Positions 1-64,000 of a stretch of 64,000 nt of DNA are shown here, piece by piece; within the stretch, counting starts at the first letter, position 1; every line of letters begins with the position of its first letter. Origin of the DNA: Bordetella parapertussis (lineage in GTDB: Bacteria > Acidobacteriota > Terriglobia > Bryobacterales > Bryobacteraceae); contig CALQCC020000009.1 of NCBI GenBank assembly GCA_943328975.2, forward strand, positions 1-64,000, written 5' to 3'. The notes below the pieces were generated by a model. That model worked only from the letters and a program-made list of their open reading frames with translations. It was not told the origin of the DNA and made no database searches. The translations under genes and the position numbers were made by a program.

Positions 1-149
1 CTGCATGGCTGATGCAATACAACCAGGAGAGGCCGCACAGCAGTCTCGATTACCGCACGCCCAACGAGTTCGTGCAGCAGTGGCGTGCGGCCCAGGCACC
101 GATCATGCAAACTTAGGTGTGATGGTGGGCGGAATATGGGGGCAGGTCA
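1..149 (+). mobile_element. Right end of an IS3-family insertion sequence (partial)
   Basis: The window opens inside the last codons of an IS3-type transposase, and the element appears to end about 33 bases after its stop codon. The bases 137-149 read TGGGGGCAGGTCA, whose reverse complement TGACCTGCCCCCA resembles the TGA-starting terminal inverted repeats of the IS3 family (IS51/IS407-like groups). The left end lies outside the window, so neither the full inverted repeat nor the target duplication can be checked. The boundary at 149 is inferred. Confidence 0.55.
3..116 (+). CDS. IS3-family transposase (OrfB/integrase core), C-terminal fragment
   Basis: Reading frame 3 encodes 37 residues and a TAG stop, entering from outside the window. 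The segment contains YNQERPHSSLDYRTPNEF, the signature that closes the DDE integrase core (rve) of IS3-family OrfB proteins just after the catalytic glutamate. The protein would cut and join the ends of its own element. Only the tail is visible, so whether the copy is intact cannot be judged. The frame differs from the ATG-started frame at position 5, which is a shadow. Confidence 0.75.
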   Translation, partial: AWLMQYNQERPHSSLDYRTPNEFVQQWRAAQAPIMQT

Positions 150-187
150 GTTTCATGATAGCTCGTTTCATTTCGTTTCCTCTCGAC

Positions 188-370
188 TCACTTCTTCCAG
201 ATGGCGTCTTTGAGATAGGCCTTACTGATGAGCCCTAGAATCCCAAAGAGACTGACGCCGATCCCTACTAGCGTCATGATCATTCGCGTGGTCACATCTG
301 ACGCCACACCGAGGCTCATAAAACTGATAACGAACCCCAATACTGCTACTGCCAAGCCGACTAATACCAT
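188..370 (-). CDS. Small two-helix membrane protein, function unknown
   Basis: A 60-residue protein made almost entirely of two hydrophobic helices (about residues 2-22 and 29-48) joined by a short polar turn (SDVTTR), ending in the basic tail AYLKDAIWKK. It would sit in the inner membrane. A good ribosome binding site (AAAGGAG, nine bases before the ATG) supports the start and its reality despite the short length. It is co-directional with the hypothetical gene beginning at 833, 31 bases away, so the two may be co-transcribed. No family was recognised. Confidence 0.6.
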   Translation of the reverse strand: MVLVGLAVAVLGFVISFMSLGVASDVTTRMIMTLVGIGVSLFGILGLISKAYLKDAIWKK

Positions 371-401
371 CTGGTAATGCTCCTTTCGCTCTCGCGTGTA
401 A

Positions 402-833
402 CTATGCCCGGACTAATTCGCTGGGCGCCGGTTCCGTGGGCTGCCCGAATAGAACTCTCTGATAAAGCCGTTCCCGTATTTCGTCGGGATGTTCGTACTG
501 GCGCGCGTGCCGTTGCGCACATTGTTGCGATGCCGCATGCAGCAGCCGCTTCAAGCGTTCCGCCAGGTCCGCCTCTGCATCGGAGGCGTAGGTCTTGCCA
601 AACCAACCCACGGGAAGCGGAGCATAGAGTGAATACTCTTCTACGCCACAGCGGAGGCACAACCCGATTCGAGTGGCCGGTCGCGCGTGGATTTCCGTCA
701 GTGAGATCTCGACATCGCCAACCTGGGTTGCAAATCCAACCGCCTCAGCGGGGAGTTCGCGCCAGACGATGCTGGGCGACTGTGCCAGGGTTCCTTCCAA
801 CAGAAACTGTAGGGTGTATGCGTCGGTGATCAT
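402..833 (-). CDS. Hypothetical protein, 143 aa
   Basis: A soluble 143-residue protein with no signal peptide or membrane segment. It has a CLRC pair near residues 59-62 that could bind metal, followed by an aromatic stretch (EEYSLYAPLPVGWFGKTY) and a charged, helix-rich C-terminus. The ATG start has only a weak purine stretch (GAGG) upstream. Overlapping frames on both strands are open here, but this one has the more protein-like composition. Function not recognised. Confidence 0.5.
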   Translation of the reverse strand: MITDAYTLQFLLEGTLAQSPSIVWRELPAEAVGFATQVGDVEISLTEIHARPATRIGLCLRCGVEEYSLYAPLPVGWFGKTYASDAEADLAERLKRLLHAASQQCAQRHARQYEHPDEIRERLYQRVLFGQPTEPAPSELVRA

Positions 834-986
834 CGGAGCCTCGGCTGCAATGCGCAGCCAACTCTATCGCGATCGCGAGACGGGGCGGTTCAGGGGAATG
901 GAACGGAGATGCCCTGAGGATTCTATACTACCGGCGGGGCTGAAACGAGTCCAATAGAAAGATTGAATGGCCTGGAAACGTTTTGG

Positions 987-1017
987 TGATATTCAGCCCA
1001 AAAGCCCCGGAATATCA
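987..1017 (-). repeat. 8-bp inverted repeat just downstream of the dGTPase-like gene
   Basis: TGATATTC (987-994) and GAATATCA (1010-1017) form a perfect 8-bp inverted repeat with a 15-base spacer, directly after the stop codon at 1019. On the transcript of the leftward gene it can fold as a hairpin, but no U-run follows, so it is not a classical intrinsic terminator. It might protect the 3' end. Confidence 0.3.
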
Positions 1018-1018
1018 A

Positions 1019-2161
1019 TTACTTCAGCGTTAGTTGGTCGCAGGTCTTGAGAAAGAAACCATCGGTCATACCGGCAATGTAGTCGCACACCTGGCGGTGC
1101 AGCGGCTCGTTGGCGGCTTGTTCACGATAGTCCTCCGGCATGCGCTCAGGATGCGCTAGAAGCAAGTCGAAGAGTGCTTCCATGCGGCCCACCGAGATTC
1201 GCGATGCGGAACGCACCGGTTCGGATTCGTAGACTTGCGCTCGCAGATACGTCTTGAGTTGGCGGCTGCATTGAGCGGCTTCCTCAGTAAACCGTGCTAC
1301 ACGTGCTGGAGCCATACGAACGGCTTCGAAGTCCGCAAGTCCCTCAACCGCCGCTATCGTCCCTTGCATCAACCCGCCCACCATGACGTTGATCAAGCCG
1401 CGAACGATTTCGTGCATCTGGACCCGTTCAGAAGCTCCCGGGAACATGGATTCCGCAATATCCCACAGCTCCGCGAATTTACCAACCGCGCGTTGGGCGT
1501 CCTCAATCCGCAGCATGCCGGCGGTGTAGGCATCGTCCAGGTCCGCTGCGTTGTAGGCGATCTCGTCGCACAGGTCGATGAGCTGCGCCTCAATCGGCGG
1601 CTTCAGTGCTGGCAGGTATTCTTCCAGCAGAGGCGTTTGCCCGGGGACCAGATCGCGGGAATGCTTCACGATCCCTTCGCGAACTTCAAAGGTAAGATTT
1701 AGCCCCGGAAACCGCGCATACGGATTCTCGAAACTTTCGACGATGCGCAGGGCCTGGAGGTTGTGCTCGAAGCTCTCTCCGAAGCGTCGCATCAAACGAT
1801 TCAGTTCGACTTCGCCGGAGTGAGCGAAGGGGGGATGCCCGATATCATGCGCCAGGGCCAGAGCTTCCGTGAAGTCACCGTTCAACCCTAGCGCGGCGGA
1901 AACGGTGCGGGCAATTTGCGAAACCTCAATCGTATGCGTGAGTCGATTCCGGAAGTGATCGGAAACGGTGGACGCGAATACCTGGGTCTTATCTTCCAGC
2001 CGTCGAAACGCCCGTGCATGGACGATGCGATCGCGATCCCGCTGAAAGTCACTACGGTAGGGATGAGGGAATTCCGGATAGCGCCGCCCACGCGCCTGCT
2101 CCTCAGGGAACCGCAATCGTCCCAAGGGCCGGCTCAACGGAGGCTCGTGTGCGGCACCCAA
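1019..2161 (-). CDS. dgt: dGTP triphosphohydrolase-like protein (HD superfamily)
   Basis: A 380-residue member of the dGTPase family, which cleaves dNTPs to the nucleoside and tripolyphosphate and so influences the dNTP pool. Metal-binding HD-domain residues are visible: H76 in RNRLTH, then H105-D106 in LAHDIGHPPFAHSGE, and a later aspartate in LIDLCDEIAYNAADL. The N-terminal ARAFRRLEDKTQVF stretch is also typical. Members of the 'dGTPase-like' subgroup can act on other dNTPs, so substrate is uncertain. The start is a TTG twelve bases after the upstream gene's stop, with a weak ribosome site. It lies at the end of the leftward flagellar run but is unlikely to be a flagellar protein. Confidence 0.9.
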   Translation of the reverse strand: MGAAHEPPLSRPLGRLRFPEEQARGRRYPEFPHPYRSDFQRDRDRIVHARAFRRLEDKTQVFASTVSDHFRNRLTHTIEVSQIARTVSAALGLNGDFTEALALAHDIGHPPFAHSGEVELNRLMRRFGESFEHNLQALRIVESFENPYARFPGLNLTFEVREGIVKHSRDLVPGQTPLLEEYLPALKPPIEAQLIDLCDEIAYNAADLDDAYTAGMLRIEDAQRAVGKFAELWDIAESMFPGASERVQMHEIVRGLINVMVGGLMQGTIAAVEGLADFEAVRMAPARVARFTEEAAQCSRQLKTYLRAQVYESEPVRSASRISVGRMEALFDLLLAHPERMPEDYREQAANEPLHRQVCDYIAGMTDGFFLKTCDQLTLK

Positions 2162-2173
2162 TTCAACAGCCGC

Positions 2174-2884
2174 TCAATTTGCTTTGGGTGGCAACTGTGC
2201 CATCAATTCGACTGCGAGCGTACTCACCGTGGTGCTACCTTCACGCAGCTTTTCCAATAGCTTACGGGCATCCTCCGGATTACTCTGGATCTCTAGACGA
2301 GCCAAGGTCAGCGACGCTTGGTCGGCAGAGACGAAAGCGGTCGGGCTATTGATCAAGCCTTCGAGCAGCTTCTTTCCTTCATCGGCCTTGCCTTGGCCCC
2401 ACAGGACCTGCGCGAGTGCCAGTTTTGCGGAGGACTCGAACTCGGAAGGAGCATTGTCGGCAACTTGCCGGTACAGTGCCACAGCCTTATCCGTCTCGCC
2501 ACGGTCCAACGCCTGCGACGCCAAGTACATACGCGCAATCGAACCTTCGGTGGTGCCGGGGTATTGGTCGGCGAGCTTGGTGAACGCGGCGGTCACCGCC
2601 TTGTCCTGTTCTTCCTTGGTTGCAAAACTCAGCGCGGGCGGGGTGGCCGGAGCTCCTACCGAGGCCACCAACGGGCGGCGGGCCTCCCGCAGTGCTTCTT
2701 GCCGGGCCGCGGCCTGACGGGTGCTGTAGATCCAGTAACCACCGCCGACCAGCAGCAAGCCCACAGCCACCATCGCATAGCGGGCAACTTGGCTCTTGTG
2801 CGCGCCAACATAGTGCTCTACGCCAAGCTCTGCAGCGACAAGCGGATCATTCTTAAGGTCTTTACGGGGTATATGGGAAGACAT
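2174..2884 (-). CDS. YfgM-like tetratricopeptide membrane protein
   Basis: A 236-residue protein with a cytoplasmic N-terminus, one membrane helix (about residues 36-54, VAVGLLLVGGGYWIY) and a periplasmic C-terminal part of TPR-like helices (about 80-230, with patterns such as YPGTTEGSIARMYLASQALDRG). This layout resembles YfgM/TPR_21 proteins that work with periplasmic chaperones and the Sec translocon. The upstream frame is open to 2953, but the ATG at 2884 has GGAG six bases before it and avoids overlap with flgJ. A TACAAT box sits about 20 bases further upstream. Specific function is inferred from fold only. Confidence 0.7.
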   Translation of the reverse strand: MSSHIPRKDLKNDPLVAAELGVEHYVGAHKSQVARYAMVAVGLLLVGGGYWIYSTRQAAARQEALREARRPLVASVGAPATPPALSFATKEEQDKAVTAAFTKLADQYPGTTEGSIARMYLASQALDRGETDKAVALYRQVADNAPSEFESSAKLALAQVLWGQGKADEGKKLLEGLINSPTAFVSADQASLTLARLEIQSNPEDARKLLEKLREGSTTVSTLAVELMAQLPPKAN

Positions 2885-2924
2885 GGGACTCCAAACGGAC
2901 TTTATCAATTGTAGCCCAAGTCCA

Positions 2925-3191
2925 TCAGGGTTTCCGGTCCAGCCCCGAAGCAATCAGTTTGGCCAAGCCCAAACCTCCGTTTTTAGAGAGGACTTGAGCG
3001 AATTGTTGAGCAGCCATATCCCACATCGTATCTGCGGTTGGATCCGGGGATTCTTCCGAGGCGTGGGCGTCTTTGAGCATCTGCCCCAGCAGCAAAGCCT
3101 CGAATTGCTGGGCTGCTTCGGCCGCATTCTTGGGTTTGGCGACCCCCTCTCCGGCGACAGGGGTAGCCGCTGAAAGTGGAGCAAGGTCCAT
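2925..3191 (-). CDS. flgJ: Flagellar rod-binding protein FlgJ (N-domain only)
   Basis: An 88-residue protein matching the rod-binding domain of FlgJ (AAQQFEALLLGQMLKDAHAS, then MWDMAAQQFAQVLSKNGGLGLA), which helps assemble the rod in the periplasm. The peptidoglycan hydrolase half of proteobacterial FlgJ is absent, so another enzyme must open the wall. The ATG overlaps the flgI stop by one base (TGATG), implying translational coupling. A TTG one codon earlier is also possible. Confidence 0.85.
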   Translation of the reverse strand: MDLAPLSAATPVAGEGVAKPKNAAEAAQQFEALLLGQMLKDAHASEESPDPTADTMWDMAAQQFAQVLSKNGGLGLAKLIASGLDRKP

Positions 3192-4282
3192 CAAATCACC
3201 TCAATGTCGGCGGATAGAGCCCCGGCAGCGCGCATGTTCTGGAGCACCGCGATAATGTCACGCGACGTAGAGCCAATGGCTTGCAGCGCGCGGACCAGGT
3301 CCTCCACGGTTGCCCCTTGTCCTAAGACGATGTTCTGCGCCTTGGCTTCCTTCGCGTCCACTTTAGTCTTGGGTACGGTCGTGGTTTCGCCCTGCGCTAG
3401 CGCGTTGGGCTGAGAGACCTCGAACGTGGTTTGGACTTCCACACTCAGCGCGCCATGCAAGATGGCCACGGGCGAGATGCGTACTTCCTTGCCCAATACG
3501 ATGGTGCCGGTGCGTTCGTTGATCACGACCTTCTGCATGCGATCGGCCTCGACGGTGAGGTTCTCCATCTCCGCTACAAACTCCACAGACCGGTTGGTGA
3601 ACGCCGTCGGCATGGTCACGAGAATCGCTCCCGAGCTTTCGGCGTGGGCAGTCGGGGTTGCCGCGTTGGGAAAGTGTTGATTCAATGCTTCGGCGATACG
3701 CGCCGCCGTGCTGAAATCTGCTTGCCTCAACTGGAGCCGGAACTTGTCGGTAGGCGCAACGGTCGGAGGACTGCGCTCTATAATGGCTCCGCTGGGAATC
3801 CGCCCCACAGTGGGATGATTCAGCGTTTGGGCATTTCCTCCACCGCCGGCCACGAATCCTCCGGTCAAGAGTGCGCCCTGCGCAGCGGCGTAGACTTCGC
3901 CGTCGGGACCTTGCAGGGAGGTCAGCAACAACAGGCCGCCTTGCAGGTTCGTCGAATCGCCAATCGCCGCTGCCGTGACATCGATCCGCGTTCCGGTCTG
4001 CGCAAACGGGGGTAGCGTGGCGGTCACCATCACCGCCGCCATGTTGCGGACCAGGATCGCAGTCGGATTGACGGTTACACCCATGCGCCGCAAGATATTG
4101 GTCAGAGCTTGCGCCGAAAAGACCGTCTGCCGCTTGTCGCCTGTCCCGTTGAGCCCCACCACCAGGCCGTAGCCCATCAATTGGTTGTCCCGAACGCCTT
4201 CCAGCGAGGCGAGTTCCTTCAAACGCGTCGCCGCGGGCGCGGCCATCGCGGTCATCAATAGCAACCCAAGCAGTTTTCTCAT
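3191..4282 (-). CDS. flgI: Flagellar P-ring protein FlgI
   Basis: A 363-residue P-ring subunit, which forms the periplasmic bushing around the rod in the peptidoglycan layer. A Sec signal peptide (MRKLLGLLLMTAMAAPAA) is followed by the FlgI core: ASLEGVRDNQLMGYGLVVGLNGTGD, then NILRRMGV and NMAAVMVTATLPPF. The C-terminus (TTTVPKTKVDAKEAKAQNIVLG…TVEDLVRALQAIG) is also typical. The ATG at 4282 gives the best signal peptide; a TTG at 4291 overlapping the flgH stop is the alternative. It lies between flgH and flgJ in a tightly packed run. Confidence 0.95.
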   Translation of the reverse strand: MRKLLGLLLMTAMAAPAATRLKELASLEGVRDNQLMGYGLVVGLNGTGDKRQTVFSAQALTNILRRMGVTVNPTAILVRNMAAVMVTATLPPFAQTGTRIDVTAAAIGDSTNLQGGLLLLTSLQGPDGEVYAAAQGALLTGGFVAGGGGNAQTLNHPTVGRIPSGAIIERSPPTVAPTDKFRLQLRQADFSTAARIAEALNQHFPNAATPTAHAESSGAILVTMPTAFTNRSVEFVAEMENLTVEADRMQKVVINERTGTIVLGKEVRISPVAILHGALSVEVQTTFEVSQPNALAQGETTTVPKTKVDAKEAKAQNIVLGQGATVEDLVRALQAIGSTSRDIIAVLQNMRAAGALSADIEVI

Positions 4283-4287
4283 AGTCC

Positions 4288-4884
4288 TCAAAATGGCAGC
4301 AGCCCCAACAAGATTCGGTAGAGGACAAAGGGTCTCTTGATTGCGTCATTAACCACGCCTTTGCCGTTTACTTCCAGCGTGAGATCCGAGATCTGGTCCG
4401 AACGCACGATGTTTCCAGGGGTCACATCAACGGGGCGAATCAGCCCCCGCACCACAATCGTCTGGCGCTCGGAGTTCACCACTGTCTGCTTGGTTCCTTC
4501 GAGGACAAGGAGCCCGTTGAGCGTAGTTGCGACCACGCGAGCCGAGATCGTAGTCGTCAACGTCATGGCGCGAGTCGTCTCGCCCTGTCCTTGCAGCTTG
4601 CGCTCATTCGAGAAGTCGAGCAGGCTCCCGAGCGGATTCCCCGCAGCCAGCGTTCCTGCCAGCGATGAAATCTGCGCATTCCCGGTCGACTGCCGTGAGG
4701 TGTTGGTACCGCCCGTCGCCGTCGCCGATGCTTGGTCGGAGACAACAATGGTGACGATGTCACCCGGCGCGTTCGCTCGAACGTCCCGAGCTGCGTTCGA
4801 AAGCGCTCCCGAGGCCGTGAACAAGGAGCCTGGGGACTGCGCCCACATGGCCGCAGGCAACAACAACGCTAGAGTAATCTTCAT
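4288..4884 (-). CDS. flgH: Flagellar L-ring protein FlgH, lacking the lipoprotein cysteine
   Basis: A 198-residue L-ring subunit for the outer-membrane ring of the basal body. The core shows the FlgH pattern (NAPGDIVTIVVSDQASA, then RLxG-like LQGQGETTRA, VNSERQTIVVRGLIRPVDV and NIVRSDQISDLTLEVNGKG). FlgH is usually a lipoprotein, but here the signal peptide (MKITLALLLPAAMWAQ) has no lipobox and the whole protein contains no cysteine. The ring must then be held in the outer membrane without a lipid anchor. Start ATG overlaps the flgA stop (ATGA). Confidence 0.93.
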   Translation of the reverse strand: MKITLALLLPAAMWAQSPGSLFTASGALSNAARDVRANAPGDIVTIVVSDQASATATGGTNTSRQSTGNAQISSLAGTLAAGNPLGSLLDFSNERKLQGQGETTRAMTLTTTISARVVATTLNGLLVLEGTKQTVVNSERQTIVVRGLIRPVDVTPGNIVRSDQISDLTLEVNGKGVVNDAIKRPFVLYRILLGLLPF

Positions 4885-5582
4885 TTCCGGATCCCCACTT
4901 TTCCTCGATCTTCAACCACGGCGCGAAAGCGCTGGCCGTTGGCCGGATTACGCACAGTGACTGGCTCCCCGACGTGTCCCGAGCTTTCCGCAGCCGCCTC
5001 AAACGCGAGAAGGACTCCTCCGCTGCGGACTTCCACGCGCACCGTATCTCCGGGTTTAATTTCCGGCTCCGAAACTGAGTGGGGCGGGACGGTGCGGCCC
5101 GTCACTTGAACGCGCGCCCAAATTGGAACACTGCGGTTCTCTCCGTACAGCCACCGACCCCGCCAAAGGCCAGAGGGGGAGAGTCCGTCCGCCCGGAACT
5201 CGGGCTTTCCGACGGGCAGGGCATTGCGACTGAAGTCGAGGATCTCTATGTCCGGCACACCGTTAGCCGAGCTCAAGACGTCGTGCAAGATCTCGGAGCT
5301 CAAACGGACGGAGGCTCGCTCGAAACAAGCCTCCCGTGACGTTCCCGTCTCCAAAACCACCGCCCGCTCTTTCGCTATCCGTTCCAATTCAAAATACTGA
5401 AACGTCCGCCGCGTGCCCGCCGCAGGGGCCGGTCCCAAGTCTGCCCGTGGATCGATACCAGCGAAGGCTGAGTGCTCCACCGCCAGGTCCTTCCCGAAGA
5501 TGCGATCGCCCTCGACCGGCGTACAAGCGTGCGACAACGTGGCAAACCCCAAGAGCCCGGAAATGATTGTTCCCAGTTTCAT
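4881..5582 (-). CDS. flgA: P-ring assembly chaperone FlgA
   Basis: A 233-residue periplasmic chaperone needed for FlgI polymerisation around the rod. A signal peptide ends near residue 19 and the mature protein begins CTPVEGDRIFGKDLA, as in the family. An SAF-like part and the C-terminal FlgA β-domain (RTVPPHSVSEPEIKPGDTVRVEVRSGG, then VTVRNPANGQRFRAVVEDRG) follow. ATG overlaps the flgG stop by four bases, so flgG-flgA-flgH are coupled. Confidence 0.9.
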   Translation of the reverse strand: MKLGTIISGLLGFATLSHACTPVEGDRIFGKDLAVEHSAFAGIDPRADLGPAPAAGTRRTFQYFELERIAKERAVVLETGTSREACFERASVRLSSEILHDVLSSANGVPDIEILDFSRNALPVGKPEFRADGLSPSGLWRGRWLYGENRSVPIWARVQVTGRTVPPHSVSEPEIKPGDTVRVEVRSGGVLLAFEAAAESSGHVGEPVTVRNPANGQRFRAVVEDRGKVGIRK

Positions 5583-6370
5583 CGCGTGATGTTATTCACT
5601 TGGGCATACATTTCATCCGCGGCCTTCACGACCTTGGTATTGGCCTCGTAGGCGCGTTGGCTGGTGATCATATTGATGAATTCCTCCACCACGCTGACGT
5701 TGGATGCCTCGACGTAACCCTGCTGCAGGGTTCCCAAACCCTCCTGGCCCCCCGGATTTCCCACCGTCGGATCGCCGCTGGCATCTGTGGGCAAGAACAA
5801 TCCTCCACCGACGCTATTCAATCCACCGGGATTCGTGAAATTCGCCAACTGAATCTGGCCCGCCACCTGCGCCGCAGTCTGCCCCGGCTGCGTGTAACTG
5901 ACTGTGCCATCAGCTGCGATCGTGACCGTCTGTGCCTGCTGCGGGATCGTGATTTGCGGCTCCACTGGATCGCCCGCCGCCGTGACCATGTTGCCGTCGC
6001 GGTCCATTTGGAAAGCACCCGCGCGGGTGTAGGCAACCTCTCCGCTCGCCTTGCGGATCTGGAAGAAACCCTTGCCCTGAATCACGACGTCCAATTGATT
6101 GCCGGTCTGTTGGAAGTTGCCTTGCGTGAAGATGATGCTGTTCCCCGAGGGCCGGGCACCTAAGCCCAATTGCAGTCCGCTCGGCACAGTCGTCTGCGAT
6201 CCGGCCGCCGCGCCCGGCTGTAGGAAGCTCTGATAGAGCAGGTCCTGAAACTGCGTCCGGCGCGACTTGAAGCCCGCGGTGTTCGCGTTGGCCAAGTTGT
6301 TCGCGATGTTGTCGATGCTCATTTGCTGCGCGTTCAACCCGCTGGCAGCGCTGTATAAGGCTCGAATCAT
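5579..6370 (-). CDS. flgG: Flagellar distal rod protein FlgG
   Basis: A 263-residue distal rod subunit, the drive shaft passing through the P and L rings. The N-terminus (SAASGLNAQQMSIDNIANNLANANTAGFKS) carries the rod/hook ANxxNxxT signature. The C-terminus (GYVEASNVSVVEEFINMITSQRAYEANTKVV) is the matching flagellar C-terminal domain. Length fits the FlgG family (about 260). The middle has TQGNFQQTGNQLDVVIQGKGFF, also characteristic. Nine bases separate it from flgF upstream. Confidence 0.96.
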   Translation of the reverse strand: MIRALYSAASGLNAQQMSIDNIANNLANANTAGFKSRRTQFQDLLYQSFLQPGAAAGSQTTVPSGLQLGLGARPSGNSIIFTQGNFQQTGNQLDVVIQGKGFFQIRKASGEVAYTRAGAFQMDRDGNMVTAAGDPVEPQITIPQQAQTVTIAADGTVSYTQPGQTAAQVAGQIQLANFTNPGGLNSVGGGLFLPTDASGDPTVGNPGGQEGLGTLQQGYVEASNVSVVEEFINMITSQRAYEANTKVVKAADEMYAQVNNITR

Positions 6371-6379
6371 ATTGGTCTC

Positions 6380-7090
6380 CTAACTTGTACGAGCAACTTC
6401 GTCGATCGCCCGCTTGTTCATCTCCGCACCCACCGACATAGCGCGCTGCAGCATTTCAAACTGCCGCATGACACTGACGAGGCGAACGGCTGCGTCGGTC
6501 ACTGGGACGTTGGACTGCTCGACTGCTCCCTGCCGAACGATGGCCTCGGGCACGGCACCCGCTGGTTTTGCCGGATCCAACTGGGCGAAGTAACTCGCCC
6601 CCAGCTTGCCCAATGCCTCCGTCGCGTTGCCGAATCCAGAGATCTCAATCTGGCCGAGCTCTTGTCCATTCTGCTTCACGACCCCGGTTCGATCGATCTC
6701 AATAGGCCGGAGCGGATCCACCGGAATCGGCTGCCCGTTGTTGCGCGTGTTCCGCAACGTGTAACCTTCCACTGTTGCAAGTTGATTGGACCCGGATACT
6801 TGAAAACTCCCGTTGCGGGAATAGACCACACCAGCAGGAGAGTTCAGTGCGAAGAAGCCTTTGCCGTCCAACGCAAGGTCTAGTGGATTGCCCGTAGGCT
6901 GCACGCTACCCTGACTGAAATCGGTCCAACGCTTTTCGATGAGCGGCAGCTCCTGCTTGAATACGCTGTAAAACTCACGGTCCGCCTTAAAGCCGTTGGT
7001 ACCGCTGTTGGCCATGTTGTTGGCTAACATGTCGAGCGATTCCATGCGAGCTTTCATACCGCTTGCCGCCGTGATTAATAGAGGGTCCAT
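6380..7090 (-). CDS. flgF: Flagellar proximal rod protein FlgF
   Basis: A 236-residue rod subunit and the first gene of the leftward flagellar run. It has the N-terminal rod motif (SLDMLANNMANSGTNGFKADR), a central GKGFFALNSPAGVVYSRNGSF segment, and a C-terminal VRLVSVMRQFEMLQRAMSVG. FlgF and FlgG are paralogues; the shorter length and first position before flgG support FlgF. Transcription must start in the 232-base gap shared with the divergent fliK. Confidence 0.92.
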   Translation of the reverse strand: MDPLLITAASGMKARMESLDMLANNMANSGTNGFKADREFYSVFKQELPLIEKRWTDFSQGSVQPTGNPLDLALDGKGFFALNSPAGVVYSRNGSFQVSGSNQLATVEGYTLRNTRNNGQPIPVDPLRPIEIDRTGVVKQNGQELGQIEISGFGNATEALGKLGASYFAQLDPAKPAGAVPEAIVRQGAVEQSNVPVTDAAVRLVSVMRQFEMLQRAMSVGAEMNKRAIDEVARTS

Positions 7091-7322
7091 GCGCGATTCA
7101 ACTTCCTGCGAGCTTCATTGCAATTGATGCGCCGTTCGCAAAGGCCAGTAAAAAGCGTTTTCTGGTGTCCCGCTTCGGGATCGTGCGGCGAATTTGTGCC
7201 GTTTCGGATTCCATTTGCGGCAAGGGATTGGCGCTTCCACTTGTTCATGCGGAGAGAAGCCCAACAAATGCAGGGAAAACCGACCATTCCACTTTGGTCC
7301 CCCACCTGCATCTATCCTCGCC
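7091..7322. other. Divergent intergenic region between flgF and fliK
   Basis: This 232-base gap must hold promoters for the leftward (flgF) and rightward (fliK) flagellar runs. I looked for σ28 (TAAA-N15-GCCGATAA) and σ54 (GG-N10-GC) elements on both strands and found only near misses, such as CGGCACAAATTCGC on the minus strand, which is one base short in spacing. A 5-bp hairpin (TCCCG-CTT-CGGGA) lies near 7168-7180. The fliK frame is open back to 7194 without a convincing ribosome site. Confidence 0.4.
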
Positions 7323-9116
7323 GTGACCGGCATCGTTAGCACCGCACCTCCCGCGAATGCCGTCGGAGCCTTGCTTGGAGGTCCAGCGTTAGCCGCCCCA
7401 TCCCTCGCAATCCCGGGAGTTTCCATAGAGCCCGGCAGCGCGCCTTTCCTAAACCTCTTATGGTTGTTCGGAGGCGATGCGCCGATCGACAATCCAGTTG
7501 CGGAGGAACCAGGACAATCAGAATCGGCCCCTACCGATATCGAGCCATCCGTCGTCGTTGCTGCGCCGCAACTGATCGCTGGCGCCCTCATTCGCTCAAT
7601 GCTGAACACCAGCGCTTTGAGCACTCGGCAGAACGCAGGGTCCACGCAGCCGGTGCAAATGGACCCCATCTCCATCTCCGAACCCGCGCCACTCTATCCA
7701 AGCGAGCCGGTGCTGCCTGTAGAAAAGGCAATGCCTATAGAAGAGTCCGATCGAGAGGTTACTCCTATCGATAGCCCTGAACCGGAGAAAACTGTAGAAG
7801 TTCCGCCAGTTCCAGAGTCAGGCGCGCTGCCGACTGTTCCCGTGCCTAGCAGTCTCCCCTTTGTCCCCGCTGTTCCCACCGCGCCGTTGCCCCCCGTTCA
7901 GCCAGCCCAACATGAAGACTCGGCCGAACCGTACGCTCTGCCGATGGCGGCAGCACCGGTTGCCACACCTGCGTTCACGGAGTCGCCCGCCCCAGAGAAA
8001 GTAGCCAGGTCACCACTCCCAACGGCACCATCAGCCGAACCGCCATCTTCGGGCAAGCTGACGCTGCCGCCCGCACCCAGGCTCGCGACGGAGCGGCCAT
8101 CCCCACTGGTATTCGCACTCCGTTTGACTGCCCACGAGGAACCCGCAACACAGCCCATACCGGCAGCAACAGCTCCCGCGATTGCGAGCACAGCCGAGAC
8201 ACGAACATCTCCGCTGTTGCCTTCCCCACCATTGCTTCAAGAAGTCGGTCTTCCCATCAGCAGAGAGAACTGCCCACCTGCACCGCCGCTCAGCCCGCGG
8301 CCCGCAACTCAGGAGTCAGCGGTTCCTCTCGTTGCAGCCACCTCAGCAGAAGAGAAGTCAGCGGGGGAGGGAGCGGACTCGCAGCAACCAGAATCAAAGC
8401 CACAGCAGCCGATCCCGTCGAAATCCGAGCGCGAGTCCGCACCCAAGCTCGCGCCGCCCCGAACTGAGTCCGCTCCAGTCCCTCCGGTTGCCTCCTCCAT
8501 CTCCACTGGCGCATCGGCAGTCCAGATTACGGCACCTCATGGTCTAGCCCAGAGGCCATCGCCGAATCCCGTGGTTAGCGCGGCTCCAGACACCGCAGCT
8601 CCATTTCAAGCAAAAGAACCCACCCCCAGCCCCGAGGTTCGCACCGGCTCCACCCATGCAATCGCGGTCCGCATTTCGGCCCCCGATGCAGTCCCCGTGG
8701 ACCTGCACATCGCGGAGCGCGGTGGAGAAGTCCGAGTGGCGGTGCGCACGGCCGATGCTGAATTGCAGACGTCGCTGCGCCAGGACCTCGGCACGCTGGT
8801 CGACCGCCTGGAGCATTCCGGTTTTCACGCCGAGACGCTGGTTCCTCATCAGACCTCGTCCAGTACGCGAATCGAGAACACCCAAAGCTTCGACTTATCG
8901 AGCAGCTTCCGCGCCCACGCAGTCACCGATACCGCCAGCACAACGGCGAACCACGACAGCTCGCAAGACAGCGACAGCTCGGGTCGGCAGCAGAACCAAG
9001 CTGATTCCGGCGCGCGCCAGCAACAACAGCAACGCCGGCAGAACTCCGCACGACATTCGGAATGGATGGAAGCGATGATCGAACCCACCAGAGAGGACCA
9101 AACTTATGACGACTGA
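7323..9116 (+). CDS. fliK: Flagellar hook-length control protein FliK
   Basis: A 597-residue protein of two parts. The long N-terminal region (to about base 8620) is extremely rich in proline, alanine and serine, as expected for the flexible ruler that measures hook length during export. The C-terminal region encoded at about 8640-8850 matches the Flg_hook domain ([20 protein letters not shown], then [17 protein letters not shown]), which contacts FlhB to switch export specificity. A glutamine-rich tail follows. GTG at 7323 is chosen; the frame is open to a TTG at 7194, so the start is uncertain. The 3' end overlaps flgD by 11 bases. Confidence 0.85.
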
Positions 9117-9387
9117 CGGAATTACTGGAAGTGGCAGCACCGCAGCTAGCTCCACTACACCGAAACTTCAGCTCCCCGCCGACAAGCTGGGGGCTGACAA
9201 AAGCACGTTTCTCAAATTGCTGGTGACGCAACTGCAGCATCAGAACCCGCTCAACCCGTCCGACGGCATCGAATTCGTCACGCAGTTGGCGCAATTCACC
9301 GCCCTCGAACAATCCACGCAGATGCGCGACGATCTCGCCGCCATTCGCGCGGCCTTGACCGCCCAAACCGGCACTTCATCCAAATAG
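9106..9387 (+). CDS. flgD: Hook-capping/scaffold protein FlgD, short form
   Basis: A 93-residue protein with the conserved FlgD N-domain: [27 protein letters not shown], then [18 protein letters not shown]. FlgD caps the growing hook and is needed for FlgE polymerisation. Proteobacterial FlgD is over 200 residues, with Tudor/fibronectin-like domains after this segment; none are encoded here and flgE follows after 29 bases. The ATG lies inside the end of fliK, suggesting coupled translation. Confidence 0.88.
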
Positions 9388-9416
9388 AGAAACATTTCAA
9401 AGGAGCCTTAAAAACT

Positions 9417-10658
9417 ATGCCCTCATTTGCAACCGCACTCTCGGCCCTGGCCGCGCACACCACGGCTATCGACGTCATTGGCAACAACCTGGCCAACCTG
9501 AACACCCCGGGATTCAAAGCCAGTGTCGTTTCCTTCCACGACCTGGTCACGCAGTCCCTGGGCGCGGGCCTGGGAGAGACGCAGGTCGGATTCGGTGTCG
9601 GGGTTCCCGTCACCCTGCGCCAGTTTTCCCAGGGCGCGATCCAGAGCTCGGGAGGGCCGCTGGATGCCTCCATCCAAGGCGACGGCTTCTTCGTCATTAA
9701 GGGCGGCGCGAATCAGACTCTCTATACACGCGGCGGCAACTTCCAAGTGGATACGGCCGGTAATTTGACAATGGCCACAGGAGAACGCTTGCAGGGCTGG
9801 TCTTCGGTCGGGGCCCCGCTCGACGTGAACCTACCCATTGGCGACATCACTGTCCCGGTGGGCACTCTGAAAGCCCCCATCGCGACCAAGAATATGTCGG
9901 TGGATGTGAACCTGGACGCTTCGGCCACCGACGGCCCGCCCGCGGACGCATTCTCGACCTCGGTCGAAGTTTTCGATTCGCTGGGCAATTCGCACATCAT
10001 CACGACCCGTTTCACGAAGACCGCCACTGCCAACGAGTGGGACTATTCGCTAACGTTCCCCGATGCAGACTTAACCGCCGCCGGCACACCCGTAACAGGG
10101 ACGATCACTTTCGATGCCAACGGACAGATGACGAGTCCGGCGGTCACTGACCCGCCTATCGTTCTCGCTGCGGCAGGTCTGGCCGACGGAGCCGCAGACA
10201 TGAATATTTCCTGGAACCTGTTCGAAGGCGCCACCCCGCGCCTCACCCAGTTTTCACAACCCTCCGCCAGCTCCGCCTTGTCGCAGGACGGCTCAGCCGC
10301 CGCGAATCTGGTTCGCGTGGGTCTGGGCAACGGCGGAAAGATTCTCGCGCAGTACTCGAACGGGCAACAGGTCGTAGTGGGACAAGTGGCGATGGCCACG
10401 GTCCGCAACCCGGAATCCTTGATTGCAGCAGGCAACAGCACCTTCCAGTTGAGTGCTCGCACCGCTCTGCCCGCAGTTGGACTGCCGGACACCGGTGGGC
10501 GCGGCTCCGTCCTGGGAGGCACCGTCGAAGCCTCCACGGTCGACATCGCACGCGAGTTTACGAACCTCATCGTGTATCAGCGCGGCTATCAGGCAAATGC
10601 TCGAATGATCACCACGGTCGACGAACTCAGCCAAGAAACGATCAATCTGAAGCGTTAA
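9417..10658 (+). CDS. flgE: Flagellar hook protein FlgE
   Basis: A 413-residue hook subunit. The N-terminus (AIDVIGNNLANLNTPGFKAS) has the axial-protein signature; the middle holds GPLDASIQGDGFFVIKGG and a FlgE D2-like domain (VEVFDSLGNSHIITTRFTK). The C-terminus (STVDIAREFTNLIVYQRGYQANARMITTVDEL) is the conserved coil. A good Shine-Dalgarno sequence (AAAGGAG, about 10 bases before ATG) probably gives high expression, as required for a structural polymer. Position after fliK and flgD matches the usual fliK-flgD-flgE order. Confidence 0.96.
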   Translation: MPSFATALSALAAHTTAIDVIGNNLANLNTPGFKASVVSFHDLVTQSLGAGLGETQVGFGVGVPVTLRQFSQGAIQSSGGPLDASIQGDGFFVIKGGANQTLYTRGGNFQVDTAGNLTMATGERLQGWSSVGAPLDVNLPIGDITVPVGTLKAPIATKNMSVDVNLDASATDGPPADAFSTSVEVFDSLGNSHIITTRFTKTATANEWDYSLTFPDADLTAAGTPVTGTITFDANGQMTSPAVTDPPIVLAAAGLADGAADMNISWNLFEGATPRLTQFSQPSASSALSQDGSAAANLVRVGLGNGGKILAQYSNGQQVVVGQVAMATVRNPESLIAAGNSTFQLSARTALPAVGLPDTGGRGSVLGGTVEASTVDIAREFTNLIVYQRGYQANARMITTVDELSQETINLKR

Positions 10659-10664
10659 GCAAAC

Positions 10665-10913
10665 GTGACTGTACTCGAACAAACCGCGCATTTGGCCAGC
10701 GTGCCCATCGACCTCGAAGCCGAGTTGGGGCGCAGAGTGATGACGCTCGACGCGATTTTGTCGCTTCGCGTGGGCAGCGTGATCCGGTTGCCGCGCTCGG
10801 CCGGCGAGAACATCGACATTCTCGCTGGCGGGTCCCTTTTGGGATCGGGAGAAATCGTGATCATCGAAGAGCGTTTCGGAGTGCGCATTACCGATTTCAA
10901 GGAGGAATCGTAA
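10665..10913 (+). CDS. fliN: Flagellar motor switch protein FliN (SpoA domain)
   Basis: An 82-residue protein that is essentially one SpoA/SPOA domain: VPIDLEAELGRRVMTLDAIL, GSVIRLPRSAGENIDILAGG and GEIVIIEERFGVRITDF. FliN forms the lower C-ring with FliM and FliG and interacts with the export apparatus. Start is GTG, six bases after the flgE stop. No fliM or fliG is in the window. A FliM C-domain fragment would look similar, but size and position before fliO favour FliN. Confidence 0.88.
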   Translation: MTVLEQTAHLASVPIDLEAELGRRVMTLDAILSLRVGSVIRLPRSAGENIDILAGGSLLGSGEIVIIEERFGVRITDFKEES

Positions 10914-10918
10914 ACGAC

Positions 10919-11203
10919 ATGGATGTCGCTGAAGGAGATTTGTTTCGTCAGGTGCTAGGAGTTCTCGCGGTCTTCGCGCTGCTGGGAGCAGCCGTCTGGA
11001 AACTGCGGGGAGGCTCCCCGCTCGCACGCACTCGTTCCGATGGTCCACGGCTCGCGGCGGTCGGCCGCATTGCACTCACCCCGCAGCACGCTGTCCATTT
11101 GGTCCGCATGGATGGCCGGGAGTTCATGCTCGCGACGCACCCTCATGGGTGTTCTCTACTCAACGAGACCACCACAGAAGTCGCGAAGAAGGCCAACGCA
11201 TGA
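10919..11203 (+). CDS. fliO: Flagellar export protein FliO
   Basis: A 94-residue protein with one N-terminal membrane helix (VLGVLAVFALLGAAVWKL) and a cytoplasmic β-rich domain (AAVGRIALTPQHAVHLVRMDGREFMLATH), the FliO architecture. FliO stabilises FliP during assembly of the export gate. A strong AAGGAGG lies 13 bases before the ATG, within the end of fliN. The stop overlaps the fliP start (ATGA). Confidence 0.82.
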   Translation: MDVAEGDLFRQVLGVLAVFALLGAAVWKLRGGSPLARTRSDGPRLAAVGRIALTPQHAVHLVRMDGREFMLATHPHGCSLLNETTTEVAKKANA

Positions 11204-11922
11204 AGCGGCTACTTTTCTTGCTTGCCCTACCAGCTATGGCCGCCCCCAGCGATTCGTTGCTGGGCGTAACGCTCGTCGCGGATAAATCCGGGCAGTCGCT
11301 CGGCGCACCGATGCAGATCATACTCCTGCTCACGCTGCTCACGATGTTACCCGCGATCCTGATGTCGGCTACACCCTTTCTGCGCATCGTGGTCGTGCTA
11401 CATTTTTTGCGGCAAGCCCTGGGCACCCAGACCACACCATCCAATCAAGTCCTGGTCGGCCTCGCACTCTTCCTGTCGCTGATCGTTCTTCAACCCGTCG
11501 GAACGGAACTCATCCATCAAAGCTGGGAGCCGCTCGAACAAGGCCAAATCACCGCCAGCGTAGCCTGGGAGCGAGCCTCTGTCCCGATCCACACGTTCCT
11601 CCTGAAATACGCTCGCGAGAAGGACATCGCCCTGTTCATGGAGCTATCCCATGCCCAGGCGCCTAAATCTCCTGCCGACGTTCCCTTAAGCGCGCTCGCT
11701 CCCGCCTACGTCTTGAGCGAACTAAAAACCGCATTCCAGATCGGAGCCGTGCTGTTCCTCCCGTTTCTGGTGATCGACCTCGTGGTCGCTTCCGTAACGC
11801 TCTCGATCGGAATGGTGCAACTGCCTCCGGTCATGGTCTCGGCTCCATTCAAGATCTTACTCTTCGTCTTAGTCGATGGGTGGAACCTCGTCGTGGGTTC
11901 GCTAGTGAGGAGCTTTAACTGA
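11200..11922 (+). CDS. fliP: Flagellar export gate protein FliP
   Basis: A 240-residue core export-gate protein. After a cleavable signal (MKRLLFLLALPAMA) come four membrane helices with the family landmarks: LLTLLTMLPAILMSATPFLRI and LRQALGTQTTPSNQVLVGLALFL near the N-terminus, and PFLVIDLVVASVTLSIGMVQLPP near the C-terminus. FliP forms the pentameric ring with FliQ and FliR at the base of the rod. The ATG at 11200 overlaps the fliO stop; the frame upstream to 11149 is not used. Confidence 0.96.
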   Translation: MKRLLFLLALPAMAAPSDSLLGVTLVADKSGQSLGAPMQIILLLTLLTMLPAILMSATPFLRIVVVLHFLRQALGTQTTPSNQVLVGLALFLSLIVLQPVGTELIHQSWEPLEQGQITASVAWERASVPIHTFLLKYAREKDIALFMELSHAQAPKSPADVPLSALAPAYVLSELKTAFQIGAVLFLPFLVIDLVVASVTLSIGMVQLPPVMVSAPFKILLFVLVDGWNLVVGSLVRSFN

Positions 11923-12191
11923 TGACCCCGGCCACCGTAACAGACCTTCTCCGCAACGCTTTCACGACAACTTTTTGGATCGCCTTGCCCGTGCTGGCCG
12001 CTGGATTCATCGCGGGAATCGTGGTGAGCCTCGCTCAAATCTTGACGTCCATTCAGGATTCAAGCTTCAGCACCGTCCCGCGACTCACCGTGTTCCTGGG
12101 TGTCTTGTTATTCACGATGCCGTGGATGCTCGCTCGCTTAGTCAGCTACACCAGCGTCCTACTGGGAGATTTGGGACGGTTCGCTCACTAG
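11922..12191 (+). CDS. fliQ: Flagellar export gate protein FliQ
   Basis: An 89-residue protein with two membrane helices (TTTFWIALPVLAAGFIAGIVVSL and FLGVLLFTMPWMLARLV) separated by the conserved loop QILTSIQDSSFSTVPRL. FliQ packs around the FliP5R1 core. The start codon overlaps the fliP stop by one base (TGATG), and fliR begins three bases after its stop. Confidence 0.95.
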   Translation: MTPATVTDLLRNAFTTTFWIALPVLAAGFIAGIVVSLAQILTSIQDSSFSTVPRLTVFLGVLLFTMPWMLARLVSYTSVLLGDLGRFAH

Positions 12192-12193
12192 CC

Positions 12194-12958
12194 ATGACCC
12201 TCGGCCTTCCACTCGCGACCATCTCCGCCTTTCTGGTGGTCCTCGCCCGCGTCGCGGGACTTGTGGCCTTCTTTCCGCTCCCAGCTTTTCGCTCCACCCC
12301 TGCGCCGATGCGAGCTGTACTCGCATTCACCCTCACCTTCGCGCTGTTCCCGGTGTGGCCCAACCTTCCGAATACCTTGCCGACCGTGACACAACTGCTC
12401 CTCTGGTCGTTCTCTGAAGCCGGGCTGGGCTTGGCGGTGGGACTCGCCGTCGCATTCCTGATGGAAGGATTCCAAATGGCGATGCAGATCGTCGGCTTAC
12501 AAGCCGGCTACGGCTACGCCCTCACCGTCGATCCGACCAGCCAAGCCGATTCGAGCGTCCTCCAAGTAATGCTGATGCTCACCACCGGCTGGCTCTTCTT
12601 CATCCTCGGCTTCGACCGCGAAATTATTCGCATCCTGGCAGCCAGCTTTGAACGCTTCCCCGCTGGCTCGTGGGCTCCCTCGGCAGCGAGCCTCGACGGC
12701 ATCGTACGCCTAGGCGGCAACATGCTGGTGACCGGCGTCCGCTTGGCTCTACCCGTTGCAGCTCTGCTGCTCCTGATCGACTTGGCCTTGGCCTTACTCG
12801 GGCGTATGCAGCAGCAACTGCAATTGCTCTCGCTCGCATTCCCCGCGAAGATGCTCGCCGCGCTGATCATTCTAGCCGCGCTCGCGCCGATGCTGCCGCG
12901 AATCTTCTCCACCGCGGCCGAACGCACCATGAGTTCCTTGTGGCGGCTGTTGGGATAA
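12194..12958 (+). CDS. fliR: Flagellar export gate protein FliR
   Basis: A 254-residue polytopic protein with about six membrane helices. FliR features are present: LARVAGLVAFFPLPAF at the N-terminus, LGLAVGLAVAFLMEGFQMAMQIVGLQAGYGYALTVDP in the middle, and LPVAALLLLIDLALALLGRMQQQLQLL near the C-terminus. It seals the FliP ring. The frame extends upstream to 11975 inside fliQ, but the ATG at 12194 gives the family length. Confidence 0.95.
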   Translation: MTLGLPLATISAFLVVLARVAGLVAFFPLPAFRSTPAPMRAVLAFTLTFALFPVWPNLPNTLPTVTQLLLWSFSEAGLGLAVGLAVAFLMEGFQMAMQIVGLQAGYGYALTVDPTSQADSSVLQVMLMLTTGWLFFILGFDREIIRILAASFERFPAGSWAPSAASLDGIVRLGGNMLVTGVRLALPVAALLLLIDLALALLGRMQQQLQLLSLAFPAKMLAALIILAALAPMLPRIFSTAAERTMSSLWRLLG

Positions 12959-12961
12959 ACC

Positions 12962-14038
12962 ATGGCGAACGCGGAACAAACCGAAAAACCTACACAACGG
13001 CGGCTCGACCGGGCTCGCAAAGAAGGCAACTTTCCGGCCAGCCGCGAATTCGTCGGGGCCGTCCATTTCGCCGGAGTGGTCGTCATCATCTCGATGTTCA
13101 GCGGAGACTTCCTCACCCGCGTCATGCGCCTCACCCGCCATCTGCTGGCGCTCGCCTTCACCAGTTCGCTCACTCAGCAAACATTCGTAGCAATGGTGCG
13201 CACGCTCATCGCACCCGATCTAATCCCCCTGATCCTCGGCGGCTTCGCGCTCGCCGCCCTGGTGATTGCGATCCAACTCGGTAGCACCAAGCTGGGCATC
13301 TCCTTCGCAAAACTCGCGCCGGACCTGAATCGCCTCAACCCGATGAGCCGCCTCACTGGCCTTCCGGGGCAGAATATCCCGATGCTTCTGCAAGCGATGT
13401 TGCTCTTGCCGCTGGTCGGCATTGTTCTCTATTACGAGCTTACGGAAAACCTGAACTCCTTCATGGAGCTGCCGTGGCTCCACCCACGCTCCGCCTTGGC
13501 CCGCGTGGGCATGACACTCGAAACTCTACTCTGGCGCGCTGCAGGGCTCTTCCTGCTCATCGGCATCATCGACCTGCTGTGGCAGCGCCACCGCTACACC
13601 AAGCAACTCAGCATGTCGAAGCAGGAGATCCGCGAAGAGTCGAAGGAATCCGAGGGCAACCCACAGATCAAGGCGCGCGTCCGCCGCCTCCAGCGCGACA
13701 TGGCCCGTAAGCAGATGATGAAGGAGGTCGCCAACGCCACCGCGATCATCGTCAACCCGACGCACTATGCCGTCGCAATCCGGTACACGCTACCGGGCGC
13801 ACCGGGCGAAACTGCTTCCGCGCCGCGCGTCGTAGCCAAGGGCAAGAACTTCCTAGCCGCCCGGATTCGAGCGCGGGCACGGGAACACCAGGTCCCCATC
13901 GTGGAAAACCCGCCGCTCGCCCGAGCGCTCTACAAATCCGTCGACGTCGGCCAGGAAATCCCCGGCCACCTTTATCGCGCGGTCGCAGAAATTCTCGCCT
14001 ACATATACCGGCTTATGAATGGCAGGTTGCCCGGATGA
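12962..14038 (+). CDS. flhB: Flagellar export switch protein FlhB
   Basis: A 358-residue export switch protein. N-terminal EKPTQRRLDRARKEGNFPASRE is the hallmark, followed by four membrane helices (about 30-225) and a cytoplasmic domain. The self-cleavage site NPTH lies at residues 265-268 (bases 13754-13765), with the typical HYAVAIRY continuation, so autocleavage and the rod/hook-to-filament switch with FliK should work. The last gene of the rightward export run; flhA is not in the window. Confidence 0.96.
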   Translation: MANAEQTEKPTQRRLDRARKEGNFPASREFVGAVHFAGVVVIISMFSGDFLTRVMRLTRHLLALAFTSSLTQQTFVAMVRTLIAPDLIPLILGGFALAALVIAIQLGSTKLGISFAKLAPDLNRLNPMSRLTGLPGQNIPMLLQAMLLLPLVGIVLYYELTENLNSFMELPWLHPRSALARVGMTLETLLWRAAGLFLLIGIIDLLWQRHRYTKQLSMSKQEIREESKESEGNPQIKARVRRLQRDMARKQMMKEVANATAIIVNPTHYAVAIRYTLPGAPGETASAPRVVAKGKNFLAARIRARAREHQVPIVENPPLARALYKSVDVGQEIPGHLYRAVAEILAYIYRLMNGRLPG

Positions 14039-14118
14039 TCAGAAATGAAACAGTCGATTTCTGCAACCATGCCCAATATCAAAGCGTCCAATTGAGCAGA
14101 AGGAGACACTGGACAATC

Positions 14119-14664
14119 ATGAAAATCGGACACACGATTTCCGCTCTTGTTACGACCGCAGTCTTGCTCGCAATTCCAGGCTTCGCAGCCTCTCAGGGGA
14201 CGCCCAACCCGGCCCCGAACGCCAACCTCGAACGGGACGTCCGGCACGCCCTCAACAGCCTTGCTTACTATGGAGTCTTTGACGACCTCTCGTTCAGCAT
14301 TGACGATGCGGGCACTGTAACTCTCGCCGGGCAGGTGATGCAATACACCGTCCGCAACAGCGCTGTCAGTGCCGTGAAGCACCTGGCTGGAGTGGCGGGA
14401 GTGGAAGACAAAATCGAAGTGCTGCCGCTGTCGCCCTTCGATAACAGCATCCGCGTGCGAGCTTACAATGCGATCTTCGGCTATCCGGCACTCAGTCGTT
14501 ACGCGATCAACTCGCGCCCGCCGATTCGCATCCTCGTGAAGTACGGCAACATCACGCTAGCCGGCGTGGTGAACAACGAACTGGACCGAACGCTCGTCTA
14601 CAACCGGATCCGCGCAATGCCCGGTGCATTTACCGTCACCAATGATCTACGCCTAGACCCATAA
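14119..14664 (+). CDS. Secreted BON-domain protein
   Basis: A 181-residue exported protein: signal peptide (about 1-26, ending GFAAS), then two BON-type domains, the first around 36-105 (DVRHALNSLAYYGVFDDLSFSIDDAGTVTLAG) and the second around 108-180 (VKYGNITLAGVVNNELDR). BON domains bind phospholipid or other envelope components (OsmY-like). AAGGAG lies 13 bases before the ATG. It follows flhB by 80 bases and is closed by a strong terminator, so it may be read with the flagellar genes, but a motility role is not shown. Confidence 0.8.
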   Translation: MKIGHTISALVTTAVLLAIPGFAASQGTPNPAPNANLERDVRHALNSLAYYGVFDDLSFSIDDAGTVTLAGQVMQYTVRNSAVSAVKHLAGVAGVEDKIEVLPLSPFDNSIRVRAYNAIFGYPALSRYAINSRPPIRILVKYGNITLAGVVNNELDRTLVYNRIRAMPGAFTVTNDLRLDP

Positions 14665-14745
14665 GTCTTCGCGCCTCAAGTCTTGCAGCTTGGGTTTCCG
14701 GACGCAGTCACCTTCTCCATGCTCGCGGAGAACCGGAAGCCCCGC

Positions 14746-14783
14746 GGCGGCCCAGGAACCTCCGACCTGGGCCGCCGTTTTCT
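14746..14783 (+). terminator. Rho-independent terminator after the flagellar/BON run
   Basis: A perfect 11-bp stem, GGCGGCCCAGG (14746-14756) with CCTGGGCCGCC (14766-14776), a nine-base loop and then GTTTTCT. It ends the rightward flagellar transcript after the BON gene and isolates the HEAT-repeat gene. Confidence 0.88.
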
Positions 14784-14826
14784 GTTCGATGGAGTTCACA
14801 ATGCATCATCCTCCACCGCGTCGCGC

Positions 14827-14832
14827 TAGAAT
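14827..14832 (+). promoter_or_regulatory. Candidate -10 box for the HEAT-repeat gene (leaderless)
   Basis: TAGAAT lies seven bases before the GTG at 14840, downstream of the terminator. Transcription would begin at or next to the start codon, consistent with the absence of a ribosome binding site. No good -35 was seen. Confidence 0.4.
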
Positions 14833-14839
14833 ACGAGCG

Positions 14840-16117
14840 GTGAGACTCGTATCGATTTCTCTACTGATCGCCGCTGCTTTAGCGGCCCAACCAGCAGCCG
14901 ACCCCAAAGAACGCATCCGAGCCGTCCGCGAACTCGCGAAGCAATCCGTCGAAGGAATCCCTGGCATCGCTGCCTATGTACAGGACCCCGTCGTCGAAGT
15001 GCGCGTGGAAGTCGTAAAACGCCTCAACGACATCGGCGGTCCCCGTACACTGGACGCGCTGGTGCGGCTCACCTCTGACGCCGACCCCGAGGTTCAAATC
15101 AACGCCATCGACGGACTCGTCAACATCTTCGTCCCCGGCTATCTGAAATCCGGCATCGCGCGTACGACCACCCGCTCCGGCGACGCATTGAAGGTAAAGT
15201 TCAACGAGCCGGGCGATCTGGTGGTGGACGGCTACGTCAATGTCACGCCTGAAGCTATCACCGCCGCCACCAACGTTCTCTCAAAATCGAAAAGCCTGGA
15301 AGCCCGAGCGAACGCAGCTCGCGCGCTCGGCATCTTCCGCGCGCGATCCGCAGTGCCGCAACTCAGCGAAGCGCTCTATTCGAAAGACGACCAATTGATG
15401 TACGAATCGCTGGTGGCCATGCAGAAGATCCGCGACCCGGCGGCGGGAGCCAGTCTGGCCTTTTTGGTCCGCGACCTCAACGAAAAGGTGCAGACGGCGG
15501 CCCTACGCGCCAGCGGCATCCTGCGAGCCAAGCAAGCCGCGCCCGGCATTCGCACCGTAATCGACGACAACCCGAGTCCTCGCATCCTGCGTGAAGCCGG
15601 CGATGCTCTAGCGATGATCGCCGACCCCGTGGATCGCGGCGTGTTTCTTCGCTTCCTCGGTCAGCGCGATCCGGCCCTGCGCGGTGCCGCAGCGGAAGGC
15701 CTCGCCCGCATCAAGAATCCTGCCGACGCCGAGCGCCTCACCCAAGCCTTCAATGACGAAAGAGAGTTCGGCCCGCGACTTTCCATGGCCTTCGCCCTGG
15801 TCTCCCTGGGCCGCATGGAGATCAACGACCTCAGTCCGTTCCGCTACTTGATCAACGGTCTGAACCGAGCCACGTTCCGCGCCGTCGCCTTGGCCTTTTT
15901 GACCGAGCTATCGCGCGAATCCGCCGCCCGCTTGACGATTTACCCCAATCTGGCTCGCGCTACGAAAGACGAGAAGACGGGGATCTGCCAGGTATTGGCC
16001 GAATCCGGACAACAGGATAGCGTCCCGTATTTAAATGGGTTGAAAGACGATAATGACCCCGAGGTCGCGCAAACCTGCCTTCGCAGTCTGCGGACACTCG
16101 AGGCCCGTCTGAGATAA
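14840..16117 (+). CDS. Secreted HEAT-repeat protein
   Basis: A 425-residue exported protein. The GTG start gives a clean signal peptide (RLVSISLLIAAALAAQ); the ATG at 14801 is a longer alternative close to the terminator. The mature part is a solenoid of HEAT/PBS-lyase-like repeats, each a pair of helices with periodic Asp/Arg turns (for example VEVRVEVVKRLNDIGGPRTLDALVRLTSD, EARANAARALGIFRARSAVPQL, LRGAAAEGLARIKNPADAERL). Such solenoids are protein-binding scaffolds; the partner is unknown. A possible inner segment (about 100-145) departs from the repeat. Confidence 0.8.
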   Translation: MRLVSISLLIAAALAAQPAADPKERIRAVRELAKQSVEGIPGIAAYVQDPVVEVRVEVVKRLNDIGGPRTLDALVRLTSDADPEVQINAIDGLVNIFVPGYLKSGIARTTTRSGDALKVKFNEPGDLVVDGYVNVTPEAITAATNVLSKSKSLEARANAARALGIFRARSAVPQLSEALYSKDDQLMYESLVAMQKIRDPAAGASLAFLVRDLNEKVQTAALRASGILRAKQAAPGIRTVIDDNPSPRILREAGDALAMIADPVDRGVFLRFLGQRDPALRGAAAEGLARIKNPADAERLTQAFNDEREFGPRLSMAFALVSLGRMEINDLSPFRYLINGLNRATFRAVALAFLTELSRESAARLTIYPNLARATKDEKTGICQVLAESGQQDSVPYLNGLKDDNDPEVAQTCLRSLRTLEARLR

Positions 16118-16144
16118 GTTGAGCGGAAGGAAAAACGAGAGGGC

Positions 16145-16354
16145 TTACTTCGCCTTCTTCTGTTTCTGCTGACCGACGCGGACCTTGAACTGCTTCGCCA
16201 TCTGTTCCTGGTGCGCCTTCCAGTCAAACCGCTTGCCGGCTTCGGAAAGGTAGGCGTTGATGTCGATGTCCTTGGGAAGAACTGCCATCAAGGAGGCGGT
16301 CATCGAGCCGTCCGGGCTGCTGATGCGGTAGCGTTTTACGTTCGGAATTGCCAT
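16145..16354 (-). CDS. Small basic hypothetical protein
   Basis: A 69-residue protein from the ATG at 16354. It begins AIPNVKRYRISSPDGSMTASLMAVLP, has a central DIDINAYLSEAGKRFDWKAHQEQM stretch and ends in a lysine/glutamine-rich tail (VGQQKQKKAK). The frame is open to 16435, but the upstream part is not protein-like. A TACTCT box lies nine bases before the ATG and there is no ribosome site. The basic tail could bind nucleic acid, but no family is recognised. Confidence 0.5.
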   Translation of the reverse strand: MAIPNVKRYRISSPDGSMTASLMAVLPKDIDINAYLSEAGKRFDWKAHQEQMAKQFKVRVGQQKQKKAK

Positions 16355-16548
16355 AACGTATTTAGAGTACCACGGCTGTTCCAGTTGCCGCCCGTGGCCC
16401 CCCCGCAAGGGCAAATCCCGAATGAAACGCTGCACTCACTATCGTATCTTTCACAGTGCTGGTCCCTTGTTCGGTAAGGCCCCAGTTCCGGTGCGGAGGA
16501 CGCGAGGTGCTGTTCAGCAGTACCTCGTGCACCGACCATTTGCCCCGT

Positions 16549-16554
16549 TATACT
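16549..16554 (+). promoter_or_regulatory. Candidate -10 box for the 16562 gene (leaderless)
   Basis: TATACT is followed by exactly seven bases and the ATG at 16562, with no Shine-Dalgarno sequence. The imperfect inverted repeat CGAGGT…ACCTCG just upstream (about 16502-16526) could be an operator or the end of an earlier transcript. Confidence 0.45.
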
Positions 16555-16561
16555 GAGGGCG

Positions 16562-17188
16562 ATGAGACTCTCCGCTCCAGCCGCGATCATTTTTGCGCTG
16601 CTGCCGACCGGCGCGTTTGCCCAAGCTCCCGGACCGGCCTGGGGTTCCTCGCGGGCAGCCGTACTAGCCGCTGAGCCCGATCAGGCGCACAATGTAGTCG
16701 AAGCCGACGGAGAAGTCGTCATCCAGCGGGACTCCGCTGCATGGGGTGGCGCCGCCGCCCGAATTCTGTACATCTTCGCCAACGACAAACTGGTGCGGTC
16801 GAAGTTCATCTTCTCCGCCGAGCCGGTTGATCCCACAAGTTATATTTCCGATTACGCCGCCATCGCCGCGCGCATGCTGAAAGAGTTCGGCAAGCCGACG
16901 GCAGAGCGAGCGGTTTGGGAAAACGATTCGCTGCAGGAAGAAAAGATCGCCTACTTGCAGCAGGATCGGGCGCTGCCCTCCGATGTTCTGCCGTCCGACA
17001 AGAACGTCGGCTTGAGTATTGCGCTAGGGCATCTGAAACTCTACGCCCAGTGGTGCGGACCGCAGACCGAAATCCTCCACACGTTGACCGGCGTGGATCA
17101 GAAGGTGACGCACCAGATCGAATTCCGCAGTGTAGAGCTGAAGGCGTTAGAATCCACCAAGAAAGTCTGCACACCACCAGTGCTTTAA
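16562..17188 (+). CDS. Secreted hypothetical protein, 208 aa
   Basis: A signal peptide (about residues 1-20, ending GAFAQA) precedes a mature domain of about 188 residues. The mature part contains WGSSRAAVLAAEPDQ, a β-rich segment (DGEVVIQRDSAAWGGAAARILYIFANDKLVRSKFIF) and two cysteines (WCGP and VCTP near the C-terminus) that could form a disulfide. The layout resembles small periplasmic proteins of unknown role. Only two bases separate it from the next gene, so the two are likely co-transcribed. Confidence 0.65.
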   Translation: MRLSAPAAIIFALLPTGAFAQAPGPAWGSSRAAVLAAEPDQAHNVVEADGEVVIQRDSAAWGGAAARILYIFANDKLVRSKFIFSAEPVDPTSYISDYAAIAARMLKEFGKPTAERAVWENDSLQEEKIAYLQQDRALPSDVLPSDKNVGLSIALGHLKLYAQWCGPQTEILHTLTGVDQKVTHQIEFRSVELKALESTKKVCTPPVL

Positions 17189-17190
17189 CT

Positions 17191-17898
17191 ATGGGCCTCG
17201 ACATCTACGTTGGATCGTTCACTCGTTATTACGCAGGTGACTGGGAGTTGATTGCGCAAAAGGCTGCTCGGGAGATGGGCTTAACCATCGACGTTATTCG
17301 GACTCAGGACACCGAAGATACCGAGCGCGATCCCGAGGCAATCCGGCCGATGGTGATCGAATGGCGCGCTGGTCTGTCCTTGAGCCTAACTGATAGTCTT
17401 GCGGCCCCACTCGATTGGCGTGAGGACGCGGAGACGCCATACTTTACGGACAAACCTGCTTGGGATTGCTACTCAGATCTCCTGTTGTGGGCGGCTTACG
17501 CCGAGCAGCCCTCGCTTACGCGCCCTTTTCAGACCGTGGAAGACTTCGGTGAAGATCCCGCCTATCAACGAAGCACGGCCGTGGGGTTTGAGACTGACTA
17601 CCTGCACCTGCTAAACACCGAATGCTGGCTACCTTGCGAATTTGACTTCGTCTTCCGATCTCATCGTCTCGATGGGGCGAGCACCCAGTTCGGATCCAGC
17701 ATCTCCTTGGCTGCGGAGCTAGATGCGCTCAACGCCCGAACTTGGAGGGCTGACAGGGAGACCATCTCGGCGTGGCGCAGCGAGGGTTCCGAACATGGTG
17801 CACCCCTCGAATCGGGCGCGAGGTTTGCCTTCTCCGTTCTACGTGACTTAGCCAGAGAATCCATCGAGCACAAATTACCGATGCTTCTCGACTACTGA
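17191..17898 (+). CDS. Hypothetical protein of a 'MGLDIYVG' family
   Basis: A 235-residue soluble protein beginning MGLDIYVGSFTRYYAGDWEL. It is acidic and aromatic, with no signal peptide or membrane segment. Patterns such as DKPAWDCYSDLLLWAAYAEQP and NTECWLPCEFDFVF suggest a globular all-in-one domain. Similar openings occur in uncharacterised bacterial proteins I have seen, but no function is established. The ATG directly follows the 16562 gene; the frame's upstream extension overlaps that gene and is not used. Its GC and codon use appear slightly lower than its neighbours, hinting at later acquisition. Confidence 0.65.
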   Translation: MGLDIYVGSFTRYYAGDWELIAQKAAREMGLTIDVIRTQDTEDTERDPEAIRPMVIEWRAGLSLSLTDSLAAPLDWREDAETPYFTDKPAWDCYSDLLLWAAYAEQPSLTRPFQTVEDFGEDPAYQRSTAVGFETDYLHLLNTECWLPCEFDFVFRSHRLDGASTQFGSSISLAAELDALNARTWRADRETISAWRSEGSEHGAPLESGARFAFSVLRDLARESIEHKLPMLLDY

Positions 17899-17903
17899 CG
17901 GTT

Positions 17904-18476
17904 CTACTTCGAAGTCTCGCTCACCAGCTTGCTGGCTAACGGACGATCCTGCCCCGCGTACTTGTTCGACGCCTTCTTGTGATACGGCACCGACGACGGC
18001 GTCGACAGTTGCTCAAACGTAAACGAACAAATGCGCATGCCCGGATACAACGCCACCGGCATCCGCCCCAGATTGCTCAGCTCCAGCGTTGCCTTGCCGC
18101 GCCACCCCGGATCGAACAATCCCGCGGTGCCATGCACGATGATGCCGATACGTCCCAAGCTCGACCGGCCTTCCAGCCGCCCCAGCACGTCGTCATCGAG
18201 CTCCAGTTTCTCTTCCGTGATCGCCAGTGCGAATTCCCCAGGCTGCAAGATGAACGCCTCGCCCGTCGGAACTTCAATCGTCCGCATCAATTCCTGGATC
18301 GCCGTCTTCTCCCGCAGATCGATGAACGCGTGCTTACTGTGTTCGAACACACCAAACTCATTGCCCAACCGGAAATCCACTGAGCAGCTACCGAACTGTT
18401 CGGGAGGCAGCTCGGGCGTCACACGGATTTTACCCTCGGCAATGTAACGGTGGATGTCGACGTCGGAAAGGACCAT
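17904..18476 (-). CDS. dcd: dCTP deaminase
   Basis: A 190-residue homotrimeric dUTPase-fold enzyme that deaminates dCTP to dUTP for dTTP synthesis. Visible hallmarks are [12 protein letters not shown], the active-site segment [25 protein letters not shown] and [27 protein letters not shown]. The Ser-Ser-Leu-Gly-Arg block and the catalytic Glu in the FALAITEE strand region are kept. Whether it also hydrolyses dUTP (bifunctional form) cannot be told. A TAGAAT box six bases before the ATG implies a leaderless transcript. Confidence 0.93.
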
Positions 18477-18482
18477 CTCTAG

Positions 18483-18488
18483 ATTCTA
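18483..18488 (-). promoter_or_regulatory. Candidate -10 box for dcd (leaderless)
   Basis: On the minus strand TAGAAT, part of TTATAGAAT, is followed by CTAGAG and then the dcd ATG at 18476. The six-base spacing leaves no room for a ribosome binding site. Confidence 0.45.
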
Positions 18489-18529
18489 TAACTGCGGAAC
18501 GCTACTCTAGAAGTTTCACCCCGCGCATC

Positions 18530-19681
18530 ATGAAACCCACCATCCTTCCGCAACGACCATTTTTCTCTTCCGGCCCCTGTGCGAAGCGCCCCGGCTGGAC
18601 TCTGGACGCGCTCAAAGGAGCAGCGCTCGGCCGCTCCCATCGCGCCAAACTCGGCAAGACCAAACTGGTCGACGTTATTGAGCGGAGCAAGGCGATCCTC
18701 GGCATCCCCAGCGACTACGTGCTGGCGATCGTCCCGGCCTCAGACACGGGCGCTGTTGAAATGGCGCTGTGGTCGTTGTTGGGCGAGCGCGGCGTGGATG
18801 TTCTGGCGTGGGAAAGCTTCAGCAGCGGCTGGGCGTCCGACTGCAAAAGCCAACTCAAGCTGAAGGACCTGCGCGTCTTCAAAGCGGATTACGGCCATCT
18901 CCCCGACCTGCAGCAAGTGGACTGGACCCGCGACATAATGTTCGCCTGGAACGGTACAACGTCGGGCGTGAAAGTGCCCAACGCAGATTGGATCGCAGCC
19001 GACCGGCAGGGACTCGCGATCTGCGACGCTACATCGGCCGTGTTCGCCATGGAGATTCCCTGGCAGAAGCTCGACGTAGTGACTTGGTCCTGGCAGAAGG
19101 TGCTCGGCGGCGAAGGGGCGCACGGCATGATCGCGCTAAGCCCGCGCGCAGTTCAACGACTAGAAACATTCACGCCCGACCGACCCATGCCCAAGATTTT
19201 CCAAATGACGAAGGGCGGGAAACTGATCTCCGGGCTCTTCCAGGGCGAGACGATCAACACGCCATCCATGCTGTGCGTCGAGGATGCGCTGGACGCCCTC
19301 ACGTGGGCGGAATCCATCGGTGGCCTGCCGACGCTTATCGCCCGCTCCAACGCAAATCTGCAGGCTCTCAAAAGCTGGGTGGAGAAATCCTCTTGGGCCG
19401 GCTTCCTCGCAGCGGACGCAGCTTCGCGATCTAACACTTCCATCTGTCTCAAAGTGGTCGACCCGGCCTACACGTCACTCTCGACCGACGATCAACAGAA
19501 ACACGCCAAATCGATGGTCTCCTTGTTGGAGAAAGCGGGAGCCGCATTCGACATCGGAGCGTATCGCGACGCCCCTCCGGGCCTGCGGATTTGGGGCGGA
19601 GCAACCGTCGACACTTCGGATATTGAAGCGCTGCTGCCGTGGCTCGATTGGGCCTACGCGGAAGTGCAATCACAGTTCTAA
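18530..19681 (+). CDS. serC: Phosphoserine aminotransferase
   Basis: A 383-residue class V PLP aminotransferase converting 3-phosphohydroxypyruvate to phosphoserine. It matches the longer SerC type: [14 protein letters not shown] at the N-terminus, a substrate-side [12 protein letters not shown] motif, [13 protein letters not shown], and the PLP lysine in [14 protein letters not shown]. The C-terminus carries [23 protein letters not shown]. serA follows after 15 bases with its own short ribosome region, giving two consecutive steps of serine synthesis in one operon. Confidence 0.95.
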
Positions 19682-19696
19682 TTCAAAGGAATCTTC

Positions 19697-20641
19697 ATGT
19701 CTAAAGTACTCATTTCGGATAGCCTCAGCCCGCGCGCCATTGAGGTTTTCAAAGAAGCAGGAATCGAGGTCGACGTAAAGGTCGGCCTCAACGAAAGTGA
19801 ATTGATCGCGATCATCGGCGAGTATGAAGGCCTGGCGATCCGCTCGGCTACGAAAGTCACAGCGAAAGTATTGGACGCCGCGACCAAACTGAAGGTCGTC
19901 GGCCGCGCCGGCATCGGCGTCGACAACGTGGATCTACCTGCAGCCACCGCCCACGGAGTGCTCGTCATGAACACGCCCTTCGGCAACTCGACCGCGACCG
20001 CCGAACATGCGATCACGCTGATGATGGCCGTAGCCCGCCAGCTCGGCTCCGCCAACTCCACCACGCACGAGGGGAAGTGGCTCAAGAACAAATACATGGG
20101 CGTTGAAGTCACAGGCAAAGTGCTGGGCATCATCGGATGCGGCAACATCGGTTCCATCGTGGCCGACCGTGCGCAAGGTCTCAAAATGCGCGTGATCGCC
20201 TATGATCCGTTCCTTGACCACGAGCGTGCCCGTAGCCTGGATATCGAAAAGGTCGAGCTAGACGAACTGCTCGCCGCGGCGGACTTCATCACCTTGCACA
20301 CGCCGATGACGCCGCAAACCAAGTACATCCTCAACAAGGAAACGCTCGCCAAAACGAAGAAGGGCGTCCGCATCATCAACTGCGCGCGCGGTGGCCTGAT
20401 CCAGGAAGCCGACCTCAAAGCAGCCATCGAATCGGGTCACGTCGCGGGCGCGGCACTCGACGTCTTTGAGGTGGAACCCGCGAAGGAGAATCCACTCTTC
20501 GGTATGGAGCAGATCGTCACGACGCCCCACTTGGGCGCGTCCACACACGAAGCGCAGGAAAACGTCGCACTTCAAGTAGCGGAGCAGATTGCCGACTTCT
20601 TGAAGACCGGCACCATCGTGAACGCCGTCAACAAGCGCTAA
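19697..20641 (+). CDS. serA: D-3-phosphoglycerate dehydrogenase, catalytic domains only
   Basis: A 314-residue 2-hydroxyacid dehydrogenase oxidising 3-phosphoglycerate, the first step of serine synthesis. The Rossmann motif GIIGCGNIGSIVADRA, the catalytic Arg in INCARGGLIQEADL and the His in TTPHLGASTHEAQENVA are present. The chain ends at NAVNKR, where long SerA proteins continue into ASB and ACT domains. No remnants of those domains follow before the next gene at 20691. Feedback control by serine through an ACT domain is therefore not expected. Confidence 0.94.
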   Translation: MSKVLISDSLSPRAIEVFKEAGIEVDVKVGLNESELIAIIGEYEGLAIRSATKVTAKVLDAATKLKVVGRAGIGVDNVDLPAATAHGVLVMNTPFGNSTATAEHAITLMMAVARQLGSANSTTHEGKWLKNKYMGVEVTGKVLGIIGCGNIGSIVADRAQGLKMRVIAYDPFLDHERARSLDIEKVELDELLAAADFITLHTPMTPQTKYILNKETLAKTKKGVRIINCARGGLIQEADLKAAIESGHVAGAALDVFEVEPAKENPLFGMEQIVTTPHLGASTHEAQENVALQVAEQIADFLKTGTIVNAVNKR

Positions 20642-20690
20642 CCCTGTCAATTCCCGGCGTTATGATAATAGAACCCTGGAGGCTTCATCC

Positions 20691-21086
20691 GTGAAAACCA
20701 GTCTTGCCCTAGCCATCGCAGCGGCTCTGCTCACTGCGACCGTGCCCATGGCCGCACATCATTCTTTCGCCGCGGAATACGATGCCAACGCGAAGCTGGA
20801 ATTCGACGGCGTCGTCACCAAGGTTGAGTGGACCAACCCGCACGCGCACTACTATATCGACGTGACCGGCGTGGACGGCAAGGTCACCAATTGGAATCTG
20901 GAGCTCGCCAGCCCCAACATGCTTAACCGCAATGGCTGGACGCGCAAGACTCTGCAGGAAGGCCTCAAGATCCACGTCACCGCCTCGCGCGCCAAGGATG
21001 GCAGCAACACCGGCGCTACCAGCACCATCAAGCTACCCAACGGCAAGGTGCTCACCATGACCGGCGTGCAGCAGGGGAAACAATGA
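20691..21086 (+). CDS. DUF6152 family secreted protein
   Basis: A 131-residue exported protein. The signal peptide (residues 1-22) ends AAHHSFAAEYD, and this HHSF/AAEYD opening with a DGVVTKVEWTNPHAHYYIDV strand is characteristic of DUF6152. The domain is small and β-rich (OB-like); no biochemical role is known. GTG start with TGGAGG eight bases before it. The stop overlaps the next gene's start (ATGA), so they are translated together. Confidence 0.8.
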   Translation: MKTSLALAIAAALLTATVPMAAHHSFAAEYDANAKLEFDGVVTKVEWTNPHAHYYIDVTGVDGKVTNWNLELASPNMLNRNGWTRKTLQEGLKIHVTASRAKDGSNTGATSTIKLPNGKVLTMTGVQQGKQ

Positions 21087-21844
21087 AGAGGCACATTCTC
21101 ACCTCCATCCTGGCGTTGGTATCGCTTGGTGCAGCAATGTGGGCACAAGGTCCCGCGGGCGGCAATGGAAAAGGTAAGGGCAAGGCAGCGCCTCCCGCAG
21201 CACCCGCTCCCAAACTAGCCGACGGCACCCCTGATCTCTCCGGCGTGTGGACCGGCTTCGGTAGCAATGCCGGAGACATCACCAAAGGCTTGAAGGCCGG
21301 CGAAGAAGTTTCCATGCTCCCGTGGGCCGTGGAAAAAATGAAGACCCTGAAGTCGCAGGACGACCCGCAGGCCAACTGTATGCCCAGCGGCGTTCCACGC
21401 GGCAATCCGTACCCGTGGCGCATCGTGCGCGAGGGCAATCACATCTACATCCTCTACGAAGGCAACATCCACAGCTTCCGCCAGATCTTCATGGGCGTCA
21501 GCGAACATCCCGAAGACCCCGATCCAACGTGGTGGGGCCACTCCATCGGGAAATGGGAAGGCAACACGCTGGTGGTGGATACGGTCGGCTTCAATGACAA
21601 GTTCTGGCTCGACTACCTGGGCCACCCGCACACCGAAAAGATGCACACCATTGAGCGCTACACGCGGACCGACATGAACACGCTCAACATCGAAGTGACC
21701 ATCGACGATCCAGGCGCCTATACGAAGCCGTTCACCACCACCGGCCGCGCGCGCTTGATGCCCGGCGAGGAACTGATGGAATACGTGTGCCAGGAAAATA
21801 ACATCGACTTGATCCACGTGAACGCGCCGGCCCAACTCCCGTAG
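21083..21844 (+). CDS. Secreted partner of the DUF6152 protein, function unknown
   Basis: A 253-residue exported protein. After a signal peptide (to about residue 22) comes a Gly/Lys/Ala/Pro linker, then the conserved core LADGTPDLSGVWTG, CMPSGVPRGNPYPWRIV, GNHIYILYEGNIHSFRQI, and WWGHSIGKWEGNTLVVDTVGFND. These features define a large, expanded acidobacterial family usually next to DUF6152. The tail has RYTRTDMNTLNIEVTIDDPGAYTKPFTTTGRARL. Lipocalin-like β-structure is likely. It is probably periplasmic; substrate unknown. Confidence 0.75.
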   Translation: MKRHILTSILALVSLGAAMWAQGPAGGNGKGKGKAAPPAAPAPKLADGTPDLSGVWTGFGSNAGDITKGLKAGEEVSMLPWAVEKMKTLKSQDDPQANCMPSGVPRGNPYPWRIVREGNHIYILYEGNIHSFRQIFMGVSEHPEDPDPTWWGHSIGKWEGNTLVVDTVGFNDKFWLDYLGHPHTEKMHTIERYTRTDMNTLNIEVTIDDPGAYTKPFTTTGRARLMPGEELMEYVCQENNIDLIHVNAPAQLP

Positions 21845-21845
21845 C

Positions 21846-22196
21846 GTGCTAAAGAGCGTCCAGATTTTCGGCATCAAAGGCTCGCAGGCCACACGAGCGG
21901 CGGAGCGTTTCTTCAAGGAACGCGCCGTCCAGATTCATTTTGTGGACCTCGCGCAGAAACCCATGTCTCCCGGCGAGATTAAGCGTTTCGTCGACCGCTT
22001 CAAACTCCACGGCTTGATCGATAGCGAAAGCAAAGCGTACGAAGACGCGGGCCTGAAGTATCTCCGTATGCCCGACCCGGACCTATTACGGCGCATCGAA
22101 CGCGAGCCTAAATTGTTGCGCTTGCCGTTCGTCCGCGCGGGGAATCTCATCAGCATCGGCCACGATGAAGCCACGTGGAAAACGATGTTGGGATGA
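21846..22196 (+). CDS. ArsC/YffB-like thioredoxin-fold protein without the catalytic cysteine
   Basis: A 116-residue protein aligning with the ArsC/Spx/YffB family: an N-terminal β-strand and loop (VQIFGIKGSQATRAAERFF), and a C-terminal LRLPFVRAGNLISIGHDEATW. In active members the loop reads GIKNCDT; here the cysteine is replaced by Ser13 and the whole protein lacks cysteine. It cannot be a thiol reductase, so a regulatory or binding role is more likely. GTG start, one base after the previous stop. Confidence 0.75.
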   Translation: MLKSVQIFGIKGSQATRAAERFFKERAVQIHFVDLAQKPMSPGEIKRFVDRFKLHGLIDSESKAYEDAGLKYLRMPDPDLLRRIEREPKLLRLPFVRAGNLISIGHDEATWKTMLG

Positions 22197-22200
22197 CGCG

Positions 22201-22818
22201 CTAGACCAAATGCCCCATCTTTTCGCGCTTCGTCTTCAAGTACTCCGCCGACGATTCCACCGGCGCCACCAGCGCCGACACACGCTCTGCCACACGGACT
22301 CCAGCGTTCTCCAGCGCGGCGATCTTTTCCGGATTGTTCGACATCAACCGCACTTCCGCCAGCCCTAAGAACCGCAAGATCTCGCCCGGAAGTTGATACC
22401 CGCGCAGATCCGCCGCGAAGCCCAGCTGCTCATTCGCTTCCACTGTATCCGCGCCCTGATCCTGCAACTCATACGCACGCAACTTGTTCAACAGGCCGAT
22501 GCCGCGACCCTCTTGCTGTTCGTAGATCAACACCCCGCGCCCTTCGGCGGCAATCGTCTCCAGTGCGAGGTCCAACTGCGCGCCGCAATCGCAACGAGCG
22601 CTATGAAACACGTCGCCTGTCAGGCATTGGGAATGAATGCGGACCAACGGGGGAGGGCCCTGCGTAAGATCCCCCATAGTGAGCACCACGGCCTCTTCCA
22701 CGTCTTTGGCGGACTCCTGGCCGGAACGCCAGTCGAACCCTAGGATGCGGAAATGCCCATACCGGCTGGGGAAATCGGCCTCGGCCACTTTGCGCAAATG
22801 AGTTGTCGGGGTCAACAT
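22201..22818 (-). CDS. ribA: GTP cyclohydrolase II
   Basis: A 205-residue enzyme that opens GTP to the pyrimidine precursor of riboflavin, releasing formate and pyrophosphate. The zinc site (CLTGDVFHSARCDCGAQL), the EQQEGRGIGLLNKLRAY block and the LMSNNPEK tail motif are intact. It lacks the DHBP synthase (RibB) half found in fused proteins. The start region overlaps that of the divergent histidine kinase gene. Confidence 0.95.
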   Translation of the reverse strand: MLTPTTHLRKVAEADFPSRYGHFRILGFDWRSGQESAKDVEEAVVLTMGDLTQGPPPLVRIHSQCLTGDVFHSARCDCGAQLDLALETIAAEGRGVLIYEQQEGRGIGLLNKLRAYELQDQGADTVEANEQLGFAADLRGYQLPGEILRFLGLAEVRLMSNNPEKIAALENAGVRVAERVSALVAPVESSAEYLKTKREKMGHLV

Positions 22819-22838
22819 CCATTATAATTGGACCCGAA

Positions 22839-24191
22839 GTGACCGCACAGCACCTCGTACTTCTTTTCTTTAAGCTCGCAGTGGCCGCCGCCCTGGCCAG
22901 CATCCTCACGCGCTCCGTCACCTTCCAACGAATGCTGCTGCGCGAAGAGCGAACCCTCGGCCAACGGGTCAAGATGGCGCTGGTCTGCGCAGGGATCTAC
23001 GGAGCCGGAGTTCTCACCCGGGTGCTCACCAGCCGTTACCTGCCCGCGCCCGACGCCTACGCAGCCCTCGACCTGGGCCTGGAGGCCAGCCTCGTGATGG
23101 GATTGCTGGGCGGCTACGTCACAGGCCTGCTCTCCGGTATCCTCACATCGCTGCCCGCCATGTTCGCGAACGAACTTATGTCGATGCCGTTGCTGGCCGC
23201 GGCTGGCGTCATGGGCGGCCTGCTGCGCGACCTCGCTCCCGACAAAGAATATATCTGGAAGATCACCCCATTCCCCGACCTCAGCCTCTACCGGCTGCTC
23301 CGCAAACGGGATCTTCGCCTGCCCGTCTTCGGCATCACTTGCATGCTGGTGATACTCCTAGCCGAGCTGCTGCGCTCCACTATCGCCGACCAAATCCCGA
23401 ACCAAGGCATCTTCGCCCTCACGAAGGATTGGAAAGACATGAACACGTGGATGGTAGTCGCGCAGTACGCCACCACCGTATTCGCGGTCATCCTGCCCAT
23501 CAAGATCTGGCATTCCAGCCGCTACGAAAAACTATTGGAGCAACAACAGCTCCGCTTGAACGAAGCGCGCCTCGCCGCCCTCTCCAGCCAGATCAACCCG
23601 CACTTCCTGTTCAACACCCTCAACTCTGTTGCATCGCTTATCCGCCAGGATCCCGACCAAGCCCGGCAAGTTGTCTACAAGCTCTCGAAAATTCTTCGCC
23701 GCCTGCTGCGCAAACAGGACAACCTGGTGACCCTGCGCGAAGAGCTCAGCTTCATCGACGACTACCTCGCGATCGAGATTGTTCGCTTCGGCGAGAAGCT
23801 TCACTTCGTCAAAGACATCGCACCCGAATGCCTCGACATGCTTGTCCCCAGCATGCTGTTACAGCCCCTGGTAGAGAACAGCATCCGACACGGCCTGGCC
23901 AGCAAAGTTTCCGGCGGAACCATTCGAGTCCGGGGACTTCAGGCGAATGGACGCCTACAAATTTTGGTAGAAGACGACGGCGTCGGCATCCCGGAGGCCA
24001 AGCTCGCCCGCCTTTTTGAGAACGGAATTGGCGTAAATAACGTGAATGAGCGCCTAAAAGTGCTCTACGGCGACAACTACAAAATGTGGATCGACAGCCG
24101 CCCCAGCGAAGGCACCACCACGGGGGTTGAAATTCCAGAGCAAGTCAGTGGTAACGTAGTGGAAGTCGAATTACTGACTGATAAGAGGTAG
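22839..24191 (+). CDS. LytS-type sensor histidine kinase
   Basis: About 450 residues. The N-terminal half has six or so membrane helices of the 5TM-5TMR_LYT type (GLEASLVMGLLGGYVTGLLSGILTSLPAM). A coiled linker leads to the His_kinase domain with the H-box SSQINPHFLFNTLNS (phosphoacceptor His codon 23601-23603) and a HATPase_c domain (LLQPLVENSIRHGLA, VEDDGVGIPEAKLARLFENGIG). It is predicted to sense an envelope signal. No LytTR response regulator is nearby, so the partner is elsewhere. Start is uncertain: GTG at 22839 is used here, TTG at 22803 overlaps ribA; a TATAAT lies at 22823-22828. Confidence 0.88.
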   Translation: MTAQHLVLLFFKLAVAAALASILTRSVTFQRMLLREERTLGQRVKMALVCAGIYGAGVLTRVLTSRYLPAPDAYAALDLGLEASLVMGLLGGYVTGLLSGILTSLPAMFANELMSMPLLAAAGVMGGLLRDLAPDKEYIWKITPFPDLSLYRLLRKRDLRLPVFGITCMLVILLAELLRSTIADQIPNQGIFALTKDWKDMNTWMVVAQYATTVFAVILPIKIWHSSRYEKLLEQQQLRLNEARLAALSSQINPHFLFNTLNSVASLIRQDPDQARQVVYKLSKILRRLLRKQDNLVTLREELSFIDDYLAIEIVRFGEKLHFVKDIAPECLDMLVPSMLLQPLVENSIRHGLASKVSGGTIRVRGLQANGRLQILVEDDGVGIPEAKLARLFENGIGVNNVNERLKVLYGDNYKMWIDSRPSEGTTTGVEIPEQVSGNVVEVELLTDKR

Positions 24192-24212
24192 CCGGACAAT
24201 GCGGAGCCGCCA

Positions 24213-24977
24213 TTGAGCGACCTGAACTTTTCACTTTCCTTGCCACGAGAAAATGATCCGCTGCCGCATACCATCGCGGAGCGCACTCGTCGCGTCTATG
24301 ACGCCATCGCCCACGTTTATCCGCTGAGCACGTACTTCTTTCATCGCAAGGCCCACGCCTACACCCTGAAACATTCGGGTATCCGCAACGGCGACCGAGT
24401 GCTGGAAATCGCCATGGGCAGCGGCGAGATGTTTCGCAAGCTGGTAGAAATCAACCGCGATGGAACCACCATCGGCCTGGATCTGGCGCCCAACATGGCG
24501 GCTTATTCTCAGCGCCGCATCCGGAACGAATGGCCCGACGCCGCCGCGCACTGCGGAGCCGTTGACGTCCGCAACCTGCCCTTCGCTGACGCCAGCTTCG
24601 ATGCCATCGTCTGTTGCTATTTGGTGGAACTTCTCAGCCACGACGATATTCACAAGACGCTGGCCGAAGCCCAGCGCGTCCTCCGCCCCGGCGGCCGGTT
24701 CTCCCTCATTGTCATCGGACAAAACAAACCCATCTTCCGCTTCATGTACCGCCTCGGCGGAGCCATGATCCGCGCCTTCTGGGGCCGCTTGGTCGAATCC
24801 GAAGTGCCGGATATGATCCAGCAATCCGGCATGAAAATCGTCAACGACCACTACCTGCGGCAAGGCTACTACCCGTCGCGCGTGTTGATCTCCGAACACG
24901 CCTCCGAACCCGCCTTCGCCCACTCCGCCACCAACTCGGAACGCAAACGTAACAAAGCTACTCGCGCTCAAAAATAG
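24213..24977 (+). CDS. Class I SAM-dependent methyltransferase (UbiE-like)
   Basis: A 254-residue methyltransferase. Motif I is seen as VLEIAMGSGEMFRKLVE, followed by TIGLDLAPNMAAYSQRR, DVRNLPFADASFDAIVCCYLVELL and the RVLRPGGRFSLIVIG strand. This is the Methyltransf_11/UbiE pattern; substrate is not identifiable, and a separate ubiE/menG is present at 49706. The C-terminal 20 residues are basic and probably disordered. TTG start with GGAG upstream; it follows the kinase gene by 21 bases and may share its transcript. Confidence 0.8.
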   Translation: MSDLNFSLSLPRENDPLPHTIAERTRRVYDAIAHVYPLSTYFFHRKAHAYTLKHSGIRNGDRVLEIAMGSGEMFRKLVEINRDGTTIGLDLAPNMAAYSQRRIRNEWPDAAAHCGAVDVRNLPFADASFDAIVCCYLVELLSHDDIHKTLAEAQRVLRPGGRFSLIVIGQNKPIFRFMYRLGGAMIRAFWGRLVESEVPDMIQQSGMKIVNDHYLRQGYYPSRVLISEHASEPAFAHSATNSERKRNKATRAQK

Positions 24978-25012
24978 TTGCGGCCTGCCGCCCCATCCGT
25001 CATAGTGAGAAT

Positions 25013-25034
25013 GGACGCGAGATCGCGTGCGTCC
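25013..25034 (+). repeat. Small inverted repeat upstream of the MgtE-domain gene
   Basis: GGACGC (25013-25018) and GCGTCC (25029-25034) form a six-bp stem around GAGATCGCGT, 26 bases before the ATG of the PRC/MgtE-N gene. It lies in the 83-base gap after the methyltransferase. The gap is too short for an M-box magnesium riboswitch; the hairpin could be an operator or simply chance. Confidence 0.25.
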
Positions 25035-25060
25035 ACTCCACATATGGGCTTGGGCCATCG

Positions 25061-26302
25061 ATGCCGGATGATTTTTTGTTCCTCACCGAACTTGTGGGCC
25101 TCCGGGTCTTTGACCTGCGAGGCCGTCGCATCGGTGTGGTCAAAGATGCCGCGCTTGTCCCTCTAGTCCACCCCGTCCGCATCGATCGCTTCCTGATCGG
25201 AGGTGGCTCCGCATGGCTCTCCATCCGCCACGATCAAGTTCGTTCCATCTCCCTCGAAGGCATCTACCTTCGCGACGAAATTCTCACCCCGTACCACTCC
25301 GACGAATACATGTTGCGCCTCTCGCGCGACCTGCTCGACCAACAAATCATTGACTCCGAGGGCCGCAAAGTCGTCCGCGTCACCGATCTTACGTTCCGCA
25401 TCTGCCAGGAAAACGGCGGCGACATCCTGCTGATTGACGACGTCGATATCGGACTGCGCAGCATCTTCCGCCGTCTGGTGCAGGGAATCCTGCCTCCGCG
25501 CTGGATTCGCAAACTGCAAAGGCCCATCTCGCCGCTTTCCATTCGTTGGGAAGTCTGCAACATCCTGGAACACGACCCGCAGCGCCGCTTGCGCCTCAAC
25601 ATTTCCAACAAGCTGCTGGAAAAAATGCACCCGGCTGACTTGGCCGACATTGTAGAAGAACTCGGTCCGGATGACCGGCAGTCGCTCTTTGAAAACATGG
25701 ATCGCGAGGTGGCCGCCGACGCTCTGGCCGAAGTCGACCCCGACATTCAGGCGAGCATCTTGGAATCGCTAGAGGCCGAAATGGCTGCGGAAATCGTCGA
25801 GGAAATGTCCGCCGACCGAGCTGCCGACGTGCTTGCGGATCTGGACGAGCAAGCCAGCGAAGACATCCTGGAAGAAATGGAACACGACGAGCAGGAAGAG
25901 GTCCGCGAACTGCTCGAGTTCGACGAAGACTCGGCCGGCGGCTTGATGGACACGGAGTATCTGACCGTGTCTCAGACCGCGACCGTCGCAGACGCGATTC
26001 AAGCCCTGCGCGCAATGGAAGACATGCCGGAGACGCTCAATACCATCTTCCTGGTGGATGCGGAAGACCGGCTGGAGGCCTCCATCCCGGTCGCCCGCTT
26101 GTTCCTGCACGACGGTCACACTCCACTCGCGACACTCGTATCGGAGAAGAAGCGATCGGTGTCCGTGGACGAATCGCAAGATCGCGTTCTCGAAATGTTT
26201 GACAAGTACAACCTGCTGGCGCTGCCTGTGATCGGCAAGGACGGCAAACTCGCAGGCGTAATAAACGTGGACGACGTCGTCACCGTGTTGAGGCAACAGT
26301 GA
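25061..26302 (+). CDS. Soluble PRC-barrel / MgtE-N / CBS domain protein
   Basis: A 413-residue cytoplasmic protein with no membrane helices. It has PRC-barrel-like β-domains at about 10-150 (two repeats, GLRVFDLRGRRIGVVKDAAL and QQIIDSEGRKVVRVTDL), an MgtE N-terminal superhelix at about 185-295 (HPADLADIVEELGPDDRQSL, FDEDSAGGLMDTEYL), and a CBS pair at about 300-413 (ALPVIGKDGKLAGVINVDDVV). In MgtE these acidic N and CBS domains sense magnesium and gate the channel, but the MgtE pore is missing. The stop overlaps the start of an Nramp-type transporter (GTGA), so it is probably that transporter's magnesium-sensing partner. Confidence 0.85.
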   Translation: MPDDFLFLTELVGLRVFDLRGRRIGVVKDAALVPLVHPVRIDRFLIGGGSAWLSIRHDQVRSISLEGIYLRDEILTPYHSDEYMLRLSRDLLDQQIIDSEGRKVVRVTDLTFRICQENGGDILLIDDVDIGLRSIFRRLVQGILPPRWIRKLQRPISPLSIRWEVCNILEHDPQRRLRLNISNKLLEKMHPADLADIVEELGPDDRQSLFENMDREVAADALAEVDPDIQASILESLEAEMAAEIVEEMSADRAADVLADLDEQASEDILEEMEHDEQEEVRELLEFDEDSAGGLMDTEYLTVSQTATVADAIQALRAMEDMPETLNTIFLVDAEDRLEASIPVARLFLHDGHTPLATLVSEKKRSVSVDESQDRVLEMFDKYNLLALPVIGKDGKLAGVINVDDVVTVLRQQ

Positions 26303-27549
26303 CGCAATTATTAAAGCGGTTCAAGTATCAAATTGCCATCTTCTTCTCGGTCATCGGCCCGGGCTTCATCACCGCCATGGTCGACAACGACGCAGGCGGC
26401 ATCCTCACGTATTCGCAAGCGGGAGCCAAGTATGGCTACCTGCCTCTTTGGACACTGCTACCTATCACCATCCTGCTCATCGTGACGCAGGAGATGTGTT
26501 CGCGCATGGGTGCCGTCACCGAAAAAGGCCTCTCCGATCTTATCCGCGAAGAGTTCGGCCTCCGCACCACCTTCGTCGTCATGGCCCTGCTGGTGCTCGC
26601 CAATCTCACGAACGTGATCGCGAACTTCGCCGGCATTGCGACGTCTCTCGAGATCTTCGGCATCTCGCGCTACATCGCTGTTCCGGCCGGAGCGTTGATC
26701 GTATGGCTCCTGGTTGTGAAGGGAACCTACGCGTCGGTCGAGAAAATCTTCCTGTTTGCCTGCATCGTTTACGTCGCCTACATCGCATCCGGCGTTCTGG
26801 TCCAGCCGGATTGGAAGAAGGCCGCGATCAATAGCGTCACGCCGACGCTGATCTTCAGCGGTGGCTACATCGGCATGTTGATCGGCATGGTGGGTACCTC
26901 CGTTGCACCCTGGATGCAGTTCTATCTTCAGGCTGCGGTGGTGGAAAAGGGCGTCACCGCGAAGGAATACAAACAGTCGCGCATCGAAGTGATTGTGGGT
27001 TGTATCGCGATGTCCGTCATCGCTTTCTTTATCATCGTGGCGTGCGCTGGAGCCTACGCCAACAAGCCGCAGGACATCCAGACTGCCGCCGACGCCGCTG
27101 AGGGCCTACGTCCCTTCGGCCAGTTCGCAGCCCCGCTGTTTGCCGCTGGCCTGTTCAATGCGTCGCTCTTCGCTGCGTGCATCCTGCCATTATCAACTTC
27201 GTACTCGGTGTGCGAAGGCCTCGGGTTTGAATCCGGCGTCAACAAACGCTTCCGCGAAGCTCCCATCTTTTACTGGCTCTTCACGTCGCTCATCGTCGTC
27301 AGCGCCGCCGTCGTTCTTATTCCGGGGTTTCAACTTGTGAAAGTGATTCTGGCCTCGCAGGTTATCAACGGTATCCTGCTACCCATCATCCTGATCTTCA
27401 TGATCCTCTTGGTCAACAAGCCGAAGCTGATGCATGAGTGGGTGAATACGCTACCGCAAAACGTAGTGGGCTGGGTGGCCGTCGCCGCAATGATCGGACT
27501 CACCATGGCTTTAGTCGCCATCTCGATTCAAGATATGATGCGGACATGA
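26299..27549 (+). CDS. Nramp-related transporter, NRMT-like (probable Mg2+)
   Basis: A 416-residue SLC11-type transporter with about 11 membrane helices. The helix-1 metal motif DPGN is replaced by DAGG (residues 31-34, within MVDNDAGGILTYSQAG), and helix 6 reads TSVAPW (200-205) where Nramp has A-T-V-M-P-H. The changes Asn to Gly, Ala to Thr and Met to Ala are those I recall for Nramp-related magnesium transporters, which favour hydrated Mg2+ over Mn2+. GTG start overlaps the upstream MgtE-N/CBS gene and the stop overlaps the next gene (ATGA): a tightly coupled operon. Confidence 0.85.
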   Translation: MTQLLKRFKYQIAIFFSVIGPGFITAMVDNDAGGILTYSQAGAKYGYLPLWTLLPITILLIVTQEMCSRMGAVTEKGLSDLIREEFGLRTTFVVMALLVLANLTNVIANFAGIATSLEIFGISRYIAVPAGALIVWLLVVKGTYASVEKIFLFACIVYVAYIASGVLVQPDWKKAAINSVTPTLIFSGGYIGMLIGMVGTSVAPWMQFYLQAAVVEKGVTAKEYKQSRIEVIVGCIAMSVIAFFIIVACAGAYANKPQDIQTAADAAEGLRPFGQFAAPLFAAGLFNASLFAACILPLSTSYSVCEGLGFESGVNKRFREAPIFYWLFTSLIVVSAAVVLIPGFQLVKVILASQVINGILLPIILIFMILLVNKPKLMHEWVNTLPQNVVGWVAVAAMIGLTMALVAISIQDMMRT

Positions 27550-29225
27550 TTCCGCGTCTGGTCCTGATTCTTGGAACGGCACTTGCACTGTCCGCAGCCG
27601 ACCTTGGCCCCTTCGACAGCGAACTGCGGCCCATGATTGAGACCTACGCCGCGGATCTCGCCTCCATCGAACGCACATACCCGATCGAAATCAGCGCCGC
27701 TCGTCAGGCCCGCCTCGAACGCCTCTCCATCGACCAGGACGCCGCACTACAGGCCACCAACTTCGCCGCGCTGAGCCGCAATGGACAGATCGACTACATC
27801 CTCTTACGCAACGCCGTCGAGCGTCTGCGCGGGCGGGTCACTCTCGACCGCAGTCGCGCTGCCGAACTACAATCGCTGCTGCCTTTCTACTCCACCATCG
27901 TGGGCTTCGAAGAAACGCGCCGCCGCATGACGCCCGTCGATCCTTCGGTGATCGGACAACAACTCTCCGACCTAGCCAAGGCCATTGAAGCAGCGCAAGC
28001 CAATCGCTCCAAGGTCAACGCCAAAGCGACCGTCGTCAACCGAGCCGGCCTTCGCCTCAAAGAACTGCGCGAAACGCTCAAGGCTTGGTACGCGTTCTAC
28101 GATGGCTACGATCCCGTCTTCACCTGGTGGGCGCAGGACCCCTACAAGAAGGTCGACCAGGCGCTCGATACGTACGCGAAGACGCTCACGCCTTCCAGCA
28201 CCGCGCTCATCGGTGACCCCGTAGGCCGGCAGGCTCTGCTCGACGATCTATCGGCGAACATGATTCCGTACACGCCAGAGGAGTTGCTCTCATTAGCGCG
28301 CAAGGAGCTCGCGTGGTGTGAGCAAGAAATGATGAAGGCCTCGCGCGAGATGGGTTTCGGGGACGACTGGCACCGAGCCTTGGAGGCCGTCAAGAACAAG
28401 TACGTGCAACCCGGCCAGCAGCCCGAGTTGGTGCGCCGCCTGGCCGAAGAAGCGATCAACTTCGTCACGGCTCGCAACCTGGTAACGGTCCCCGCGCTCG
28501 CCCGCGAAGATTGGTGGGAAGAGATGCTCTCCCCCGAACGCCAACTCACTAGCCCCTTCTTCTTGGGCGGCGATTTGATCCTGGTCGCGTTCCCCACCAA
28601 CACCATGACGCAAGAGCAGAAGCTTATGACCATGCGCGGCAACAACGAACACTTCTCCCGCTCCGTCGTATTCCACGAATTGATCCCTGGGCATCACCTG
28701 CAAGGCTTCATGCAGGAGCGGTATCGGAAATATCGCCAGGTCTTTGAAACGCCCTTCTGGTCGGAGGGCAACGCCTTCTATTGGGAGCTCCTCCTATGGG
28801 ATCTCAACTTCCCGCGCGGCCCTGAAGACCGCGTCGGCATGTTGTTCTGGCACATGCACCGCGCCGCCCGCATCATCTTCTCGCTGAGCTTTCACTTGGA
28901 GCAAATGACCGCCGAACAGTCGGTCGACTTCCTGGTGGAACGAGTCGGCCACGAACGGGCGAACGCCGAAGCCGAAGTGCGCCGCTCCATCGACGGATCC
29001 TACGAACCTATCTATCAGTCCGCGTACATGCTCGGGGCGCTGCAATTCTACGCGCTGCACAAGGAATTGGTGGACTCAGGAAAGATGACGAATCGCGACT
29101 TCCACGACGCTCTATTGAAGGAAAACAGCATCCCCGTAGAATTGATCCGCGCGGACCTCACCGGCCAGCCGCTCACTCGCGACTACAAGCCGAGTTGGCG
29201 TTTTTACGACTTGCCCAAGAATTGA
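27546..29225 (+). CDS. Secreted DUF885 family (metallopeptidase-like) protein
   Basis: A 559-residue exported protein with a signal peptide (LVLILGTALALSAADLG). The core follows the DUF885 pattern, including the zinc-site-like HELIPGHHLQGFMQ (His377, Glu378 and further His383/His384) and a C-terminal GALQFYALHKELVDSG. Such proteins are predicted zinc carboxypeptidases of thermolysin-like fold. Its ATG overlaps the transporter stop, linking it to the metal transport operon, although a role in metal transport is not evident. The 3' end overlaps the convergent hydratase gene by 22 bases. Confidence 0.82.
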   Translation: MIPRLVLILGTALALSAADLGPFDSELRPMIETYAADLASIERTYPIEISAARQARLERLSIDQDAALQATNFAALSRNGQIDYILLRNAVERLRGRVTLDRSRAAELQSLLPFYSTIVGFEETRRRMTPVDPSVIGQQLSDLAKAIEAAQANRSKVNAKATVVNRAGLRLKELRETLKAWYAFYDGYDPVFTWWAQDPYKKVDQALDTYAKTLTPSSTALIGDPVGRQALLDDLSANMIPYTPEELLSLARKELAWCEQEMMKASREMGFGDDWHRALEAVKNKYVQPGQQPELVRRLAEEAINFVTARNLVTVPALAREDWWEEMLSPERQLTSPFFLGGDLILVAFPTNTMTQEQKLMTMRGNNEHFSRSVVFHELIPGHHLQGFMQERYRKYRQVFETPFWSEGNAFYWELLLWDLNFPRGPEDRVGMLFWHMHRAARIIFSLSFHLEQMTAEQSVDFLVERVGHERANAEAEVRRSIDGSYEPIYQSAYMLGALQFYALHKELVDSGKMTNRDFHDALLKENSIPVELIRADLTGQPLTRDYKPSWRFYDLPKN

Positions 29226-29950
29226 TTGAAGCCTTTGCGCGCGTCCGGCGTCATGCGCGCCAGCGCGTTGCCGTAAAGCCCAGCGTGGATCGCGGCTTCG
29301 AACGTCATTCCATCAATGTGATAGAAGAGATCCTTCGTAAGCGACATCGCCGAGGCGGATTTGGACGCGATATTCGCCACGTATGCATCGACTTGGGCTT
29401 CAAACTCGTCGGTGGCAAAAACGTGATTCACGATTCCGAGCTCCAGAGCGGTCGCGACCGGAATCGAATCCCCCAGCGCCACAATCTCAAACGCTCGCTT
29501 CTCGCCCACCAACCGCCGCAACAGTGACATCACGATCGCAGCCACAAAGCCCAAGTTCACTTCCGGATAGCAAAATTCCGCCGTGTCCGTGGCCACGATC
29601 AAGTCGCTCGCGGTGGCCAGTCCGCAGCCGCCGCCGATCGCGCGCCCGTGGACAGCGGAGACAATCGGCTTCGGGTTGCGCCGCATCGCCCGATACAACT
29701 CCGCCAGTGCCCGAGCCGACGCCATGTGGTCCAGAACTTCATCGGACTGCGTCAGAGCCTTCAAGTCCAAACCTGCGCAGAAGTCCCGGCCCTCGCCGCG
29801 CAGAAGAATCACGCGGACGGCCGAATCGGCAGCAGCGCGATCCAGAGCCGCACGAAGTTCCGCCACCATCTCCGGATTCATTGCGTTGCGCTTCTCGGGG
29901 CGATTCAGCGTGATGCGCGCGATGCCATCGGCAACACTGACTTTAATCAA
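29204..29950 (-). CDS. Enoyl-CoA hydratase/isomerase family protein
   Basis: A 248-residue crotonase. The CoA/oxyanion-hole segments are present: NRPEKRNAMNPEMVAEL, GRDFCAGLDLKAL and VHGRAIGGGCGLATASDLIVA, with EVNLGFVAAIVMSLLRRLVG after them. In crotonases two Glu residues hydrate enoyl-CoA; here the first position is Gly/Gly-Cys (GGGCGLA), while the second region has EVNLGFV, so hydratase activity is uncertain and another crotonase reaction is possible. TTG start overlaps the upstream AtuA C-terminal gene by eight bases. Last gene of the fadE operon. Confidence 0.85.
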   Translation of the reverse strand: MIKVSVADGIARITLNRPEKRNAMNPEMVAELRAALDRAAADSAVRVILLRGEGRDFCAGLDLKALTQSDEVLDHMASARALAELYRAMRRNPKPIVSAVHGRAIGGGCGLATASDLIVATDTAEFCYPEVNLGFVAAIVMSLLRRLVGEKRAFEIVALGDSIPVATALELGIVNHVFATDEFEAQVDAYVANIASKSASAMSLTKDLFYHIDGMTFEAAIHAGLYGNALARMTPDARKGFNQFLGKS

Positions 29951-30260
29951 CGTCGATCTCCATGCGCAGAAGCGCGCTGCTATAGGTCTTGCCTTGCGGG
30001 TCGGCTTTCAACGCGAACGTGCCGCCACCATCCAGAGCCTCATGCAGCAGGAAATTCATCGCCTCCAAATTGGGCAACTCGAACCGTTCCACTTTTCCCA
30101 AACAAATTACCATGAAATGTTCTTTAACCCGCTCCGCCGTGACTTCTCGGACCAGCAGCGGGTAGTCCTCGGGACGATTCGCAATCAACCCGATGTTGAC
30201 GCGATCCCCCTTATCGCCGGAGCGCGCATGCGCCAATTCGATTAGTCTTCGCTTCGCCAC
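29943..30260 (-). CDS. AtuA C-terminal domain protein (split form)
   Basis: A 105-residue protein equal to the C-terminal domain of AtuA/DUF1446 proteins: [19 protein letters not shown], a central [17 protein letters not shown] and [21 protein letters not shown]. In Pseudomonas this domain is fused to the large AtuA domain; here it is a separate polypeptide whose GTG start lies 19 bases inside the end of the large-domain gene. The two chains probably assemble into one enzyme or complex for branched or isoprenoid acyl-CoA breakdown. Confidence 0.85.
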
Positions 30261-31612
30261 ACCGCCACCTCCGCATTTACTTCCGACTTCGGAATCAACG
30301 CCGGCCAGAACGCGACGATCTCCTCCACCTGCGGCCGTCCCAAGCCGAGTCCCGTTGCCACCGGCGGACCGCTCAACGCCAAAGGCGGGATCTCGCGCGT
30401 GAAGCGCTCCACCATCTTTCGATCGTGCGACCGCACTCCGAAGCGCAGCACCACTTCCGGCAAGTGCGGCTCAATCTCCGCCGATGGCACAGCCGCCGCG
30501 ATCCCGTGACACGCACCCGCGCCGAGGAACTCCGTACGCATCGCGTCGAACTTCAGCCCGAGCCGTTCCAACCGTTCGCGCAAAATCCGGTCGGCCGCCC
30601 GAGCTTTCTTCAAGGCGTCCGGCCATGCGTACGCCATCTGCCCCAGCGCTTTGTAGCCCGCACTGTAACTGATGGAAACTTTGTAGAAGTTGGTCGACGG
30701 CTGCCCCTTGATGCCCTTGAAGCGCACACGATCCGGCCCGTCCTGGTGCAACTGAATGGTGGTGAAGTCGGCCACAACGTCCGGCGTAATGTACGCGCGC
30801 GGATCGCCGATTTCGTAGAGCAACTGTTCCTTCACGCTCGCGACCGTGATTCGCCCTCCGGTGCCTGCGTGTTTCGTCACGGCGAACGTCGAGTCGGGTT
30901 CCGCCTCGATGATTGGGTACCCTACATCCGCCAGGTGAGGAATCGTCTCCCAATCCACCTGACAGTTGCCGCCCGACCCCTGCGCGCCGCATTCGGCAAC
31001 GTGCCCCGCGATGATGCCGGAAGACAGTCGATCCCAATCCGTGGAGCTCCATCCGAACTCGTGGATCATCGGGGCCAGCACTAGTGCAGCATCCGCCACG
31101 CGCCCACTTACCACGACGTTCGCGCCACGCTTCAACGCGTCGGCCACAGGGAATGCCCCCAGGTACGCATTGGCGCGCTGCACGCGGTCGCGGATGGATT
31201 CCAGCGGAGCGCCCGTATCCATGTTTCGCAGTTCGATCCCGCGCTGCAAGATGGGGTCGAGTTGGTCGGTAATATCGTCGCCCGTGACCGTGGCCACCGT
31301 CAGCGGAATCTTCTGCTGCCGGGCGACTTCGAGTAACGCGTCTTTGCAACCGAACGGATTCACGCCGCCGGCGTTCGCGATCACTCGCACGTTGCGATCC
31401 CGCAAGTCCGGCAGCAGGCGTCCGATCAAATCCACGAAGTCGCGCGCGTAGCCAGCCTTGGGATCGCGCGAGCGCTGCTTCTCCAGGATCGACATCGTGA
31501 CCTCGGCCAAGTAGTCGAGCGTCAAGTAGTCAATGGGTCCACGGCGAACCTGTTCCACGGGAGCCTCTAGCGAGTCGCCCCAAAAACCTTGCCCGTTCGC
31601 GATCCGGATCAT
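30242..31612 (-). CDS. atuA: AtuA family acyclic terpene utilisation protein (large domain)
   Basis: A 456-residue DUF1446 protein. Characteristic blocks are [15 protein letters not shown] at the N-terminus, [39 protein letters not shown], and [19 protein letters not shown]. In Pseudomonas AtuA is required for citronellol/geraniol catabolism, but its reaction is not settled. Here it sits between an acyl-CoA dehydrogenase and a crotonase, without the biotin carboxylase pair of the atu cluster, so the substrate is likely some branched acyl-CoA. Three bases separate it from fadE. Confidence 0.85.
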
Positions 31613-31615
31613 GCT

Positions 31616-33184
31616 TTACACAGTGTACTTGCCCGCGTCGAGCAAGCGTGCGGCGATGCGTCGGCGAATGGGCACGGTGTTCACGGCGGGGCGCGCGAAA
31701 GGAGGCAGCTTCTGCCCACAGGCCGCCAGCACCAGCCGCCACGCGGACTCGATCTGCGTGGTGGCGAATTCGCGGAATACTTCCGCCATGTCGCGCATGT
31801 GTTCGCTGTTCGCCTGCTCCGCGCGTAGTTCGGCTGACTCCAGAGCGTAGGTGTACATCAAAACGTCGGTGGTGGCGGCCACCACTTCCTGCTGCGATTC
31901 ATCGACAAGATTCAGCAGCGAATCCTCGGGCAGTTTGATTCTACCTGCGCGAGCGCGCTTCAACAGCATCGTCGTCGCCAGCACTCGGTTAATTTCGTTG
32001 GTGCCTTCAAAGATGCGATAGATGCGCGCGTCGCGATAGATCCGCTCTACCGCGTAATCCTGATGGTAGCCGTAGCCGCCATGGATCTGAACCGCTTCAT
32101 CGGTAACGAAGCCTAGTGTCTCCGAGCCAAATATTTTCGCCAGCGAACATTCCACGGCGAACTCTTCCACGGCACCCAACAGTGGCCGTTCCGGCTGCAG
32201 GCTTTGAACGTTGCCTACGATGCGATACGCCATCGACTCATTCACGAACATGCGCGTACACATTTCGGCGAGCTTGTGCTGGATCATCCCGAACTCGCCA
32301 ATCGATTTTCCGAATGCCTTGCGTTCGCGCGCGTAGCGAAGGGAATGCGCCAGCGCTTCCTTGGATTCGCCGTGCGCGAACATGGCCAGCTTGAGCCGTC
32401 CCAGGTTGAGGATATTGAAGGCGATGACGTGCCCGCGCCCGATTTCACCCAGAACGTTCTCCACCGGCACATGGACGTTGTCGAAGTAGACAGCGGTGGT
32501 GGAGGCTCCCTTGAGACCCATCTTCTTCTCTTCGGCGCCCGCGGAGACGCCAGCAAAACCGCGCTCCACCAGGAACGCGGTGAACTGTTCGCCGTTCACT
32601 TTGGCGAAGACGGTAAACAGGTCTGCGAAGCCGCCGTTCGTGATCCACATCTTCTGCCCGTTCAAGATGTAATGCTTGCCATCCGGTGAAAGCTCGGCCC
32701 GGGTGCGGGTGTTCAACGCGTCGGAGCCGGCTTGGGGCTCGGTGAGGCAATACGCAGCCACCAGTTCCGCAGTGACCAGCCGCGGGAGGTAGCGCTGTTT
32801 CTGCTCTTCGGTTCCGAAGATCAAGACCGGCAACGCGCCGATGCCCGCCTGCGCCCCGTGGCACGACGCGTAGGACGCATCCCGGGCGATGCTCTCGGTC
32901 ACGATCATCGCGGAGGCAAGGTCCATCTCCATGCCGCCATAGGCTTCGGGAACCATCGTGGCCACTAGCCCCACTTCGGCGGATTTCACCAGCACCCGCC
33001 GCAGAACGGCAAAGTCCTGATGCAGAATGGCTTCGAGGTTCGGTTCAACTTCGTTGCGATAGAATTCCTCGGTCGCGCGAGCGATGGCACGATGTTCCTC
33101 CGTGAAGTCTTCCGGCGTGAAGATGCGGGTCGGGGGTTGGAGGAGGAAGGATCCTCCGTAGGCGGTGCTGTTTGGAGTGCTCAA
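31616..33184 (-). CDS. fadE: Acyl-CoA dehydrogenase
   Basis: A 522-residue FAD enzyme introducing the α,β double bond in acyl-CoA. N-domain (PEAYGGMEMDLASAMIVTES), flavin loop (YCLTEPQAGSDA, KMWITNGGFADLFTVFAKV), and C-domain (VQIHGGYGYHQDYAVERIYRDARIYRIFEGTNEINR with the likely catalytic Glu) are clear. A further 100-residue C-terminal helical extension makes it longer than the usual 380, as in VLCAD-like members. TTG start; a TACACT box lies eight bases upstream, overlapping the promoter of the divergent ppiC-like gene. Confidence 0.93.
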   Translation of the reverse strand: MSTPNSTAYGGSFLLQPPTRIFTPEDFTEEHRAIARATEEFYRNEVEPNLEAILHQDFAVLRRVLVKSAEVGLVATMVPEAYGGMEMDLASAMIVTESIARDASYASCHGAQAGIGALPVLIFGTEEQKQRYLPRLVTAELVAAYCLTEPQAGSDALNTRTRAELSPDGKHYILNGQKMWITNGGFADLFTVFAKVNGEQFTAFLVERGFAGVSAGAEEKKMGLKGASTTAVYFDNVHVPVENVLGEIGRGHVIAFNILNLGRLKLAMFAHGESKEALAHSLRYARERKAFGKSIGEFGMIQHKLAEMCTRMFVNESMAYRIVGNVQSLQPERPLLGAVEEFAVECSLAKIFGSETLGFVTDEAVQIHGGYGYHQDYAVERIYRDARIYRIFEGTNEINRVLATTMLLKRARAGRIKLPEDSLLNLVDESQQEVVAATTDVLMYTYALESAELRAEQANSEHMRDMAEVFREFATTQIESAWRLVLAACGQKLPPFARPAVNTVPIRRRIAARLLDAGKYTV

Positions 33185-33192
33185 TCCCCTCT

Positions 33193-33198
33193 AGTGTA
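33193..33198 (-). promoter_or_regulatory. Candidate -10 box for the fadE operon (leaderless)
   Basis: On the minus strand TACACT, then AGAGGGGA and the TTG at 33184. It shares two base pairs with the opposite-facing TATGCT at 33197-33202, so the two promoters cannot be occupied together. Confidence 0.4.
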
Positions 33199-33202
33199 TG
33201 CT
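33197..33202 (+). promoter_or_regulatory. Candidate -10 box for the PpiC-like gene (leaderless)
   Basis: TATGCT followed by eight bases (GAGAATGT) and the ATG at 33211. No Shine-Dalgarno sequence is present. It overlaps the opposite-facing fadE box. Confidence 0.4.
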
Positions 33203-33210
33203 GAGAATGT

Positions 33211-34086
33211 ATGAAAAAGTTCCTCCTTCTGACGATGGCGGCTGCTGCCGCGTGGGCCCAGGGTACCGTGGCTGACCCGGTGGTGTTGACGGTTGGCACT
33301 GAAAAAATCACGAAGTCGATGTTCGACAACATCATCGCGACTTTGAACGACCAGCAGCGGGCGTCGCTGGTGACCCCCGAAGCGCGTCGGAGTCTGGCGG
33401 AGCAAATTTCGGAATTGAAAATGATGGCGCAAGAAGCCCGTGTGCGTCGCTTGGATCAATCTCCCGCCATCCAAAGCAAGATCGTGCTGCAGGCTGAGAC
33501 CGTACTGGCACAGGCCGTGTTCGCCGAAATGGTGAAGGTGTCGCCCGCTGAAGCGGACATGCAGAACTACTACAAAGATCACGAGAAGGAATGGATGGAG
33601 GCGAAAGGCCGCCACATTCTGCTGCGCTTTGAAGGCTCGCGCGTCCCTCCCCGTGACGGCAAGACCGAAATCTCTGAAGAGAAGGCTCTGGAAAATGCGA
33701 AGGCGTTGCGGGCCAAGATCGTAGCGGGCGCATCTTTCGCGGAACTTGCCAAGACCGAGTCGGACGATGTCGGATCGGGCGAAAGCGGCGGCGATCTGGG
33801 ATCGTTCACGCCGGGCTCGATGGTAGAAGAGTTCGATAAGGTTGCATTTGAGATTTCTGTGGGACAAGTCAGCGAACCGGTGAAGTCGGCGTTCGGCTAC
33901 CATTTGATCCTGATCGATTCGCGCGGCGCCAAGAAGTTTGAAGAAGTGCGCGCCGAAATCGAGGCAGCAATGAAGCCGGAACTGGGCAACAAAGCGGTGG
34001 AGGCCCTGAAGGCCAAGACCACGGTTGTTTACGACGAAGGTTATTTCGGCAAGCCGGGCGCAGCGGCCCCGGCGCCTCTGAACTAG
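33211..34086 (+). CDS. Parvulin-type peptidyl-prolyl isomerase (PpiC/SurA-like)
   Basis: A 291-residue periplasmic folding factor. A signal peptide (to about residue 17) precedes an N-terminal chaperone part (about 25-125) with SLAEQISELKMMAQEA. The parvulin domain spans about 130-250 (AKGRHILLRFEGS, GASFAELAKTESDDVGSGESGGDLGSFTPGSMVEEFDKVAF, VKSAFGYHLILID). The C-terminus is Ala/Pro rich. It probably assists outer-membrane protein folding alongside the SurA-N-like protein at 45090. Confidence 0.9.
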   Translation: MKKFLLLTMAAAAAWAQGTVADPVVLTVGTEKITKSMFDNIIATLNDQQRASLVTPEARRSLAEQISELKMMAQEARVRRLDQSPAIQSKIVLQAETVLAQAVFAEMVKVSPAEADMQNYYKDHEKEWMEAKGRHILLRFEGSRVPPRDGKTEISEEKALENAKALRAKIVAGASFAELAKTESDDVGSGESGGDLGSFTPGSMVEEFDKVAFEISVGQVSEPVKSAFGYHLILIDSRGAKKFEEVRAEIEAAMKPELGNKAVEALKAKTTVVYDEGYFGKPGAAAPAPLN

Positions 34087-34091
34087 GCCGG

Positions 34092-34119
34092 TTGCAGTGA
34101 CCGGGAATTCTGGTACTAT
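34092..34119 (+). promoter_or_regulatory. σ70-type promoter of the infC leader
   Basis: TTGCAG (34092-34097), a 16-base spacer and TACTAT (34114-34119) preceded by TGG, an extended -10. Transcription would start at about 34126, one base before the ATG of a tiny leader ORF. Confidence 0.55.
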
Positions 34120-34126
34120 CAGAAAC

Positions 34127-34159
34127 ATGACGATCTCTATCCGCGAGTCTGTTGCTTAA
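34127..34159 (+). CDS. Putative 10-residue leader peptide upstream of infC
   Basis: ATG at 34127, only seven bases after the -10 box, opens a ten-residue ORF (MTISIRESVA) whose TAA stop shares a base with the infC ATG (TAATG). infC itself has no Shine-Dalgarno sequence, so ribosomes finishing this leader could reinitiate on infC. The leader would be translated from a leaderless transcript, a mode in which IF-3 normally interferes, making it a possible autoregulatory device. It may also be chance; conservation is needed. Confidence 0.4.
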   Translation: MTISIRESVA

Positions 34160-34782
34160 TGGGTTCTTTTCCGAGAGGCATGCCGCCTCGCCGACCTAGA
34201 ATTCGCGAGAACGTCAATGAAGCGATCCGTGCGCGTGAAGTGCGTGCCGTATTCCCCGACGGGTCCGTTGAAATTCTTCCTACGTTAGTTGCTGTCCGAA
34301 AGGCCAAGGACTTGGGCTTGGATCTGATCGTGGTGTCACCCACGGCGGAGCCTCCCGTGGCGAAGGCCATGGACTATGGCCAGTGGCAATACGAGAACAA
34401 AAAGAAGCAGCACGAAGCCAAGCGGAAGCAACATATCATCCTGGTGAAGGAGCTGAAGTTCCGGCCCAACACCGATGACCATGACTACGACTTCAAGCTG
34501 AAGCACGCGGTCCGATTCCTGCAAGAGGGCAATCGTGTGAAGGCTGTTGTTCAGTTCCGTGGACGCGAAATTGCGCACGTGGATCTGGGCAAGAAGCTGT
34601 TGCTACGTTTTGCCGAAGACCTGAAGGAGTTCGGCACCATTGAGGGCCAGCCGCGCCTCGAAGGCCGCAACGCACACGTGATCTTCAGCCCGGTGAAGGT
34701 AGCCCATCCGCCAGTTGTGAAGGAAAAGTCGAAATCGACGGATCCGGCAACGGGCGAAACATCCGATCCCACCGTCCACTAA
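34159..34782 (+). CDS. infC: Translation initiation factor IF-3
   Basis: A 207-residue IF-3, which prevents subunit association and checks the start codon on the 30S subunit. The N-domain starts RRPRIRENVNEAIRAREVRAV, the linker is KAMDYGQWQYENKKKQHEAKRKQ, and the C-domain has FRPNTDDHDYDFKLKHAVRFLQEGNRVKAVVQFRGREIAH. A charged tail of about 25 residues is extra. Unlike most bacteria, rpmI and rplT do not follow; a strong inverted repeat ends the gene. The ATG overlaps the stop of a tiny leader ORF. Confidence 0.95.
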   Translation: MGSFPRGMPPRRPRIRENVNEAIRAREVRAVFPDGSVEILPTLVAVRKAKDLGLDLIVVSPTAEPPVAKAMDYGQWQYENKKKQHEAKRKQHIILVKELKFRPNTDDHDYDFKLKHAVRFLQEGNRVKAVVQFRGREIAHVDLGKKLLLRFAEDLKEFGTIEGQPRLEGRNAHVIFSPVKVAHPPVVKEKSKSTDPATGETSDPTVH

Positions 34783-34794
34783 CGGAACTTCTTC

Positions 34795-34849
34795 AAAGCC
34801 TCCTGCGTATTCCCTCCTGAGTGTCCAGAGGAGATACGCAGGAGGCTTT
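34795..34849 (+). terminator. 16-bp inverted repeat: infC terminator that also covers the next ribosome binding site
   Basis: AAAGCCTCCTGCGTAT (34795-34810) pairs perfectly with ATACGCAGGAGGCTTT (34834-34849). An inner CTCCT/AGGAG pairing extends the stem across a bulge, and a TTTT run follows. It works on paper as the infC terminator. The right arm contains GGAGG (34841-34845), the ribosome site of the PspC gene starting at 34852, so readthrough transcripts would hide that site. Confidence 0.75.
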
Positions 34850-34851
34850 TG

Positions 34852-35172
34852 ATGTTTTGCACCCAATGTGGTGTTTCGCTCGGTGAGCAGGAGCCAAATT
34901 TTTGTCCAGCGTGCGGGCGGCAGATGCGCGCGGAACGTCCGCAATTCAGACAGGCACAGAAGACGCTGCATCGTCCACTGCAAGGACGGCGAATCGCAGG
35001 TGTCTGTGCGGGGTTTGCGGAGTATCTGGACGTGGATGTGACGCTGATCCGGATCCTGTGGGTGGTGGCGCTGTTCTGCTTCGGAACAGGGCTGCTGGCT
35101 TACCTGATTGCGTCGCTCATTATGCCGAACGAGGACCCTCGATCGGCGCGCGACACTGTTACAGCAAACTAG
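34852..35172 (+). CDS. Zinc-ribbon plus PspC-domain membrane protein
   Basis: A 106-residue protein. Residues 1-24 form a zinc ribbon ([24 protein letters not shown], four cysteines as two CxxC pairs). A PspC domain follows ([31 protein letters not shown]) with a membrane helix and [15 protein letters not shown]. PspC proteins are small membrane stress components. The ATG is chosen over a TTG one codon earlier; GGAGG lies six bases upstream, inside the arm of a strong inverted repeat. It overlaps the end of obgE by four bases. Confidence 0.85.
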
Positions 35173-36191
35173 GCTTCGTCGTCTTCTTTGGGCGGCATGA
35201 CCAGCTTGGCCATCGCCTGCTTGAGTTCTTCGATGCCTTCGCCGGTGGCGCTGGAGATTTTGAAGAACGGCAGGTTGCGGCGCTTGGCTAGCGCCCGGAG
35301 CGATGAGACCCGCTTGGGGTCTTGGGCGGCGTCGATCTTCGTCGCCACGACGATCATGGGCTTAGCAGCCAACTCTTCCGAGAAGTTCGCCAGCTCTTTC
35401 ATCACGATCTTGAAGTCGTCCACCGGCTTGCGCGTGGAGAGCTCGGAAACGTCCACCAAGTGAGCCAGGAGGCCCGTGCGCTCGACGTGGCGCAGGAATT
35501 GGATACCGAGGCCGTGGCCTTCGGACGCGCCTTCGATCAAGCCGGGGATGTCGGCCACGACGAAGGTACGGTAGTTGTCGGCATCGGGAGAGACTACGCC
35601 CAAGTTCGGTTCCAGCGTGGTGAACGGATAGTCGGCGATCTTCGGGCGTGCAGCGGAGATGCGCGAGATCAGTGTGGATTTGCCGGCGTTCGGGAAGCCC
35701 ACCAAACCGACGTCCGCGAGCAGTTTCAGCTCCAGGCGTAGACGGCGTTCCTGGCCCGGCTTGCCATCTTCGTGTTCGGTGGGAGCTTGGTGCGTGGACG
35801 ACATGAAGCGCGCGTTACCGCGCCCGCCACGTCCGCCTTTGGCGACGACGAAGCGGTCACCCAGGGTTGTAAAGTCGTGGATCAATCCGCCGGTTTCAGC
35901 GTCGGTAACGACGGTGCCCACAGGCACGCCGATCTCGACAGATTCCCCGTCGCGGCCCTTCTTGTTGCTGCCTTCACCGTGCCGGCCGCGCTGGGCCTTG
36001 TGCTCGGGGTTGTAGCGCATGTGCAGCAGGGTGTTGTAACCCTGACTGGCAGTCATGACCACGTCCCCACCACGGCCACCATCGCCGCCACTGGGTCCGC
36101 CCTTGGGGACGAACTTTTCGCGCCGGAACGCAAGAATGCCGTTACCGCCGTCGCCGGCCTTCACGGAAATAATAACTTCATCTATAAACAC
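35169..36191 (-). CDS. obgE: GTPase Obg
   Basis: A 340-residue essential GTPase of ribosome assembly and stress control. The glycine-rich Obg fold ([33 protein letters not shown]) spans about 1-158. The G domain has [11 protein letters not shown] (P-loop), [16 protein letters not shown] (G3 and switch), and VATKIDA (G4). No OCT domain follows, the common form. GTG start. It follows rplU and rpmA in the usual rplU-rpmA-obg order, with a hairpin in the 93-base gap before it. Confidence 0.96.
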
Positions 36192-36237
36192 GGAAAACCA
36201 CCACCCACAGCCTTCGGGTTAGTCCAGACACACGAAA

Positions 36238-36276
36238 GGCCAGGAATCCGCCAACCTGCGGCGAATGGCCCTGGCC
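36238..36276 (-). repeat. Hairpin between rpmA and obgE
   Basis: GGCCAGG (36238-36244) pairs with CCTGGCC (36270-36276), with an inner CCGC/GCGG stem. On the leftward transcript it is followed by TTTCGT, a poor U-run. It may attenuate transcription into obgE so that the ribosomal proteins are made in excess. Confidence 0.35.
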
Positions 36277-36284
36277 CTAAATAA

Positions 36285-36542
36285 TTACTCTGCGGCAGCG
36301 ACGCTGACAAACTTGCCCATGCGACCGCGATCACGGAAGGCGATAACGCCGGTGATCTTGGCGAACAGGGTGTCGTCCTTGCCGATACCGACATTCAAGC
36401 CGGGCTTGATCTTCGAACCGCGCTGGCGGACGATGATCGAACCGCCGGGGACCAATTGGCCACCGAACGCTTTGATGCCGAGACGTTGGGCATTTGAATC
36501 ACGCCCATTTTTTGAACTGCCTAAACCTTTTTTATGTGCCAT
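36285..36542 (-). CDS. rpmA: 50S ribosomal protein L27
   Basis: An 85-residue L27, located near the peptidyl-transferase centre. It starts [21 protein letters not shown] and continues with [26 protein letters not shown]. There is no N-terminal extension of the kind processed by Prp in Firmicutes. Located eight bases after rplU. Confidence 0.97.
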
Positions 36543-36550
36543 GACAGCTA

Positions 36551-36859
36551 TTAAGCGAGAATCTCGCGAACCTCCACACGTGTGTAATTCTGGCGATGGC
36601 CCTGAGTCCGGCGATACTGCTTTTTGCGCTTGAACTTGAACACGATCGTCTTCTCGCCGCGACCATGGGAATGGATCGTTCCGAGCACGCGAGCGCCGCT
36701 AACAGCGGTGCCTGCCTTCACGTCGTCTCCGTCCATGATGGCCAGCACGCGATTAAATTCAACCTGCGCCCCCACTTCACCGGGGAGCGTCTCGACTTCA
36801 AGGGATTGCCCCGGCGCAACGCGATACTGCTTTCCGCCGGTTTCGATGACTGCGTACAT
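36551..36859 (-). CDS. rplU: 50S ribosomal protein L21
   Basis: A 102-residue L21 binding 23S r[21 protein letters not shown] at the N-terminus, then [26 protein letters not shown] at the C-terminus, the family signature. First gene of the rplU-rpmA-obgE operon; AGAAGGA precedes the ATG. Confidence 0.97.
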
Positions 36860-36928
36860 AGAAATCCTTCTGCTACTTAATTGAAACTGTTGCTCCCTTC
36901 TCTGATGTGAGGAGGGGACAGAACTTCT

Positions 36929-36958
36929 AGAGTACTACAAAACGGGATCCCGTGCCAA
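36929..36958 (-). promoter_or_regulatory. Candidate promoter of rplU-rpmA-obgE
   Basis: On the minus strand TTGGCA, an 18-base spacer containing the palindrome CGGGATCCCG, and TACTCT. This gives a leader of about 60 bases before the rplU ATG, which has its own ribosome binding site. The rest of the 222-base gap to the divergent bactofilin gene shows no other clear element. Confidence 0.42.
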
Positions 36959-37081
36959 ACGCCGCCTGGCTTCGGCCTTCCGGCCCATTAATCGGGCCAT
37001 TCTCGTTATGGTAACGTTCTTCCTTCCGACTTTCTCTTGACCCGTAGTAGTATGTAGACAGTACCGGAAGGAGGCGTCCTA

Positions 37082-37672
37082 ATGTCCATGTGGAATCGCC
37101 GAAAAGATGAAGAACAACCCGTAGTCAAGCCCGTTTCGGCCCCGCCTCAGCAACGATCAGAACCCGCCAAGGAAGGAATCCCTATGTCCACGACCTCGAA
37201 TCGCCCCTATGCAGGACAAGACACGCCGGTTGAGGCGCCCATGCGCGGTGGAAATGCGGTTCTAGGCAAGTCGGTCATCGTAAAAGGGCAGATTTTTAGC
37301 CGCGAGGACTTGACCATCGACGGCGAAGTGGAAGGCACCGTGGAGCTCCAAGAGCACCGCCTCACCGTGGGACCCAACGGCAAAGTCACGGCCACCATCA
37401 AGGCACGCGAGATTTGCATCATCGGAACCGTAACCGGCAACGTTGAAGCTTCCGATAAGATCGATATCCGCAAGGAAGCGAAGCTGGTGGGCGACATTCG
37501 CACGGCCCGCATCGTGATCGAAGACGGTGCATATTTCAAGGGAAATATCGACATTATCCGGACGCCGGCAGCGGCCCCCGCGGGTAAACCGCAGGCTGTA
37601 GCGACTGCGGCTCCGAAACCGGCTGCTGCGGCGGCTTCCGGCTCCCACACGACGACCGAAGGCTCCCGCTAG
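37082..37672 (+). CDS. Bactofilin family cytoskeletal protein
   Basis: A 196-residue bactofilin. A disordered N-terminal part (1-55) is followed by the right-handed β-helix (about 58-160): AVLGKSVIVKGQIFSREDLTIDGEVEGTVEL, GKVTATIKAREICIIGTVTGNVEASDKIDIRKEAKLVGDI, ARIVIEDGAYFKGNIDI. The tail is Ala/Pro rich. Bactofilins polymerise without nucleotides on the membrane and help shape or position wall enzymes and motility machinery. Strong AAGGAGG eight bases before the ATG suggests high expression. Confidence 0.92.
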   Translation: MSMWNRRKDEEQPVVKPVSAPPQQRSEPAKEGIPMSTTSNRPYAGQDTPVEAPMRGGNAVLGKSVIVKGQIFSREDLTIDGEVEGTVELQEHRLTVGPNGKVTATIKAREICIIGTVTGNVEASDKIDIRKEAKLVGDIRTARIVIEDGAYFKGNIDIIRTPAAAPAGKPQAVATAAPKPAAAAASGSHTTTEGSR

Positions 37673-37683
37673 TCAGTTGAGAA

Positions 37684-38280
37684 GTGGGGATCAGCGCATT
37701 GCAAACGCGGAACAGCAGTGGGCTGGACCAATTCTGCGCCACTCTTGAAGAGCGGGCGGGGATGAATATCCTGGATCTGGCTGGCGCCAACCAGGATACG
37801 ATCTCCTTCATCACCAACTACGGGCATGGGTTGTACTCCGACGATCTGCTGCTGCAGATGGACCAGTGCTTCGGCGACCGCGACTTTTTCGAGAACCAGA
37901 TCAACCCGCGGAAAGTGGAAGAGTTTCTCGAACGTGCGCTCCACTTCCCGGACGATCATTTCGATGGCGCGCTGGTGTGGGACACTCTGCAATACCTCTC
38001 GGCTCCCCTGCTAGCGGTGGTCATTGAGCGCTTGTGGCACATGCTGCGGCCCGGAAGTTGCATGCTGGCGCTGTTTAACGCGAACGAACAGGCGGAGAAA
38101 GTCCAGTCCTACTCGTATCGGATCGCCGATCATCGCACCATCGGGATGCTCCCGAGGACCATGCGGCGACCGTCGCAGCCGTTCAATAACCGGACGCTGG
38201 AGAAGCTGTTTCAGAACTTTCATTCGGTGAAATTTTTCCTTACACGGGAGAATTTGCGCGAAGTGATTGTTCGCCGCTAG
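37684..38280 (+). CDS. Degenerate SAM-methyltransferase-like protein
   Basis: A 198-residue protein with the outline of a class I methyltransferase: NILDLAGANQDTISFITNYGHG in place of motif I (glycine-poor), FPDDHFDGALVWDTLQYLSAPLL as the motif IV region, and LWHMLRPGSCMLALFNA as motif VI. The SAM-binding glycines are reduced, so catalytic activity is doubtful. GTG start 11 bases after bactofilin, so probably co-transcribed and perhaps a bactofilin-associated factor. lysS follows with its own promoter. Confidence 0.65.
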   Translation: MGISALQTRNSSGLDQFCATLEERAGMNILDLAGANQDTISFITNYGHGLYSDDLLLQMDQCFGDRDFFENQINPRKVEEFLERALHFPDDHFDGALVWDTLQYLSAPLLAVVIERLWHMLRPGSCMLALFNANEQAEKVQSYSYRIADHRTIGMLPRTMRRPSQPFNNRTLEKLFQNFHSVKFFLTRENLREVIVRR

Positions 38281-38292
38281 TCCCGTTATTCG

Positions 38293-38298
38293 TATACT
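38293..38298 (+). promoter_or_regulatory. Candidate -10 box for lysS (leaderless)
   Basis: TATACT followed by six bases (TCATCT) and the lysS ATG at 38305. No ribosome binding site exists in this interval. Confidence 0.42.
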
Positions 38299-38304
38299 TC
38301 ATCT

Positions 38305-39723
38305 ATGTCCTTGGAAGACGATTTGTTTGCACAACGCCGAAGCCGTGTGGCTGAGATTGAGGCGTTGGGGTTCCGCGGCTACGGGCAGCGGTTCGATTTC
38401 ACGCACACGGTTGCGCAGGTTTTAGCCACCTACAGCACGAAGACCGCGGAAGAGTTGGCGGACAACCCCCGCGTGCGCATGGCCGGCCGTATCATGACCA
38501 TCCGGCGCATGGGCAAAGCTGGCTTCATGCACCTGATGCAGTCCGGCGAACGGTTGCAGGTCTATGTCCGCAAGGACGCGGTCTCTGAGCGCGACTACAA
38601 GCTCTACGAGATTCTCGACATGGGCGACATCGTGGGTGTGGACGGTTACGTATTCCGCACGCGCACAGGAGAGCTATCGATCCACGTCGAGCAACTGACC
38701 TTCCTCTCGAAGATTCTGATGACGCTGCCGGAGAAGTTCCACGGTTTGGAAGACGTGGAGCTCCGATACCGCCAGCGCTATCTGGACTTGATCGCCAATG
38801 CCGATTCGCAGAAGGTCTTCATGACGCGCGCGAAGATCGTGTCTTCGCTGCGGCGGCAACTGGAAGAGCGCGGCTTTGTCGAAGTAGAAACCCCGATGAT
38901 GCAAGCTGTCTACGGCGGCGCCACAGCGAAGCCGTTTGTCACGCATCACAATACGCTGGACCTCGATCTCTACATGCGCATCGCGCCGGAGCTGTATCTC
39001 AAGCGCTTGATCGTGGGCGGCCTCGACCGTGTGTACGAAATCAATCGCAACTTTCGCAACGAAGGCATCTCGACGCATCACAATCCGGAGTTCACGATGC
39101 TGGAGTTCTATCAGGCATACACGGACTATCGCGGCTTGATGGATTTCACGGCGGAGATGCTGAAGCAGACGGCGATTGATGCGACCGGCTCGTCTGTGGT
39201 GATGTATCAGGGGCAGGAACTCGATTTCGGCCACGTGAAACGCATGTCGATGCAGGAAGCAGTCGGAGATTCCACGCTGCGTGGGGATGCGCTGGTACAT
39301 GCATTCGAAGCCGAGGTGGAACCGACGCTGTTCCAGCCGACGATCATTTACGACTATCCGGTGGAAGTCTCGCCGCTGTCAAAGCAGCGCGATGACGATC
39401 CGGGCTTTGTGGAGCGCTTCGAGATTTACGCGGCAGGCATGGAGATCGGCAACGCATACACCGAGTTGAACGATCCGGCCGAGCAATGCCGTCGCTTCGG
39501 GATGCAGCTGGACCGGCAAGCGGCTGGCGACGAAGAAGCGCACCAGATGGACGAAGACTATCTGCGCGCCATGAGTTACGGCATGCCGCCGACGGGTGGG
39601 GAAGGCATTGGAATCGATCGCCTCACCATGATCCTGACGGACTGCAAGTCGATCCGCGACGTGATTTTGTTCCCGCTACTGCGTCCTGAAGGGGACATCG
39701 GAATCGCAGCAAAGTTAAAGTAA
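38305..39723 (+). CDS. lysS: Lysyl-tRNA synthetase (class II)
   Basis: A 472-residue class II synthetase charging tRNA-Lys. The N-terminal OB anticodon-binding domain ([21 protein letters not shown]) spans about 55-150. Catalytic motifs are motif 1 ([20 protein letters not shown]), motif 2 ([25 protein letters not shown]) and motif 3 ([13 protein letters not shown]). The length is slightly below the usual 490-505, because the N-terminus is short. Confidence 0.97.
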
Positions 39724-40950
39724 ATGTTCGAGTTCTTCATCGCCGCCCGGTACTTGCGCGCAAAGCGCAAGCAGGTGATGATTTCTGTCATTTCTGTCAT
39801 CTCGGTGATCGGAGTCGCAACCGGCGTGATGGCGCTGGTGATCGCACTCGCGGTTACCAATGGGCTCCGAAACACCACCCAACGGACCTTCCTTGCCGCC
39901 ACCGCGCACGTGATGGTGATGGAAAAAACTCGCGGGCCTGGAATCGAAGGTTGGCAGACGATCGCGGACAAACTCGCGAAACTACCGGGCGTGCACGATG
40001 CGACTCCGGCCTTGTACGACACAGCGTTCATCAGCGGTCCGATTAACAGCGTGGGCGTGGGCATCAAGGGTTTATCGTTCTTACCGGGCTCCTACCTGCC
40101 GGAAATTCTGCTGCATTTGAATAAAGGCTCAGTTGACGATCTGCGGGTGAAGGACGGTCTGCCGGGTGTCATTCTCGGCGTCGAGACAGCGAAGCAGATT
40201 GGCGCCGTGGTGGGCACGCATGTGAGCCTCCTGATCCCGAATGGCGACATCACCCCGTTCGGGCCACGCCCCAGCTATGAAAACGTGCGAGTGGCTGGAC
40301 TGTTCGAGTCGGGCATGTACAACTACGACAATGGCCTCGCGTTCATGGCGTTGGCCGACGTGCAACGTTTGTGGGGTTACGGCGACATCGTGAACAGCAT
40401 CGAGATGAACCTCACGGACATCTACCAGGCCCCCGCTGTGGCGAAAGCTGCAGAGCCGGTCATCGGCAAAGATCTGGCCGCCACTACCTGGCAAGAGCAG
40501 AATCGCCCGATCCTGGATGCGTTTCAATTGGAGCGCATGGTTGCGGTGATCACTATCGGATTGATTCAGTTGGTGGCTGCGCTGAACATTTTGACCGCGC
40601 TGGTGATGATGGTGATGGAGAAACATCGCGACATTGCGATCCTGATGTCGATGGGAGCTCGGGTGGGGCAGATTCGCAGGATCTTCATCTACAAGGGCGC
40701 GATCATCGGAGCCACTGGGACTGTGATTGGCTTGATCTTGGGTTATGGCATCAGCTACTTTGCGGAGCGATATCAGTGGCTGAAGTTGGATCAGGCGGTC
40801 TACTCGTTGAAGTATCTTCCGCTGGAAGCGGATTGGTCCGACGCGTTCTGGATCGCCGGGGCGGCGATGGCGGTGAGTCTGCTGGCGACGATTTATCCGG
40901 CGTGGAGTGCGACGAAGATCACGCCGGTGGAGTCGATGCGGTACGAGTAG
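39724..40950 (+). CDS. lolC: LolC/LolE-type ABC transporter permease
   Basis: A 408-residue inner-membrane permease. One helix near residues 20-46 (ISVIGVATGVMALVIALAV), a periplasmic MacB_PCD-like domain (about 50-265), then three helices of the FtsX domain (LIQLVAALNILTALVMMVMEKHRDIAILMSMGA) and a terminal YPAWSATKITPVESMRYE. LolCDE releases lipoproteins from the inner membrane to LolA. No LolD ATPase is adjacent. The ATG follows the lysS stop immediately, without a gap. Confidence 0.85.
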   Translation: MFEFFIAARYLRAKRKQVMISVISVISVIGVATGVMALVIALAVTNGLRNTTQRTFLAATAHVMVMEKTRGPGIEGWQTIADKLAKLPGVHDATPALYDTAFISGPINSVGVGIKGLSFLPGSYLPEILLHLNKGSVDDLRVKDGLPGVILGVETAKQIGAVVGTHVSLLIPNGDITPFGPRPSYENVRVAGLFESGMYNYDNGLAFMALADVQRLWGYGDIVNSIEMNLTDIYQAPAVAKAAEPVIGKDLAATTWQEQNRPILDAFQLERMVAVITIGLIQLVAALNILTALVMMVMEKHRDIAILMSMGARVGQIRRIFIYKGAIIGATGTVIGLILGYGISYFAERYQWLKLDQAVYSLKYLPLEADWSDAFWIAGAAMAVSLLATIYPAWSATKITPVESMRYE

Positions 40951-40991
40951 GTGTCGAGAGGAGTCTCGACACGGCACGCACGAGTGCGTGC
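40951..40991. repeat. Two adjacent perfect hairpins between convergent genes
   Basis: GTGTCGAGA-GGAG-TCTCGACAC (40951-40972) is followed after one base by GCACGCAC-GA-GTGCGTGC (40974-40991). They lie directly after the permease stop and end one base before the moeB-like stop. Each is perfect (9 and 8 bp). Neither has a T-run, so they may act as 3' protective structures, a weak bidirectional terminator or a dispersed REP-like element. Confidence 0.6.
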
Positions 40992-40992
40992 G

Positions 40993-42015
40993 CTACATCC
41001 CCACGTAGCGAGCATAAACGCTGCGGGCGACACCCGGATCAGTCGTGCCTTTGATGATGGCCCGCCCGTCCGGGAACACCGTGAGCTCGAACGAATCGAT
41101 GACGGCTCGCACCGCAAAATCATTCGAGCGGACCGTAGCCAACGGAGCCAGGCGCTTCGCCAGTTCGACTAGATCCACCGGGCGCGACCGTTCGTGAATC
41201 TGCACCGCGTTTCTGCCGCACAGGCTGATGGGGGCGCGCCGTTGACCGTTGAGATGAACGAAGTCGCGACGCGCGCAGCAAGGGCACGCGGGATCGCGCG
41301 ACGGGGGCTTGGTCTGGCGAATTTCTCCGGACCAAACGTCGACCGTGGTCATACGCGCCACAACCGATGCGGCACCGCGCGCGAGAATCTTCAAGGCGTC
41401 TCCGCACGCTAACGATGCGATGGTTGCAGTGATGGGCGCGATCACGCCGTCGGTCTCGCAGGTCGGCTGCGATCCCTGTGGAGGCTCGGGATAAACGCAG
41501 CGAAGGCAGGCAGTCTGGCCCGGAATGATGGGTAGCTTCACGCCATAGCTACCGACGGCGGCAGCGTAAATCCATGGGATGTCTTCGCGCACGGCGTAAT
41601 CGTTGATTAGGAAGCGGGCCTCGAAGTTATCCGTGCCATCCACGATAAGGTCGACGTCTTCCAGCAATTCTTCGGCACTGGCGGGCGTTAGATCGGCGAC
41701 GATGGGTTCCACTGTGATGTCCGAATTCACTTGCGCCAGGCGCTTGGCGGCCGCAACAGCTTTCGGTAAAGCTTCGGCAGCGTCGGCTTCGCTGTAAAGG
41801 AACTGGCGTTGGAGGTTGCTGGGCTCCACGAAATCACGGTCGATGAGGCGCAACTTGCCGACGCCGGCGCGCGCTAGGATTTCGGCCTCCACGGTTCCCA
41901 GCGCCCCGCAGCCTACAATGACGACGGAGGCTTCGCGAATTCTTCGCTGTCCATCCTCGCCTACGGGTGCGAATCTGGATTGGCGAGAGTAACGGGAATC
42001 GGTGGCTTGCGTCAT
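40993..42015 (-). CDS. moeB: ThiF/MoeB family adenylyltransferase
   Basis: A 340-residue E1-like enzyme that adenylates the C-terminal glycine of a small ubiquitin-like sulfur carrier (MoaD or ThiS). Nucleotide motif VVIVGCGALGTVEAEILARAG, RLIDRDFVEPSNLQRQFLY, DGTDNFEARFLIND and the zinc cysteines (CLRC and CPCC) are intact. The C-terminal 80 residues form a β-rich appendix in place of a rhodanese domain. Which carrier it serves is not shown here. ATG start; the gene diverges from bamA-like. Confidence 0.88.
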   Translation of the reverse strand: MTQATDSRYSRQSRFAPVGEDGQRRIREASVVIVGCGALGTVEAEILARAGVGKLRLIDRDFVEPSNLQRQFLYSEADAAEALPKAVAAAKRLAQVNSDITVEPIVADLTPASAEELLEDVDLIVDGTDNFEARFLINDYAVREDIPWIYAAAVGSYGVKLPIIPGQTACLRCVYPEPPQGSQPTCETDGVIAPITATIASLACGDALKILARGAASVVARMTTVDVWSGEIRQTKPPSRDPACPCCARRDFVHLNGQRRAPISLCGRNAVQIHERSRPVDLVELAKRLAPLATVRSNDFAVRAVIDSFELTVFPDGRAIIKGTTDPGVARSVYARYVGM

Positions 42016-42094
42016 CTAAGTAGGGGGGAGAGCTCTGTTTCGATAGTAGCGGTTTCCGGTGCCTAACTGAACGGGTGCGATATCATTGAAAAAC

Positions 42095-45088
42095 GTGCGG
42101 AAAAACGTGCGATTGCGGACGTTCGTGTTTTTGTTGGCTGGCTGCTTCGCGCGCGCTCAACAAGCCGGGGTGGCCCCACCCGTAGGCCCTCGCCTGGAGG
42201 GCCGTGCAGTTTCTCGCATTGAATTTCAGCCAACCGATCAGCCTTTGCCGCGCGAGGAACTCGACCGGCTGCTTCCGATTCATCCCGGCGCTCCTCTGCG
42301 GATGGCCGAAGTTCGCGACGCGATTCAGAAGCTCTACTTCACGGGCCGCTTCTCCGACATTTCGGTGGATGCAAATCTGGAGGGGGAAGCTGCCGTCGTG
42401 GTGTTCACCACTTCGCCAGCCTACTTCGTGAGCCGGGTCAGCATCCGGGGGGAAGCGGAGCCGCCCAACCGCAACCAAATATCCACGGCGGCGCAGCTTG
42501 AATTAGGCACACCGTTTCACGACGATGCCGTGGAAGCCGCCGCCGTGCGGATTCGGGAACGCCTGCGCGCCAACGGCCTCTATGGCGCCACGCTACAGCA
42601 TCACGTGGATCTGACTTCCGCCACTGAAGAGGCAAGCATCTACTTCGATCTGGAGACTGGCAAGAGAGCGCACTTCGAAGGCATTCAGATTTCCAGTCCG
42701 CCTGATCAGCCTCTCTCCGAAAAAACTAAGGCCAGTCTCATCCACGCCTCCCAGTGGCGCCGAGGGATCGCGTTTGTTCCGCTGCCCGGCTGGCGCGAGG
42801 TGACAGAAACTCGCGTACAGGTGGGGATCGAAAATCTGCGCCGGCTCTTGCAGAGGGATGACCGGCTGCAAGCGCGGGTCACGCTGGATCGGCTGGATTA
42901 CAACGAGGCGACCAAGGGCGTGACGCCGGTAGTCACGATCGACAACGGCCCCATCATCGAAGTTCGCACCACGGGCACCGACGTGGGGAAAACCCGTCTT
43001 CGGCAGTTGGTGCCCATCTACCAGGAACGTTCCGTGGACCGAGGGCTGCTGCTGGAAGGTGAGCGGAACTTGAGAGACTACCTGCAGTCGAAAGGCTATT
43101 TCGAAGCCGCAGTGCAGTTCACGCAATCCGAACCTGAACCCGGCCGTTCCGTCATCGAATACCAAATTGAGCGGGGCGCCCGGCACAAACTGCGGACCAT
43201 CGTGATCGCCGGAAACATGTACTTCGATACGGCAACCCTGCGCGAACGGATGTATGTTCAGCCGGCCAGTTTTTTGCGCTTCCGCTCCGGCCGCTATTCG
43301 CCGCGCTTGTTGGCGCAGGATGTGAATGCGATCCGGGGGTTGTATCAGACCAACGGATTCCGCGACGTGGCCGTGACGTCAGAGGTGCAGGAGAGTCCGT
43401 TGGATCATACGGAGATCTCCATACACATTCAGATTGTGGAGGGCCCGCAGTGGTTCGTGAATGCACTGGGGATGAAGGGGGCAAGCGCAGAGGACGAAGC
43501 GTATTTGCGTGCGCGGATGCGGTCCACCGAGGGCCAACCGTTTAGCGCCGCGAACGTTGCTGCGGATCGGGACGCCATCCTGACCTACTACTTTAACAAC
43601 GGCTATCCCGACGCTACGTTTAGCTGGAGCCAGGAAGCGGGTCCGTCAGATGGCTTCGTCAACCTTGGATTCACGATCCAAACCGGAGCGCGGCAATACG
43701 TGCGCGGCGTTTTGGTCCGTGGCTTAGAGACGACGGATCCGGCGTTGGTTGCCAGTCGCATTTCCTTGAAGGCAGGGGACCCTCTTTCACAGAGTCAGAT
43801 TGGCGAAAGCCAGCAGCGGCTCTATGACCTGGGGATTTTCGCCAAAGTGCAGACGGCGACACAGAATCCGGAGGGCAAGGAAGAAAGCAAGTACATCCTG
43901 TTCTACGCCGATGAGGCGCGCAAGTATTCGCTCAACTTCGGCATCGGAGCGGAACTAGCGCGCATCGGTGGAGGCACCACTAGTCTGAACGCGCCGGCGG
44001 GAGCCGCGGGTTTTGCACCGCGCGTTTCCATCGGGCTGAGCCGCATCAATTTTCTAGGCCTCGGGCATACGATCAGTTTGCAGACACTGACATCCACACA
44101 ACAACGCCGGGCGCTGCTGAACTACCTGGCTCCACAGTTCAAGGGCAATCCGAATTTGGCGTTGTCTATTTCGTCGCTGTTCAACGATGCTCGCGATGTC
44201 CGGACCTTCGCGGCTCGGCGTTGGGAAGGATCGATCCAGTTGGCACAACGTTTTTCGCGCGCTACCACCGGACAGTTCCGCTTCACGTTTCGGCGGGTAA
44301 CGCTGGATACAAATTCGCTGAAGATTTCCCCGTCTTTGATTCCGCTCCTGTCACGCCCGGTCCGCGTAGGGTTGATTGGAGCAACTCTTTTCCGTGACCG
44401 TCGCGATGACCCGGTAGACTCGAAACGCGGCACCTACAACAGCATTGACGTCGCGCTTGCCAGTGCAGCGTTTGCATCGCAGACGTCCTTTACGCGAGTG
44501 GTTCTGCGCAACTCCACCTATCACAGGGTCAGCCGTAATATGGTCCTTGCGCGCAGCGTGCAGTTCGGCTACATCGGAAGAATGGGTGGATTGCCCGAAA
44601 TCCCATTGGCCGAACGCTTCTTCGCCGGCGGCGCGTCATCCCAACGAGCCTTTCCCGACAACCAAGCTGGACCCCGAGACTTGGTGACTGGCTTCCCCTT
44701 GGGTGGAACGACACTTTTGTTCCATTCCACCGAACTGCGCTTTCCGCTCATCGGCGACAACATTGGCGGCGTGGTCTTCCACGACATGGGCAACATCTAT
44801 TCCAGCGTGGACAACTTCAGCTTCCGCGTCCGCCAGAGGAACCTGCAAGATTTCGACTATATGGTGCATGCGATCGGCACGGGCATTCGATACCGCACAC
44901 CGGTTGGGCCCATCCGAGTAGACATTGCCTACGGACCCAATTCGCCACGCTTCTTCGGATTCGCGGGCACTCGCGACCAATTAATCAATGCAGGCACAAC
45001 TCCGTTGTGCGTGGATGGTTCGCCGCAGTGCGTGAACCAACGCATCAGCCGTTTTCAGTTTCATTTCTCGCTGGGGCAGACCTTCTAA
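42095..45088 (+). CDS. Omp85-family outer membrane protein with seven POTRA domains
   Basis: About 997 residues. After a signal peptide (to near residue 22; an LAGC sequence also resembles a lipobox), I count seven POTRA-like units of 75-100 residues, each ending in a strand such as FVSRVSIRG, KLRTIVIAGN or YVRGVLVRG. The C-terminal third is a 16-strand barrel with the Omp85 motif AERFFAGGASSQRAF and a terminal phenylalanine. It inserts β-barrel proteins like BamA or TamA. GTG at 42095 has a TATCAT box eight bases before it; a TTG at 42086 is the alternative. It heads an operon with the SurA-N-like and TamB genes. Confidence 0.92.
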   Translation: MRKNVRLRTFVFLLAGCFARAQQAGVAPPVGPRLEGRAVSRIEFQPTDQPLPREELDRLLPIHPGAPLRMAEVRDAIQKLYFTGRFSDISVDANLEGEAAVVVFTTSPAYFVSRVSIRGEAEPPNRNQISTAAQLELGTPFHDDAVEAAAVRIRERLRANGLYGATLQHHVDLTSATEEASIYFDLETGKRAHFEGIQISSPPDQPLSEKTKASLIHASQWRRGIAFVPLPGWREVTETRVQVGIENLRRLLQRDDRLQARVTLDRLDYNEATKGVTPVVTIDNGPIIEVRTTGTDVGKTRLRQLVPIYQERSVDRGLLLEGERNLRDYLQSKGYFEAAVQFTQSEPEPGRSVIEYQIERGARHKLRTIVIAGNMYFDTATLRERMYVQPASFLRFRSGRYSPRLLAQDVNAIRGLYQTNGFRDVAVTSEVQESPLDHTEISIHIQIVEGPQWFVNALGMKGASAEDEAYLRARMRSTEGQPFSAANVAADRDAILTYYFNNGYPDATFSWSQEAGPSDGFVNLGFTIQTGARQYVRGVLVRGLETTDPALVASRISLKAGDPLSQSQIGESQQRLYDLGIFAKVQTATQNPEGKEESKYILFYADEARKYSLNFGIGAELARIGGGTTSLNAPAGAAGFAPRVSIGLSRINFLGLGHTISLQTLTSTQQRRALLNYLAPQFKGNPNLALSISSLFNDARDVRTFAARRWEGSIQLAQRFSRATTGQFRFTFRRVTLDTNSLKISPSLIPLLSRPVRVGLIGATLFRDRRDDPVDSKRGTYNSIDVALASAAFASQTSFTRVVLRNSTYHRVSRNMVLARSVQFGYIGRMGGLPEIPLAERFFAGGASSQRAFPDNQAGPRDLVTGFPLGGTTLLFHSTELRFPLIGDNIGGVVFHDMGNIYSSVDNFSFRVRQRNLQDFDYMVHAIGTGIRYRTPVGPIRVDIAYGPNSPRFFGFAGTRDQLINAGTTPLCVDGSPQCVNQRISRFQFHFSLGQTF

Positions 45089-45089
45089 G

Positions 45090-45704
45090 ATGCTACGTCG
45101 CGCGGTCATCACCGTTCTCTTCGTCGCCCTTGTGGCGCAAGCGGAGCCATTGGATCGCATCGCGGTCAGCATCGGCACCCACGTGATCACGGAAAGCGCC
45201 TTGGTCCTCGACTTACGCGTCAGTGCGTTTCTGGAGCGCGGACCGGTGGATCTGAGCCCTGCCGCAAAACGTCGCTCGGCGGAACGGTTGACCGAACAGG
45301 TCCTGATTCTGCGCGAAGCCACGGACAGCCACCTCGCGTTGCCCTCGTCCCAGAGTGCGACAGCGCTCCTGGATCAAGTGAAAAAGGATTATGGGCCACC
45401 GGAGGAGTATCAAGCGGCGTTGGTGCGTTATGGCATCGAAGAGAGTGACGTTGCGGCTCAGTTGCTGTCCGGCCTAATCGGCATCACGTTTACCGATCTG
45501 CGCTTTCGGCCCGCCGTGCAGATCCCCGAAGAAGACCTGCGAGCCTACTACGGCAAGCTGAACGGAGAGGTTACCTTTGAAGCCAGCAGGAGCCAGATTG
45601 AAGACATCCTGACTCGGCAGCGCACGACCGAGGCGCTTGACCAGTGGTTGGTAACAGCGCGCGCGGCGGCAAACGTTCAATTCCGTGAGCAGGTGTTTCG
45701 ATGA
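45090..45704 (+). CDS. SurA N-terminal-like periplasmic chaperone without isomerase domain
   Basis: A 204-residue exported protein (signal MLRRAVITVLFVALVAQAEP). The mature part starts LDRIAVSIGTHVITESALVLDLRVSAFL and continues with a helical SurA-N arrangement (SAERLTEQVLILREATDSHL, EYQAALVRYGIEESDVAAQLL). The last helix region returns at EASRSQIEDILTRQRTTEALDQWL. No parvulin domain is present. One base separates it from the Omp85 gene and its stop overlaps tamB (ATGA), so it probably chaperones barrel substrates for that machine. Confidence 0.75.
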   Translation: MLRRAVITVLFVALVAQAEPLDRIAVSIGTHVITESALVLDLRVSAFLERGPVDLSPAAKRRSAERLTEQVLILREATDSHLALPSSQSATALLDQVKKDYGPPEEYQAALVRYGIEESDVAAQLLSGLIGITFTDLRFRPAVQIPEEDLRAYYGKLNGEVTFEASRSQIEDILTRQRTTEALDQWLVTARAAANVQFREQVFR

Positions 45705-48700
45705 AACGCATACTGTGGCGCATCGCTGCGGTGTTGGCGGGCTTGCTCATCGTGGCCGTCGTGGCAGGAATCTTCGTCTTGCGCAGCGCGTGGTTCCTCG
45801 ACTACTTGAAACAAGGAATCATTGACCAGGCGCAGCGGGCTACAGGCGCCAAGGTGGAGATCGGCGGGTTGTCTTTCGATTGGTCCACTTTGCGTGCGCG
45901 TGTGGATGGCTTCGTCCTGCATGGCAAGGAACCGGTCGAAGAAGCGCCGTTGGTTCGACTGGAGTCCGCGACGCTTGGGTTCCGCATCATTTCCGCGTTT
46001 GAGCGCAAGGTCGACCTGCAGTCCCTGAAAATCGACCGGCCTCAGGTGCGCGTGCTTGTGTATCCGGATGGAACTACCAACATACCCGGGGCCAATGCGC
46101 GGCCGGAGCGACTATGGTCGCAAGAGCTGCTGAATTTGAAGATCGGCGAATACGAAATCGCGAACGGCACGATGGAATACGACAACCGCAGCGTGCCGCT
46201 CAACTTCAAGGGACAAAAGCTAGACCTCAAGATGACTTACGATGCGAGCACTCCTTCGTACCGTGGCCAGTTCTCATCGGAAGGCTTGCGCATTACGCCT
46301 CCAGGCTACGCAGCGATCGATTCCGCCGTCAGCACCGACTTCATCCTGGAACAGAATCTCGTACGCTTGGCACGCTTTCACTGGACGGCGCCGAACATGA
46401 CTGCGGATCTGAGCGGCACGCTGGACAATCTTCGTACTCCACACGGCACACTGGCAGTTCGGGCTTCGACGACGATTCGCGAAGTGGTGCGAGAGTTTCG
46501 GCTACCCATCGATCCGGCTGGGAAGGCAACGTTCAACGGCAATCTTACCGTCTCGTTTGAAGATGGCTTTGACTACAGCGCCAGCGGGCAGTTTGCGGCG
46601 CAGGGTCTGCGCTATGTCCAGGATCTGATCAAGATTGAAAACGCCGATCTTCGGGCGAGCGCGGAAGTATCTCCTGCTGGGGCGACACTGCGACAGATGA
46701 CAGCGCACGTGCTGGGCGCAATGGTCACGGGCGATGCTCGCTTGGACAATTGGAAACAGTTTCAGTTGAGCGGCAAAGTCGCCGGCATGAACTTACGTAC
46801 GGCAGCGGGAATGATTACGAGCCGTCCTGTTCCGTGGGATGGAACGCTCGCAGGGACGTTTGAGACCAGCGTTACGCTGCAGCAGCCCAACCTCGTCGCG
46901 CGCGCGAACTTGGGGATAAGTCCCGCGACGGAAGGTGAGCCGATCATGGGCCAACTTGACGTCGCCTACGATCAAGCGCAAGGCACGATCGCGCTGGGAT
47001 CGTCCTCCCTTGCCACCGCTGCCACCCGTATAGAACTGGAAGGGACCCTAGGCCGAACGCTGCGCGCACGAGTCCGCACAACCCGAATGGAGGATCTCGG
47101 TCCGTTGTTCGCGTTGGCGCAGGACGGAACCGCCGCGGAGATTCCCCTGAAACTGAACAAAGGGAGCGCATCGCTGGACGGCACAGTGACCGGTCCTCTC
47201 GACAGTCCACGCTTTCGCGGGCAAGTGGCGATCGCCAACGGCCAAGTCCGCGAGTACAAGTTTGATAGTTTCTCAGCGGATATAGACGCCAGTCGCAGCG
47301 ATGTACAGGCTCGCAACATGGAAGCGATGCGCGGCAAGAGTTCAGTGAATGGTTCTCTTACTCTCACAGCCGGACCTGGCGATGCGGGGTTCACGAATTC
47401 TGCGATGGCAGGGCAGCTTGCCTTGCGCAATGTGGACCTCGCTGAAGTGGCCCGCGAGGGCGGGCTTAGCACTCCGGTTTCTGGAATGGGGTCAGCGACG
47501 GTGCGGCTTTCGGGCAGCTTCGAGCAACCTGAAGCGACCATCGCAGTGGACGTACAGAATCCTTCCGGCGCAGGTGAGAAGGCAGATCGGTTGCGCGCGA
47601 ACGTTCGCTATCTTCCAGGCGCACTGGAGTTGACCACGGGCATCGTCAACGATGGACCTTCCGAAGTGCGCTTCGCCGGTACTTATAAACATCCTCTGGC
47701 CAGCTGGCGTTCGGGTGATGTAACATTCGAGGCCTCCACGCAGAACCTGCCGACGACCCGTCTGGAGCGGGTTGCGACGTTGGATCCCAAAGTTTCGGGC
47801 GTACTCAGCGGAACTGTACAGGGTACCGGGTCAATCAACAGCAACAACACCGCAAACCCCTTCACACTCACCTCAGCAACCGCCAACGTCGCGGCGCAAC
47901 AAATATTTGTGGATGGCCAAAGCGTCGGGAACGCGATGCTGGCCGCGCAGACGCGAGGTTCCGACCTAACGGTGACGGCGAACGGAAACGTTCGGGAGTC
48001 GCGGGTGGAAGCCACTGGGGCGTGGAAATTAGAGGGCGATGCGCCGGGTTCCGCGACTGTTCGTTTCTCGCGCATCAGCGTCGATTCTTTGCAGGACCTG
48101 GTGATGCTGGATAAGGAGGCTCCTCCGCCTTCTGTGGAAGGCTATGTCGACGGAGACGTCACAGTGAATGTTGCGCTGCAGCGGCCACAGGACTTCCGCG
48201 CAGAACTTCGGTTGGCCAACGTCCAGGTGAACCCGCGGCAGAATCCGGCGCCCAGACTTGGTTTGCGTCCGGAAGACGTTGTGCTGAAGAACAGCCAGCC
48301 GGTGCTGCTGGAAGCCACATCGCAGGGGGTGACCGTGCGTTCGGCTCGCTTCACGGGGCGAAACACGCAGATGGATGTAACCGGCATGATCCCGCTCAAT
48401 CTGAAAGCCGACGCCAATCTAACACTACGCGGCAACATCGACTTGATCATTCTTCAATTGCTGCGTCCGGATCTTCAAGCTCGCGGGAATGCGACGGTGA
48501 ATGCGACCATCCGAGGAAGTCTGCGGGAGCCCGACGTCACCGGCCAGCTCACATTGGCGGGAGCATCGCTCTATCTGTCGGACCTGCCCAACGGCGTGGA
48601 CAACGCCTCGGGTACAATTCTCTTCGATCGACGACGCGCCACGGTGCAGCAACTGACTGCGGAGACCGGCGGCGGGCAAGTCACCTTCGGAGGTTTTCTG

Positions 48701-49702
48701 GAGTTCGGCAATGCGCTGGTTTACCGGCTACAGGCGCATGCCCGGCACGTGCGGGTTCGGTATCCGCAAGATGTCAGCACCACCTTCGATGCCGACCTCT
48801 CGCTGAATGGCACGTCCGCGGCCAGCACGCTTTCCGGCGCGGTCACGGTGAGCCGCTCGGCGTTTACGGTCAGCGCGGACTTAGGGCAGTTGCTGGCAGG
48901 GGCCTCCGAACCTGCGACCACGGTCGATACCGCGAACGAGTATTTGACTGGGATGCAACTCGACGTTCGCATCAAGAGCGGTCCGAGTTTTCAATTTGAG
49001 ACTTCGCTCGCCTCCGACGTGGAGGCCGATGTAGATCTCCAGCTTCGAGGCTCCCCGTCGCGACCGGTCTTGCTCGGTTCCATCACCGTCAACCGGGGCC
49101 AAGTGCAGATGTTCGGCAACAAGTACACGCTGGAGCGTGGGGATATTCGTTTCTTGAATCCAGTGAAGATCGAACCGACGATCGACGTGGATCTGAGCAC
49201 GCGCGCGCGCGGAGTGCTTGTGAATATCAGCTTCTCTGGAACGATGGAGCGACTGAATCCGAACTACAGCTCAGACCCTCCGCTACAGTCTTCCGAAATC
49301 ATCGCACTGCTGGCAGTGGGACGCGATCCGTCATTGTCTACCAGCCAGAGCGCGCCTGGCACCACCGGGAGTTCGACAAGCGTAATGGGCGCTGGCAGCA
49401 ATTTGTTGGGACAGGCTCTCTCAGCCCAGGTGTCGAATCAAGCACAGCGCTTTTTCGGGGCCAGCCGCGTGAAGATTGATCCGACGTTGACCGGCGTCGA
49501 CAATATTCCGCAAGCGCGCCTGACGTGGGAACAGCAGGTATCCAAGGACATCACCCTCACCTACATTACGAACCTCAACCGCGCGCAGGAACAGATTATC
49601 CGTTTTCAGTGGGACTTAAGCCGCGACTGGTCCGCCATCGCGGTGCGAGACCAGAACGGTCTGTTCGGTATCGATTTTCAGTTCCGCAAGCGGTTCAAGT
49701 AG
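45701..49702 (+). CDS. tamB: TamB/AsmA-like translocation and assembly module protein
   Basis: A 1333-residue envelope protein. An N-terminal inner-membrane helix (ILWRIAAVLAGLLIVAVVAGIFVL) precedes a long repeat of amphipathic β-strands (about 50-1000) that build a hydrophobic groove spanning the periplasm. The C-terminal DUF490/TamB_C domain starts near residue 1000 (VTVSRSAFTVSADLGQLL) and holds GSITVNRGQVQMFGNKYTLERGDIRFLNPVKIEPTIDV. TamB-like bridges carry lipids or barrel proteins to the outer membrane. Its overlap with the SurA-N-like gene, next to the Omp85 gene, supports one functional unit. Confidence 0.93.
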   Translation: MKRILWRIAAVLAGLLIVAVVAGIFVLRSAWFLDYLKQGIIDQAQRATGAKVEIGGLSFDWSTLRARVDGFVLHGKEPVEEAPLVRLESATLGFRIISAFERKVDLQSLKIDRPQVRVLVYPDGTTNIPGANARPERLWSQELLNLKIGEYEIANGTMEYDNRSVPLNFKGQKLDLKMTYDASTPSYRGQFSSEGLRITPPGYAAIDSAVSTDFILEQNLVRLARFHWTAPNMTADLSGTLDNLRTPHGTLAVRASTTIREVVREFRLPIDPAGKATFNGNLTVSFEDGFDYSASGQFAAQGLRYVQDLIKIENADLRASAEVSPAGATLRQMTAHVLGAMVTGDARLDNWKQFQLSGKVAGMNLRTAAGMITSRPVPWDGTLAGTFETSVTLQQPNLVARANLGISPATEGEPIMGQLDVAYDQAQGTIALGSSSLATAATRIELEGTLGRTLRARVRTTRMEDLGPLFALAQDGTAAEIPLKLNKGSASLDGTVTGPLDSPRFRGQVAIANGQVREYKFDSFSADIDASRSDVQARNMEAMRGKSSVNGSLTLTAGPGDAGFTNSAMAGQLALRNVDLAEVAREGGLSTPVSGMGSATVRLSGSFEQPEATIAVDVQNPSGAGEKADRLRANVRYLPGALELTTGIVNDGPSEVRFAGTYKHPLASWRSGDVTFEASTQNLPTTRLERVATLDPKVSGVLSGTVQGTGSINSNNTANPFTLTSATANVAAQQIFVDGQSVGNAMLAAQTRGSDLTVTANGNVRESRVEATGAWKLEGDAPGSATVRFSRISVDSLQDLVMLDKEAPPPSVEGYVDGDVTVNVALQRPQDFRAELRLANVQVNPRQNPAPRLGLRPEDVVLKNSQPVLLEATSQGVTVRSARFTGRNTQMDVTGMIPLNLKADANLTLRGNIDLIILQLLRPDLQARGNATVNATIRGSLREPDVTGQLTLAGASLYLSDLPNGVDNASGTILFDRRRATVQQLTAETGGGQVTFGGFLEFGNALVYRLQAHARHVRVRYPQDVSTTFDADLSLNGTSAASTLSGAVTVSRSAFTVSADLGQLLAGASEPATTVDTANEYLTGMQLDVRIKSGPSFQFETSLASDVEADVDLQLRGSPSRPVLLGSITVNRGQVQMFGNKYTLERGDIRFLNPVKIEPTIDVDLSTRARGVLVNISFSGTMERLNPNYSSDPPLQSSEIIALLAVGRDPSLSTSQSAPGTTGSSTSVMGAGSNLLGQALSAQVSNQAQRFFGASRVKIDPTLTGVDNIPQARLTWEQQVSKDITLTYITNLNRAQEQIIRFQWDLSRDWSAIAVRDQNGLFGIDFQFRKRFK

Positions 49703-49705
49703 CGT

Positions 49706-50455
49706 TTATTTACGAGCCAGATGGAGAGCGACGGCACCGCCAGTCATGCGCTCGAATTCCACGTGTGAGAAGCCCGCTCGCCGCATTTGCGCGGCCAAGT
49801 CATCGGCTCCGGGGAAGCGGCCGATCGATTCCGGCAGGTAGGAATACGCATCTTGTGACCCCGAGACCAACCCGCCGACCCACGGGAGTACGCGTGTAGA
49901 AAAGAATCCGTAAAGCGCGCCGAACAATTTGTTCGTAGGTTGGGAAAATTCCAGCACTGCCGCAACGCCGCCGGGTTTTAGCACACGCAGCATCTCTTTC
50001 ATGCCGCGCTCGTAGTTGGCCAAGTTCCGAAATCCGAAGGCGACGGTGATGAGATCGAGCGAACTGTCGGCGAGCGGGAGCGCGAGCGCGTCGGCTTCGA
50101 ACAACGGCGTTTTGAAACGTCGCGCGTCGATTTTGTGATTCGCCTCCACCAGCATGGGATGGCAGAAGTCGCTGCCGAATACGGCGCGCCCACCACGGTC
50201 TTCCAACGCCAGTAGAACGTCCCCGGTACCGCAGCATAGATCGAGCACGCGAGCATTGGGGCGCGCTAAAACATCGGCTACGCGCTCTACTGTGCGGGCT
50301 CGCCATCGTTTGTCCAAATTGAACGAAAGCAGATGGTTGAGGAGATCGTAACGGCCCGCGATCTTGCCGAACATGCCCTGCACCCAGCGCGCGGCGTCTT
50401 GTTCGGAGGCTGCTCCTCGGGGAGTCGACCCGGTTGTTTTGGAGCTTGTCGTCAT
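49706..50455 (-). CDS. ubiE: Demethylmenaquinone/ubiquinone methyltransferase
   Basis: A 249-residue UbiE/MenG methyltransferase for the C-methylation of the quinone ring. Specific motifs: YDLLNHLLSFNLDKRWR at the N-terminus, LDLCCGTGDVLLALE (motif I), and the UbiE signature AFGFRNLANYERGMKEMLRVLKPGG with LEFSQPTNKLFGALYGFF. Most acidobacteria use menaquinone, so MenG is likelier. Start ATG overlaps the aroB stop by four bases. Confidence 0.93.
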   Translation of the reverse strand: MTTSSKTTGSTPRGAASEQDAARWVQGMFGKIAGRYDLLNHLLSFNLDKRWRARTVERVADVLARPNARVLDLCCGTGDVLLALEDRGGRAVFGSDFCHPMLVEANHKIDARRFKTPLFEADALALPLADSSLDLITVAFGFRNLANYERGMKEMLRVLKPGGVAAVLEFSQPTNKLFGALYGFFSTRVLPWVGGLVSGSQDAYSYLPESIGRFPGADDLAAQMRRAGFSHVEFERMTGGAVALHLARK

Positions 50456-51546
50456 TGGGGCAGCGCCATTTCGATGGATTCAAGCACCAGCGCATCATCT
50501 ACGCCGGAGATGACCGTAACTTCGCCGACCTTGATTGGCAGCACGAAGTGGACCTTGCCTTGAATGGTCTTCTTATCGTTTTTCAAACGCGCCGCGAGGC
50601 GTTCCGCGGGGATGCCGTCCAGCGCAGGGATGGGACCGTACTTGGCGACGACTGCATGGATCGACTGCGCGTCCTTCGCTGACAGGTGTCCCGTCTTCAC
50701 CGCCAGATGCGTGGCCGCATGCATGCCCCAAGCAACCGCTTCGCCGTGCAGGAAGCGCTCATACTTGGTCTCTGCTTCCAACGAATGTCCGAAGGTGTGT
50801 CCGAAATTCAGGATGCGGCGCAGGCCGCCCTCGCGTTCATCGGCGCTTACGACTTCGGCCTTGATGCGAACCGCCCCCGCGATGATGGACTCCAGTACGT
50901 CGGGTTGTCGCTGCAGTACTTGCCCGGATTGTTCGTCCAAGGTGCGGAACAGTTCCGCGTCGCGAATGATGCCGCTCTTCACGATTTCGTACAACCCCGC
51001 GCGGTACTCCCGCTCCGTTAGCGTGCTCACGACATCGGGATCAATCAACACTGCGAGCGGCTGATGAAAGCTCCCGATCAGGTTCTTGCCCTTGACCAGA
51101 TTCGCACCGGTCTTTCCGCCCACCGCGGCATCCACTTGCGCGAGCAACGTGGTCGGCACCTGGATCACGGGAATACCCCGCATGAAGATCGCGGCGAGGA
51201 ACCCGCCCAAATCTCCTACGATGCCTCCGCCAAACGAGATTACGATGCTGGAGCGGTCGCCGCCCGCTTCCACCATCTGGTCGGCCAGCGCCTCCACTTG
51301 GGTCAGACGCTTATTCGGTTCGCCACCCGGGAAGAACAACACCTTGTGTGGGCGCGAGCCAAGGGAGCGTTCGAGCGCAGCTCCGTGCAATTTCCACACG
51401 TCGGCAGTCGTTACAACAAACGCCATTCCGGCGTTAGAAGGGATAAATTCGGCGACGCGGCTGACGCAGCCACGTTCTACGATGGCGTCATAGGCACGTT
51501 GTGGCGTGTCGACGCGAAAGCTGGGCATATACGTTCGTTGTACCAT
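50452..51546 (-). CDS. aroB: 3-dehydroquinate synthase
   Basis: A 364-residue NAD and zinc dependent enzyme of the shikimate pathway. NAD-binding FGGGIVGDLGGFLAAIFMRGIPVIQVPTTLLAQVDAAVGGKTGANLVKGKN and the zinc-ligand part (LYEIVKSGIIRD, LNFGHTFGHSLEAE, LHGEAVAWGM) are complete. ATG at 51546 is selected; another ATG at 51528 and a farther frame to 51573 exist, and the 5' end faces the divergent exchanger gene. Confidence 0.95.
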   Translation of the reverse strand: MVQRTYMPSFRVDTPQRAYDAIVERGCVSRVAEFIPSNAGMAFVVTTADVWKLHGAALERSLGSRPHKVLFFPGGEPNKRLTQVEALADQMVEAGGDRSSIVISFGGGIVGDLGGFLAAIFMRGIPVIQVPTTLLAQVDAAVGGKTGANLVKGKNLIGSFHQPLAVLIDPDVVSTLTEREYRAGLYEIVKSGIIRDAELFRTLDEQSGQVLQRQPDVLESIIAGAVRIKAEVVSADEREGGLRRILNFGHTFGHSLEAETKYERFLHGEAVAWGMHAATHLAVKTGHLSAKDAQSIHAVVAKYGPIPALDGIPAERLAARLKNDKKTIQGKVHFVLPIKVGEVTVISGVDDALVLESIEMALPQ

Positions 51547-51554
51547 GAGCAGTA

Positions 51555-52751
51555 TTGAGCCAACGTAAGCCACCCTATTTTTTACTACTGCTTCTCTTCG
51601 CCGTTCCGCTGGATCATGTGCATCCGGCCACCATTTTGATGGCGGCTCCGGCTATCCTGATCGCGTCGGTAATGATCGCTTGGGCCGCGGAATCGGCGCA
51701 GTTTTTCATCGCGCAGGGGTTCGCGCTGGCGATCCTGGCGTGGCTGCAAACGCTCCCGGAATTCGCAGTGGAAGCCGTGCTGGCATGGAAGCAGCAGGTT
51801 CCTCTGTTGCTGGCAAATCTGACGGGAGCGCTGCGATTGCTTACAGGCTTCGGTTGGCCGGTGATTTACCTCACGGCATCGATGGCGAAACGGAAACGCG
51901 GCGAAGGCCAGTTACACTTCATCCAACTGGAGAAGCAGCAGTGCGTGGAAGTCGTCGGATTGATCGGACCGCTGCTCTACATCGCGATCATCACCGCGAA
52001 GGCGAGCCTCTCGGTTTACGACGGAGCAGTGCTGGGCGTGATCTACGTTGCCTACCTGCTGGTGCTGAGCAAACTGCCGCCGGAGGATCCGGATGAAATC
52101 CACGAACTCGATATCGTGCCGCGCACGATTGTCACAGCACCTCGCTTGCGGCGTATTTTCTTCATCTCGACTCTATTCGTCGCCGGCGGGTTGTTGATTT
52201 ACTTCTCGGCCGAGCCGTTCCTTTCCAGCCTGCTCTCCATCTCGACCGCCGTTGGTATCCCCGCATTCGTGTTCGTGCAGTGGGTTGCACCGCTAGTCTC
52301 CGAGTTCCCCGAAATGGCGTCGACCTTCTATTGGGCGCGAACGGTGGAAAAAGCTCCGATGGCGCTCATGAACATGGTCTCCAGCAACATCAACCAGTGG
52401 ACGCTGCTGCCCGCTATGTTGGCCGTGGTCTACGCCATCAGCGTTGGGGAGGCCAAGCCGATCATGTTCGACGAACACCAGAAGCTGGAACTCATCCTGA
52501 CCTTGGGTCAGGCCGTGATCGGTTTGCTCTTTCTGATCAACATGCGCCTCGCGTGGTGGGAAGCGACGCTGATGCTCGTCTTCTTCGCCATTCCGTTCTT
52601 CAACTCCGCTTGGGCCGAGCCCATCGCGATCATGCAATACGCGTGGGTCGCTGTGCAGGTGGTCCGCATGATCGCGCGCCGTCGGATGCCGGAAGCGTTG
52701 ATCCACTTCGGCGACGTGTGGCGGACCCACGTTCGCCCTCGTTCCGCTTAG
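51555..52751 (+). CDS. CaCA-family cation antiporter with degenerate α-repeats
   Basis: A 398-residue membrane protein with about ten helices. Two inverted α-repeats of the sodium/calcium exchanger superfamily can be seen: [14 protein letters not shown] with [15 protein letters not shown], and [14 protein letters not shown] with [15 protein letters not shown]. The P-E glutamates needed for cation binding remain, while the usual GxSxPE and GSNxFN patterns are altered. Ion specificity is unknown. TTG start; a TACCAT box lies eight bases upstream. Ends convergent with the dienelactone hydrolase by a four-base overlap. Confidence 0.75.
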
Positions 52752-53611
52752 ACGTTCTTCTTGAAGAAGGCCAGGAGCTTGGCCCACGCGTCTTGCGCTG
52801 CTTCTTTGTTGTAGCTGGGGCGGTAGTCAGCGTGGAACCCGTGCTCGGCGTTCGGATAGACGATGATCTCCGCGGGGGCGTCCACCACCTTGAAAGCGGC
52901 GCGCATCTTCTCAATCGAGCTCTGCGGAATACCGGTGTCTTTGCCGCCGTAGAACCCGATCACTGGCGCACGTAGGCCCCCTGCGTAGTCGATGGGATTC
53001 TTCGGTGTCAGCGCGTTGGCGTCGCCTTCCAGCCGCCCGTACCAAGCTGCGCCCGCCTTCACGTTCCCGCTCAGCGCTGCGTAAAGCCACACGATGCGAC
53101 CGCCCCAGCAGAATCCAGTGATCGCCACCCGTTGCGCATTGCCGCGCGAGTTGCGAGCGGCCCAAGCAACCGTAGCATCCAGATCGCTCATGACTTGGGC
53201 GTCCGGAACCTTGGACACAACGGTGTTGATAATCTGTTGAACGTCGGAGATCTTGGATACGTCTCCCTGACGCGCGAACATCTCCGGTGCCACCGCACAA
53301 TAGCCGGCCTTTGCGAACCGCCGGCACACGTCCTTGATATGTTCGTGGACGCCGAAGATCTCTTGCACCACCAGCACGATCGGAAAGTTGCCGCCGCGCG
53401 AGGGCATGGCACGATAGCCGGGGATCTGCCCACCGGAGACAGGAATTTGTACTTCTCCCGCAGTGAGGCCCGTGGAATCGGTCTTGATCGTTTGCGCGCC
53501 CGCCGGACTGACCGCCATCGCGAAGCCCACAGCGAGCTTGGTCACCAGGAACTGCCGCCGGTTTTCGGGCTCCAGATCAGGAAGGAGACTCTTGAGATCA
53601 GAACTAGCCAT
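52748..53611 (-). CDS. Exported dienelactone hydrolase family protein
   Basis: A 287-residue α/β-hydrolase. The catalytic triad appears as Cys in GFCWGGR, Asp in YGGKDTGIP and His in NAEHGFHAD, as in dienelactone hydrolases. An N-terminal [24 protein letters not shown] segment resembles a Tat signal (paired arginines), so the enzyme is likely periplasmic. Substrate is not known; many such proteins act on plant- or soil-derived esters. A TACAAT box seven bases before the ATG indicates a leaderless transcript. Confidence 0.9.
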
Positions 53612-53618
53612 GTCGGCT

Positions 53619-53624
53619 ATTGTA
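53619..53624 (-). promoter_or_regulatory. Candidate -10 box for the dienelactone hydrolase gene (leaderless)
   Basis: On the minus strand TACAAT, seven bases (AGCCGAC), then the ATG at 53611. It lies inside the end of the gap to the upstream GMC oxidoreductase stop (53628). Confidence 0.45.
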
Positions 53625-53627
53625 GCG

Positions 53628-55130
53628 TCAGCCGCGCAGGAGTTGGGCGGCCTTCTCAGCGATCAACAGCGTAGTCGCGTTGGTATGCGCTCGCGGGATC
53701 AGCGGCATCACGGACGCATCCGCCACGCGCAGACCGGTCACACCCTGCACGCGCAGACTTGCGTCTACGACGGCGCTTTCATCCGTTCCCATTTTGCACG
53801 AACCCGCCGGATGATACAGCGTCTGTCCCCACTGATGGACGTGTTCCTCCGGCTCCAAGACCTGCCCCTGCACAGGAGCGCCGCGATACTTCGCAAACGC
53901 CGTCTGTTCCAGCAGGCGCCGCGCGAAGCGGACGCCTTCGGTGAGTCGCTCCAGATCGGTGTCGTCGAAAAGATACGCCGGATCGATGGCCGGTGCGTCC
54001 TCCGGGTTCGATGAAGTCAGCCGGATCTGTCCTCGACTGCGCGGCGTTAGCAAGGCCGGGATCAAACTAAAGCCGTGGCCCCCGGGGGAAGCAAAGCCGT
54101 GGTCCACATAGTGCCCGGCTGCAAAAACTATTTCCAGATCGCAAGCAGTGAGCCCGGCCTTGGACTGCACTAGCGCACCGACCTCCGCACCGTTGGATGC
54201 CAGCGGACCCGAGCCGGACAAGCGATGCTTCCAGTCATTCGCAAACGTCATCGCGCCGCTAAGCGAGATTGGCTCCAAACAGAAGTACGAAACCGGGGCC
54301 GCCAGATGGTCCTGTAAATTATTCCCCACGCCCGGCAGTGCAGCGACCATTGGCACCTGCAACGCCTCCAGTTCGGACTGCGGTCCGATCCCGGAGAGCA
54401 GCAGCAATTGGGGCGACCCTACAGCCCCCGCGCATAGAACGATCTCGCGCGTCACCGGGACCGTCTGCACAGACCCTGCCTGAGAATATTCGACCGCACT
54501 TGCGCGGGTACCCTCACACAAGATGCGCCGAACGTGAACGCCAGTCCACACCGTCAAGTTTCCACGCTGCAAGGCGGGACGCAGATAGGCGTCCGCCGCG
54601 CTCCATCGCTTACCGCCCTTAATGTTCAAGCGAAAGGGCGCGGCCACGGGTTGAGCCGCATCTTCAATCGCTGCCGCTCTGGGCAATCCAGCGGCCTCGC
54701 AGGCCTCCAAGAAGGCTTGCGAAAGCGGATTCAATTCCGCCATCGGCTCGGCATGGACGCCCGCGTGGATCACGTTCTGGCGCAGCACCAACATCTCCGC
54801 TGGACTCCAACCAGCGACGCCCCATTCCGAAAAGTCCGCCGCGCACGCGTCCATGTGGACCATGGCATTGATGGAGCCGCTGCCGCCCAGCGTCTTGCCT
54901 CGGGGCCAGAACATGTGGCGACCGCCCATGCGTGACTGCGCCTGGGTCCAGAAGTTCCAGTCGAGTGGAGATTGAAACAACTTCGGAAACGCCAAAGGGG
55001 TGCGAATCGTGCGTGCCCGGTCCGGCGGACCCGCTTCCATCAGCAAGACTTGCACGGCAGGGTCTTCCGATAGCCGCGCCGCTAGAGCGCAGCCCGCCGT
55101 GCCCGCACCGATGACAATGTAGTCAAACAC
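53628..55130 (-). CDS. GMC family oxidoreductase
   Basis: A 500-residue flavoprotein of the glucose-methanol-choline family. FAD motif [20 protein letters not shown] at the N-terminus, [17 protein letters not shown], the second signature [16 protein letters not shown] and the C-terminal [11 protein letters not shown] (active-site His) with [20 protein letters not shown] are all present. It oxidises some alcohol, choline-dehydrogenase-like, but the substrate is open. GTG start. No signal peptide. Confidence 0.92.
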
Positions 55131-55177
55131 TCCTAACCACGGTATCCTTTACGCGCCCCTTCGCGCTAGCATGTAAG

Positions 55178-56161
55178 TTGGCTGAACCAAGGTCCAACAG
55201 GACGCGGGTCGCCGTCCTGATCCTCACCTACTTGGCATCGATCGCGAGCCTGGTGTGGACACTCCGCGACGCGCAACTCGGCAGACTCCTCTCCGATATC
55301 ACCGCGCTGCACCCCGCATGGATCGCGCTGGGCGTTGTTTCCATGCTCAGTGTTTTCTTCGTTCAGGGCCTGCGTTGGAGCCTGATTCTGGCTCCCGTCG
55401 CCAAGCTTCCGGTATTGAAAGCCGCGCGAGCAATATTCGTCGGGCTCTTCGCCAGTGAAGTCTTTCCGGTCCGGGCCGGCGAAATTATTCGCTGCTACCT
55501 GGTGGGCCGCTGGACCGATCTCCCCTTTTCCGTATCGCTGGCCAGCGTTCTGATCGAACGGCTGTTCGACGGCATCCTGATGTGGGTGGGCATTCAATAC
55601 GCCCTGCGCGCCGTGCATGTGCCGCGTAACATTGAGCTGGCGGCGGATAGCTTGGGTGCCTTTGTGCTGGCCGGAGTCATCGTATTGGGCATCGCTCTGT
55701 TCCGGCCTAAGCTCCAACACGAGAACATGCCCGCAGGCGGATGGCGCAAGCGGTGGTTTGTGCTGCAAGAAGATCTCGCGCTGATCGGACACTCCTGGTA
55801 TCTGTGGGCCGCGTTGGCCGCGACCATTCCTTACCTGCTGCTGCAAGTGGTGCCGGTCTTCGTATTGTTCCGCGAGTACAAGTTTGATTTGTCCTTCGGT
55901 ACGGCACTGGCGTTGATGATGCTGATCCGTCTGGCCGCGGCATTGCCGCAGGCTCCGGCTACGCTGGGGTTGTTTCAATTGCTGACGCGCGAGTTCTTGG
56001 AACTGGGCTTCGGCATCGCACCGGATGAAGCAGCGCGTTTCTCGCTGGTGCTGTGGGCGTTGATCAAGCTTCCGATTCTGATTGCCGGATCGCTTGCTGT
56101 TGCTGTGACAGGCACCAAGGTCAGCGAACTGACAAAAGCCGCGCAGGACGCGGGCAAGTAG
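55178..56161 (+). CDS. Lysylphosphatidylglycerol-synthase-like flippase (UPF0104)
   Basis: A 327-residue polytopic protein with about eight helices. Typical motifs: LRWSLILAPVAKLPVLKAARAIFVGLFASEVFPVRAGEIIRCYLVG, and SLASVLIERLFDGILMW. This is the LPG_synthase_TM family, thought to move lipid-linked or glycolipid intermediates. TTG start. It converges on a glycosyltransferase gene two bases apart, an arrangement that suggests joint work on a glycolipid or polysaccharide, though they are on opposite strands. Confidence 0.85.
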   Translation: MAEPRSNRTRVAVLILTYLASIASLVWTLRDAQLGRLLSDITALHPAWIALGVVSMLSVFFVQGLRWSLILAPVAKLPVLKAARAIFVGLFASEVFPVRAGEIIRCYLVGRWTDLPFSVSLASVLIERLFDGILMWVGIQYALRAVHVPRNIELAADSLGAFVLAGVIVLGIALFRPKLQHENMPAGGWRKRWFVLQEDLALIGHSWYLWAALAATIPYLLLQVVPVFVLFREYKFDLSFGTALALMMLIRLAAALPQAPATLGLFQLLTREFLELGFGIAPDEAARFSLVLWALIKLPILIAGSLAVAVTGTKVSELTKAAQDAGK

Positions 56162-56163
56162 AC

Positions 56164-57183
56164 TTAACGCCGAAGTTCGGCATAGACGTCCCAGGTTTCC
56201 CGCACGGCTCGATCCCAGGTGAACTGCTGCACGCGCGCATGCCCGCGTTGGACCATCTCTGATCGCAACCCTTCATCCGCCGCTAACCGGACCAGTGCAG
56301 CCGCAATCGCATCTTCATCGTGGGGATCAACCAACAGCGCCGCATCGCCCGCCACCTCCGGCATCGCCGAACAATTCGACGTCACCACAGCAACACCTCG
56401 CGCCATCGCTTCTAGCACGGGCATCCCGAAGCCTTCGTCGAGTGACGGGAACGCGAAGATGGAAGCGCGCGCATACAACGCGTCCAACTCTTCACGAGAA
56501 ACATAGCCCGCTACGCGAATGTCCGCGCTACGAGCGCTCGCGGTGACCGCTGCCAACTGACGGTCCGCGCCGAAGCCATCGGCCGCTCCAGCGAGCACTA
56601 AGGTCCACTCGCGAGGCATCCTCTCAAACGCTCGCACCAGTCGAGCAACATTCTTGCGCGTTTGAATTGCTCCGACGAAGAGAACCATCTTCTCGCGAGG
56701 TACCCGTGTCACATCGAATGAGTCGACTCCATGCGGCACGACATGAATACGACTGCGCTCAACACCCAGCAGCGTGTTCACTTGGTCCGCCGTGAATTGC
56801 GAGACGGCAATAATCCTGTCACTTCGCTCCGCCGCTTCGCGCGCTTGCGTGGTGAAGCGCGCGCGAAAGTCGGGCGTCGAATATTCCCCCGTCATCACAA
56901 AGAGGTCGTGGAACGTTGTCACCGTCCGCCGGGCCTTGTGGTCCACGCGCTGGTTCAACGCATGGAAGATGTCGGCTCGTGGAGTGCCGCGCAGCAATCG
57001 CCGATGGGCATTGCGCGGCAGTGCCTCCCGCAACGAACGCAGGAGCCGGTGCGACCGGTAATAGAAGTAGAACTCTTCTTCGGAATGCGCCTGCGCCAAT
57101 CCAAACAGAATCTTGCGCGAGTACACGCCGACTCCCGAAAGATTCCGGCCCAGGCTATAAGTTGCGTCGAGTGCGACAGACAC
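56164..57183 (-). CDS. Family 4 glycosyltransferase (GT-B)
   Basis: A 339-residue GT-B enzyme. N-domain start GRNLSGVGVYSRKILFGLA and ADIFHALN, followed by the GT4 C-domain: FVGAIQTRKNVARLVRAFERM (nucleotide-side), then FPSLDEGFGMPVLEAMARGVAVVTSNCSAMPEVAGDAALLVDP, with the E-x7-E motif. It probably acts on a cell-surface polysaccharide or glycolipid. GTG start next to a GATAGT sequence. The upstream REC protein is on the same strand. Confidence 0.92.
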   Translation of the reverse strand: MSVALDATYSLGRNLSGVGVYSRKILFGLAQAHSEEEFYFYYRSHRLLRSLREALPRNAHRRLLRGTPRADIFHALNQRVDHKARRTVTTFHDLFVMTGEYSTPDFRARFTTQAREAAERSDRIIAVSQFTADQVNTLLGVERSRIHVVPHGVDSFDVTRVPREKMVLFVGAIQTRKNVARLVRAFERMPREWTLVLAGAADGFGADRQLAAVTASARSADIRVAGYVSREELDALYARASIFAFPSLDEGFGMPVLEAMARGVAVVTSNCSAMPEVAGDAALLVDPHDEDAIAAALVRLAADEGLRSEMVQRGHARVQQFTWDRAVRETWDVYAELRR

Positions 57184-57210
57184 GACTGACTATCGTCGCA
57201 CGCTTACCGG

Positions 57211-58077
57211 TCATTGTGCGCTTTGACTGGCGGCCGCGGCTGGCTCTAAGTCGCGCGCGGCCAGTTCCAAGAGCCGATCCAAGGCCATAGGACGTTCGGG
57301 ATCAAACACTGCTACTCCTAGAGAGATCTTGCTGTCCGCAGCGGCATTGTGGAGTCTGGCCCAAATCTCTTCGACCGATTCATGCTCCGAATCAAGAACC
57401 GACAACGCCAGGTGCATCAAGCCCACCCGAGCAACCAGATCGGTGGCTCCGGCTAGGGTACGCAGTTGCTCCGCTGCATCCACGACTCCCAAGTCGCGCC
57501 CTTGATCGTCCCCCGGCGCATATTTTTCCTTAGGTTCGGCCAAGATCAGTAACTGCCGCCGATGCAACGTCTCCGCCAGATGCCGATCCCGATCCGCCAG
57601 CAGTAGGAACGCATCGCGACTCAACAGTCCGGTAAGCGAATCCACCATCGAGGCAGCTCGTGTCGCAGCCAACAGCCGATGCCGGTCAATCGCGTTGCGC
57701 ATAGCCTTCGCCAACGGCGCGCAATCGACTTGGCTACGGATGAGAAAGTCTTGCGCGCCTTCGCGCAGCAGGTGTTCCGCCAGTATGAGTCCAGATGCTT
57801 CGGGCACCAGCAGCACCACAGGAATCTGGGGAGCCACCGCTTGATAGCGTCGAAATGTTTCCTTACCCCGGCAATCGCTCAGTTCCAGATCCAGCACAAT
57901 CACGTCCACTTGCTCTCGAGCCAGCAAGGCCTCGGCTTCCGCCCAGGAACCGGCGTACAAGCCTTCCACTTGAGTCCACTGACTCCAGTCCCGGCTTCCA
58001 TCCAGCTCCGTCAGAACATCCCGCAGGAAGAGCAGCTCTTCCGGTTCGGATTCCACTACCAACACTCGTAGGCTCAT
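57211..58077 (-). CDS. Response regulator with REC and degenerate GGDEF-type domain
   Basis: A 288-residue protein. The REC domain (about 1-130) has the acidic pocket VVESEPEE, phosphoacceptor Asp in VIVLDLELSD, and the lysine-type end. The second domain (from about 145) starts like a diguanylate cyclase (MVDSLTGLLSRDAFLLLADRDRHL), but the GGDEF loop reads VGLMHLA, so cyclase activity is not expected. It may act as a c-di-GMP or nucleotide sensor, or be a pseudo-enzyme. ATG at 58077 is used. It lies just after the σ54 activator gene on the same strand. Confidence 0.75.
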   Translation of the reverse strand: MSLRVLVVESEPEELLFLRDVLTELDGSRDWSQWTQVEGLYAGSWAEAEALLAREQVDVIVLDLELSDCRGKETFRRYQAVAPQIPVVLLVPEASGLILAEHLLREGAQDFLIRSQVDCAPLAKAMRNAIDRHRLLAATRAASMVDSLTGLLSRDAFLLLADRDRHLAETLHRRQLLILAEPKEKYAPGDDQGRDLGVVDAAEQLRTLAGATDLVARVGLMHLALSVLDSEHESVEEIWARLHNAAADSKISLGVAVFDPERPMALDRLLELAARDLEPAAAASQSAQ

Positions 58078-58119
58078 ACTGTAATCGTTAGTGCGCGCAA
58101 CGCCCATAGACTCTCATCG

Positions 58120-59274
58120 CTAACACGCGATTTCGTACTCCTTCAACTTTCGATACAGCGTGGTACGTCCGATCCCCAGGAGATGCGCCGCGATGGCCCG
58201 GTCCCCCTTGGTGTAGTCGAGTGCGTGCAGGATCGCCCGCCGTTCCAGTTCCGCCAGTGGAATAATCGCGCCCGGACTGGGCATCACCACCACCGGGATT
58301 CCCGAGTTCATGGTGGATTGCGGCGGCTTCGGTTGCACCGGAACCGCATCCATCAGCACCGGAGCGTCTCCGACGGTCGCCGCCATCGTCATGTACTGCG
58401 ATTTCTGCTGCGCCGCGAAGTTCAGCAGCGCGGACGGCAGATCGGCCGCATGCAACAGCGGACCCGAATTCACCGCCATCATGTGTTGCACGCAATTTTC
58501 CAGTTCGCGAATGTTGCCCGGCCAGTCGTAGGCCAGAATCGCTTCCACTGCTTCGGAGGTCAAACTGTAGTTCCCGTCCACTCGCGACAGGAAGTGATTG
58601 ATCAACGACGGAATGTCTTCCTTGCGTTCGCGCAGCGGAGCCAGCCGCAGGTTGATCACGTTCAGACGAAAGTACAAGTCACGCCGGAAGGTGCCCTTCT
58701 CCACTTCTTTCGCCAAGTCGCGGTTCGTTGCGGCGATGATGCGGAAGTCCGACTTGCGCGTGCTCAGCGATCCCACGGGGCGGAATTCCTTTTCTTGCAG
58801 CACACGCAACAACTTTGCCTGCAGATCGAGAGGCAGCTCGCCGATTTCGTCGAAGAACGCCGTGCCTCCGTTCGCGGCCTCGATCAATCCGATCTTCGCC
58901 ATGGCTGCGCCTGTGAACGCACCCTTTACGTGACCGAACAGTTCGCTTTCCATCAACGGACCCACCATCGACGAACAATCGATGGTCACGAATGGTTCCC
59001 GCGCGTTCTCCATCCGGGCTTGCGCGTGAATTGCACGCGCCACAACTTCTTTACCTGTCCCTGTTTCACCCAACAACAGTGCCGGCCACCGGCATCTTCC
59101 CAACTTCTCGATCATTCGCCGAATATTGCGCGTGCGGGATGAGTGGCCTACCAAGACGTGGCGGGTTTCTTCGGGCTGGGGATAACTTCGCTTCACAGGG
59201 ATCATGGTCAGTTTGTGTTGGTAAGCCAACTCTGTAGTGGGCTGGCCGAAGATAAATTCTAAGGTGGATTTCAA
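58120..59274 (-). CDS. σ54-dependent transcriptional activator without receiver domain
   Basis: A 384-residue enhancer-binding protein. The AAA+ domain has LLLGETGTGKEVVARAIHAQ (Walker A), ESELFGHVKGAFTGA (σ54-contact loop), GGTAFFDEIGELPLDLQAKLLRVLQ (Walker B) and the arginine-finger regions. A variable linker leads to a Fis-type HTH (AELERRAILHALDYTKGDRAIAAHLLGIGRTTLYRKLKEY). There is no REC or GAF input domain, so activity may be set by an interacting protein. TTG at 59274 is used; ATG at 59205 is the alternative. Confidence 0.92.
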   Translation of the reverse strand: MKSTLEFIFGQPTTELAYQHKLTMIPVKRSYPQPEETRHVLVGHSSRTRNIRRMIEKLGRCRWPALLLGETGTGKEVVARAIHAQARMENAREPFVTIDCSSMVGPLMESELFGHVKGAFTGAAMAKIGLIEAANGGTAFFDEIGELPLDLQAKLLRVLQEKEFRPVGSLSTRKSDFRIIAATNRDLAKEVEKGTFRRDLYFRLNVINLRLAPLRERKEDIPSLINHFLSRVDGNYSLTSEAVEAILAYDWPGNIRELENCVQHMMAVNSGPLLHAADLPSALLNFAAQQKSQYMTMAATVGDAPVLMDAVPVQPKPPQSTMNSGIPVVVMPSPGAIIPLAELERRAILHALDYTKGDRAIAAHLLGIGRTTLYRKLKEYEIAC

Positions 59275-59358
59275 TTTCGCCCTAGACCCGCTTAAAGAGG
59301 TTGTGGGTAGGTCTAAGAGGGGTGGGGTAGGCCCGCGAATGGGGGTATGCCGAGAATG

Positions 59359-60054
59359 CTAGCGACTGCGCACTACAACTGCTTGACCTGTAATGACTTT
59401 GACGTCTTGAGCAAGTTTCGTAGCCAAGTCCAGTGTCAGATTTTCCCCTACCCAAACTCTCCATAGGGGGGGAGTGGCTGCCGTGGGGACCAAGCGAGCG
59501 TCGGTCCTTAATAAGGACGCGCGCACTCTCTCTGCTCTATCCCGGTCCGAGAACGCTCCAACTTGGACCGTGAACTCCCCGGAAGGCGTGGCCGGTTTGG
59601 GGACATCCGCGGCGGATTGTTGCCGAGGTTCGATCACCTTGAGTTGGACCTTTGCGATTCCGGTTCGCAACAAGTCGATCTCACGAGCCGCACCTCGTGA
59701 CAAATCGATGATGCGTCCATCGACGAAGGGACCTCGATCTGTGATTCGAACGTCGACTTGTTTTCCGTTGTCGAGGTTGGTGACTTCAACCCAAGTTTGA
59801 AATGGAAGTGTTCGATGCGCCGCAGTGAGTTGCTCCATGTCGAAGATTTCTCCCGACGCTGCGCGACGTCCGTTGTATGGTTCGCCGTACCAACTCGCTT
59901 CACCTTTTTCTGTTGCGCCAATGCGCGCAGGTTGCGGCGGTTGCACCACAGTGCGAGTCTGTTTGTGTTTTGCGCAACCAGTGAGAGCGATGCAAGTCGC
60001 AACGATGAAGAGCGCAGTGCGCGAGAAAACGCGTGATGATGCGTTTGAAAACAC
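59359..60054 (-). CDS. rlpA: RlpA-like lipoprotein (DPBB plus SPOR)
   Basis: A 231-residue septal lipoprotein. Lipobox LTGC at about residues 24-27, then the double-psi β-barrel domain (EASWYGEPYNGRRAASGEIFDMEQLTAAHRTLPF, ITDRGPFVDGRIIDLS) and a C-terminal SPOR domain (GEFTVQVGAFSDRDRAERVRASL) that binds denuded glycan at division sites. RlpA is a lytic transglycosylase in Pseudomonas. GTG start with TAGAAT seven bases before it. Confidence 0.92.
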   Translation of the reverse strand: MFSNASSRVFSRTALFIVATCIALTGCAKHKQTRTVVQPPQPARIGATEKGEASWYGEPYNGRRAASGEIFDMEQLTAAHRTLPFQTWVEVTNLDNGKQVDVRITDRGPFVDGRIIDLSRGAAREIDLLRTGIAKVQLKVIEPRQQSAADVPKPATPSGEFTVQVGAFSDRDRAERVRASLLRTDARLVPTAATPPLWRVWVGENLTLDLATKLAQDVKVITGQAVVVRSR

Positions 60055-60061
60055 TAAAACA

Positions 60062-60067
60062 ATTCTA
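60062..60067 (-). promoter_or_regulatory. Candidate -10 box for rlpA (leaderless)
   Basis: On the minus strand TAGAAT, seven bases (TGTTTTA), then the GTG at 60054. Confidence 0.42.
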
Positions 60068-60137
60068 CTCGACTACGTTTTATCGATTCGTGACGCATGA
60101 CACGACGCACACATCATCGGTTGGTTTCATTTTTTTC

Positions 60138-60166
60138 TTGACATTAAATTGAAAGCATCTTATAAA
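60138..60166 (+). promoter_or_regulatory. Near-consensus σ70 promoter of the lysine-rich minigene
   Basis: TTGACA (60138-60143), a 17-base spacer and TATAAA (60161-60166), with an A/T-rich stretch upstream. It is the best σ70 promoter in the window, followed by a ribosome site and the 27-residue gene at 60230. Confidence 0.8.
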
Positions 60167-60229
60167 GGGGACACAAGCGCGTACTGCTCTACTGGTGCGC
60201 GCAACTTGATGTTAAGGGAGAATTATTCA

Positions 60230-60313
60230 ATGAAGAACGCAACCAAGAAGAAAGCAGTCGCGAAGAAAAAGGCGCCTGCCAAGAAGAAAGCCGCCGCAAA
60301 GAAGAAGAAGTAG
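60230..60313 (+). CDS. 27-residue lysine/alanine-rich peptide (histone-tail-like)
   Basis: An ATG-to-TAG frame of 27 residues, MKNATKKKAVAKKKAPAKKK then AAAKKKK: 15 Lys and eight Ala, no acidic residue. It resembles the tail repeats of eukaryotic H1 and bacterial Hc1/HU extensions, so it would bind DNA, RNA or polyphosphate. GGGAG lies about ten bases before the ATG. A near-consensus promoter upstream and a strong terminator at 60350-60380 make a complete single-gene unit, with about 63 bases of 5' leader. It is below most gene-calling thresholds. A small RNA that happens to be open is the alternative. Confidence 0.7.
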   Translation: MKNATKKKAVAKKKAPAKKKAAAKKKK

Positions 60314-60349
60314 TTGCGGCTGACTCGCTAGTTCGAGTCTTTAGAATCC

Positions 60350-60380
60350 GGCCCCGAGAAATCGGGGCCTTTTCTTTTTT
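60350..60380 (+). terminator. Rho-independent terminator of the minigene
   Basis: GGCCCCGA (60350-60357), a GAAA tetraloop and TCGGGGCC (60362-60369), then a run of Ts broken by one C. It may also terminate galU (stop at 60393) in the opposite direction only poorly. Confidence 0.92.
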
Positions 60381-60392
60381 GTGCGTGTTTGC

Positions 60393-61277
60393 TCAGAGTT
60401 TGAGCGTTTTTAGGTAGGCACGGAAGTCCGCACCCAAGTCGTGACGCTTCAGCGCGAACTCCACCGTTGCGCGCAGGAAGCCTTGCTTGTCGCCCGCATC
60501 GTAACGTGTTCCATCGAAGCGATAGCCGTAGATGGGACGGCTGCGCAATTGATGCTTCAACGCATCGGTCAACTGCAACTCTCCACCTGAACCAGGCGTG
60601 ATCGATTCAATCGAAGTGAAGATCTCCGGCGTCAACACATAGCGACCAATGATCGCCAAGTTCGACGGCGCATCTTCTGCCTTCGGCTTCTCCACCATGT
60701 TGCGAATGCGATACAGTCGTCCGTTGCCCGATGAATCTGGAATCAACTCCGCATCCACTACTCCGTACGCGGAGATATGGTCGCGCGGAACTTCCATCAA
60801 TGCGACGACGGGAGCGCCGTAGAACTCGTAGACGTCCAGCATCTGCCGCAACGCTGGAACCTCCGCGTCAATGATGTCGTCCGAGAGAATCACCGAAAAC
60901 GGTTCTTCGCCCACCAGTTCGCGCGAACGCAACACCGCGTGACCCAACCCCAATGCTTCTTTTTGCCGCACGTACGCCACGTTGATCAAGTCGGAAACTT
61001 GGCGCACGGTGGCAAGTAGATCCTTCTTGCCGCGCGACTCGAGCAGATGCTCCAGCTCAAAGCTGACGTCGAAATGATCTTCGATGGCCGCCTTGCCGCG
61101 TCCAGTCACGATGATGATGTTCTGGATGCCGGAATGAATCGCCTCTTCGACGCCGTACTGAATCAACGGCTTATCGACCAGCGGCAGCATCTCTTTGGGC
61201 ATCGCCTTGGTGGCGGGCAGAAAACGCGTACCCAAACCAGCGGCGGGGAAAACGGCCTTACGGACTTTGGCAATCAT
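60393..61277 (-). CDS. galU: UTP-glucose-1-phosphate uridylyltransferase
   Basis: A 294-residue nucleotidyltransferase making UDP-glucose for glycans. Motifs: VFPAAGLGTRFLPATKAMPKEMLPLVDKPLIQYGVEEA, SVILSDDIIDAE, NMVEKPKAEDAPSNLAIIGRYVL and GGELQLTDAL. It will supply the glycosyltransferase at 56164 among others. A TACTAT box seven bases before the ATG gives a leaderless transcript. Ends near the minigene terminator. Confidence 0.96.
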   Translation of the reverse strand: MIAKVRKAVFPAAGLGTRFLPATKAMPKEMLPLVDKPLIQYGVEEAIHSGIQNIIIVTGRGKAAIEDHFDVSFELEHLLESRGKKDLLATVRQVSDLINVAYVRQKEALGLGHAVLRSRELVGEEPFSVILSDDIIDAEVPALRQMLDVYEFYGAPVVALMEVPRDHISAYGVVDAELIPDSSGNGRLYRIRNMVEKPKAEDAPSNLAIIGRYVLTPEIFTSIESITPGSGGELQLTDALKHQLRSRPIYGYRFDGTRYDAGDKQGFLRATVEFALKRHDLGADFRAYLKTLKL

Positions 61278-61284
61278 TGTTTCT

Positions 61285-61290
61285 ATAGTA
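61285..61290 (-). promoter_or_regulatory. Candidate -10 box for galU (leaderless)
   Basis: On the minus strand TACTAT, seven bases (AGAAACA), then the ATG at 61277. An ATGACG about 18 bases before it may be a partial -35. Confidence 0.48.
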
Positions 61291-61324
61291 TTCGGCGGTG
61301 AGGGGTGCCGTCATTAGGACGAAA

Positions 61325-62119
61325 CTACGGAACCGCCGCATCCACCTTCGTCGGTTCACCTTTCATGCCTTGTTCGTTGAGCACGATGATATCGACACGC
61401 CGGTTGCGACCACGGCCTTCTTCGGTATCGTTCGATGCCAGTGGAGCCGTATCCGCATAACCTGCCACCGACATTTTGCCTGTGGGAACGCCGAAACGCT
61501 CCGTCAGGATCTTCAGCAACGCGATCGCGCGGGAGGAAGACAGGTCCCAGTTGCTGTGGAAGCGCGGAGTATTGATGGGCCGCGCGTCGGTGTGTCCTTC
61601 CAGACGCACAGGATTCGGCAGCCGCGTGATCGCTGCGGCAACTTTGCCGATGCTCTCATAGGCACCCGTCGAAATCAGGTCTTCCCCTGAAGGGAACAAC
61701 GCGGCCTGTGCAAAACTGACCACCAGTCCGCGATCCGTCATGCTGATCTGGATCTCACCCTTCTTGACCTCTTCGCTCAGTTCACTCGACAGCACACGTA
61801 ACGATGGCATCAGTTCGGCGAGTTGCTGCTCGCGCCGGTCTTCGACGGTACGCGGTGCCGCAATCTCAGGAACTTTGATTTTGTCCTTACCCGGCTTCTC
61901 CGTCGGACCGTTCAGCACCGCCGCAACCATGGCGGATATGTTGTCCCCTTCCAGGGCCTTCTTCACGCCGTCGGAAACCTGCTGCGCTTTGCCCTTGTCG
62001 CCTTGTGAGGACGCGAACATCACCACGAAGAACGCAAACAGCAGCGTAATGAAGTCGGCGTAGGACACCAGCCAACGCTCATGATTCTCGTGCTCGGGAT
62101 GTTTCTTGGCGCGGGCCAC
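61325..62119 (-). CDS. motB: Flagellar motor stator protein MotB
   Basis: A 264-residue stator protein. One membrane helix carries the proton-accepting Asp in WLVSYADFITLLFAFFVVMFA. The plug and linker are followed by an OmpA-like peptidoglycan-binding domain (VRLEGHTDARPINTPRFHSNWDLSSSRAIALLKIL, RNRRVDIIVL). GTG at 62119 with AAGGGG upstream, next to the motA stop; the longer frame overlaps motA and is not used. Confidence 0.94.
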   Translation of the reverse strand: MARAKKHPEHENHERWLVSYADFITLLFAFFVVMFASSQGDKGKAQQVSDGVKKALEGDNISAMVAAVLNGPTEKPGKDKIKVPEIAAPRTVEDRREQQLAELMPSLRVLSSELSEEVKKGEIQISMTDRGLVVSFAQAALFPSGEDLISTGAYESIGKVAAAITRLPNPVRLEGHTDARPINTPRFHSNWDLSSSRAIALLKILTERFGVPTGKMSVAGYADTAPLASNDTEEGRGRNRRVDIIVLNEQGMKGEPTKVDAAVP

Positions 62120-62120
62120 C

Positions 62121-62954
62121 CTAAGCCCCTTCCGCCGCCGGCACGCCCGCTTCGGTTGCCTCACTCGAGGCTGCACCACTGCCACCCGTGAACGCTTCCA
62201 GCTTGGACCGCAGCAGCTTCGGATTCAGCCCCTCGACAATCCCGGCAATCCCTTCGGTGATCAACACCCGCCGCTTTGCCTCCGCATGCGCCCGAGCCTT
62301 GATCTTCTGCGCCATGGGAAGGAACAAGAGATTCGATAAACCCACGCCATACACCGTCGCCACAAATGCCACCGCAATCCCGTGACCAACTTCTTCGATG
62401 TCCGCCAGATTCTTCATCACTTGAATCAAGCCCATCACCGCGCCAATGATACCGATGGTGGGCGCGTAGCCACCCGCACCTTCAAAAACCTTCGCCTCGG
62501 CTTCCGCGCGTGCCTCTTCGATATCGATCTCCAGCTCCAACATCGCGCGGATCTCTTGCAGGTCGCAGCCATCCACTGCCAGCATCAACCCCTTGCGCAG
62601 AAATGGATCCTCGACCTGCCCCGCCGCTTCCTCGAGCGACACCAGCCCCATCTTGCGCGCCTGCGTCGCGTATTCGATCACTTCTTCCAATACATCGGCG
62701 ATGGGAGGCACTGGGTCTTTCACCACACCCATCATTCGCTTTAGCGATCCCTTCAACACCTTCACGGGCGTCGCCACCAGCACCGCACCCAAGGTCCCGC
62801 CCAGCACGATCATCGCCGCCGTCACCTGCGCGACGTCCGCGATCTTCCCGCCTTCCAGAACCAACCCGCCCAGAATCGCGCCCAATGCGACGACGATCCC
62901 GGCGATGGTCGCCAGATCGATTCCCCCGCTGGTCCTCTTCGCTTCGTCCGCCAT
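62121..62954 (-). CDS. motA: Flagellar motor stator protein MotA
   Basis: A 277-residue MotA with four membrane helices: LATIAGIVVALGAILGGLVLEGG, MIVLGGTLGAVLVATPVKVLKG, YAPTIGIIGAVMGLIQVMKNL and GIAVAFVATVYGVGLSNLLFLPMAQKIK. Cytoplasmic loop residues that contact FliG lie between. With MotB it forms the 5:2 ion channel turning the rotor. ATG overlaps the flbD stop (ATGA). It is the PomA/MotA type; coupling ion not deduced. Confidence 0.95.
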   Translation of the reverse strand: MADEAKRTSGGIDLATIAGIVVALGAILGGLVLEGGKIADVAQVTAAMIVLGGTLGAVLVATPVKVLKGSLKRMMGVVKDPVPPIADVLEEVIEYATQARKMGLVSLEEAAGQVEDPFLRKGLMLAVDGCDLQEIRAMLELEIDIEEARAEAEAKVFEGAGGYAPTIGIIGAVMGLIQVMKNLADIEEVGHGIAVAFVATVYGVGLSNLLFLPMAQKIKARAHAEAKRRVLITEGIAGIVEGLNPKLLRSKLEAFTGGSGAASSEATEAGVPAAEGA

Positions 62955-63151
62955 CAGCTTACCCGGATCTCGGAAAAGATGCGCCGCCGGAATTCTACAA
63001 CCTTCTCCACAACGTCCTCAGCCGCCTCGCGCACCACGTACTTCTGCCCGTTGTTCAGGCTGATCACGGTGTCCGGGGTCGTCTCGATATGTTCGATCAG
63101 ATCCGAGTTCAATATGAGAGGGGTGTGGTTGATGCGAGTGACGCGAATCAT
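62954..63151 (-). CDS. flbD: Flagellar FlbD family protein
   Basis: A 65-residue protein: MIRVTRINHTPLILNSDLIEHIETTPDTVISL, then NGQKYVVREAAEDVVEKVVEFRRRIF. The same small protein commonly precedes motA in Firmicutes, spirochaetes and acidobacteria. Function is poorly defined. ATG at 63151, with an upstream open extension to 63184 not used. First gene of flbD-motA-motB. Confidence 0.9.
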   Translation of the reverse strand: MIRVTRINHTPLILNSDLIEHIETTPDTVISLNNGQKYVVREAAEDVVEKVVEFRRRIFSEIRVS

Positions 63152-63216
63152 CGTGAGTTCGAGGATTTCTCCTACGAATCTCATCGACCATCCGAACCCA
63201 GTTTTGAGGGAACCTG

Positions 63217-63732
63217 CTAACGGAGCAGCTGCAAAATGTCCGTAAGCTCTTTGCGGACCGTATCCAACGCGGAACTCGGCACATCGAACAAGCCGGCTTG
63301 CACCTTCACTGTTTTCTTCGCCGCTGCCGTCTTGGCCCGCTTGCTGGCCGCCGTGGGCACTGGTTCCGGCTTAGCGCGCGTCTCTAGGAATTTGCGCGCG
63401 CCCTCGATCGTAAAACGCTTCTCATACAGCAACGTCTTGATCTCGAACACCAACTGTACGTCCTTGCGGCGGTACAACCGGTGCCCCGTCCCCGACTTCT
63501 TCGGACCCAGCGACGGAAACTCCGTCTCCCAGAAGCGCAACACGTAGGGCTTGATCCCGGCCAATCGCGCTACATCGCCGATGCGAAAATAGAGCTTGTC
63601 GGGAATGTCCTCGGCCTTCATCAACAGGCCGTTGGACTCGACATTGGTATCGAGCTTGGCGTCGAGCGTCGGCTCCTCGCCGGCCGCGGTTGCCGCCGCC
63701 GTTTCGCCCGTTGATGTTTCAGGGTTGTGCAT
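63217..63732 (-). CDS. MerR-family transcriptional regulator
   Basis: A 171-residue regulator. A disordered N-terminal part (1-45) is followed by a MerR HTH (FRIGDVARLAGIKPYVLRFWETEFPSL, GHRLYRRKDVQLVFEIKTLLYEKRFTIEGARKFL). The Lys/Ala-rich linker (SKRAKTAAAKKTVKVQ) and a C-terminal helix complete it; there is no metal-binding cysteine set. It resembles the MerR-like proteins often next to pheT or ihfA. It precedes flbD by 65 bases on the same strand and may regulate it. Diverges from the rRNA methyltransferase gene. Confidence 0.9.
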   Translation of the reverse strand: MHNPETSTGETAAATAAGEEPTLDAKLDTNVESNGLLMKAEDIPDKLYFRIGDVARLAGIKPYVLRFWETEFPSLGPKKSGTGHRLYRRKDVQLVFEIKTLLYEKRFTIEGARKFLETRAKPEPVPTAASKRAKTAAAKKTVKVQAGLFDVPSSALDTVRKELTDILQLLR

Positions 63733-63750
63733 GAGGGTACCCTTATTCTA

Positions 63751-64000
63751 ATGTCCTTGCTCGCAGGAATCCATCCCGTCCGGGAAGCGCTACGCGCCGG
63801 CCGCCCCCTTGACCGCGTCCTTATCGTCAAAGGAGCCGGCGGACCACGCCTCCAGGAAATCATCGAACTCTGTCGCGATCGCAAGGTCGCCGTGCGCTTT
63901 GAATCCCGCGAAGCGCTCGACCGCGCGTCTCAAAGCGCGGCCCACCAGGGCGTCGTCGCCTTCGGAGCCGCCGAGAAATTCTCCTCTTTGGAACAAACCA
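63751..64000 (+). CDS. rlmB: TrmH/RlmB-family RNA methyltransferase, N-terminal part
   Basis: 83 codons of a gene running out of the window. The visible part, LLAGIHPVREALRAGRPLDRVLIVKG and then REALDRASQSAAHQGVVAF, is the SpoU substrate-binding domain of 23S rRNA Gm2251 methyltransferase-like proteins. The SAM-binding SpoU domain should follow beyond 64000. ATG lies 18 bases from the divergent merR start, with the palindrome GGGTACCC between. Confidence 0.85.
   Translation, partial: MSLLAGIHPVREALRAGRPLDRVLIVKGAGGPRLQEIIELCRDRKVAVRFESREALDRASQSAAHQGVVAFGAAEKFSSLEQT

Follow-up and report, generated by a model that had tools for sequence, protein, structure and literature searches.

Lys-rich C-terminal tails are carried by HU proteins of actinobacteria and some other bacteria, and tiny ribosomal proteins of the bTHX type are Arg-rich with a fixed sequence. 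In AlgP, the KPAA-repeat C-terminus has been likened to the tail of histone H1 and is preceded by a putative helical N-terminal domain of 124 residues, with loss disturbing the spacing of polyphosphate granules (PMC9239181). Hc2 is portrayed in PMC2848022 as a Lys-rich, DNA-binding, H1-like protein of 165-237 residues, whose size varies through the gain and loss of Lys-rich elements. Here we analyze a far smaller frame of this type in a 64,000-nucleotide stretch of acidobacterial DNA (the window, meaning that whole stretch). An earlier note, made from the letters of the window, had claimed a complete minigene for a peptide that resembles the H1 tail and lacks a folded domain. Comparison across relatives strongly supports this claim. 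Judged by its conservation in related genomes, the Lys-rich minigene is a real gene.

Anatomy and neighborhood of the minigene

The whole unit spans positions 60130-60380 on the + strand and consists of promoter, leader, ribosome-binding site (RBS), frame, and terminator. The claimed promoter, TTGACA-N17-TATAAA (60138-60166, +), is present in the letters of the window. By sequence reading, a T-tract (60130-60136, +) precedes the -35 element TTGACA (60138-60143, +), and a spacer of 17 bases, between 60143 and 60161 (+), leads to the -10 element TATAAA (60161-60166, +). In the alignments, CTTGAC of the -35 region and TATA of the -10 region are (nearly) invariant. For an extended form of the promoter, TTTTCTTGAC-N18-20-TATA, the 64-kb window has a single match and 100 shuffles have none. 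The promoter is absent from the list that an automatic promoter scan returned for the window, because the scan requires the -10 hexamer to end in T. Just past the predicted transcription start lies a 5' leader hairpin, GCGCG...CGCGC (60177-60202, +), defined by an RNAalifold consensus with covariation. The RBS that the earlier note placed upstream of the frame reads AAGGGAG (60214-60220, +) and stands 9 bases 5' of the ATG.

The frame itself, MKNATKKKAVAKKKAPAKKKAAAKKKK (60230-60313, +, stop included), has 27 codons and runs by sequence reading from the ATG at 60230 to the TAG stop at 60311-60313; the same kind of frame is found at 178 distinct loci. Its length and lack of acidic residues are as first described, but it holds 14 Lys (11 AAG and 3 AAA) rather than 15; Asp, Glu, and Arg are all absent. 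The window has 584 frames that open with ATG and encode 18-60 residues, nested ATGs being counted separately; only the minigene frame, counted at two nested ATGs, exceeds 40% Lys, and one other exceeds 30%. A small hairpin, GACTCG...CGAGTC (60322-60339, +), lies between the stop codon and the terminator, as read in the sequence and in the predicted transcript fold. The frame is followed, as claimed, by an intrinsic terminator, GGCCCCGA-GAAA-TCGGGGCC plus TTTTCTTTTTT (60350-60380, +), with a stem of eight pairs, seven of them G-C (60350-60369), and a T-rich tail (60370-60380). An automatic scan listed this terminator; however, it returned four terminator-like sites in the window against 3.1 expected, so that the scan by itself carries no weight. 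With its T-run on the + strand, the terminator suits the minigene rather than galU.

In the window, the minigene does sit between rlpA and galU as the earlier note had it. rlpA is the divergent neighbor (59359-60054, -; DPBB_1 and SPOR domains by Pfam, TIGR00413) and galU the convergent one (60393-61277, -; TIGR01099). Beyond galU, motB-like, motA-like, flbD-like, and MerR-type genes follow (61325-63732, -). As a general rule, however, this position does not hold: of the 178 loci, 7 have galU within 160 bases downstream, and another 7 have it 990-1782 bases away. A divergent rlpA is found upstream in 71/178 loci, and a convergent methyltransferase (PF02636) downstream in 92/178. These counts rest on single-linkage neighbor clusters, two of which were named by Pfam on one example, and 163/178 loci had at least 1000 bases on both sides. 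A role as part of rlpA or galU expression can be ruled out, given the divergent orientation to rlpA and the terminator T-run on the + strand. In some relatives (G013, G010, G004, and G035), moreover, the gene and galU are on different contigs. The named neighbors (rlpA, the PF02636 methyltransferase, and galU) point to no pathway.

Conservation and coding character in the host family

Whether the frame is kept in relatives was given in the earlier note as a refutation test, and Lys-rich frames were found at the 178 distinct loci, 177 in the host family and one in a sister family (f2). The sole search blind to the frame took its pattern from the promoter and the ribosome site alone (TTGACNTT-N13-18-TTATAA-N45-75-GGAGAAT). 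It matched in 17/200 host-family genomes (reversed control, 0), and all 17 matches had an ATG six bases on that opened a Lys-rich frame of 20-27 residues. A start-site pattern including the first codons reached 108/200 host-family genomes. In the class, it matched 38/299 genomes, all 38 in the host family, with no control matches. The widest coverage came from R1, a covariance model that spans the promoter, the leader, and codons 1-7 and that matched 184/200 host-family genomes, 134/140 of those of good quality and 73/76 genera, leaving 16/200 genomes of the family without a match. Both R1 and the start-site pattern (codons 1-7) include coding letters, so their matches lean towards the N-terminal signature, and E-values of R1 and of the broader model R2 (below) are rough. 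Among the matches listed, R1 found one copy per genome in the 184 genomes, apart from two genomes with two. The genome of the window (4.34 Mb, 69 contigs) has one DNA match to the stretch and one R1 match. A mobile or duplicated element is disfavored, given one match per genome bar two in 184, and recurring neighbors.

To assemble the locus set, 136 loci were read first (116 distinct), 82 were added, and duplicates were merged to 178. Left out were two loci cut by contig ends (L266 and L320) and three frame-less loci of genus g53 (L289, L322, and L327). All 178 carry a Lys-rich, low-complexity frame (at least 25% Lys) with no room for a preceding domain. Frame length ranges from 18 to 120 residues and is at most 32 in 159/178 loci. 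Lys makes up 46% of residues, Ala 36%, Pro 8%, and Thr 5%, and the whole set contains only three Arg, all at residue 2, and two Glu.

From residue 4 onward, the 178 loci and 40 loci of other families contain 5012 codons, among which AAR occurs 2404 times and AAY never, with 2 GAR, 3 AGR, and 0 CGN codons. Across 1207 pairs of frames of equal length (at most 32 residues, less than 25% DNA difference), differences per codon amount to 0.098, 0.047, and 0.295 at positions 1, 2, and 3. In nine 21-residue frames found without using the frame, 4, 1, and 14 of the 20 columns at each of these positions are variable. The AAR and AAY counts and the third-position variation show that selection acts on the amino acids, and by this codon evidence Lys is favored over Arg and acidic residues are excluded. 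It is therefore codons, and not RNA structure alone, that are conserved, as the proposal of a peptide gene had demanded. A chance frame in purine-rich DNA is ruled out by the frame-blind search together with the codons (2 GAR and 3 AGR versus 2404 AAR). The preference is opposite to that of nine neighboring genes in the window, which have 195 Arg and 105 Lys codons. Selection apparently also maintains a short N-terminal signature, MKNATKK or MATKK, towards which the searches lean.

Genera g5, g12, g53, g63, g67, and g86 contain the 19 long forms (38-120 residues), which are built of AAAPAKK or KKATKKAA repeats, the 120-residue frames containing 25% Lys. Short forms are also present in g12, in g53, and in one g67 genome with two R1 matches. 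Because the same promoter and leader precede both, we take the long H1-like and the short forms as one gene. Length and repeat number drift, as in Hc2, while composition is selected.

The flanking elements are conserved as well. In 43 host-family sequences, 92.4% of cells in the leader hairpin are paired and 41 cells are changed on both sides. Its covariation score of 0.494 was reached by 0/500 shuffles, and sliding the partner strand gave at most 0.108. A GGAG lies 8-11 bases 5' of the start in the 178 distinct loci, at 9 bases in 150; spacer counts over the 178 loci are register-dependent in TATATATG and were left out of the results. Terminator-like structures follow the frame in 171 of the 177 family-set loci that extend 120 bases or more past it, versus 6/531 shuffles, and in 36/40 loci of other families versus 2/120, the shuffles being mononucleotide and preserving base composition alone. 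In some species of the window genus (L036, L042, and L044), the terminator stem-loop is present in tandem, in two or three copies.

Distribution beyond the family and losses

At E-values up to 0.001, R1 matched 137/399 genomes of the class, 43 of them outside the host family and, among the matches listed, in families f8, f10, f11, f12, f13, and f16. We read 40 of these 43 loci, and all 40 contain a Lys-rich frame of 11-28 residues; examples are MATKKKAKKKKKH (of the 11-13-residue class), MATKKAAKKATKKAAKKKK, and MKCATKKPAKKKAKKK. Where the model start was not an ATG, the most Lys-rich start within 15 bases was taken, and the control of the same reading rule at random places of the same loci (0/4000) covers this rule alone.

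The broader model R2 was run on 48 chosen genomes and on a phylum set, and, where the model start was not an ATG, its matches were read from the most Lys-rich start, either from locus positions 1350-1900 or from all frames listed. Among the chosen genomes, it matched in f6 (9/9), f4 (1/1), and f15 (1/1), with frames such as MAAKKKAKKKR. Among the same 48, R2 had no match in f3 (0/9), f5 (0/4), f7 (0/11), and f9 (0/5), nor in the single f2 genome (0/1), while another f2 genome carries the gene. In the phylum set, 30/297 genomes matched (2 f1, 26 f11, and 2 f84). The 26 f11 matches comprise 21 Lys-rich frames, two places without such a frame, and three outside the reading. The two without a Lys-rich frame at the place (G340 and G355, E about 0.001-0.002) are false matches at weak scores. 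Both genomes of f84, which belongs to the same phylum and not to the same class, have MAAKKAAKKAPAKKAAKPAKKAAKK-type frames, and by frame and model match f84 is likely an outpost of the gene in another class. Within the class, the gene was read in 11 families (f1, f2, f4, f6, f8, f10, f11, f12, f13, f15, and f16).

The leader varies over this range. Seven f6 loci (L393, L395, L397, and L400-L403) share a well-kept leader stem-loop of the GCGCTCCGCCAG...CTGGCG type, unlike that of the host family in sequence. By reading, four other loci outside the host family (L335, L336, L341, and L349) have a different leader hairpin, so that the class has more than one form of leader fold.

Three loci of genus g53 (L289, L322, and L327) retain the promoter and have lost the frame, a natural set of gene-loss cases, and four further g53 genomes had no R1 match among the matches listed, while others of the genus have the gene. 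These frame losses and missing matches indicate that the gene is dispensable there. By reading, the leader hairpin is intact in L289 and L322 and broken in L327; L322 also keeps a terminator-like stem despite the lost frame. An intact hairpin without a frame is a poor fit to a leader kept for the peptide alone. In genus g8, R1 had no match in five genomes. One g8 genome (G029) encodes at L404 a long Ala/Pro/Lys protein, MATKKPNDAPAP...AAPAKK, which is preceded by GGGAGAATCGTA and does not have the usual promoter; this protein may represent the gene in g8.

Putative role and comparison with known systems

We hypothesize, at about even chances, that the unit is an independent gene whose product is a very short and probably disordered polycation, an H1-like repeat tail with nothing attached that would act by charge on polyanions. 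Such a disordered, charge-binding polycation is suggested by the composition, the lack of a fixed motif past the first residues, the tolerance of length changes, and the precedents of Hc2 and AlgP. The promoter and the 5' stem-loop would yield an abundant, stable message, and together with the terminator they suggest high and steady expression. The peptide, with a predicted net charge of +7 to +37, would work by charge, coating and condensing polyanions in the cell. Its first target would be the nucleoid, possibly along with RNA and polyphosphate, and a counter-ion role for DNA, RNA, or polyphosphate is plausible by analogy. For forms of 11-13 residues (charge about +7 or +8), DNA binding at physiological salt would be weak. 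The peptide may also supply a tail function in trans to HU-like proteins that do not have a Lys-rich tail. In the genome of the window, the three clear HU-like proteins (L412-L414; 98, 89, and 101 residues) are without such a tail, and a fourth, weak match (L415) was outside the reading; this fits a tail in trans and does not prove it. A bolder version, which we regard as possible but on balance doubtful, is that the smallest known chromatin-type protein is the product of a gene widespread in one acidobacterial class (11 families, plus a likely outpost in a second class). It would be a bare, nearly Arg-free polylysine tail of 11-120 residues under its own conserved promoter, complementing tail-less HU in trans and serving the nucleoid, RNA, or polyphosphate as a genetically encoded, tunable polyamine.

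Other assignments of the peptide start from the same charge. It may be a counter-ion specific to polyphosphate, loading granules or setting their size and spacing, with DNA binding secondary; the Lys-rich, Arg-poor composition is consistent with this, as is the precedent of the AlgP tail in PMC9239181, but the named neighbors have no known phosphate role, and we consider this narrower target unlikely. Somewhat less probable still is a ribosome-associated basic peptide resembling bTHX, which would fill an rRNA groove and be driven, like other ribosomal components, by a strong constitutive promoter. Size, charge, single copy, presence in 184/200 host-family genomes, and a strong-looking promoter all fit. 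However, tiny ribosomal proteins have Arg and aromatic residues at fixed positions, whereas here Arg is almost missing and length drifts between 11 and 120 residues, a range hard to reconcile with a fixed rRNA groove, and the two common named neighbors (rlpA and the PF02636 methyltransferase) are non-ribosomal.

Two further explanations move the function away from the peptide. A small or dual-function RNA, for which leader hairpin and terminator matter and the frame is secondary, would account for the covariation of the hairpin, for a promoter and leader that read as more conserved than the peptide, for the intact hairpin in two frame-less g53 loci (one of them, L322, with its terminator-like stem), and for a predicted transcript that folds better than shuffles (z -2.6; 3/200 as good). 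Yet the codons exclude an incidental frame (2404 AAR and no AAY, few GAR or AGR, varying third positions), the hairpin is broken too in the frame-less L327, and no Rfam family reached its threshold in the stretches searched: near the gene, the window gave suhB (19.5 bits, gathering score 41), and among seven loci L333 gave BjrC68 (26.6 versus 39), both sub-threshold. RNA as the sole product is ruled out by the frame-blind search and the codon evidence. We rate the RNA explanation overall as very improbable, and retain a dual role of RNA and peptide as possible because the hairpin covaries and reads intact in those two frame-less loci. Least credible of all is a device at the level of translation, in which the Lys frame would stall or buffer ribosomes or sense lysyl-tRNA and the peptide would be idle. 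Ribosomes are known to slow down on consecutive Lys codons, but the terminator-like structure after the frame in 171/177 loci usually leaves no downstream gene to regulate, 120-residue frames with 25% Lys exceed the need of a stall, A-runs of at least 7 are rare (4/218 frames), and the AAG share differs weakly (81% in the minigene frames versus 72% in the nine window genes).

Most of these genes, with 11-32 codons, are near or below the usual size limit of gene callers, so that annotations may lack a gene present in 134/140 good host-family genomes. A peptide that coats DNA or polyphosphate would be a minimal natural H1-type tail without a folded domain, and the natural series of 11-120 residues would be a ready test of charge and length in condensation. 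That Lys is preferred to Arg over thousands of residues makes a clear evolutionary statement on the requirements of such tails. For bacteria that are difficult to handle, the conserved promoter and leader may in addition provide an expression unit.

Database and literature searches point to no described family. The 27-mer and five other members of 32-90 residues (one scanned as the first 90 of 120 residues) matched 0 families in Pfam and NCBIfam. A literature search, with most subscription papers and preprints outside its scope, returned no earlier description of the gene among the matches listed.

AlgP (AlgR3) of Pseudomonas aeruginosa and the related tail of PhaF are also Lys/Ala/Pro-rich, disordered, and H1-like, and the long AAAPAKK forms are much alike to them. 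Compared with AlgP, the minigene is the tail alone, at most 32 residues in most loci, with no N-terminal folded domain before the tail in any of the 178, and the likeness is one of composition. With Hc2 (HctB) of Chlamydia and the Hc2-like proteins of Bordetella and relatives, it shares Lys-rich repeats in variable number; in contrast, the six members scanned have no Hc1 or Hc2 family match. The Lys-rich C-terminal tails of HU are alike in their PAKKA-type low complexity and in charge-driven DNA binding, which for the minigene is assumed by analogy, but here the tail is a separate gene without an HU fold (no Pfam domain in the 27-mer). Tiny ribosomal proteins of the bTHX type are similar in being very basic, 20-30 residues long, and encoded by a single gene; they differ in being Arg-rich and fixed in sequence, whereas the minigene is Lys-rich and drifts in length. 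By analogy, the minigene may function as the H1-like tails do in AlgP and Hc2, while the tests made place it in neither family. From its distribution and frames, it is an old, widespread, domain-less counterpart of those tails, and what appears to be new is the tail alone, at minimal size, in nearly all sampled genomes of the host family.
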